NCBI GenBank assembly: GCA_009992175.1
Contig: JAACWA010000013.1
Location: forward strand, 1 to 36,652
Direction: 5' to 3'
DNA from: an archaeon
GTDB taxonomy: Archaea > Nanobdellota > Nanobdellia > Pacearchaeales > GW2011-AR1
Length of the DNA: 36,652 nt
Below the pieces are notes generated by a model, which saw only the letters and a list, made by a program, of their open reading frames with translations, was not told the DNA's origin and did no database searches. Shown piece by piece: positions 1 to 36,652 of the stretch (the stretch's first letter is position 1; each line of letters starts with the position of its first letter). Both the position numbers and the translations under genes were made by a program.

Positions 1-128
1 TAGTATCTAGGCCATTATTTTTTTAAGTGAGTAAAATAGAAATAGTTTTTGTCATTAACTCCATTTTGAAAAATGGAGATTTCTACCTAATTAAAAAAAA
101 CTATTTAAAGATTTTTATAAAAGAAGAT

Positions 129-2417
129 TTATTCCTTCCATTTCTTAAATTCTTCATTTAACCACTTTTGCCAACGAGGAAAAACCTTTTCACTTACTGG
201 TAAACCTACTTCTTTTATAACTTCATCAGAAATTTTATGAAACTGATGATTTGCTAACATATTAAATCCTGCCTCGAGAATTTCTTTTTTTCCTGTAGAT
301 TCTGAAATTTTAACTATTTCATTTTTTATTTTTGAACGAAGTAAAATATTATCATAAACTGCATCCCAATTTCCTGCCCACCCTTTTACTTTGGATGCAA
401 GGTCTTTAATTACATCACTTTCTCCATTAATTAAAGAATCACTTGCTTCAAGTTCATCTTTTTCAACACTATATTTCATCAAATCACTAAATCCTCTTTC
501 TCTAACCGGGTCTTCCTTCCAATGTTTTTTTACTTCAGAAATTTCAAGAAGTCTTCTCCAAGAATGAAGTCCATCAGCAGATTTTATAGGATTAGCGACG
601 GCAATAATGTCTGTTGCTTTAAATGAAGTTGCTGGAACACCTAAGTCATTTACAACTCTATCAAAAACACCATAAGGTGAAGCACCGTGAATTGTTCCGG
701 CTACAACATTTGCAAGAGCACCAACTCTCATTGCTTCATACAATGCCTTTGCTTCCGTAGAACGAACTTCCCCTACAATTAAAGCACTATCTCCCAATCT
801 CAAAGAAGTTCTTATTCCATCATCAGCTGAAACTTCAGCACCTGATTTTAAAAGAGCAGAACGAACTTTCATTCTAAGAATATTATAATTTAAATTTCTT
901 AAAGATTCTACTGGAAGCTCAAGAGAATCTTCAATAGTAATTATTCTGGAATTTGAATTTATTTCAAGCATTAAACTTCCAAGTAAAGAAGTTTTACCTG
1001 AACTTCTTGTTCCTGCAATTAAAAGAGTTCTTGCTCCATCAATTAAAAAACTTAAAAGTCCAGCCCCTAAAGGATTAAGCATTTTATTCTGGATAAAAAG
1101 GGGAAGTGTCCAAGGGTTTTCCCTGTGACGCCTAATTGAATAAGCAAGTCCATCTGGACTTAAAGGATTTTGAATAATTGCAATCCTCGCTCTTAATTTA
1201 TCAATTTCCAATTGAGTATCAAGAATAGGATTCGCTTCGTCAAGGGGTCTACCCGAAATCATTCTGAACTTTGCTGCCCATGAATCAGAATCTTCTCTAC
1301 TTGGTAAAATGTTTGTGCTACATTCATCATATTCATTATGTCTTACATAAACCGGAGTTTGAGAAATTGGAGCATTCAAGGATACATCTTGTAAATTTTC
1401 ATCATGAAGTAAAATTTCAATTAAACCAAAACCAATAGTATGACGAACAAGGATTGTTGCAAGTTTCATAAGAGATAAATAAGAAAGCTTTATTCCCTTT
1501 GATTGTGCAAGATCACGAATTAAATCTTTTGACACATTAAAAAAAACTTTTCTTGTTCTAGTAACATCAGTAAATTCCTCCGCTTTGGGTTGATGTTCAA
1601 TTAAAACACCTCGAGCTAAATTCATTAAATAATTTTCATCTTCTGTTAAAAGAGATTCGGGTGGAGAAAGGTGATAAAAAAGTTTAGATTCATTTTTTTT
1701 CCTTAGAATAGTAACATTACTAATATCAAAATCATCAACAGAAACTTCATATTGATCAACCATTTCTGAATCAAGAGGGAAATCACTTACAAGACGAGTA
1801 AATGTAAAATTTGGAATGATATCTGGTTGAAAAAGTTTTGTGTAAATTTCTCTATTTCCCTTACGATAATTTTCTAAATAAGGAATTGAATCTTGAATTA
1901 TTTTTGTTTTTTCAATAAGATTAAATATTTTTTCTAAAAAATGAATATAATTTCCTTGATCAATCTTAGATTCTCCGTTTAATCTCTGAAAGAAAATTTT
2001 TGCATCAATTAAAATTCTTTTTAACTCAAAATAAGAAGAGATTGGATCTTTTTTTAAAAGATATAAAAAAGAAAAAAGGTCATTATATCTTTTTGCAAAA
2101 AAAGATTCATTTAAACTAACCAGTTTTTCATGTGAAAGGATCTCTTCTTGTTTTAAAAAATAAACATAAAGACTAGCAATCTCCAAAAGATAACTTGTTT
2201 CTCTAAAGTCATAGTTATAATTTTTATCTTTGACAAAAATAATCCTTGAAACGTTAGGGTTTTCAATTAAGGCATCAACTGTTCTATCCATAACTTCAGG
2301 ATACATTGCAAGACTTGGAGGATAAACTGATCCCTGATAATTAAAATAAATTATATCTTCTCCTCCTTCCTTTTCTACTTTATAAGAATATAGTTTTGAT
2401 CCTTTTTCAAATTGCAT
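129..2417 (-). CDS. Type II/IV secretion system ATPase (FlaI/TadA/GspE-VirB11 superfamily); likely start at internal Met (MQFEKGSKLYSYKVEKEGG)
   Basis: Walker A 'IAGTRSSGKTSLLG', 'RIITIEDSLELP', 'LIVGEVRSTEAKALYEAMRVGALANVVAGTIHG', typical of secretion ATPases; the 22 residues before MQFEKG in the ORF track look like untranslated leader. Confidence 0.9.
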   Translation of the reverse strand: MQFEKGSKLYSYKVEKEGGEDIIYFNYQGSVYPPSLAMYPEVMDRTVDALIENPNVSRIIFVKDKNYNYDFRETSYLLEIASLYVYFLKQEEILSHEKLVSLNESFFAKRYNDLFSFLYLLKKDPISSYFELKRILIDAKIFFQRLNGESKIDQGNYIHFLEKIFNLIEKTKIIQDSIPYLENYRKGNREIYTKLFQPDIIPNFTFTRLVSDFPLDSEMVDQYEVSVDDFDISNVTILRKKNESKLFYHLSPPESLLTEDENYLMNLARGVLIEHQPKAEEFTDVTRTRKVFFNVSKDLIRDLAQSKGIKLSYLSLMKLATILVRHTIGFGLIEILLHDENLQDVSLNAPISQTPVYVRHNEYDECSTNILPSREDSDSWAAKFRMISGRPLDEANPILDTQLEIDKLRARIAIIQNPLSPDGLAYSIRRHRENPWTLPLFIQNKMLNPLGAGLLSFLIDGARTLLIAGTRSSGKTSLLGSLMLEINSNSRIITIEDSLELPVESLRNLNYNILRMKVRSALLKSGAEVSADDGIRTSLRLGDSALIVGEVRSTEAKALYEAMRVGALANVVAGTIHGASPYGVFDRVVNDLGVPATSFKATDIIAVANPIKSADGLHSWRRLLEISEVKKHWKEDPVRERGFSDLMKYSVEKDELEASDSLINGESDVIKDLASKVKGWAGNWDAVYDNILLRSKIKNEIVKISESTGKKEILEAGFNMLANHQFHKISDEVIKEVGLPVSEKVFPRWQKWLNEEFKKWKE

Positions 2418-2511
2418 TCTCTCGACCCCTTTTAAAAAAAAGAAAAAAGAGTTTATATTAATTTGTGAAATAACTAGAAACAAATTTAAAGGGGGAACCC
2501 TCTATTTAAAT

Positions 2512-2865
2512 ATGGTAGAAGAGGGGGTACAAAATGAAATGGGTTCTCAAGAAATAAATTTAATGGACCTTGAAGAGAGACAAAGAATAATCAAAGACAG
2601 GCTTATTTTGATTGGACAAAATTTAATTGATTTTAAAGAAAAAAATGAAGAGGAATTGTTAGAACTAAAAAAAGATTTTGAAATTCTTAAAAGAAGCTTA
2701 GAAAAAATAAAAGATTTTGTTGAAACCATTTCTTCAGAATTTCAAAAGTTTGCAAAAAAAGAAGACTTAGAAATTTTAAAAAAACAAGCAAAAATGTTTC
2801 AACCTTTAGAATTTGCAACAAAAGAAGACTTAGAAAAGTTAAAAAGTAAAAAAAACATTAAATAA
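2512..2865 (+). CDS. Small coiled-coil protein, divergent from the secretion ATPase
   Basis: Intact ORF, heptad-like Glu/Lys/Leu-rich sequence; 1 nt before the next coiled-coil ORF. Confidence 0.7.
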   Translation: MVEEGVQNEMGSQEINLMDLEERQRIIKDRLILIGQNLIDFKEKNEEELLELKKDFEILKRSLEKIKDFVETISSEFQKFAKKEDLEILKKQAKMFQPLEFATKEDLEKLKSKKNIK

Positions 2866-2866
2866 T

Positions 2867-3532
2867 ATGACTACACTAGAAAGAGTCTTAGAACTTAAAA
2901 AAAAGGGAACCCCTGATTCAGAAATTACAACGAGATTAAAAAATGAGGGAATTCCTCCAATGGAGATAAGTGACGCAATGAATCAATCAAAAATAAAAGA
3001 AGCAGTATCAGGGGAAATGGGTTCTTCTACACAAGGAATGGTTCCTTCAATAATGGGAGGGGCAAGTGCAGAAGAAAGTTCCCAAAAAGGAGAAGGAGCT
3101 TATATTCCCTCTCCAAGTCCAGAAGGAGGACAAGATTATTCAAATTATTCCTCCCAAGAAGAAGATGGATTTCAAGAAAATTATCCCGAAGAAGAATACT
3201 ATGAACAAAATCCTTCTCAAGAAGGATATTCTGGGGGAGGATACTCTATGAATTCTGAAACAATGATTGAAGTTGCTGAACAAGTTTTCTCAGAAAAAAT
3301 GAAAAAAATTGAAGCGGATTTAAGGGGACTTAAAGAGTTTAAAGTTTTAGCTTCACCCGAATTAAAAGACATTGAAGAAAGGTTAAAAAGAATGGAAAGA
3401 CAATTTGACAAAATGCAAATTGCAATTCTTGAACGAGTTGGAGAATTTGGAAAAAATATTGATTCTGTTAAAAAAGAACTTGAGATGGTTGAAAGTTCGT
3501 TTGAAAAAATGAATAAGGAAAAAAAGAAATAA
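2867..3532 (+). CDS. Coiled-coil protein with N-terminal helical domain and Pro/Gly/Ser/Glu-rich linker
   Basis: Intact ORF; 'ERVLELKKKGTPDSEITTRLKNEGIPPMEISDAMNQSKIK' then low-complexity acidic linker then coiled coil. Confidence 0.7.
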   Translation: MTTLERVLELKKKGTPDSEITTRLKNEGIPPMEISDAMNQSKIKEAVSGEMGSSTQGMVPSIMGGASAEESSQKGEGAYIPSPSPEGGQDYSNYSSQEEDGFQENYPEEEYYEQNPSQEGYSGGGYSMNSETMIEVAEQVFSEKMKKIEADLRGLKEFKVLASPELKDIEERLKRMERQFDKMQIAILERVGEFGKNIDSVKKELEMVESSFEKMNKEKKK

Positions 3533-3556
3533 AAATTATTTTTTAATTAAAAGAAT

Positions 3557-4159
3557 TTAATCTTCATCATCTGAAGAGTGTTTATCTGCAATTTTTAGAT
3601 ACTTATCTTTAAATTTTTCTTTTGCAGGACCTTTAGTAATAATAATGAAGAATACAATTAACATTATTCCAGTTAAAATTTCTGGAAGATAAGGTTGAAT
3701 TGACCACCAAAAAGGCCCATTAAATATGTTTCCGCTCCAAGGAAAAGCATCTGAAAAACTCTGTAAAACTATAACAATAAAACCTACAAAAGCAATTAAC
3801 CCCATTGCAAATTTAGTTCCTTTCTTCTTAAAATCTAAAAATAAACTCAAGAGAATGATTGCAACTAAAAGTATTGAAAGTAAAACTCCTAACCTCGGAA
3901 AGATTTCCGCAAAAAAGTAAGAAACAAATTGGAATTGTAAAGCCATTAATGCAACGGCTAAGGCAAGAACAAAATTAATTCCTTTGTTTTTTCCTAAGAA
4001 ACCTATTTTTTCAAGAATTGCAAAAACAATTGCAAAAATCATTAAGAAAGGTAAAACATAACTAAAAAAACCTAAAGTTTCAAGATTGTATAAAAAGTTA
4101 CCAATGGTTCCTCCAGAAGAAATTCCATAACTTGCTAAGAACATTATTCCTGATAACAT
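3557..4159 (-). CDS. Multi-pass membrane protein
   Basis: Several hydrophobic segments (SYVLPFLMIFAIVFAILEKIGF, FVLALAVALMALQF, LGVLLSILLVAIILLSLFL...). Confidence 0.75.
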   Translation of the reverse strand: MLSGIMFLASYGISSGGTIGNFLYNLETLGFFSYVLPFLMIFAIVFAILEKIGFLGKNKGINFVLALAVALMALQFQFVSYFFAEIFPRLGVLLSILLVAIILLSLFLDFKKKGTKFAMGLIAFVGFIVIVLQSFSDAFPWSGNIFNGPFWWSIQPYLPEILTGIMLIVFFIIITKGPAKEKFKDKYLKIADKHSSDDED

Positions 4160-4203
4160 TCCAAAGAAAGTAAAAGATTATTTATATAGATTTCTGTTAC
4201 AGA

Positions 4204-4728
4204 TTAATCTTCACCTTTAACTGCTTTACCTGCCCTAAGAATAGCAGTTAAAGCTGCAGCAACTAAAACAACAACTAAAAAGTTTGTCCAGAAACTTGCA
4301 CTTCCTGAAGAATTAAAAGCCCAATTAAAAACCTTTTCTAAAAAACTCCAAACTGAAGGAAAAGTTCCTGTTGCCCAAAAAATAGCAATAATTAATGCAA
4401 TAAAAGTTAGAACTCCTAATCCTTTCAAAACCTTACTGCCCTCTCCAAATCCAATTTTTCCATCGTTAATAAATCCCCAAAGCATAAAACCTACAAAGAT
4501 TACCACTATTCCAACAGTCATGAATAAAATTAAATTATTCACTACAATAACTGGAAAAATAACTGAAACAAAAATAAGTGAAATTATTAAAGAAACAAAC
4601 GCATTAATCTGTTTTTGGTCTGCTCCCAAAATTTTAGATTTTTCTAATAAAGCATAAACTATAAAGAACATTAACAAAAAGGGATAAAGGAAATCTGTAA
4701 AGAGTGATGCTTGTAAAATGTTTGACAT
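4204..4728 (-). CDS. Multi-pass membrane protein, distantly similar in layout to the 3557-4159 product
   Basis: Hydrophobic segments; shares the 'YPFLLMFFIVYALLEKSKILG' / 'LPFLMIFAIVFAILEKIGFLG' pattern with its neighbour. Confidence 0.75.
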   Translation of the reverse strand: MSNILQASLFTDFLYPFLLMFFIVYALLEKSKILGADQKQINAFVSLIISLIFVSVIFPVIVVNNLILFMTVGIVVIFVGFMLWGFINDGKIGFGEGSKVLKGLGVLTFIALIIAIFWATGTFPSVWSFLEKVFNWAFNSSGSASFWTNFLVVVLVAAALTAILRAGKAVKGED

Positions 4729-4736
4729 TTTTAGTT

Positions 4737-5012
4737 TTAGATTGAATCTACACTTTCATCAAGATCCATTTCTTGGCTTGGAAGTGCAGCTTTATTTATA
4801 ATGAAAACATCACTAACAGCCTTTACAAAATGATGAGGAATTACAACTCCACGAGCACCCCCTAAAAGAGAAGCTAAATGGGAACTAACCTTAATTCTCC
4901 AACCATCAATTTTATTTTCATATAAATTTGCTTCTTCGATTTCTCCAAAAAAGTCACCTGAATCTGTATACACTTTCTTTCCTAAAACATCAGTTATTTT
5001 TTTTACTCTCAT
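4737..5012 (-). CDS. PRC-barrel domain protein (likely start MRVKKITDVLGKKVYTDSG)
   Basis: 'ITDVLGKKVYTDSGDFFGEIEEANLYENKIDGWRIKV...GVVIPHHFVKAVSDVFII' is PRC-barrel-like. Confidence 0.75.
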   Translation of the reverse strand: MRVKKITDVLGKKVYTDSGDFFGEIEEANLYENKIDGWRIKVSSHLASLLGGARGVVIPHHFVKAVSDVFIINKAALPSQEMDLDESVDSI

Positions 5013-5114
5013 AAAGAAAAAATAGAGAGTTTTATTTAAATAGTTTTCCATACTCTAAATATATAGAAGGTTGAGTCTAATAACCTTTATAAAAAATAAA
5101 ACTCTCCAAAAGAC

Positions 5115-5741
5115 ATGTTAACAAAAAAAGAATTTTTTTCAGTAATCACAATTTCATTACTCTTAGGAATAATAATTTCTCTTCTTGAAAGTGTAAATCT
5201 ATTTTTAATCTCTTCACTAATAATTTTTTTAATAATTTTTATTAATATTTCTGCCAAAAAAGTAATCGCCTATTATTTAGATACAGATATAGAAGTAAAG
5301 ATTTGGGAAGTTAAACAATTTTGGTATAAAAAACATCTTCACTTTAAAAAAAATATTCAAGCAGGAATTTTTATCCCTTTGATTATTAAATTCTTTTCAG
5401 TTGGACTAATTAATTGGATGGCTTGTTTAACTTTTGAAGCCTCAGGAAAAACTTATAGAGCAGCAAGAAGACATGGAATTTATTCATTTTCCGAAGTTAC
5501 TGAAGAAGAGATGGGGGGGATTGCAGGAACAGGAATAATTGTAACTCTTATTTTTGCAGTAATTGGATATATAGTTGGACAAGAAACATTTGCAAAATTA
5601 AGTATAATGTATGCATTTTATAACATGTTCCCTATTTTTGATTTTGACGGATCAAAAATTTTCTTTGGAAATATTCCTTTTTGGTCTTTTCTAGCAATAA
5701 TTACTTCTCTAGGGGTTTTAGCAACTTTGTTTATTGTTTAA
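5115..5741 (+). CDS. Site-2-protease-like (M50 superfamily) membrane protein lacking the HExxH motif
   Basis: Multi-TM; C-terminal 'YNMFPIFDFDGSKIFFG' resembles the S2P NxxPxxxxDG motif; no HExxH present. Confidence 0.55.
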   Translation: MLTKKEFFSVITISLLLGIIISLLESVNLFLISSLIIFLIIFINISAKKVIAYYLDTDIEVKIWEVKQFWYKKHLHFKKNIQAGIFIPLIIKFFSVGLINWMACLTFEASGKTYRAARRHGIYSFSEVTEEEMGGIAGTGIIVTLIFAVIGYIVGQETFAKLSIMYAFYNMFPIFDFDGSKIFFGNIPFWSFLAIITSLGVLATLFIV

Positions 5742-5750
5742 ATTTATCCT

Positions 5751-6374
5751 TTAAACAATATATCTTCCTTTACAAGGAATTTTAAATTTTCTAGGTTTTT
5801 TATAAAAAACAAGCATTTCTTTATTTTTGGGAAAATCCTTAAATTTCCAATTTTTATTAAAGTCCTTATAAGACTCTAACAAATGAATTCCATTGTGAAT
5901 TCTAACTCTCTCTCCAACATATCTTCTTCCAGGGTCAAAAATTAAGAAGAATTTTTCTTTCTTGAAATGTCCATAAGGAACAACATAATGTCCATCATCA
6001 TTTTTGTAACTCCCCCCAGTTTTCCAAGGCCTATGTAAAACGACTACTCCCCCAGAATCTAAAATTTTTGAAACAGTTTCTCTGTCAGAATGGTTTGAAC
6101 TAAAAAGTCCCAAGTTATAATGTCTAGCTAAATTAATCCAATGAAGGGTGTCAATTCCATTTTCTTCAACATCATAATACTTGTCTAACCTTGAGGAAGT
6201 TTTATTTTGATTATAAAGTTTCATTAATTTTCTTGAAAATTGTTTTTCAGAAAAATTTAATCCTTTTAATTTTTTTAAAACAATTCTTCCCGCACTGTTC
6301 CCACAGTGGTCCTCTCTTTCCATCCCCTTTCTATAAAAAAGAGGTGACACCAGTGAATTATTTGTAAGGGGCAT
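5751..6374 (-). CDS. C39/papain-like cysteine peptidase-fold protein
   Basis: 'DHCGNSAGRIVLKKL' (candidate Cys) and 'DDGHYVVPYGHFKKEKFFLIFDPG' (candidate His/Asp) in C39-like order. Confidence 0.5.
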   Translation of the reverse strand: MPLTNNSLVSPLFYRKGMEREDHCGNSAGRIVLKKLKGLNFSEKQFSRKLMKLYNQNKTSSRLDKYYDVEENGIDTLHWINLARHYNLGLFSSNHSDRETVSKILDSGGVVVLHRPWKTGGSYKNDDGHYVVPYGHFKKEKFFLIFDPGRRYVGERVRIHNGIHLLESYKDFNKNWKFKDFPKNKEMLVFYKKPRKFKIPCKGRYIV

Positions 6375-6646
6375 TTTATTTTTAATTATTTAATTTTTTA
6401 TGGATAATTTCCTCCTATAAAAGAAATTTGTCGTCGGTTTATAAGCTTTTTTGCCCCCAAGGCAAAACCCCCATTTTTCCCCTTTTCCACAGGAAATCTG
6501 GCAAAAAAGAGGAAAAAGAAGCCCTAAAAACCCCAAATCTGATCCAAACCCTCTCTCTAGCTTTTTAAACTTTTTTGCCCCTTTTTTCGGTATGGGGACG
6601 TCTTCTCCCCCATCAAATTTATAATTCCCAACCCTTTTCTTGATCT

Positions 6647-8203
6647 ATGGATTTCCTAAAAAACCTCATTCCACGTGAATATCAAGAAAAAATTTCAGAA
6701 ACTTGCCTAAATAAAAATTGTTTAATTGTACTTCCAACTGGACTTGGAAAAACCCTAATTGCTTTAATGGTAACAATAGAAAGAATGAAAAAATTCCCTG
6801 GAAAAAAAGTTCTTTTTCTTGCTCCAACAAAACCTTTAGCTGAACAACACCTAATTTATTTCAAAAAAAATTTGCCTGAGCTTTTTGGGAGTCTTGAACT
6901 TTTTACTGGAGCAGTTTCGGCACCAAAAAGAAAAAAAATTTGGGATACAGGGGATATTATTTTTTCAACTCCCCAGTGTATTGCAAATGATCTCAAAAAA
7001 AAGCTTTATGATTTAACTGAAGTTTGCCTTTTAGTTGAAGATGAAGCTCACAGGTGTGTAAAAAATTATGATTATAATTTTGTTTCAAAAGTTTTTCAAA
7101 AAGAGTCTGAAAACCCAAGAATAATTGGAATGACTGCTTCTCCTGGAAGTGATTTTAATAAAATAAAAGAAATCTGTAAAAACCTTTCAATTGAAGAAGT
7201 TGAACTTAGAACAAGGGAGTCTCCTGATGTGAAAAAATATTTGCAAGAGCTTGAATTTGAAAAGAAAGTTGTAGAACTTGAAAAAGAATTTATTGAAATA
7301 AGAAATATTCTAAAAAGAATTTTTGATGAGTACACAGATGAACTAAAAATAAAAAACTTTCTTTTTGGACCAATAAACAAATTTTCACTTATCGAACTCC
7401 AAAGAAAAATTGGAGTCCAAATTAGTAGAAACCTCTCACATCCCTCAAGTTATTTTGCAATTTCACTCGTTTCTCAGGCAATAAAACTTTCTCATGCAAT
7501 TGATTTACTTGAAACTCAAACTCTTGAAAGCTTTCAAAAATATTTGAAAAAGCTCCTTGCTGAGGGTGAAGCAAGAAAATCTAAAGGAGTAACGAGACTA
7601 GTAAACAGAGACGATTTTAGACTAGCTTATAATAAAACTTCTTTCTTACTTGAAAAAGGGGAAGAACATCCAAAAGTAAAAGAGATAATTAGAGCAGTAA
7701 GGGATGAAAAAAATAAATCTCAAAATCCAAAAATTATAATTTTTACACAATTTAGAGAAACCGCAAATTTAATTTCAAAAAATATTAATAAAATTTCAGG
7801 AATAAAATCAAAAGTCTTTGTTGGACAAGCAAAAAAGGAAAGTGGGGGATTAAATCAAAAAGAACAAAAAGAAATAATTGATTCATTTTCTTCTGGAGAA
7901 ACTAATGTCCTTTGTGCAACTTGTATCGCAGAAGAAGGTCTTGACATTCCTGAAGTAGATTCAGTTATCCTTTATGAACCCGTTTCTTCAGCCATTCGTT
8001 CAATTCAAAGAAGAGGAAGAACTGCAAGACTCTCAAAAGGGAAATTAATCATGCTCTTAACCAAAGGAACCCGTGATGAATTTGCTTATTATGCGTCCCG
8101 TTCAAGAGAAAAAAAGATGGAAAAGTCAATTAAAAAAATAAAAGAAGAAATGAATTCAAAAAATTCTAAAGAAAAATCCAAAATCCAAAAAAGCCTATTT
8201 TAA
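6647..8203 (+). CDS. hef: Hef-type SF2 (DEAH) helicase, standalone helicase half
   Basis: 'VLPTGLGKTLIAL', 'LAPTKPLAEQH', 'VEDEAHRC', 'IGMTASPG', 'IIFTQFRETANLI', 'QRRGRTAR'. Confidence 0.9.
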   Translation: MDFLKNLIPREYQEKISETCLNKNCLIVLPTGLGKTLIALMVTIERMKKFPGKKVLFLAPTKPLAEQHLIYFKKNLPELFGSLELFTGAVSAPKRKKIWDTGDIIFSTPQCIANDLKKKLYDLTEVCLLVEDEAHRCVKNYDYNFVSKVFQKESENPRIIGMTASPGSDFNKIKEICKNLSIEEVELRTRESPDVKKYLQELEFEKKVVELEKEFIEIRNILKRIFDEYTDELKIKNFLFGPINKFSLIELQRKIGVQISRNLSHPSSYFAISLVSQAIKLSHAIDLLETQTLESFQKYLKKLLAEGEARKSKGVTRLVNRDDFRLAYNKTSFLLEKGEEHPKVKEIIRAVRDEKNKSQNPKIIIFTQFRETANLISKNINKISGIKSKVFVGQAKKESGGLNQKEQKEIIDSFSSGETNVLCATCIAEEGLDIPEVDSVILYEPVSSAIRSIQRRGRTARLSKGKLIMLLTKGTRDEFAYYASRSREKKMEKSIKKIKEEMNSKNSKEKSKIQKSLF

Positions 8204-8244
8204 ACTCCATAAATCTTTATTAAAGATTTTTTTTTAAATTAATT

Positions 8245-9486
8245 ATGACAAAAATAACCATTACAGGGGAAATTGGATCTGGAAAAACTACTATAGGAAA
8301 AGTTCTCGCAAAAAAAATAGATTGTAATTTTCTTTCTGTAGGAGGACTAAGAAGAGAAATTGCAAAAGAAAGGGGATTAACAATTCAAGAACTAAATAAA
8401 ATTGGTGAAACAGAAAATTGGACTGACAAAATTGTGGATAAAAAACAGATTGATCTTGGAAAAACCAAAAAAACTTTTATATTTGAGGGAAGACTTTCAT
8501 GGCATTTTATTCCAAACTCATTCAAAATTTTTCTTAAAGTAAATGAAGAAATTGGAGCAAAAAGAGTTTTATCCGAAAAGAGAGATTCTGAAGAAAAAAC
8601 AAATTTAATCAAAGAACAAATTAAAATAAATAAAAAAAGAAGTGAATCAGATAAATCAAGATATAAATCAATTTATGGAATTGAAAACTTTTTTGATAAA
8701 AAACATTTCGATTTAATAATAGACACCTCTTCCTTGACCCCCGAGGAAGTTGTAGAAATAATCTTAACTCAATTAAAAGATACAAAAAAATTTAAACAAA
8801 ATTCTTCTTCTTTTAATAACAAAATGTATGACATCTTTAGCAAAAAAGAACCAACTCCAATTCAAAAAAAAATAGGAGAAATTGTAGAAATAGATTTTAG
8901 AGAGAAAAATTCTCTTGTTCCATCTGAATTAATAAAAAAGGGGTTAACTATTGAATTCAAAAAGTTAGAAGTGGCAGATTATCTTGTGAAAGGGGTTGCT
9001 ATTGAAAGAAAAACTGCAAGGGACTTTTTTTCTTCCCTTTTTGACAAAAGACTTTTCTCACAACTAGAAAACTTGCAACAATATGAAAAAAGACTTTTGA
9101 TTATTGAAGGAAATTTATCAAAAGAAAATAGATTACATCCAAATGCACTAAAAGGCCTTCTTTTATCTATTGGTTTAGATTACCAAATACCCACAATTTT
9201 CACAAAAGATTGTGAAGAGACTGCAAATTATTTATTAATAATTGCAAAAAAAGAAAAAAAAGAATTGAGTATAAATCCAAAAAGAAAAAATCTCTCTTCA
9301 AAAGAAGAACTTCAGTTTATTTTGGAATCTTTTCCAAAAATTGGGCCTACAAAAGCCAAAAAGCTTCTTGGAAAATTTAAATCTCTAAAAAAAATATTCT
9401 CCTCAACAGAAAAACAATTAGAACAAATATTAGGAAAAAACTCAAAAGAATTTCTAGAAATTGTAACGAGAAAGTATTCTAATTGA
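8245..9486 (+). CDS. Fusion: archaeal cytidylate kinase-like domain (N) + XPF/ERCC4 nuclease and HhH (C)
   Basis: N: P-loop 'ITGEIGSGKTT', 'FIFEGRLSWH', 'KSRYKSIYGIENFFDKKHFDLIIDTSSLTPEEVVEIILTQL'; C: 'VEIDFREKNSLVPSELIKKG', 'LEVADYLVKGVAIERKTARDFFSSLFDKRLFSQ', HhH 'LESFPKIGPTKAKKLLGKFKSL'. Confidence 0.88.
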   Translation: MTKITITGEIGSGKTTIGKVLAKKIDCNFLSVGGLRREIAKERGLTIQELNKIGETENWTDKIVDKKQIDLGKTKKTFIFEGRLSWHFIPNSFKIFLKVNEEIGAKRVLSEKRDSEEKTNLIKEQIKINKKRSESDKSRYKSIYGIENFFDKKHFDLIIDTSSLTPEEVVEIILTQLKDTKKFKQNSSSFNNKMYDIFSKKEPTPIQKKIGEIVEIDFREKNSLVPSELIKKGLTIEFKKLEVADYLVKGVAIERKTARDFFSSLFDKRLFSQLENLQQYEKRLLIIEGNLSKENRLHPNALKGLLLSIGLDYQIPTIFTKDCEETANYLLIIAKKEKKELSINPKRKNLSSKEELQFILESFPKIGPTKAKKLLGKFKSLKKIFSSTEKQLEQILGKNSKEFLEIVTRKYSN

Positions 9487-9495
9487 AAATTCTTT

Positions 9496-9912
9496 TTATT
9501 TCTTTTTTCTTCTTTTTGATTTTTTTGTTCTTCTTTTTGGATATCTGTCCTTTTTTCTTGAATTTAAAAAGAAATAAATAATGCCTATCCAAATTAGAAC
9601 AAAAATTACTGCAACAATGCCCTGAAAAAGAGGGGAGTTAGAGTCTAAGAGAGGATTTTCTGAGAAAATTTCAAATTGGATACTTGCAGTTGCAAATCCT
9701 CCTATATAAGTCATTTCAACTCCCAAAACATAATCATTTGGCAGTAAATTTGAAATATCAAACTCTTTACTAAACTTCTTTTCCTGATCAACATAAAAAA
9801 CCTCACTACTTTCAGAATAAATTTTTCCTTCTAGATCCTTAATTAAATATCTTAAACTTACATCAACCCCTTTTTCTCCGACTGGAAGTAAGGTAAAATT
9901 TGCTTTCAACAT
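9496..9912 (-). CDS. Single-TM protein with beta-rich extracellular-type domain and Lys/Arg-rich cytoplasmic tail; possibly 5'-truncated by a frameshift
   Basis: 'GIVAVIFVLIWIGIIYFFLNSRKKDRYPKRRTKKSKRRKKK' TM and basic tail. Confidence 0.6.
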   Translation of the reverse strand: MLKANFTLLPVGEKGVDVSLRYLIKDLEGKIYSESSEVFYVDQEKKFSKEFDISNLLPNDYVLGVEMTYIGGFATASIQFEIFSENPLLDSNSPLFQGIVAVIFVLIWIGIIYFFLNSRKKDRYPKRRTKKSKRRKKK

Positions 9913-10179
9913 TTTAGTTTTAGTTTCTTTTTCAGAAAATTTTTTTTCGGAATCTTCCCTGGATAAACTCCAATGTCCTCGGGAGAAACAAACCTCACTA
10001 TTATTGTTTTATTTTCAAATTTTTTCCATTTCTTTTTATGTATTTTTTATACACCATCTTTTATCGAATATGAATCCCTTGCGGGTTAACTCTCAAAAAA
10101 AAGCAAAAAAAACTTTATAAATATTTATTTAAGCTAAAAAAAAGGCCCGAAATTATTTAACCCGCAAAAAAATTAAAAA

Positions 10180-10461
10180 TTAATAAACCAACCAAAAATA
10201 AAGGGCAAGCAAAAGTAAAAGAGAAGCAATTCCAACAACCCATCTAGAAAGAAAATCTTTCTTTTTCTCTTTTATTTCTTCATCTTTTCTAACCTTTACT
10301 CCTTCTACTTCATTAAATTCAAACTTCTTTTGATTTCTTAGTAATTTCTTTTGCTTTTTACTTAATTCTCTTTCTTCTCCAAGAGAAGTTTTTGAATCAG
10401 TTTCTCCTTCTTCTTCAGGAAGAGTCAATTCTTCTTCATCATATTCGTCCATAAAAACCAA
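10180..10461 (-). CDS. Small acidic tail-anchored membrane protein
   Basis: C-terminal TM 'WVVGIASLLLLLALYFWLVY'. Confidence 0.6.
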   Translation of the reverse strand: MVFMDEYDEEELTLPEEEGETDSKTSLGEERELSKKQKKLLRNQKKFEFNEVEGVKVRKDEEIKEKKKDFLSRWVVGIASLLLLLALYFWLVY

Positions 10462-10474
10462 AAGAATCTAAAGA

Positions 10475-11248
10475 TTATAAATCTTTTTTTGAAAACAAAA
10501 GATATTCTTCATTACCTATTTCAAATTTTTTAAGAATCTCGAAATTTTCTTCAAGAAAACTGTAAAACCAATTTCTTTGAACAAAAAATTTCTTTTTACT
10601 AACTAAACTCTTTGTTGCAAAACTAACCACAAAGAAATCTGTTAAAGAAGAAAGCCCTAAAAGAAGCTTTTTGGAGTAATTTCTCTTTACCATTTCTAAA
10701 CTGTCTAACACCTTAAACAAAAAAACTATTTTTTTTCCTTTACCTTTTTTTAAAATTTCTTTTATCATTTCATAATTAAAGAGACTTTCATGAAAAAACT
10801 CAAAATTCTTCTTCTTTTCAAAAAATTTGTTTTGAATTTCAACGAGTTGTCCCACTGCTTCCACTCCAAAATAATTTATTTTTAATTTTTTAGGAAAAAA
10901 TTCGGAGCTAAAACCATTCACCCCACATCCAAGATCATAAACACTAACCTCTCCCTTAATCCCTTCAAATATTTTAGAATAAATCTCTGAATAATGGGAA
11001 AATCTCTCATTTGTAGAAAAATGTTTTTTCAAAAACCAAGAAGATTCTTTATTTTTGAAATTAAGAAGTTTATTTGATAAAAAAACAGTATACATTTTTC
11101 TAAGTAAATCCCTCGTTGGTTTTACTTTTTCTTCATCTAAATAATCTTTTTTATCTACTTTTTCAAAAACAAGTTTAACATCCTCTAAAGGCAACTGTGA
11201 AAACTCTTTTTTAGAGATTATTTTTTTAATTAATTCTTCTTTATTCAT
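10475..11248 (-). CDS. SAM-dependent methyltransferase of the FmrO/ArmA-type 16S rRNA methyltransferase family
   Basis: 'FSTNERFSHYSEIYSKIF', 'VYDLGCGVNGFSSEF', 'VVSFATKSLVSKKKFFVQRNWFYSFLEENFEILKKFEIGNEEYLLFSK' match the order of family motifs. Confidence 0.7.
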   Translation of the reverse strand: MNKEELIKKIISKKEFSQLPLEDVKLVFEKVDKKDYLDEEKVKPTRDLLRKMYTVFLSNKLLNFKNKESSWFLKKHFSTNERFSHYSEIYSKIFEGIKGEVSVYDLGCGVNGFSSEFFPKKLKINYFGVEAVGQLVEIQNKFFEKKKNFEFFHESLFNYEMIKEILKKGKGKKIVFLFKVLDSLEMVKRNYSKKLLLGLSSLTDFFVVSFATKSLVSKKKFFVQRNWFYSFLEENFEILKKFEIGNEEYLLFSKKDL

Positions 11249-11346
11249 TCTTAATCTCTTTTTAAAACTTATTTAGAAATTTAAGTCTTTCTAAAAATAA
11301 ATTTCTTTTCCACCAAGCTTATAAAATTAGTCCAATTTAAATCTAC

Positions 11347-12267
11347 ATGCCAGTAAATGTGAATGACCCTGAATTTGTAAAAGCAGAAAAAGAGTACTTT
11401 GAAGCAGAAAATTCTGAAGGAAGATTAATTGCATTAAATAAGATGATTTCTCATGCTCCAAAACATAAGGGAGGAGAAAATCTTCGTCAACAATTAACTC
11501 AAAGAAGGAAAAAAATTGAAGGGGAAATTGACAAAAAGAAAAAGGCAAAAAAGGGAACAAAAGGGGGAATAAAAAAAGGAGAACTTCAAGCAGTAATTGT
11601 TGGAAAAACAAATTCTGGAAAGTCTTCTTTAATAAAACTCTTAACAAATGTTGAAACCAAAGTTTCTCCAGTCCCATTTACAACCAAAGAACCAATTGTA
11701 GGAATTTTGAATTATAACGAAACTCCCATCCAAATAATAGAAATTCCTGCAATAGAAAGTGAAGAATTTGAAAGAGGCCTTGTTCATACCTCAGACACAA
11801 TAATTCTTTTAGCAAAAAAATTTGAAGAATTTGCAGAAATAGAAAAAAAACTTCCAGAAAATTTTGCAAAAAAAATTTATGTAATAAATAAGTCAGACCT
11901 TTTAAATTCAGAAGAAAAAAGAAAACTCTCAGCAAAAATGCAAAGTAAAAAATACAATTTTGAAATAATTTCTTCAATTCCCTTTGCTAACTCGGAACAA
12001 ATAAAAGAATTAAAAAAGAAGATTTTTGAAACTTTTGATATTTTGAGGATTTTTACTAAAGAACCTGGAAAATTAAAAAAGGAAAAACCAATGATTATGA
12101 AACCCAGGTCGACTGTAAGAGACGCTGCAGAAAAAATCTTGAAAGGATTCAGTAAAAAGGTTGTTGAAACTAAAATTTGGGGACCCTCCTCTAAGTTTGG
12201 AGGACAAGTTGTAGGACTTAATCACGAATTAAAAGATATGGACATTATCGAATTTAAAACAAGATAA
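11347..12267 (+). CDS. DRG/OBG-type GTPase with C-terminal TGS domain
   Basis: G1 'VGKTNSGKSSL', G4 'NKSD', TGS-like 'KPRSTVRDAAEKILKGFSKKVVETKIWG...GLNHELKDMDIIEF'. Confidence 0.8.
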   Translation: MPVNVNDPEFVKAEKEYFEAENSEGRLIALNKMISHAPKHKGGENLRQQLTQRRKKIEGEIDKKKKAKKGTKGGIKKGELQAVIVGKTNSGKSSLIKLLTNVETKVSPVPFTTKEPIVGILNYNETPIQIIEIPAIESEEFERGLVHTSDTIILLAKKFEEFAEIEKKLPENFAKKIYVINKSDLLNSEEKRKLSAKMQSKKYNFEIISSIPFANSEQIKELKKKIFETFDILRIFTKEPGKLKKEKPMIMKPRSTVRDAAEKILKGFSKKVVETKIWGPSSKFGGQVVGLNHELKDMDIIEFKTR

Positions 12268-13227
12268 TTATTTATACACCTTCCTAATTGGAGAAATAAT
12301 TTTTTCCAAATATTCTGTTACTGCTTTTTTTAAATCCATTGGATGAAGTTTTCCTTCAGAATAAATTTTTTCAAGTTCCTTATAATTTTTGATTTTTAAA
12401 TTTCCTCCAAACTTTTCTGGTCTTTCAATTGAAAAAGAATTAAATCTTGGAAAAATTATTAATTCTAACATTTGAAGAAGAGGGTTTTCATTAACCTCCT
12501 TTTCAGGACAATATGCCTGATTAATTGTTTTTTTGATTTCCTCATAAGAATCTGTAACTGAAATCCCACTTCCAGGAAGAGATTTTGACATTTTTTGTCC
12601 AGGACCTTTTAAAGAAGTAATTAGGGGAGTATGAATTATTTCAAAATTGTAGTCAAGTGATTTTGCCATATCTTTTCCAATCATATGAACTTTTCTTTGT
12701 TCCATTCCTCCAAGAGCAACATCAACTCCTAAATGTTTTATGTCCACAACCTGCATTAAAGGATACCATAATTGAGAAATTGTTGCATTTTTAACATCTC
12801 TTGCAATTTCTTGCATACTCCTTAAACCTCTTTGGATAGTTGAATTTTGTGCAAGATTCATTACATCGAGTTGATATTCTTTTTTAAATTGAAATGAACT
12901 TCCCAATACAACTTCTGCCTTAATTCCAATTGCTTTAATTGTTCTCTTCCAATTATCTACTTCTTTTTTAATCTCTTCCTCATTTCCTTTCCTATTTAAT
13001 AAAGCATGAAGATCTGCAAGAAGAAGAATTACTTTAAATCCAGCTTTTTCTAAATCCATTAATTTAGTAATTGTGACAAAATGCCCAAGATGCATTGGAC
13101 CATTTGGTTCATAACCACAATAAACTTTTGGTTGTTTCTTCTTTTTTATTAAATTTTTTAAATTTTCTTCAGTAACAATCTCAGAAGTATTCCTCTTAAT
13201 TAGATCCATTTTTTCTTTAAATTCCAT
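12268..13227 (-). CDS. tyrS: Tyrosyl-tRNA synthetase (archaeal type)
   Basis: 'GYEPNGPMHLGHFVTITKLMDLEKAGFKVILLLADLHALLN', 'HLGVDVALGGMEQRKVHMIGKDM', 'GQKMSKSLPG'. Confidence 0.9.
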   Translation of the reverse strand: MEFKEKMDLIKRNTSEIVTEENLKNLIKKKKQPKVYCGYEPNGPMHLGHFVTITKLMDLEKAGFKVILLLADLHALLNRKGNEEEIKKEVDNWKRTIKAIGIKAEVVLGSSFQFKKEYQLDVMNLAQNSTIQRGLRSMQEIARDVKNATISQLWYPLMQVVDIKHLGVDVALGGMEQRKVHMIGKDMAKSLDYNFEIIHTPLITSLKGPGQKMSKSLPGSGISVTDSYEEIKKTINQAYCPEKEVNENPLLQMLELIIFPRFNSFSIERPEKFGGNLKIKNYKELEKIYSEGKLHPMDLKKAVTEYLEKIISPIRKVYK

Positions 13228-13321
13228 TCAAACAAAAACAAAAACTTCTTATTAAATATTTCGTAAAAAAATGCACTACGCAAAAATTTAGATAAATGTT
13301 TAATAATAAAAAAGAAAGAAA

Positions 13322-13465
13322 ACCTTTGTCTGCCTAGTGCAGACTCTCTCCAACTTCGGTTGGTTAGAAAGAGTAGACTTAACGTCGACTCAAGAGTTAG
13401 CTCTTTATAACTAACTCGGGAGATGGAAGGTCAGAGCTTTTCTAAGAATTGGCCTTCCATTTCAT
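13322..13465 (+). ncRNA. Putative structured ncRNA (several perfect hairpins, one UUCG tetraloop)
   Basis: GTCTGC/GCAGAC (13328-13344), CCAAC-TTCG-GTTGG (13350-13363), GAGTTAG/CTAACTC (13394-13417), ATGGAAGGTCA/TGGCCTTCCAT (13423-13460); low coding potential here. Confidence 0.5.
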
Positions 13466-13499
13466 AAAAATTTTAAATATTCTTTTCTTAGTTTTTGGT

Positions 13500-14681
13500 A
13501 TGCTCTTAGAATTAATTCTCTTCCTTTTTGGAGGAATTCTTTTTGGAACTGTAACAGGCCTTACTCCAGGAATACACATAAACCTTATTGGGGGAATTTT
13601 AATCTCTCTTCCTTTTTTAAATTTAAATCCAATTTATTTGGTAGTTTTTGTGACTTCTATGGCAATCACACATACTTTTCTAGATTTTATTCCTTCGGTT
13701 TTTCTTGGTTGCCCTGACACTGACACAGAACTTTCTATTCTACCCGGGCATGAACTTTTAAAAAATAAAAAAGGGTTTGAGGCAGTATACCTCTCAAACA
13801 TTGGAAGTTTAATTGCAATTTTTCTTTTAATTTTAATTTTGATTCCTTCAATTCTATTTATGAAAAATTTTTATAACCTCATTTTATCTCTAATTCCCTA
13901 TATTTTAATTGGAGTTTCATTAATTGTAGTTTTTACAGAAAAAAACAAGATTAATTCTTTAGTTGTATTCCTTTTAACCGGTTTTTTGGGATATTCTCTT
14001 TTAACCCTTCCATTAAAAGAACCCCTTCTTCCCCTTTTAACTGGGCTTTTTGGGGCTTCAAATATTATTCTTTCTTTAAAAAACAAAACAAAAATTCCTC
14101 CTCAAGAAATAACTTTCCCAAAAATAAAATTAAAAAAACCTATTCTTGGAGCCCTTCTTTCTGCACCTTTTTGTAGTTTTTTGCCTGGAGTAGGTTCGGG
14201 TCAAGCAGCAGTAATAGGAAATGTAATCATAAAACAAAATAGGAAAGAATTTTTGGTTTTATTGGGAATAATTAATACTCTTGTAATGGGATTTTCTTTT
14301 GTTTCTTTGTATCTCATTGGAAAAACTAGAACAGGGGCAACAGCAACAATAAAACAATTTATGGGAAACCCTTCAACAAATGAAATGATTTTGATTGTAA
14401 TAGTTATAATTCTCTCTGGATTTATTGCTTTTAAATTAACCAACTTTTTTGGAAAGAAAATTTCAAAGAAAATTGAAAAAATAAATTATTCCAAAATTTC
14501 TTACTTTACCCTTATTCTTTTAGGAATTGTTGTTTTTTTAGTAAGTGGATTTTGGGGTTTATTGGTCCTGGTTGTTTCGACATTAACCGGAATTTATTGT
14601 ATTTCTTTAAATATAAAAAGAACAAATATGATGGGTTCACTAATTATTCCTACAATTTTATTTTATCTAGGAATAAATTAA
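13500..14681 (+). CDS. TctA/DUF112-family membrane transporter-like protein (likely ATG start at 13500, not the TTG at 13449)
   Basis: 'GGILFGTVTGLTPGIHINLIGGIL', 'PSVFLGCPDTDTELSILPGHELLKNKKGFEAVYLSNIGSL'; upstream part overlaps the hairpin region. Confidence 0.75.
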   Translation: MLLELILFLFGGILFGTVTGLTPGIHINLIGGILISLPFLNLNPIYLVVFVTSMAITHTFLDFIPSVFLGCPDTDTELSILPGHELLKNKKGFEAVYLSNIGSLIAIFLLILILIPSILFMKNFYNLILSLIPYILIGVSLIVVFTEKNKINSLVVFLLTGFLGYSLLTLPLKEPLLPLLTGLFGASNIILSLKNKTKIPPQEITFPKIKLKKPILGALLSAPFCSFLPGVGSGQAAVIGNVIIKQNRKEFLVLLGIINTLVMGFSFVSLYLIGKTRTGATATIKQFMGNPSTNEMILIVIVIILSGFIAFKLTNFFGKKISKKIEKINYSKISYFTLILLGIVVFLVSGFWGLLVLVVSTLTGIYCISLNIKRTNMMGSLIIPTILFYLGIN

Positions 14682-14684
14682 AAA

Positions 14685-17600
14685 TTAAAACCATTGCTCT
14701 AATTTTTCTTGTTTCTCTAATTCTTTTCCAAAAATACTATCAATATACCCTTTTATTAAAGAAAGATTTTGTTGAAGGTAAGGACTTAAATTATATTTTT
14801 TAGCTAAACTTAGTGCTGGATCAAGATATTTTTTAATTCCTCCTTCATGAATTGTAAAAATTATTTTTCCTCCGCAATTAACACATTTTCCACTTAAAGG
14901 AACACGTCTCATAATCTCATTACATTTAACACATCTAAATTCCTGCATTGAGAATTTTCTCAAGTTACCCCTCATATCTCTTATGAAATGCCTGTCTATT
15001 ATTAGTCGTGCAGTGTCAGAAGTATCAACTGACCTTAACCTTTCTACAAGTTCCATTTGATGTCTTACTTTTTCTCCCATATTTTCTAAAAGTTTGTAAG
15101 AGGAACATACTACCCCCTCATTTATGTCTTGAGTATTATGAGTAAATCCTAAATTTTTAAATGGATTTTTTCCTTCTTTTAGTATTTGCCTAATTGTAGG
15201 AATTTCCACTTTTGAAGAATGAACTTTTTCTTCAGCTAAAGTATAAAGTTCCAAAGGATAACCATTTGTAACCTCAAAATCTAAAATTTGATCATCAACC
15301 TCCCCCGCATCTATTTTTGCATTCAAAACTAAAGGAGCATCTTGAGTTCCTCCTCGGTGACTTGGTAAAAACTTTCTTGAAAAATTAAGTAAAACATCTC
15401 CTAAAAGCATTATCGCTGCTTCATCTCCATCACAATCTCTCCTTATTGCAGCATGCATGTAAGGGCTTGCAAGAAGTCCAAGAGTTTTTGAAAATCCTAT
15501 AAACCTACAAATTACTCCAGCACAATTGTGAGGAGCCATACAAACCCCCAACTTTCCAATTAAATCTTCTCTTTTTTTAACTTTGTAGTAAGGGGGAAGA
15601 GAATATACTTTTTCTAAGAGGTCATCAACAAAATTACAAATATTCAAAAAAACTTCTTCTCCTCTTTCATCTGGAGTTTCTACTGCACTTGGAATTAAAA
15701 CATCATGGGGCATAAGTTCAAGAATTTGATTTTCATCTTTAAGAGGCTCTCCATAAATATCTTCGTCATAACCCAATTCTTTTAATTTGGAAACACTTGC
15801 TCCAATTTCTTTTGGTTTAAAAGAAGTTAAAGGTAATTCTGTTGCATCCATTCTTATTGTTCCATCTTTATTAACTTGTAAATTATATTTTGCTCTTAAA
15901 ATTCCTTTAGAAAGGTGTTCTGGAATTTTTGATTCTGAACTTAATCCCCTAATTCCTTTAATTAAGGGAGGCAAATTTTCCTTTGGAATTGAAAGCAAAT
16001 CTCTTGCAGAATTAAAATAATCTTGGATATTTATTTTTTGAGTAAGAGAAGAAATTCCTTTTTTTTGGGAATATTCTAAAGTTTCATTAAATGATTTTTC
16101 TTTTATATCAGAAAAATAATATCTTTTTTTGGTTTTTGAAAAACATTTCTCACACTTTCTATAAACTGTTTCATGCTCACAATTCTCACAATAGAAAAGA
16201 GCAAAATTGCTCTTAACATAACCTGCTTCACAAGCTGTTCCAATACTCCTAAGTCTTCCCCCTTGATTTCCCACTGGAAAAAGGGAGTTTGGACTTCCAG
16301 TTAATTTTCTTAGTTTAGCTTTTTCAGGTCTCCCCATCCTTGTTCCAATAAATTCTCCTGCTTTATCTTTTATTTTAAATTCTGAAAGAAGGTTAATAAT
16401 TTCTAAAGGTGACCCCTCTAATTTTATTTTGGGAAGAATTTCTTTTAAAAAAGTCTTTTTAGAATAAAAATTAGAATTGATTCCTAAATTTGAAAGAAAA
16501 GACTTTGTAGTCTCTTCATCTAGAACCACATTTTCAATTGTTACTTGGTGAGGAACTCCCAAAAGTTCCAGTGCTCTCTTCGCAATAGAAAAAGTTTCCT
16601 TGTCTTTTTTAGTATAAGGAAAAATAAGTTTTTCATCTAACCAGGAATTGTTTAACCAAGAAAAAAGCTCTTCTAATTCTTTAACCGAAATTTGTGACCA
16701 ATAATAGATGTGCTTGGGATGGAAGGGGATTTTATATTTTTCACTAATCTCTCTAGCTTTCTCTGCAGAAACTTCATAAAAATTTATTTTTTCTTTAAAT
16801 CCATTTTTAATTAATTCTAAATTCCACCATTCTTCAACATATCCTGGAACAATTAAGTTTGAATTTCTATTTAGAAGGTCCGAAAAAGGAAAAAGAATAT
16901 CTCCTAAATAAATAATTTCTTCTATTTCAGGATAAAGTTTCTTAACCCCTTCCTTTTCTTTTAATTGAAGAACACTTCCATTTCTTAGTTTTACAATTGG
17001 ACCTTCAACTTCATCACAAGTTGTGACTGCACACCCTTTAGTTGGTTTTTCAATTTTTAATTGGGTCCCAATTGCAAGAAAATCATCTGTCACTGCCATT
17101 GTTGCAGGATGAACAGAAACTGCGCTGAATCCAGAAGTTCTTCCCCTTCCATATCTAAACCTAAACCCCCCAGATCGGGCAGGGTGGCCATATATGGGTC
17201 TCCCGGCAACTAAATCCTTGATGTATGTTGGAGAGCCACTTTTTTTGTCTTTTCCGAGAGTTCTTTTTTCATGAAGTTCAATATACTCTGAAAGAAAATC
17301 AAACCCTGAACATTTTACTCCCTTTTTTCTGGCTTGGTTTAAGAGCCTATATCCTTTAGCAGCTTTTTGTGCAAGTCCTTCAGCCATTACAAGACAAAAA
17401 CCACTTCTTAAAAAATTAGTATTAACTCTTTCTAAGTTTTTATAATTAGAAACCTCTAATTTTTCTGAAGGATCTCCCGCAACTTGAATAGGCATATTTT
17501 TTGCAAGAAAAAGAGTTTCCTCTTCTGTAGGCATGTATTGTAAATTTGTAATTCTTTCATGAAAATCTGACAATTCAGACCAAACCCTTCTAATCTCTTT

Positions 17601-18143
17601 TTCAGTAGGATCATATTTTGCAAATCCAAATTTTTCTCTTAAAAAATCAATTAAAATTAAAGCCATACATGAAGCAGTAGTTCCTGCTGAACGAATAGGT
17701 CCAGAAAAATTTGCAATTAGATACTCTTTCTTATCCCTGGTCTTTCCAACCTCAATACCAGTATATCCCTCAATTGGACTTGAAACAACTCCCAAAGTAG
17801 AGTAAGCCATTCCAACTCTTATTCCTGCATCAATTGATTCGAGAACATTTGAAAAAGAACAAAATTTTTGGTCAGAAATTTCTTCAGAAATTTTAAAAAT
17901 AACCGTCGGATCAAGTTTTCCATATTCTTTTTCTAAATCTAAAATTCTTTCTGCAATTCCAGAATTCATCATTTGAGGATAAATTGTAGAAATTAGTCCC
18001 ACTACTTTCTCTGCCATGCTAATTGCAAGAGGAATCTCAACCATGTCAACAGGATCAAATCCTTTCTCTCTTGCTTTGTTCATCAAAGAATAAACTTCAT
18101 CTATCTCTCCCTTCAAATTTAAAAAATAATCTTCAGTTTTCAT
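14685..18143 (-). CDS. polC: DNA polymerase II (PolD) large subunit DP2
   Basis: 'GRPIYGHPARSGGFRFRYGRGRTSGFSAVSVHPATM', 'HAAIRRDCDGDEAAIMLLGDVLLNFSRKFLPSHRGGTQDAPLVLNAKIDAGEVDDQ', zinc-binding Cys clusters; no intein seen. Confidence 0.96.
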   Translation of the reverse strand: MKTEDYFLNLKGEIDEVYSLMNKAREKGFDPVDMVEIPLAISMAEKVVGLISTIYPQMMNSGIAERILDLEKEYGKLDPTVIFKISEEISDQKFCSFSNVLESIDAGIRVGMAYSTLGVVSSPIEGYTGIEVGKTRDKKEYLIANFSGPIRSAGTTASCMALILIDFLREKFGFAKYDPTEKEIRRVWSELSDFHERITNLQYMPTEEETLFLAKNMPIQVAGDPSEKLEVSNYKNLERVNTNFLRSGFCLVMAEGLAQKAAKGYRLLNQARKKGVKCSGFDFLSEYIELHEKRTLGKDKKSGSPTYIKDLVAGRPIYGHPARSGGFRFRYGRGRTSGFSAVSVHPATMAVTDDFLAIGTQLKIEKPTKGCAVTTCDEVEGPIVKLRNGSVLQLKEKEGVKKLYPEIEEIIYLGDILFPFSDLLNRNSNLIVPGYVEEWWNLELIKNGFKEKINFYEVSAEKAREISEKYKIPFHPKHIYYWSQISVKELEELFSWLNNSWLDEKLIFPYTKKDKETFSIAKRALELLGVPHQVTIENVVLDEETTKSFLSNLGINSNFYSKKTFLKEILPKIKLEGSPLEIINLLSEFKIKDKAGEFIGTRMGRPEKAKLRKLTGSPNSLFPVGNQGGRLRSIGTACEAGYVKSNFALFYCENCEHETVYRKCEKCFSKTKKRYYFSDIKEKSFNETLEYSQKKGISSLTQKINIQDYFNSARDLLSIPKENLPPLIKGIRGLSSESKIPEHLSKGILRAKYNLQVNKDGTIRMDATELPLTSFKPKEIGASVSKLKELGYDEDIYGEPLKDENQILELMPHDVLIPSAVETPDERGEEVFLNICNFVDDLLEKVYSLPPYYKVKKREDLIGKLGVCMAPHNCAGVICRFIGFSKTLGLLASPYMHAAIRRDCDGDEAAIMLLGDVLLNFSRKFLPSHRGGTQDAPLVLNAKIDAGEVDDQILDFEVTNGYPLELYTLAEEKVHSSKVEIPTIRQILKEGKNPFKNLGFTHNTQDINEGVVCSSYKLLENMGEKVRHQMELVERLRSVDTSDTARLIIDRHFIRDMRGNLRKFSMQEFRCVKCNEIMRRVPLSGKCVNCGGKIIFTIHEGGIKKYLDPALSLAKKYNLSPYLQQNLSLIKGYIDSIFGKELEKQEKLEQWF

Positions 18144-18145
18144 TT

Positions 18146-18730
18146 TTATTTAATTAACTCTAAAATTTCCCTCCAATTTTTTACTCTCTTAATTCCTTTT
18201 ATTTCTTCTTCTTTGTTCCAAGGACGATCCATCAAAAAAGAAGGAATTCCGTAATTAAGGCAACTTTTTAAATTTGTTAAGTGGTCATCAATCATCAAAT
18301 CAATTCCAAGAAAATTTCCCATTTCCCCCTTTGTTTTTAAGTTTGAGGAAGAAGCTCCCCCTAAAAAATAAATTTTTTCCTTCAATCCAAAATGATTTAA
18401 AAAAAATTCTTGAGTTAATTCTTTTCTTGAGGGGGGTCTGGCAGTAATAAAAAAAAGTTCATGTTTCTTTTTTAATTCATGAATTGTTTCTTTAGCTCCT
18501 TCAATTAAAGGGAGATTCATAAAACCGGGATGAGATCCAAATTCATCTAAAAGAGAAACTACCTCTTCATTTGAAAGATTCAAAAACTCTTCAAGAGAAT
18601 AAACTGAAAACTCTTTTAAAGAATAATTTGTTTTGAATTTTTTATTATAAAAATTTAAAAAAACCAATTGATATTCCCAGAGAGTATCATCTAAATCTAT
18701 TCCTATTTTGAGTTTTTCCTTTTTGTTCAT
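18146..18730 (-). CDS. HAD-family 5'(3')-deoxyribonucleotidase-like hydrolase
   Basis: 'IGIDLDDTLWEY', 'FFITARPPSR', 'LMIDDHLTNLKSC'. Confidence 0.8.
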   Translation of the reverse strand: MNKKEKLKIGIDLDDTLWEYQLVFLNFYNKKFKTNYSLKEFSVYSLEEFLNLSNEEVVSLLDEFGSHPGFMNLPLIEGAKETIHELKKKHELFFITARPPSRKELTQEFFLNHFGLKEKIYFLGGASSSNLKTKGEMGNFLGIDLMIDDHLTNLKSCLNYGIPSFLMDRPWNKEEEIKGIKRVKNWREILELIK

Positions 18731-20289
18731 TGGTCTTCTTGGTATAATTTAATTCCATCTTCACCCGTTTCAAAATCAAGAATTTTTATTTGTCTTGTTT
18801 TTAAATTTAACATTGGAACCTTACAATGGTCGGGCTTATTTCCAAATTTTTCTTGATAAGAAGTTAACCCTTCCCAACTTGAAACAGAAATTATTAAAAC
18901 ATTATTAAAATAAGTTACTCCACTCTTATGGGTATGTCCTGAAACAAAAATATCGGGGGTTTTTCTTATTAAAAGCCCATCTTTTTCTAAAGGAAAAAAT
19001 TGGTTTGAAGTGTAGGTTGGAGCAAGATGTCTATGTTTTAAAAGATATTTCATTATTTTTTCTGGTTGATTCATTGTTTTCCCTTCAATAAGATGAGGGA
19101 TATTATTTGCATAAAAAGGAAAAGAAAACCCATGATAAATTAAAACGTCATGTCCTTCAAAATTTTTTGTTTGTCCTAAATTCACTGTAGAGGGATTTCC
19201 TACAATAATTACATTTTCAAGCTCATAAAGAGGCCAAGCATACTTTTCATCTAAAAGGGGCTGAGGTTCCATAAGCCGTACACAATCGTGATTTCCTGGA
19301 GAGATTATAATTTTAATGTCCTTTCTTATTTTATTTAAAATTGAGGAAATATTTTTGAATTGTTCCTCTAAATCCTTAATTTTTAAATCTCCTTCTTGTC
19401 CAGGATAGTTTCCAATTCCGGTTATTAAATCTCCTACAATAAAAAGATATTTTACTTTTTTTGATTTGAGAGAATTTCCATTTAAAAAATCAATAAAATT
19501 CAAAAAATCTTTTTCCAGAAAATTTTTACTTCCATAATGAACATCTCCAATAAAAAGAGCAACTTCTTCAATTTTACTTTTTTTTCTTTCTGGAAGAGAG
19601 GATTCTGGGAAAAAAAGTTCATTTACAAAAAGAATATCCGAATTTCCTACCCCTTTAAAACCAATAATTGTATCTAAAGAAATTTCTTCCGCTTCTTTAA
19701 TTAATTCTTCCTTCGAAGCACTAATTAAAACTTTCATTTTGCCAGTCAAATCTTCTACTTCTAAAAGAAGATTGTTATTTTTTGTAACTTTTTTACTATA
19801 AACCATCCCAATCACAGAAAACTTTTGTTTTTCGTTTGAAATTTTATCAATAGAAAAAAGATTGTCAAGTCCTTTTCTTTCTTGAAGAATTTCTTTCACC
19901 TCTTCATACCTATTTCTAAAATGGGCAACAAAGTCTTTTACCTCTAATTTTTTGCCTAAAGACCCTATGGAAGAAACTACCTTAACTTCTCCCCCCCCTT
20001 TAGAAATTTCTTCCTCTTTCTGTTTGGAAGATATTTTTAAAAGATCATAAAATTCTTTTTGATTTATTTCTTTACTTAAATTACTCTTTTCAATAAATTC
20101 ACTCATCTCTTTTTTATTTTTTTCAAAAAGAGAATTGGTAATGAACCTTTTGCCTGAAAGAGTTTTTATCTTTTCCAAAAGGAGTCCCAAAACTAGAGAA
20201 TTTTCAAAAGAAGAAAAAAAATCAAAAAGAGGTTTCTCTAATAAAACATTCTTTTCTAAACACACTTTTTGGATTTCTTCTTGATTCAT
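18727..20289 (-). CDS. polB: DNA polymerase II (PolD) small subunit DP1, exonuclease
   Basis: OB fold plus calcineurin-like motifs 'IGDVHYGS', 'IVGDLITG', 'SPGNHD', 'SGHTHKSG'. Confidence 0.95.
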   Translation of the reverse strand: MNQEEIQKVCLEKNVLLEKPLFDFFSSFENSLVLGLLLEKIKTLSGKRFITNSLFEKNKKEMSEFIEKSNLSKEINQKEFYDLLKISSKQKEEEISKGGGEVKVVSSIGSLGKKLEVKDFVAHFRNRYEEVKEILQERKGLDNLFSIDKISNEKQKFSVIGMVYSKKVTKNNNLLLEVEDLTGKMKVLISASKEELIKEAEEISLDTIIGFKGVGNSDILFVNELFFPESSLPERKKSKIEEVALFIGDVHYGSKNFLEKDFLNFIDFLNGNSLKSKKVKYLFIVGDLITGIGNYPGQEGDLKIKDLEEQFKNISSILNKIRKDIKIIISPGNHDCVRLMEPQPLLDEKYAWPLYELENVIIVGNPSTVNLGQTKNFEGHDVLIYHGFSFPFYANNIPHLIEGKTMNQPEKIMKYLLKHRHLAPTYTSNQFFPLEKDGLLIRKTPDIFVSGHTHKSGVTYFNNVLIISVSSWEGLTSYQEKFGNKPDHCKVPMLNLKTRQIKILDFETGEDGIKLYQEDQ

Positions 20290-20312
20290 TTTTATCTAAA
20301 TTAAATTTTAAA

Positions 20313-21530
20313 TTATGCATAATTTATAGAGGAATTAATTATCTCTTTCGCCTTTTTTAGGATATCATTTGAAATAACCAATTTTATTTCTCTCATTCTT
20401 CCCCCCCTTCCTTTTGAAACTACCCTTACATTAATTATCCCTAACATATCAAACTCTTGAATAATGTCTCCTACTCTCCTCTGTGTAAGGGGTTCAATTT
20501 TATATGAGGTGCAGTGTTTATGATATGTATTATAAACTTCTCCTGTAAAAAAGGGAATTTTTTTCTTTTCTTCTGAAAGAAAAATTATTGAATTAAGGAC
20601 TACTTGAAACTGTTTGGGATGGTTTGTAATTACATCTAAAATTTTATCTCTCTCTATTTTACTTTTTGCTTCATCAATATGTTCAACCGTCACTTTTTTT
20701 GAATTTCCTCTTTCGGCTAATTCTCCTGCAACCCTTAACAAATCAAGGGCTCTCCTTGCATCTCCAGATTCTCTTGCTGCATAAGCCCCACATTTTGCCA
20801 CTACCCCCGGTTCCAAAACCTTTTCCTTAAAAGCTCCTTCAACCCTTTTCAAAAGAATATCTTGAATTTGTAAGGCATTATAAGGAGAAAAAATGATTTC
20901 TTCTTCAGACAAGGAACTTTTAACCCTAGGATCAATATTTTCTAAAAAAGTCAAATCGTTTGAAATTCCAACTAAAGAAATTTGGGATTTGGATAATTCA
21001 GAATTTAATCTTGTGAGGTTATATAAAAAATTATTTGAAATTTTTTTAACAAGTTGATCAACCTCATCCAAAATCAAGACTAATAGTTGTTTTTTGTCAT
21101 CAACCATCTCAATAAATTTACTATAAACGGCCCGAGTAGGTAAACCAGTCGAAGGGACCTCTCCTCCAAGTTGTCTAATTATTTCAGCCAAAATTCTATA
21201 TTCCGTATCTGCCACCTGTTTTAGTTTACAATTAATATATTGTATTTTTAATTCAAATCCAGAATCCAACGCTTTTCTCATTCTTTTTTCAAGGGCCTCT
21301 TGAACTTTAAAAATAGAAAGTGTTTTTCCTGTTCCGGTATTTCCATATAAAAAAAGGTTACTTGTCTTTTCTCCTCTTAAAACTGGTGCAAGAATCGAAG
21401 CAATTTGATTTATCTCTTTCTCTCTATGGGGTATTGTTTCTGGTTTATAGTTTGATTGTAATAAAGATTTGTCTTTGAAAATAATATTTTTATCAAATGA
21501 GTCAAATATTTTATCTAATTCTGCATCCAT
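20313..21530 (-). CDS. cdc6: Orc1/Cdc6 replication initiator
   Basis: 'NLFLYGNTGTGKTLSIFKV', 'LVLILDEVDQLVKK', 'YAARESGDARRALDLLRVAGELAE', C-terminal winged helix. Confidence 0.95.
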   Translation of the reverse strand: MDAELDKIFDSFDKNIIFKDKSLLQSNYKPETIPHREKEINQIASILAPVLRGEKTSNLFLYGNTGTGKTLSIFKVQEALEKRMRKALDSGFELKIQYINCKLKQVADTEYRILAEIIRQLGGEVPSTGLPTRAVYSKFIEMVDDKKQLLVLILDEVDQLVKKISNNFLYNLTRLNSELSKSQISLVGISNDLTFLENIDPRVKSSLSEEEIIFSPYNALQIQDILLKRVEGAFKEKVLEPGVVAKCGAYAARESGDARRALDLLRVAGELAERGNSKKVTVEHIDEAKSKIERDKILDVITNHPKQFQVVLNSIIFLSEEKKKIPFFTGEVYNTYHKHCTSYKIEPLTQRRVGDIIQEFDMLGIINVRVVSKGRGGRMREIKLVISNDILKKAKEIINSSINYA

Positions 21531-21584
21531 TTTTTTGTTTTTTTGTTTTTTATTTTATTTAATTAATCCTTCTAAAGTGTGACA

Positions 21585-21840
21585 CGTTGATTTCCTTTGG
21601 AAGTTGTCCTTTTTATTAAGAGTTTCAAGGAGAAAAAAAGAATTACTTATATAAAAGATTATGACTACTCAAAAAGAAAAACACCTTTATTTCTTATGGA
21701 AATTTGAATTTTTTCAAAAAATTCTTTTTTTAATTTTTCTTTTTTATAAATTATTTTCCTAATTTTTATATTCTATATATATAATAATATAATTTATTTA
21801 TATTATATATAATAATATAATTTATTTATATTATATATAT
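21585..21840. other. Candidate replication origin (ORB-like motif plus A+T-only unwinding element)
   Basis: Adjacent to orc1/cdc6; 'CTTCCAAAGGAAATCAA' on minus strand (ORB-like); A+T-only tract. Confidence 0.55.
21781..21836. repeat. Two perfect tandem copies of a 28-bp A+T-only unit, each with an inverted repeat ATAATATA/TATATTAT
   Basis: ataataatataatttatttatattatat x2, read directly. Confidence 0.95.
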
Positions 21841-22127
21841 ACTCTAAACCCTAAATTTTTTTAAATTAAATTAAAACAATCAAAAAAAGAAAAAACTTAA
21901 AAATAAAAACTCCAATAGAAATGAAGGGGTGAGAGTCCTTTCTTCCCTCTTTTTGAGGAACAATCTCCTAAATCAACTTTTATTTATATACTTTTTAATT
22001 AATTATTTAGTTACACTTTTTTATTTACCTTAAACTTTTATTAAATTTGAAAATAGTTTAAAAAAATCATTTAAAGCATGTTCTTGTTTAGAGATAAATT
22101 TATAAATTAACTCTCTTTAAGAAAGAC

Positions 22128-22388
22128 ATGCAATCAGAAAAAATGCCCTTTAATTCCTTGCTGGGAAAAATGATAGTAACAAAAGAAGGAAAAAGATTAG
22201 GTTTTGTAAAAGATACTTCTTTTGAAACAAAATCAGGAGAATTAATCAATCTGGTGTTAAAAGATTCAACAATCTATACTAAAAATCTTAATCTTGAAAG
22301 GTCAAGCGAGAATGAACTTTTGATTCCTTATTCCTCTATAATTGCAATTGGTGATTTTGTAATTGTTTCTGAAGAAGATTTAATTTAA
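22128..22388 (+). CDS. PRC-barrel domain protein
   Basis: 'FNSLLGKMIVTKEGKRLGFVKDTSFETKSGELINLVL...LLIPYSSIIAIGDFVIVSEED'. Confidence 0.8.
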   Translation: MQSEKMPFNSLLGKMIVTKEGKRLGFVKDTSFETKSGELINLVLKDSTIYTKNLNLERSSENELLIPYSSIIAIGDFVIVSEEDLI

Positions 22389-22435
22389 TTTTAAACACAA
22401 ATATTTAAAAACAAAGATTTTTTATTAATTTTAAG

Positions 22436-22846
22436 ATGAAATTAGTTCGTTTTTATTACACTAAAATTTTTGCAGAAAAGGAGTCAGAAGAAATGAAGAA
22501 CCTTAAAATTGAATCTGCTCTCAAGATCAAATCTATTAAAGAGCTTCCTCAAAATTCAAAGTCAGATGTTTCTTTTCTTGAATTTACTTTTTTCTCTGGA
22601 CTTAATTATTCAGAAAAAATTGCTAAAATTGAGTTAGAAGGAAAGATGATCCTTTCATTTAATTCAAAAGAGGCAAAAGAAATCTTAAAAAATTGGAAAA
22701 AGAAAGAAATAAAAGAAGAATTAAAATTAACCCTTTTCAATGGAATTTTGAATAAAACAAATGTAAAATCCCTAGAACTTGAAGAAGAACTAAACCTTCC
22801 TCCCCATTTCAGGTTACCTTCTTTAACTCTTCCAAAAAAAGAGTGA
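22436..22846 (+). CDS. Conserved-looking hypothetical protein
   Basis: Intact ORF with alternating beta-like pattern; no confident family. Confidence 0.6.
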   Translation: MKLVRFYYTKIFAEKESEEMKNLKIESALKIKSIKELPQNSKSDVSFLEFTFFSGLNYSEKIAKIELEGKMILSFNSKEAKEILKNWKKKEIKEELKLTLFNGILNKTNVKSLELEEELNLPPHFRLPSLTLPKKE

Positions 22847-22891
22847 TTTTTCTTAAAAAAAGTTATTAAACTCAAATTTCTTTTTCTTGTT

Positions 22892-23173
22892 ATGAAAATC
22901 TCAAAAGAAAAAAGAGAAAAGATTTCAGAACAAATCCTTTTTTATCTTTTTAGGGAAAATCCTCGTCCTATTTTTACTTCTTATGTTGCAAAGGAAATTG
23001 CAAGAGATGAAGAATTTACTAAGAAAATGTTAATGGAATTAAAGGAAAAAGGACTTCTTCTTGAAATTTCTAAAAATAAGGAAGGAATAAAATATAAATT
23101 AAGATTAAGATGGAAACTTTCCCCTTCTGCTTATGAAGTTTATTCTAAAAAACAAAAGGAAAGTTCTTTTTGA
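22892..23173 (+). CDS. Small winged-helix-like DNA-binding protein
   Basis: 'ILFYLFRENPRPIFTSYVAKEIARDEEFTKKMLMELKEKGLLLEI' wHTH-like. Confidence 0.65.
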   Translation: MKISKEKREKISEQILFYLFRENPRPIFTSYVAKEIARDEEFTKKMLMELKEKGLLLEISKNKEGIKYKLRLRWKLSPSAYEVYSKKQKESSF

Positions 23174-23213
23174 TTATATCAATTTTTTTAAACTCTAATA
23201 TTCAATTTAAAAT

Positions 23214-23915
23214 ATGGATGAAATAAAAAATGCTTTTAGAAAAGTTAAAGAGGACTTTGATGATCTAAATAAAAAATTTATTGAAATGAAGGATGAAATC
23301 TTTCAAACAAGGGAAGGATTAATAGAAGTGATAAATTCTATTTGTTCTTTAAATAATAAATTTAATTCTTTTAAAGATAAAGAGATTAAGACAGAAGAAG
23401 AGCAATTTAAGTCAGTTTTTACTGAAAATAAGACAAACCCTCTCCATTTTAAGCTTAGAAATGCCCAAAATTTAGGTATTTCCATAGGAAATGAAGGGGT
23501 TCAGACAGACAGACAGACAGACAGACAAACAAACAAAAGGCTCTTTTCAGAGGGAGAAATTCCTTCTTGGAAAGATCAAAACTCTTTTGAAGAGTTTTCT
23601 GGACTTTTAGAATCCCTTGACGGATTAAAGAAGGAAATAAGGCTAAAATTCAAAAGGTTGACTAATCAAGAGATGGTTATTTTTTCAGCAATTTACCAAA
23701 TGGAAGAAGAAAAAGGGTTTTCCGACTATAAGTCTCTTTCTAACAAACTTTCTTTGACTGAGAGTTCTATAAGGGACTATGTACGAAGATTGATTTTCAA
23801 AGGAATTCCTCTTGAAAAAAAGAAGATAAATAACAAAGAAATACGCCTTTTTGTGTCAAAAAGCTTGAAAAAAATTGCATCCTTAAACACCATATTAAAG
23901 CTAATTGAGCTCTAA
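23214..23915 (+). CDS. Coiled coil + 'QTDRQTDRQTNK' linker + C-terminal winged HTH
   Basis: N-terminal coiled coil; C-terminal 'LTNQEMVIFSAIYQMEEEKGFSDYKSLSNKLSLTESSIRDYVRRLIFKGI'. Confidence 0.75.
   Translation: MDEIKNAFRKVKEDFDDLNKKFIEMKDEIFQTREGLIEVINSICSLNNKFNSFKDKEIKTEEEQFKSVFTENKTNPLHFKLRNAQNLGISIGNEGVQTDRQTDRQTNKRLFSEGEIPSWKDQNSFEEFSGLLESLDGLKKEIRLKFKRLTNQEMVIFSAIYQMEEEKGFSDYKSLSNKLSLTESSIRDYVRRLIFKGIPLEKKKINNKEIRLFVSKSLKKIASLNTILKLIEL
23502..23537 (+). repeat. Tetranucleotide microsatellite (CAGA)6(CAAA)3 inside a coding region
   Basis: Read directly. Confidence 0.97.
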
Positions 23916-24056
23916 AAAGGTTTTATTTTTAGTTTAAACCTTGTTTTAACTAATTATTCGGTATACAAAATAACTTTTAACTCACTTTCTTCTTTCCTTT
24001 ATCCTTTCTTTTTTAATCTAACCCTCTTTTTTTAGGTTTTAGCTTATCTTCTTTAT

Positions 24057-24797
24057 CTAACTCTCCTTTTTCTGTTTTTCACCACCTTTTTTCCCACTTT
24101 TTACTCTCACTTTTTGCTTTTTGAGTAGTTTTTCTTTAACTTTCTCAGGAATATACACCCTTTTCTTACCATTCTTTTCAACTACTTCTTCAATCAAACT
24201 CTCACTTTTCGATTTTATCGTGTTTATTTGGCCTCTTATGGTTGATTTCTCTTTATTTAGCATTGCTGCAAGGTCTTCATAGCTAAGCTTCATGTCAGTA
24301 TTTAAAAGTAAAAACAAGATTGCTCTCTCTGTAACTGAAAAACTACTTAAATTTGGTGTTTGAACATCTGTTTGAACATCTGTTTGAACATCAAAAACAG
24401 TTGTTTGTTTGTTGGACAGAGGCTTAGTTGTTTTAAACAGCCTGTTTGAACGGCCGTTTGTGTTTAAATCAACAAAGACTGAAAGGGTGTTTTTTATTTC
24501 TTCTATTTCTTCTTTTATCGACGACAAATTCTCTTTTAGGGTGTTTATTTCATCTTTATGAACTTTTTTTTCAGAATCTAGGTGTTTAATCCAATCCCCA
24601 ACAGAAAGAATGTCCTTTTTTACTGCTTCAAAACCTTTTTTTGTTTCTTCTCTTACCTCTTCAACAATTTTTTTTGGTCTAAAAAATCCGAACATACCTA
24701 TTTCAAGAAAAGTTTGTTTAAAAATGTTTCTTTTAATGACGGGAAAATTCTTCTTTTTCCTCCTTTTTTTCGGCCTTTTTTCATCTTTTTTGTTCAA
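24057..24797 (-). CDS. Basic N-terminus + coiled coil + 'DVQTDVQTDVQT' linker + winged HTH (start may be internal MFGFFRPKK at ~24695)
   Basis: 'SVTERAILFLLLNTDMKLSYEDLAAMLNKEKSTIRGQINTIKSK' wHTH; architecture parallel to 23214-23915. Confidence 0.75.
   Translation of the reverse strand: MNKKDEKRPKKRRKKKNFPVIKRNIFKQTFLEIGMFGFFRPKKIVEEVREETKKGFEAVKKDILSVGDWIKHLDSEKKVHKDEINTLKENLSSIKEEIEEIKNTLSVFVDLNTNGRSNRLFKTTKPLSNKQTTVFDVQTDVQTDVQTPNLSSFSVTERAILFLLLNTDMKLSYEDLAAMLNKEKSTIRGQINTIKSKSESLIEEVVEKNGKKRVYIPEKVKEKLLKKQKVRVKSGKKGGEKQKKES
24357..24392 (-). repeat. Three perfect tandem copies of a 12-nt unit (TGTTTGAACATC)
   Basis: Read directly; encodes the repeated (V)QTD linker on the minus strand. 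Confidence 0.97.
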
Positions 24798-24802
24798 AAT
24801 TT

Positions 24803-24900
24803 AAGTTGTTTAAACACCTTTAAACAGCTAAAAAAGTTGTTTAAGGGCAAAAAAAGGCTGTTTAAACAGTCTTAAACAGCTTTAAACAACCATAAACACC
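24803..24900. repeat. Cluster of TTTAAACA(G/A)C half-sites in both orientations
   Basis: gttgtttaaacacc, tttaaacagct, gttgtttaag, gctgtttaaacagtc, cttaaacagc, tttaaacaacc. Confidence 0.9.
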
Positions 24901-25202
24901 TAGAAAAGAACCCTTTTTTCTTTTCTTTTCTGGTTCATTTTATGGTCCTTTTCCGACGTAAATTGAGTTTTAAATATCTTTTTATAATTTAAACAGCTGT
25001 TTTTCACTGTGTTTTTCTTGTTTTTTTGATCTAAAATATTAAACTTTAAACTTTGGTTACCTAAGTGTAAAGAAAATTTCCAAATTTTTAAAAATTTTGA
25101 AGGTTTATTTTTTTAGTTTTTGATGAAATTCAACAAAATCTTTTTCGGAAGGTAAAACCCTCCAGAATTTCAAAAAGAAGGGATTACTAAAAATTTATTA
25201 GT

Positions 25203-25467
25203 AAAAAGTTCTTATAATCAAGAGAAATTAAATTCCTTAACATATTTTATTTAAATTTTTTATAAAAAAGAATTTTTTCTCTTTAAATAGTTCGAATAAT
25301 TAGGTAAGGGTGTTTCCTTAAGGATAAGAATATAAACCATTTCATAAAAAATATTAATTTCCTCTTGAAAAAGTTCTTATAATCAAAAGAGATTACCCCT
25401 TTTTATTTGAGAAAGAAGTAAAGGTCCTAAATAAAGAGAAAATTAAAGGTAAAAAGTTCTTATAATC
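25203..25467 (+). repeat. Three dispersed direct copies of AAAAAGTTCTTATAATC
   Basis: 25203-25219, 25368-25384, 25451-25467, exact 17-nt matches. Confidence 0.95.
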
Positions 25468-25972
25468 TCTATGGTTGTACTAAAAAACCTTAGTTCAAAG
25501 TTGGAACCCCAATTTTTAAAGAAAATTAAAAAAGAGGTTTTAGAAATATCAGAATAGACCTTTCCTTTAATATTAAGCCAAAAATAGCTCAAAATAAGCC
25601 CTTTTTAGAGGAAAAAGGGGTTTGTGAGGGAAAAGTTCGCACAAGGTATATTGTACGAACTAAGGAAAATGGCCCTTTTTTAGGGCATATTGTACCCTTA
25701 AATCCAAAAAATGAAAATTTTGTTAAAAACAAAGATCTAAAAAATTTTTGAAAAAATTTGTGTGTTAAAAAAGCTAAAGTGAGAGTTAAAATTTCAAAAA
25801 TTGTTTTATTAATGGTTCCTTAGTGAACAAAATTTGAAAAAAGAAGGAAAAGATCCCCTTAAAGGAATTGTCCTTTTCACCGAATAACTAATTAAAAATT
25901 AGGTTCCTTTTTTGAAAATCACTTTTGAATTTACATGAAGAGTTTAAAAGAAAACTCTTCTAAAATTTATTT

Positions 25973-26623
25973 ATGAAGGAAATAATTATCAAGGGAGCAA
26001 GAGAGCATAACCTAAAAAACATAAGTCTTACTCTTCCAAAAGAAAAGTTTATTGTTTTGACTGGACTTTCAGGTTCAGGAAAATCAACCTTAGCATTTGA
26101 CGCCCTATATGCTGAAGGACAAAGAAGGGATGTTGAAAGTCTTTCTTCTTATGCAAGGCAATTCATTGGAATGATGGACAAGCCAGATGTAGATTCTATT
26201 GAGGGATTAAGCCCTGCAATTTCAATTGAGCAAAAAACAACTTCAAAAAATCCTCGTTCTACTGTTGGAACTGTTACAGAGGTTTATGATTACTTGAGAC
26301 TTCTTTATGCTAGAATTGGAGTTCCATATTGTCCTGAACACAATGAGCCAATCCTTTCTCAAACTCCAGAAGAAATTTCGAAAAAAATTCAAAGAAAGTT
26401 CAAGGAAGAAAACAATATCACCCCAAAAACAATAATTAAACCAATAAAAGAAAAAGTGGTTGAGGTAAGTGATGTAGACCACATACCTAAAAAAGAGATT
26501 CCAAACCTTTTAATTGAGTTAGAAAAAGATATGAAACTCTGTGCCGAAAAACTCGACTTTGAGAACGTAATAAGAATAAAAAATAAAATAAAAAATCTAC
26601 AAAAAAGATTAAATAAAAATTAA
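25973..26623 (+). pseudogene. Chimeric uvrA(5')-uvrB(3') ORF: UvrA N-terminal Walker A region joined in frame to UvrB C-terminal/UVR domain
   Basis: UvrA: '[59 protein letters not shown]...[30 protein letters not shown]'; UvrB: '[65 protein letters not shown]'. Confidence 0.85.
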
Positions 26624-26626
26624 AAC

Positions 26627-26701
26627 GAAAGGACTTTAGTTCCTTTCTTTAAATCAATTTCTAATAAATTGATTTTTATGAAAGAAATTTTAATTTCTTT
26701 C
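26627..26701. terminator. Three consecutive hairpins between convergent genes (bidirectional terminator candidate)
   Basis: GAAAGGA/TCCTTTC; AAATCAATTT/AAATTGATTT; GAAAGAAATT/AATTTCTTTC. Confidence 0.6.
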
Positions 26702-26950
26702 TTCTCGAGGCTTAGCCTCGTTAACAGTCAATTTTCTACCTTCAAATTCAAATTCATTCAATTCCTTCACTGCTTTGTCTGCATCAGCATCATTAGTGAA
26801 AGTCACAAATCCAAATCCTTTAGATCTATTTGTAAATTTGTCTGAAATAACAGTTGCTTCTTCAATTTCTCCATATTTTGAAAAAAGTGTCTTAAGCTCA
26901 TTACCTCCAGCCTTAAAGGGAAGATTCCCTACAAAAAGTTTTTTACTCAT
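26690..26950 (-). CDS. RRM-domain RNA-binding protein
   Basis: RNP2 'KLFVGNLPF', RNP1 'KGFGFVTF'. Confidence 0.93.
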   Translation of the reverse strand: MSKKLFVGNLPFKAGGNELKTLFSKYGEIEEATVISDKFTNRSKGFGFVTFTNDADADKAVKELNEFEFEGRKLTVNEAKPREERN

Positions 26951-27080
26951 TTTAATAATTCCTCCTTTGTATATAGTTTAATATTAAACGGCCTCTAACA
27001 GAATAATACTTCCTTAACATTTTCTCCCGACATTTTCTAATTTTAGAAACGTTTAGAGGTTTTAAAGGGTTTCTATTTTG

Positions 27081-27302
27081 TTATTTCTTCAAAACAATTT
27101 TATATTTTTTATCAAATTGTTTTTGTTTTACAAGTGCAATAATTCCCTCTATCGTTATTGCAAGTCCAGCGAGAAACCAAAACCAGTCAGAATCTATTAT
27201 AAAATATCCTCCTAATTTAAGGAGAGTTCCAAATACCATTAAAATTCCAAAAAAAATGAATGCTTCATGGTTAAAATATTTCCTCCTGATAAAGATAATC
27301 AA
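27081..27302 (-). CDS. Small two-TM membrane protein
   Basis: Two hydrophobic segments. Confidence 0.55.
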   Translation of the reverse strand: MIIFIRRKYFNHEAFIFFGILMVFGTLLKLGGYFIIDSDWFWFLAGLAITIEGIIALVKQKQFDKKYKIVLKK

Positions 27303-27323
27303 GAAATCTTTTTATTCTTTTTA

Positions 27324-27947
27324 TTAAATTAGTAGGGTCTGAAAAAGTAAATAAATTCCAGTTCCAACCAAAATTACTCCAAGAATTTTGTTTACCTTAT
27401 TAAGAGTTTTTTCTTTAAATCGGTGTTTGTGGTGAATTACCATCCAATTCAAAAAGGCAAGTCCTAAGAATGAACCTAAGAAGGTAGATAAAACCAAAAG
27501 GGCCGAAAGTCCATAATCTCCTGCAATTTTCCATAAACCGAGAATAGTATAAAGAGCTAAAAAAGTGAAGATTACAAAAGGATTTGCCATTGCAAGAGAA
27601 AATCCTGAGAAAAATTCTTTCAAAAAATCTTTATGTTCATTCTTAACTTTAACTTTTGTTAAAACCTTAGTTTTTAATTCCTTAAGTCCCAAGAAAATTA
27701 AAAAAATTCCCCCAATTCCCCTAATTGAAGATTCATTATTAATCAGAAATTTGGAAATAATTGTTATCCCAAATCCCGCAACAAGAGCAAAAAATGCATC
27801 AACACAGGCAGCTCCAAATCCCGTGAAGTATCCCCCCAAATTTCTAGGAATCAAACTTTTTTTTACACAAAGTGCACCAAGAGGTCCGAAAGGCAATGCT
27901 GCAGTAAACCCAACAAGAAGCCCTTTTATTAAAACTTCATAAACCAT
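27324..27947 (-). CDS. LysE-family transporter-like membrane protein
   Basis: 'GFTAALPFGPLGALCVKKSL...GGIFLIFLGLKELKTK...FSLAMANPFVIFTFLALYTILG'. Confidence 0.75.
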   Translation of the reverse strand: MVYEVLIKGLLVGFTAALPFGPLGALCVKKSLIPRNLGGYFTGFGAACVDAFFALVAGFGITIISKFLINNESSIRGIGGIFLIFLGLKELKTKVLTKVKVKNEHKDFLKEFFSGFSLAMANPFVIFTFLALYTILGLWKIAGDYGLSALLVLSTFLGSFLGLAFLNWMVIHHKHRFKEKTLNKVNKILGVILVGTGIYLLFQTLLI

Positions 27948-28063
27948 TTTAAATTGAAATCCAAGTTTTCATTCCTTTTTTCATTAAAGGAAATTAGTGA
28001 ATTTGGTTTATAACTTTTTAGGAATTTAATAAAGTATAAAAAGAAGTTTCGGTTTTTAGAAGA

Positions 28064-28228
28064 ATGTTCAAAAAAATGAATAAACAGGTAGTTTTTAATT
28101 CAGTTTTAGCTCTGATTTTTTTGTATCTTTCTTTCAAAATAGATTGGATATTTATTGTGGGTTCTGTGGTTTTAATGTACATTAATCAAAGAATGTTGTT
28201 CAAAGGCAGACTCCCAAAAAAGAAGTAG
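28064..28228 (+). CDS. Small membrane protein, 54 aa (below ORF-track cutoff)
   Basis: MFKKMNKQVVFNSVLALIFLYLSFKIDWIFIVGSVVLMYINQRMLFKGRLPKKK*. Confidence 0.55.
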   Translation: MFKKMNKQVVFNSVLALIFLYLSFKIDWIFIVGSVVLMYINQRMLFKGRLPKKK

Positions 28229-28273
28229 TCCTTATTAAGATAATTATTTAAAGAAAGTTCGGATAATCATTAA

Positions 28274-28903
28274 ATGAGAGGAGATTCGAAAGTTAAAGTT
28301 ATAGTCTTTGATGGGGGGGGAGTTCTTCAACTAAATGTAAAAAGACATTATAAAAAAGGAATTCAAGAAACGTTTGCAAGTAAATTTAAATTAAATTTAG
28401 ATGATTATTTAGATTCAATTGACACAAATTATGCAAATTCTATGGAAGGACTCATTTCAAAAAAAGAACTTCTTAAAAATCTTTCAAAAAATTTAGGTTT
28501 TAGTGAAAAAAGAATTGAAAAAATTTTCTCAAAAGTTTATCTTAAAAGAGTAAGTGAAAATAAGCGACTGTTAAATTTTGCCAAAAGAATAAAAAAAGAA
28601 GGAATAAAAGTAGCAATTCTTTCAGACCAATGGCATTTATCAAAAGAACCCCTTATTCCTTTAAAATTTTATAAAATTTTTAACCCGATTATTGTTTCTT
28701 GTGATGTAGGAGTTAGAAAACCCAATCCCAAAATTTATAAAATTCTATTAAAAAAATTAAAAGTAAATCCGGAAGAAGTTCTGTTTATAGATAACCGAAG
28801 CTGGAACCTTTCCCCCGCAAAAAAAATAGGAATGAAAACTATTCTTTTTGTTAATAATAAAATTCTTAAAAAACAATTAAAAGAATTTTTAATTAAACTA
28901 TGA
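28274..28903 (+). CDS. HAD-superfamily hydrolase
   Basis: 'VIVFDGGGVLQLN', 'VAILSDQWH', 'VGVRKPNPKIYKILLKKLKVNPEEVLFIDNRSWNLSPAKKIGMKTILF'. Confidence 0.85.
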   Translation: MRGDSKVKVIVFDGGGVLQLNVKRHYKKGIQETFASKFKLNLDDYLDSIDTNYANSMEGLISKKELLKNLSKNLGFSEKRIEKIFSKVYLKRVSENKRLLNFAKRIKKEGIKVAILSDQWHLSKEPLIPLKFYKIFNPIIVSCDVGVRKPNPKIYKILLKKLKVNPEEVLFIDNRSWNLSPAKKIGMKTILFVNNKILKKQLKEFLIKL

Positions 28904-29736
28904 ATAAAGAAGAATTTTTAAAAAAATTAGAAATTGAATTAAAAATTTCTAAAAATTCCCCTTATACTTTAAAAAATTATATTAAGTCTAATGAACTTTT
29001 TTTTAATTTTATAAAAAAAGATCCGGACAAGGTTAATGAAGATGATGTTAAAATGTACATCGCAGAAAACCTTTCTGACCGTTCTTCAATCTCAATAATT
29101 ATGTTTCTTGCGGCGATAAGATATGCTTATTCTTCAATTTTAAAGAATGATTTGACTTCAAATATAAAAAGACCAAAGAGAGAAAAAAGAATTCCCACTG
29201 TTTTAACAAAAAAAGAATTGAAGGACTTACTAAATTCAATAAACACAAAAAAATCAAAATTAATGGTTTCTTTAATTTATGCTGCAGGATTAAGAGTTTC
29301 AGAATTAATTTCTCTTAAACCAGAAAACTTAAATTTTGAAGAAAAAGTGGGTTATGTAAAACAAGGGAAAGGGAAAAAAGACAGAATTTTTAATATCCCA
29401 AAATTTATTTTTTCAAAATTAAAACGCCAAGCAGAAAAACAAAAAGAAAATAGTGAAATTTATCTTTTCTCAGGAAGAAATTCTGAAGAGATGTCTTCAA
29501 GAAATATTCAAAAAATTGTGAAAAATGCTTCAAAAAAGGCAGGAATAAAAAAAGAAGTTCATTGTCACACTTTAAGGCACTCTTTTGCAACACATCTTTT
29601 AGAAGAAGGGGTTGATATTAGAAAAATTCAAGAGCTTTTAGGACACAGTGATTTAAGTACAACCCAAATTTATACCCATGTTTCAACAGAGGAATTAAAG
29701 AAAATAAAAAGCCCGTTAGACAATTTGATGGAGTAA
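28900..29736 (+). CDS. xerA: XerC/D (XerA)-type tyrosine recombinase
   Basis: 'YAAGLRVSELISL', 'HCHTLRHSFATHLLEEGVDIRKIQELLGHSDLSTTQIYTHV'. Confidence 0.92.
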   Translation: MNKEEFLKKLEIELKISKNSPYTLKNYIKSNELFFNFIKKDPDKVNEDDVKMYIAENLSDRSSISIIMFLAAIRYAYSSILKNDLTSNIKRPKREKRIPTVLTKKELKDLLNSINTKKSKLMVSLIYAAGLRVSELISLKPENLNFEEKVGYVKQGKGKKDRIFNIPKFIFSKLKRQAEKQKENSEIYLFSGRNSEEMSSRNIQKIVKNASKKAGIKKEVHCHTLRHSFATHLLEEGVDIRKIQELLGHSDLSTTQIYTHVSTEELKKIKSPLDNLME

Positions 29737-29768
29737 ATATTTATAAAGAATTTTTGATAAATTAATTA

Positions 29769-30506
29769 GTGTTAGTTGAGATTATAATTGCGACTTTTGT
29801 AGTAAGTTTAGTTAGTTTTATTGGGATTTTAATTTCAAACAAACATATTCATAAATTTATTCACTATATGATTTCTTTTGCTGCTGCAAGTTTAATTTCA
29901 GTAGTCTTCTTTGATTTAATTCCCGAGTCTTTTTCTGAAATTCCCTCTGGAGAGGTTGCTTTCTCACTTATTTATATTGTAATTGGAATTGTTTCTTTCT
30001 TTTTAATTGAAACCTTTCTTCATTGGCATCACTGTGGAAAAGAACATACTCACACAAAACCAGAAGGAGCTTTAATTTTAGGAGGAGACTTTTTTCACAA
30101 TTTTTTTGATGGGATTTTAATTGCAGGGGCTTTTTTATTAAATTATTCAACTGGAATATTAGTAACTTTTTCAGTTTTAGTTCATGAAATTCCTCATGAA
30201 GTTGGAAATTTTGCAGTTTTAATTCATAGTGGATTCAAAAAAAATAAAGCACTTTTACTAAATTTCTATTCAGCGCTTTCAGCTGTTTTAGGGGGAGTTC
30301 TTGGTTACTTTGTTCTCGAAAAGATTTCTTTTGTAATTCCTTATGTGGTTCTTATTTCAGCAGGAGGATTACTCTATATTGCTCTTTCGGATATAGTTCC
30401 TTCAATGCATGAACATCTAAAAGAGAGTAAGACTGGAGTTATTGAAACAATTGTTTTTGTTTTAACAATTGCTCTTTTCAAAATCTTTTTTGTTTTATTT
30501 CATTAA
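29769..30506 (+). CDS. ZIP-family metal transporter (GTG start)
   Basis: 'HNFFDGILIAGAFLL', 'VLVHEIPHEVGNFAVLIHSGF'. Confidence 0.88.
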   Translation: MLVEIIIATFVVSLVSFIGILISNKHIHKFIHYMISFAAASLISVVFFDLIPESFSEIPSGEVAFSLIYIVIGIVSFFLIETFLHWHHCGKEHTHTKPEGALILGGDFFHNFFDGILIAGAFLLNYSTGILVTFSVLVHEIPHEVGNFAVLIHSGFKKNKALLLNFYSALSAVLGGVLGYFVLEKISFVIPYVVLISAGGLLYIALSDIVPSMHEHLKESKTGVIETIVFVLTIALFKIFFVLFH

Positions 30507-30536
30507 TAATTTAAACTAAGAAATCTTAATTTCTTA

Positions 30537-31067
30537 ATGGAAGGGATTTGCTCAAAGTGTAATTACAAGGGAGACAAAAATATCAGACTTTTTGGAGTTA
30601 TTCTTTGTGATTTTTGTGCTTATTTTGCTCCTGAAGAAAAAACCAAATTTTTTGAATATCTTTCAGAGAAAGTGAATTTCAAAGATATAGAAACTTTTAG
30701 AAGAGAAAATAGATTTGGAAACTCAAAACAAAAAAAAGGAATGATAAAAAAGGCAAAGGAAGGGAAGGTTGTCTCACGTGCCCCTTTTGGATATAAAATT
30801 GTTGAAAATAAATTGGTTAAGGCAGAAAATTGGGGTGTTGTTGAAAACATTTTTTTAGAATTTCAAGATAATAAAATAAGTTTAAATAAACTTTCAAAAA
30901 AATATGGATTCTCAGTTAATGGGATGAAAAAAATTTTAAGAAATTTTACTTATTTAGGTAAAATAAAATTTGATGGAGAAGTTCACGAAGGAAATCATGA
31001 ACCAATTCTTTCTTCAACGTTATTTAATCATGTTCAAGATAAGTTGGAAAGGCTGGGAATAAAATAA
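30537..31067 (+). CDS. Zinc-ribbon + serine-recombinase 'Recombinase' DNA-binding domain protein without catalytic resolvase domain
   Basis: 'CSKCNYKGDKNIRLFGVILCDFC' then 'GKVVSRAPFGYKIVENKLV...VVENIFLEFQDNKISLNKLSKKYGFSVNGMKKILRNFTYLGKIKFDGEVHEGNHEPILSSTLFNHVQDKL'. Confidence 0.75.
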   Translation: MEGICSKCNYKGDKNIRLFGVILCDFCAYFAPEEKTKFFEYLSEKVNFKDIETFRRENRFGNSKQKKGMIKKAKEGKVVSRAPFGYKIVENKLVKAENWGVVENIFLEFQDNKISLNKLSKKYGFSVNGMKKILRNFTYLGKIKFDGEVHEGNHEPILSSTLFNHVQDKLERLGIK

Positions 31068-31068
31068 A

Positions 31069-31245
31069 TTATCTTTTTTGAAAAAAGCTCCATATAAAGT
31101 AAATAAAGATAAATGTTACAAGGAAAGCCAATACAAAATAAACCCAAAGATTATTTTGTCCTCCAAAAGTTTCATAAAATGAAGAATAAATTAATCCTAC
31201 CATTAGTCCCAATAAAATAGAAAAAATACTTTTGAGCCAAGTCAA
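31069..31245 (-). CDS. Small two-TM membrane protein, ~58 aa (possible TTG start)
   Basis: (M)TWLKSIFSILLGLMVGLIYSSFYETFGGQNNLWVYFVLAFLVTFIFIYFIWSFFQKR*. Confidence 0.45.
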   Translation of the reverse strand: MTWLKSIFSILLGLMVGLIYSSFYETFGGQNNLWVYFVLAFLVTFIFIYFIWSFFQKR

Positions 31246-31287
31246 TTTTAAGTATATCTTTTTGTTAAGAAGAAAGCTTTTATAAAA

Positions 31288-31710
31288 TTATCTGTAAGAA
31301 GTTTGTCTTTTTGCTCTTGCCTTTGAGTCCCCTGGTTTGTTTGGTTCTTTACGTCTAACATCAGCTACAAGAAGGTTTCTGTCATAATCAACATAAGCTT
31401 GTTTTAATTCTTCAGATTTAGTGAATCCAACAATTGCTTTTGCAATAGAAAGTCTTGCAGCATCAATTTGTCCTTTTCCACCACCACCATGAACTTCAAC
31501 TTCGATATTAAAATCAACTTTACCAAGAATTTGTTCAGCAATTCTCACAGGCTCTTCTAATTTTAATTTGTCAAACATTTGTAATGTTTTGTAATCTTTT
31601 TTGTTAAAAGTAATTTTTCCATTTCCAGATTTTATAATAGCTCTTGCTACTGCAGCCTTTCTTTTTCCAGAATAATATTCTTTCTTATATTTTTTTTCAA
31701 TTCCTTCCAT
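31288..31710 (-). CDS. rps9: Ribosomal protein uS9
   Basis: 'SGKRKAAVARAIIKSGNGKITFN...VHGGGGKGQIDAARLSIAKAIV...DVRRKEPNKPGDSKARAKRQTSYR'. Confidence 0.96.
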   Translation of the reverse strand: MEGIEKKYKKEYYSGKRKAAVARAIIKSGNGKITFNKKDYKTLQMFDKLKLEEPVRIAEQILGKVDFNIEVEVHGGGGKGQIDAARLSIAKAIVGFTKSEELKQAYVDYDRNLLVADVRRKEPNKPGDSKARAKRQTSYR

Positions 31711-32104
31711 TTTGTTTTGTAAATTCCCTTACCTCAGCAAATTTAATTTTTTTTGATTTAGGTAATGAAATTAATTTTTTCTCTTCATATTCTTTTGGAA
31801 CTCCAACAAAGCATTTTATTCTCTGAAGAGCCATCTTTCCTCTTCCTTCTCTGTAATTTGGAAGCATTCCTCTAATTGCTCTTTTAACAATTTTTTCGCT
31901 TGTTGCATGATGTCTAGGGCCTTGCATAGTTGAACCAGTTCTACCTCTCTTTATTTTGAAGTCTTCTTCAATTGATTTCTTGTTTCCAGTAATTATTATT
32001 TGGTCACAATTTAGAATTGTAATTTCTTCTCCTCTAAGAGCTTCCTTTGCTGCAAAAACTCCTAATCTTCCAAGAACCGCTCCTCTTCCATCAATTAATT
32101 TCAT
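31697..32104 (-). CDS. rpl13: Ribosomal protein uL13
   Basis: 'IDGRGAVLGRLGVFAAKEAL...GPRHHATSEKIVKRAIRGMLP'. Confidence 0.95.
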   Translation of the reverse strand: MKLIDGRGAVLGRLGVFAAKEALRGEEITILNCDQIIITGNKKSIEEDFKIKRGRTGSTMQGPRHHATSEKIVKRAIRGMLPNYREGRGKMALQRIKCFVGVPKEYEEKKLISLPKSKKIKFAEVREFTKQNGRN

Positions 32105-32463
32105 TTTAAAATTTTAACTCCTTTTGCTTCTTTGTTTTTTTCTATTTCTTCCATGATTGTTCTTACTTCACATCCAGCTTTCTTTAACTTTTCTTTTGCT
32201 TTTTCAGAGAAATTAAGTGCAACAACTTTCATTTTCTTTGAAATTTCTCCTTCACTCAGGACTTTTCCACAAATAACGACGATTTCAGAAGAAATCTTTT
32301 CTAATTCCTTCAAATTAACATTTTTTCTCTTTTTTCTTGGACCAGCCAAAATCGCTGCAACTTCAATCCATTTAGGGTTTTTCTTAGCTAAGATAATTGT
32401 TTCAACTAATTCAGGGTTAGTTTTCCTTTCTAATTGATTTTCTACTTTTGTTTTTGATTTCAT
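32101..32463 (-). CDS. rpl18e: Ribosomal protein eL18
   Basis: 'WIEVAAILAGPRKKRKNVNLKELEKIS...VVCGKVLSEGEISKKMKVVALNFSEKAKEKLKKAGCEV'-type sequence. Confidence 0.93.
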   Translation of the reverse strand: MKSKTKVENQLERKTNPELVETIILAKKNPKWIEVAAILAGPRKKRKNVNLKELEKISSEIVVICGKVLSEGEISKKMKVVALNFSEKAKEKLKKAGCEVRTIMEEIEKNKEAKGVKILK

Positions 32464-32620
32464 CTGATATTCTAACGAGAAATAAATTTCCCGCTATGCG
32501 CTTTTTACTCGCAGGTAAAATTTTTAACTTAACTTCTTTTATAAACTTTTGGTTCCCCCAAACTTTATATATAGTTTGGGCATTTGTTTTTGATAAGGGA
32601 AACCAGAAGGTTTCTAATAG

Positions 32621-32703
32621 GTGGATATGCCGGAGTGGTCAAACGGGACGGACTCAAGATCCGTTAGCTTATGCTTACCTAGGTTCGAATCCTAGTATCC
32701 ACA
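32621..32703 (+). tRNA. tRNA-Leu (anticodon CAA)
   Basis: Acceptor GTGGATA/TATCCAC; anticodon arm ACGGA-CTCAAGA-TCCGT; T-arm CTAGG-TTCGAAT-CCTAG; long variable arm. Confidence 0.95.
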
Positions 32704-32913
32704 TCTAAAATAGATTCGAACGAATCCCGAAAAATTTTGTTTTTCTTATTACAACTATTTTTAAAAACACAGGTTTTGAGCCCGTACCACATTTTATTTA
32801 TTTCTAATTATTCCAAAAAAAGTCCAAAATTTCCAATTTTTAAACCTCTTTTTACCTTTCTTTAGTCACAACAAAAGAGAAAGATTTATAAGTAACTATT
32901 TAGTAGTAAAATC

Positions 32914-33372
32914 ATGGAATTAGATACAAAGAATATCTTAAAGCAGGGTTTTTCAGAGTTCGAAATGCCGAAAAACCACGAAATAACCTCTAGTGAAGGG
33001 GCTTTTGGAGAAGTTGGTAAGTCTAAAATTGAGGCCCTAAAAAAATCAATTTCAGAAATTCATGAGATGATTCAAGGGAGAGAAAAATTAAGTAGGAAGA
33101 TCCATGAAGAAGGTGAAAATTTAAAATCCGAGATTAAAGGATATCTTTCAGAAAATGAAAAAATGCAGATTGTTTCAAGTGATCCTACAAGAGAAAAAAA
33201 TGATTTAAGACATAAAAAAATTGAAATTTCTGAACTTCAAATGAATGAGAAAATTGGATGTTGGAAAGATATAGCCCTTCTTAAAAAAGAATTAAGGGAA
33301 TATGAAAGAGAATTAACAGAAAAAGAAGATAGACTAAAAATGTTCACTAAAATTTTAGGAGATGAAGAATAA
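32914..33372 (+). CDS. Coiled-coil protein, first gene of the ATPase module
   Basis: Intact ORF overlapping the next; long charged helices. Confidence 0.7.
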   Translation: MELDTKNILKQGFSEFEMPKNHEITSSEGAFGEVGKSKIEALKKSISEIHEMIQGREKLSRKIHEEGENLKSEIKGYLSENEKMQIVSSDPTREKNDLRHKKIEISELQMNEKIGCWKDIALLKKELREYERELTEKEDRLKMFTKILGDEE

Positions 33373-34057
33373 AATGAATAATTTAAAAAAACTTACAGAT
33401 AATGCTTTAATGAACAGAGTTTACTCTCCAAATAAAGTTGTGTCAAACGAGGCTGCAAATGAATTAATATATAGAAATGCTCCCTTAACATCTACAGAAG
33501 GAATTTTAAGGTTTATGGCTCCAAAAGAATCAAAACCAGGGGTTCATGAGTTTGGAAACTATGTTAAAGAAAAAAAGTTTAAAGTTTTTGATTTACAAGG
33601 AAGAGAAATTACAAGTTATGTTCAAGATGAAGATAAGGAAGACACTTTTGATAATGCAAGGGAAAAAAATGGACAGTTTAAGTTAGATGGAAAGTCAAGG
33701 CTTTATTTACCCTCAGTAAAAGATACTGCAGTTAGAGCCCCCTCAAGGAAAATTTATGATTGTGTTATGCAAATTTTTGAATTAGCAGGATTAAAAACAA
33801 TTTATGGAAAAAATCCCACTGAAGTAAATCTTTGGGAAGAACATAAAGAAAAAACTCATATTGATTTAAGTTTTTCAGATGGAAAGTTTTCTCATAGAGA
33901 TGACTTTTATTATAATATTCACAAATTGAATTCAATGAATTTAGAACAATTCATTTCTATGAATAATATCTCTAAAAAGTCCGTTCAAGAAATTTATAAT
34001 TGGTATGAAGAATTTCGTCCTTATAGAAAAAGCAAAGGAGAATCAATTTTAAAATGA
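33362..34057 (+). CDS. Hypothetical protein of the ATPase module
   Basis: Intact ORF overlapping both neighbours. Confidence 0.7.
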   Translation: MKNKMNNLKKLTDNALMNRVYSPNKVVSNEAANELIYRNAPLTSTEGILRFMAPKESKPGVHEFGNYVKEKKFKVFDLQGREITSYVQDEDKEDTFDNAREKNGQFKLDGKSRLYLPSVKDTAVRAPSRKIYDCVMQIFELAGLKTIYGKNPTEVNLWEEHKEKTHIDLSFSDGKFSHRDDFYYNIHKLNSMNLEQFISMNNISKKSVQEIYNWYEEFRPYRKSKGESILK

Positions 34058-36024
34058 ATAAATATTTAATCTCCGTAGAAGAAATTGCAAGAAAACTAAA
34101 ACCAATACTTGGAAAGAAAATTGATGAAGTTTATTTTAGATATATGAATGCAGGAAGTCTTGAAGAAAAAGGAGAAATTTTTGAAATTTTAGCTGGACTT
34201 TACCAAAAACATTTAAACAAACTTTTAGATAAAGACTTTTTTCTTGAACCTCCAAAAAAAGAATCCTTGGAAGGAAAATATGCTTTAGCAGATGTGACTT
34301 ATGCAGGAAAAAAACTTTTCCCCTTCAATTTAAGAGAAAAAGATTGGCCAAGACATGTTTGTATTACTGGGATGAGTGGAAGTGGAAAAACAACTTTTGC
34401 ATTGAATATTTTGAAAAATTTTATAGAAAAGGATAAACCTTTCTTAGTTTTTGATTGGAAAAAAAGTTTTAGACCTTTAATACAGGCTGACCCCAAGGTA
34501 ATGTGTTTTACAGTTGGAAACAGTTCAATTAGTAATTTATTTAAAACAAATATTAACAGACCTCCAAAAGGAGTTAATCCAAAAGAATGGATAAATACTC
34601 TTTGTGATTTGTTAACTGAAAGTTTTAATGTTTCTTTTGGAGTTCATAAAATTCTTTTAGAAACACTAGATGAAACTTTTCAAGGTTGGGGAGTTTACGA
34701 AGGTTCAGGACTTTATCCTAATTGGGAACACGTTAGACGTATGCTTGAAGCAAAAGCTAGAGACTCAAAAGGAAGAGAAACAGGGTGGTATGAAAGTGCA
34801 TTACGTATTGCTACAGTTTTAACTTTCGGAGACTTTGGAAAGGTTGTTAATTATGATGGAAAAAGAAGTTTGTCAGTTGAAGACCTTTTTGACAAAAGAG
34901 TTATTTTTGAACTGAATTCCCTTTCAAATATTGAAAAGAAATTCTTTTGTGAATATATTTTAACTTATATCTATAAATTAAAGAAAGCAGGAAATGAAAA
35001 ATCCACTCAAGAATTTAACCATGCAATTCTAGTTGATGAAGCCCATAACATTTTCTTAAAGAAAGAAGCAAAGTTTATGAGTGAATCAGTAACAGATATG
35101 ATTTATAGAGAAATGCGTGAATATGGAACTTCCCTTATTTGTTTAGATCAACATTCTTCAAAATTAAGTGATACGGTAATTGGTAACAGTGCCTGCCATG
35201 TTGCATTCCAACAACAGCTTCCTCAAGACTTAGATGAAATAAGTTCTCTTATGCAATTAAGAGATAGGAAGGAAATTTTTACTCAACTTCCTGTGGGTTC
35301 AGCAATTGTTAAACTTTCAGAAAGATATAATTCTCCTTTCTTAATTGAAGTTCCTTTTACAGATTTAAGAAGTTCAAGTGTTGAAGATTCAAAAATAAAA
35401 AGTAAGATGGATTGTGTTATTGAAGGTTTTGAAATTGAAAAAAATGATCCAGAATTTAAAGAAAAAGTTGTTCATAAAGAGACTCCAAAAGAAGTTAAAA
35501 TACATGAAAAAGCTATTATTAAGGCTGAAAAAGCTAAAGAGAAAGAAATTGTTTTAGTTGAAGATTTTAACAAAACTCAAAAAGTTTTGTTCGAATTCGT
35601 TAAGTCAAAATTAAGTGAAGGAAAAACTCTAATTCAAGTTGAAAGACTTTTAGATTCAGGAATTGTCTCAGGATATTATTCTAAAAAAGATGTTCTAATT
35701 GTTGTAAACAGAGCTCTTTCAGAAAAGTTAAAAGTAAAACAAGAAAAAGAAGTTGTCCAAAATGGAACTCCAATAAAAGAGAATATTAAACTTCCAGACA
35801 CCCTTACAAAAGAAGAACTTTCCCTTGTTAATTTCTTGATGTCTAACCTTAACCATAATCTAGCTACAGTCAAATTATACCAATTAATTGGTCTTTCTTC
35901 AAGAAAAGGAAATGTTGTAAAAGATAAATTGTTAGAAAAAGGAATTATTCAAATCGAAGAAGAAAGAAACGTTAAAGGCTGGAAAAAATTAATCAAACTA
36001 TCTCCCTCATATTCAATCAATTAA
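34054..36024 (+). CDS. HerA/VirB4/TraG-like P-loop ATPase with C-terminal extension ending in a winged-helix-like segment
   Basis: Walker A 'CITGMSGSGKTTFAL', 'LVFDWKKSFRPLI', Walker B 'AILVDEAHNIF', 'LICLDQHSSKLSDTVIGNSACHVAFQQ'. Confidence 0.9.
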   Translation: MNKYLISVEEIARKLKPILGKKIDEVYFRYMNAGSLEEKGEIFEILAGLYQKHLNKLLDKDFFLEPPKKESLEGKYALADVTYAGKKLFPFNLREKDWPRHVCITGMSGSGKTTFALNILKNFIEKDKPFLVFDWKKSFRPLIQADPKVMCFTVGNSSISNLFKTNINRPPKGVNPKEWINTLCDLLTESFNVSFGVHKILLETLDETFQGWGVYEGSGLYPNWEHVRRMLEAKARDSKGRETGWYESALRIATVLTFGDFGKVVNYDGKRSLSVEDLFDKRVIFELNSLSNIEKKFFCEYILTYIYKLKKAGNEKSTQEFNHAILVDEAHNIFLKKEAKFMSESVTDMIYREMREYGTSLICLDQHSSKLSDTVIGNSACHVAFQQQLPQDLDEISSLMQLRDRKEIFTQLPVGSAIVKLSERYNSPFLIEVPFTDLRSSSVEDSKIKSKMDCVIEGFEIEKNDPEFKEKVVHKETPKEVKIHEKAIIKAEKAKEKEIVLVEDFNKTQKVLFEFVKSKLSEGKTLIQVERLLDSGIVSGYYSKKDVLIVVNRALSEKLKVKQEKEVVQNGTPIKENIKLPDTLTKEELSLVNFLMSNLNHNLATVKLYQLIGLSSRKGNVVKDKLLEKGIIQIEEERNVKGWKKLIKLSPSYSIN

Positions 36025-36124
36025 ACACCAAAATTTCAAAAATATAACTATAAAATCGACACGACAAAAAAGAAAAACTTAAAATTTTCTTAACTTGTCA
36101 AAAAGATTTTACCTAGAAAAATTT

Positions 36125-36275
36125 GAAATACCTTTGGAGTCGATAAAGATTCTAAAGAAAAACCACTCCAAACCGCTTAGGTTTGAAGAAATACCCTTGA
36201 ACACCGAAGTTCAAACAAATGAAAAAACTAGTTTTACGTATTTCACCCTCTGAAATACCCTTGAAATACCTTGAA
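36125..36275 (+). repeat. Iteron-like direct repeats GAAATACC(C)TT(T)GA
   Basis: 36125-36137, 36188-36200, 36252-36264, 36263-36274. Confidence 0.85.
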
Positions 36276-36353
36276 ATAGCTAAAAATAACCTATTTCACA
36301 AAAGAGTTTAATGAAATAACTTAATTTAATAATTTATTATAAAAGGTGATGTT

Positions 36354-36584
36354 ATGACTTTTCTAAATGAGTTTTCTAATTTTAAGAAATTCTTTATGAT
36401 TTTCTTTTTCCCCTTATTCGGAATCTGGTTTTTCAATCTTCAAGGAGACCATATAATAAATTCCATTGAAAGAAACCTTGATTTTGGGTAGTTTTTACAA
36501 GTTAGTTTGATTTTATTTCCCTTCTTCTTTATATTTATCTCAATTTCATTTGCCATAGGGTTAGTTTTCGAATCTAAAAATTAA
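36354..36584 (+). other. Small membrane ORF interrupted by a single in-frame TAG (36489-36491)
   Basis: MTFLNEFSNFKKFFMIFFFPLFGIWFFNLQGDHIINSIERNLDFG*FLQVSLILFPFFFIFISISFAIGLVFESKN*. Confidence 0.55.
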
Positions 36585-36601
36585 ATTTAAGGAATTAAGT
36601 C

Positions 36602-36652
36602 ATGAATTCAAAAAAAATGTTTCTTTTAGGTGTTTCATTAATCTCCGGAGTT
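36602..36652 (+). CDS. Start of a CDS running off the window, signal-peptide-like N-terminus
   Basis: MNSKKMFLLGVSLISGV... Confidence 0.45.
   Translation, partial: MNSKKMFLLGVSLISGV

Follow-up and report, generated by a model that had tools for sequence, protein, structure and literature searches.

Does a reading frame that carries a nucleotide kinase and a DNA-repair nuclease in one polypeptide indicate that nucleotide phosphorylation and DNA cleavage are coupled, or does it join two activities that otherwise have little to do with each other? The question is raised by a gene in the window, i.e., the whole 36,652-nt stretch of archaeal DNA that was analyzed. An earlier note, made from the letters of the sequence, had described it as a cytidylate kinase (Cmk) fused to an XPF/ERCC4 nuclease with a helix-hairpin-helix (HhH) region, and had raised a link between phosphorylation and structure-specific cleavage. 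With somewhat more confidence than doubt, we favor a bifunctional protein that arose from merged adjacent genes and in which a salvage kinase and the nuclease of a split Hef are largely independent.

Architecture of the fusion protein

The 413-aa ORF runs uninterrupted on the plus strand from the ATG at 8245 to the TGA at 9484–9486, a single frame without internal stops as the earlier note had reported. It encodes a CMP kinase (residues 1–178), a linker (179–214) and a Hef/XPF-type ERCC4-HhH2 nuclease (215–412), and the known motifs of both halves are all intact (Table 1). The domain search proposed in that note matched Cytidylate_kin2, ERCC4 and HHH_5.

Table 1. Features of the fusion gene and its upstream neighbor, in window positions.
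Feature	Position	Strand	Basis
Helicase half of split Hef, 518 aa, C-terminus ...KIQKSLF	6647..8203	+	NF010337 571.6 bits
41-bp spacer, probable own promoter	8204..8244	+	TATA-like TTTATTAAAG at 8216-8225, -29 from ATG
Archaeal CMP/dCMP kinase domain, residues 1-178	8245..8778	+	TIGR02173, Pfam, NMP-kinase fold by AlphaFold2/Foldseek
Linker, residues 179-214, predicted disordered	8779..8886	+	pLDDT about 23-32 across most
TTTAAA TATA-like box, putative internal promoter for Xpf alone	8791..8796	+	33 nt before internal ATG
Retained ancestral xpf start, M194-YDIFSKK	8824..8847	+	Motif at N-termini of the family's standalone Xpfs
ERCC4 nuclease domain, residues 216-330: IDFRE, ADY, ERKTARD	8890..9234	+	PF02732 2e-25
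Helix-hairpin-helix region, residues 360-397	9322..9435	+	HHH_5 1.7e-5; Aeropyrum XPF alignment to residue 406

For the kinase half, Pfam Cytidylate_kin2 matched residues 4–162 (E 5e-16, over cut-off), and TIGR02173, which models archaeal (d)CMP kinases, scored 105.0 bits, or 107.8 with the domain taken by itself, where the cut-off is 102.1; the alignment spans the whole model (positions 2–168 of 169). These two matches confirm the N-terminal Cmk. The motifs found were the P-loop GEIGSGKTT, EGRL, KKRSESDKSRYKSIYG and LIIDTS; the P-loop, the GR motif and the RY arginine (SRYKSIYG) are kept. AlphaFold2, run on a five-sequence alignment, modeled the kinase fold mostly with confidence (pLDDT mostly 75–90) and the HhH helices fairly confidently (about 65–80), with very low confidence in the linker from residue 179 on and a poor model of the ERCC4 domain due to the shallow alignment. 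In a Foldseek search, the top hits had the NMP-kinase fold and included CMP kinases.

Among the five fusions described below, the window copy is the only one that keeps both EGR and the RY arginine. In the other four, EGW replaces EGR and the RY arginine is missing (QF/GF), and several unfused relatives likewise have EGW without this arginine. Because the arginine in EGR aligns with the one in the bacterial DGRD motif, EGW may alter substrate use, and the kinases of the four EGW fusions may be non-standard CMP kinases. An EGW (or DGW) subtype without the RY arginine was also seen in the kinases of loci L038, L039, L040, L041, L042, L045, L048 and L049; it still matches the archaeal CMP kinase model and possibly has a changed substrate specificity.

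The nuclease half matched Pfam ERCC4 (PF02732) with 89.6 bits against a cut-off of 24 and contains the DxRE and ERKxxxD motifs (IDFRE and ERKTARD), the latter conserved in 26/26 homologues compared. The HHH_5 match was slightly under cut-off, and XPF and Hef models align through the same region, so the assignment as ERCC4 nuclease plus HhH holds. The half also matched the C-terminal part of the NCBIfam Hef model NF010337 (1e-57) and, in the PDB, the Pyrococcus Hef nuclease domain 1j22 (1e-25) and Aeropyrum XPF 2bgw (5e-24), which aligns across residues 214–406. By family, it would be a structure-specific nuclease that acts together with the Hef helicase on forks, flaps and nicks. A separate helicase gene indeed ends 41 bp before the fusion ORF, as the sequence had first suggested; it covers positions 17–519 of the 781 in NF010337 and is the upstream neighbor conserved across the genus. 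With helicase and nuclease in separate ORFs (6647–8203 and 8245–9486), the locus does not encode a single-chain Hef, and the fusion scores 195 bits on NF010337 against a cut-off of 610. In this family, Hef helicases often end in QK.L(F), which resembles a PCNA-binding motif (window 8160–8203), and Xpfs start with [FY][DN]IFSK (8824–8847); both may be partner-binding peptides of the split Hef.

The linker suggests a further product, a standalone Xpf made besides the fusion through an internal linker promoter and a leaderless start at M194. We consider this possible though rather unlikely from the signals present. M194-YDIF is kept in 5/5 fusions while the remaining linker varies, the invariant MYDIF is of the motif type that starts standalone Xpfs, and TTTAAA lies at −33 in four fusions and at −30 in one. 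Within the genus, TTTAAA or TTTATA at −34 to −26 precedes 33/84 real starts vs 15/669 internal Met codons. On the other hand, such boxes usually lie at −29 to −27 rather than at −33, TTTAAA is the commonest Phe-Lys coding here (71/151), and the five linkers may have common ancestry. A standalone Xpf is compatible with the merged-gene explanation, since it alters the products made and not the job of each half. Upstream of the gene itself, the TATA-like element CATAAATCTTTATTAAA is conserved, as such or in close variants, in G000, G001, G003, G004, G005 and G010.

Some features elsewhere in the window deserve mention. A 216-aa ORF at 25973–26623 resembles UvrA (ABC P-loop region) at its N-terminus and UvrB in a C-terminal stretch, with a UVR motif; it looks like what is left after a deletion fused uvrA to uvrB, or like a join made in assembly. 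About 900 bp at 21531–22435, very AT-rich, without clear genes and with 28/29-bp repeats, adjoin, just upstream, an ORF read by eye as Orc1/Cdc6 (20313–21530), with the small and large subunits of DNA polymerase D, also read by eye, as the next ORFs; the region is a possible replication origin. Short in-frame tandem repeats occur in two neighboring genes of opposite orientation, CAGA x8.5 at 23502–23535 (encoding QTDRQTDR) and a 12-bp unit x3 at 24357–24392 (QTDVQTDV).

Distribution and history of the locus

The scan of related genomes that the earlier note had called for identified the same architecture in four further genomes of the genus, i.e., in 5 of 11 (G000, G001, G003, G005 and G010). 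A contig scan with two peptide patterns retrieved four fusions and one unfused relative. The four additional proteins are 54–59% identical to that of the window, have no internal stops, and are from MAGs of different projects that are labeled as Nanoarchaeota/Pacearchaeota or as archaea. An assembly or sequencing artefact, i.e., a lost stop joining two genes that are separate ORFs in the close relatives G004 and G006, has a negligible chance and was rejected: the full-length fusion is present in five independent MAGs, stop-free throughout the linker in all, with linker lengths that differ by whole codons, which for practical purposes excludes a missed stop or frameshift near codon 180.

No further fusions were found among the 191 family genomes and 211 order genomes searched, nor in a 384-genome class sample or a 382-genome phylum sample (overlapping sets), although weak distant fusions could be missed in the latter two because of their strict threshold (E 1e-62). 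A search of open-licence papers for cytidylate kinase, XPF and fusion protein combined with archaea gave no hits. The domain architecture is apparently new and limited to one Pacearchaeota genus.

The usual arrangement among the family members inspected is a split Hef in which the helicase gene is directly followed by an xpf gene; without a kinase, the two lie a few bp apart or overlap (G011, G012, G021, G023, G094, G103, G191). In six genera, nucleotide-metabolism genes are located between the Hef halves: cmk alone (G006, G004, G176), an IMPDH-like gene plus cmk (G015), or cmk joined to a second domain of ~185 aa that we term NDT-like, with or without an IMPDH-like gene (G002, G007, G008, G018, G104, G189). 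Where cmk precedes xpf as a gene of its own (G004, G006, G015, G176), the two are adjacent overlapping ORFs, with an overlap of 8 nt in G006 and about 11 nt in G004. Because insert-free members exist within the same genera (G103 beside G104; G186 and G191 beside G189), the insert appears to be gained or lost easily. The earlier note had seen the kinase in the place of the helicase. A more fitting account is that Hef was split before a kinase gene came to lie between its halves, and that this gene was subsequently joined to that of the nuclease.

Proteins with a CMP-kinase-like domain and the second domain of ~185 aa are encoded between the Hef halves at L043:4954–6099, L044:6184–7377, L046:7738–8844 (minus strand), L048:5582–6685, L105:5652–6776 and L106:6309–7406, often accompanied by an IMPDH-like gene. 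The second domain shows the motifs FYLAHPTES..., NPFFE and G.IVI.D..WTWGTP.E. It had no match in Pfam, and a PDB profile search gave weak matches to nucleoside deoxyribosyltransferases (E 0.17–0.4), so the name NDT-like is tentative. AlphaFold2 without an alignment gave a pLDDT of 37 for the Cmk/NDT-like protein.

The two halves of the fusion have different histories. A species tree from flanking genes (1571 columns) contained a nine-species clade in which G000 and G006 are sisters, opposite G003, G005, G010, G001, G004, G002 and G008. The fused species do not form a clade in this tree (AU p 8e-39). The nuclease tree broadly follows the species tree; the kinase tree distributes the fused kinases over about three lineages, with G000 apart, G001/G003/G005 in one group, and the G010 kinase grouping with the G015 and G018 kinases of two other genera. 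Between the sisters G000 and G006, 67% is shared in the nuclease and 46% in the kinase. Because the fused species form no clade and their kinases fall into about three lineages, the kinase has been exchanged independently of the nuclease. The linker features common to all five fusions point to a single fusion, after which kinases were exchanged and some genes split again. Several separate fusion origins are a possible alternative, in line with the lack of a single fused clade in the gene trees; the AU test for such a clade gave p 0.08 for the kinase and p 0.016 for the nuclease. Intermediates of this history can still be seen in relatives, from split Hef through an inserted kinase and overlapping genes to the fusion and exchange of the kinase.

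Role of the kinase and relation between the halves

A second standalone cmk, which the earlier note had proposed to look for, was not detected: within the assembly, which is 83.7% complete, no Cytidylate_kin2 match other than the window's passed the cut-off. Nucleoside diphosphate kinase (NDK) is present in the genome. CTP synthase was not found in this assembly; at that completeness, it or a second Cmk could have been missed. In the genus, all ten kinase-bearing genomes are without CTP synthase, and the single kinase-free genome, G009, has it. At the family level, CTP synthase occurs in 42 of 191 genomes and in 0 of the 15 whose Hef site includes cmk (one-sided Fisher test, p 0.02, which ignores relatedness); a strong cmk match and CTP synthase occur together in 2 genomes vs 4.8 expected (p 0.09), i.e., they are weakly exclusive. 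Since NDK is present, CTP synthase was not found and no other Cmk was detected, the simplest role of the kinase is probably ordinary salvage of CMP to CTP. The cytidine nucleotides of this DPANN lineage seem to rely on CMP salvage by a kinase within a DNA-repair protein.

In the merged-gene explanation, the N-terminal half would act as a CMP/dCMP kinase that makes CDP and dCDP by salvage, and NDK, to which we assign the last step because no CTP synthase was found, would complete the conversion to CTP. The C-terminal half would dimerize and cut branched or fork DNA, presumably acting in trans with the helicase, whose separate gene lies just upstream. A flexible linker of ~35 residues would leave the two activities largely independent, and the joining of the halves may mainly fix their co-expression.

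The link between phosphorylation and cleavage raised by the earlier note was not supported. The near relatives G004, G006, G015 and G176 have separate adjacent genes, kinase halves have passed from one lineage to another whereas the nuclease largely keeps to the species, and the absence of CTP synthase together with the presence of NDK gives the kinase an ordinary salvage role. Coupling might take the form of a tethered kinase that phosphorylates CMP or dCMP released by repair or fork exonucleases, or of a nuclease regulated by substrate binding to the kinase; we find either form improbable. Adjacency of cmk and xpf does recur in six genera and the fusion in five species, and this linkage, with a fusion kept across long divergence, could reflect selection for the link. 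However, close relatives lack the fusion (G004, G006) or any cmk (G009), the same site is elsewhere occupied by IMPDH-like and NDT-like genes, and ERCC4 nucleases are not known to give mononucleotides as their main product, which also counts against coupling. In a wider version, to which we give equally little credence, the fusion would be a repair module in which a Hef-tethered CMP/dCMP kinase recycles nucleotides at stalled forks or senses them there, within a family-wide tendency for enzymes of the nucleotide pool (Cmk, Cmk with the NDT-like domain, IMPDH-like) to be placed between the Hef halves. If coupling were true, it would be, to our knowledge, the first case in which NMP phosphorylation is directly linked to fork cleavage.

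Comparison with known systems

For Thermococcus Hef, a connection with stalled forks and with the repair of crosslinks has been reported, and the disordered region between its helicase and nuclease binds the 3′-5′ exonuclease HAN (PMC5717133). The place of this HAN-binding linker is taken here by a gene boundary and the kinase, a correspondence that would fit coupling; on the other hand, HAN has been reported in Euryarchaeota only (PMC5717133).

With the archaeal (d)CMP kinase of TIGR02173, the kinase half agrees in its full-length match over the trusted cut-off and in its P-loop, GR and RY motifs. Whereas that model describes a stand-alone protein of 169 residues, the window kinase is part of a fusion. 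Cmk fusions as such are not unusual, since NCBIfam has models for Cmk-Der (PRK09518), PanC-Cmk (PRK13477) and AroA-Cmk (PRK11860), which likewise join Cmk to an unrelated partner; these partners are a GTPase or metabolic enzymes, whereas the partner here is a DNA-repair nuclease.

Euryarchaeal Hef (P. furiosus, T. kodakarensis, H. volcanii) combines helicase and XPF nuclease in one chain. The window protein resembles it in that its nuclease and HhH match Hef best (NF010337, 1j22) and a helicase homologue is adjacent, but here the helicase and nuclease are in separate genes and the nuclease is joined to a kinase. With the crenarchaeal short Xpf (Aeropyrum pernix 2bgw) it shares the ERCC4 and HhH2 domains and the lack of a helicase in the chain, and it differs from that enzyme by its N-terminal kinase and the Hef-type helicase gene next door.
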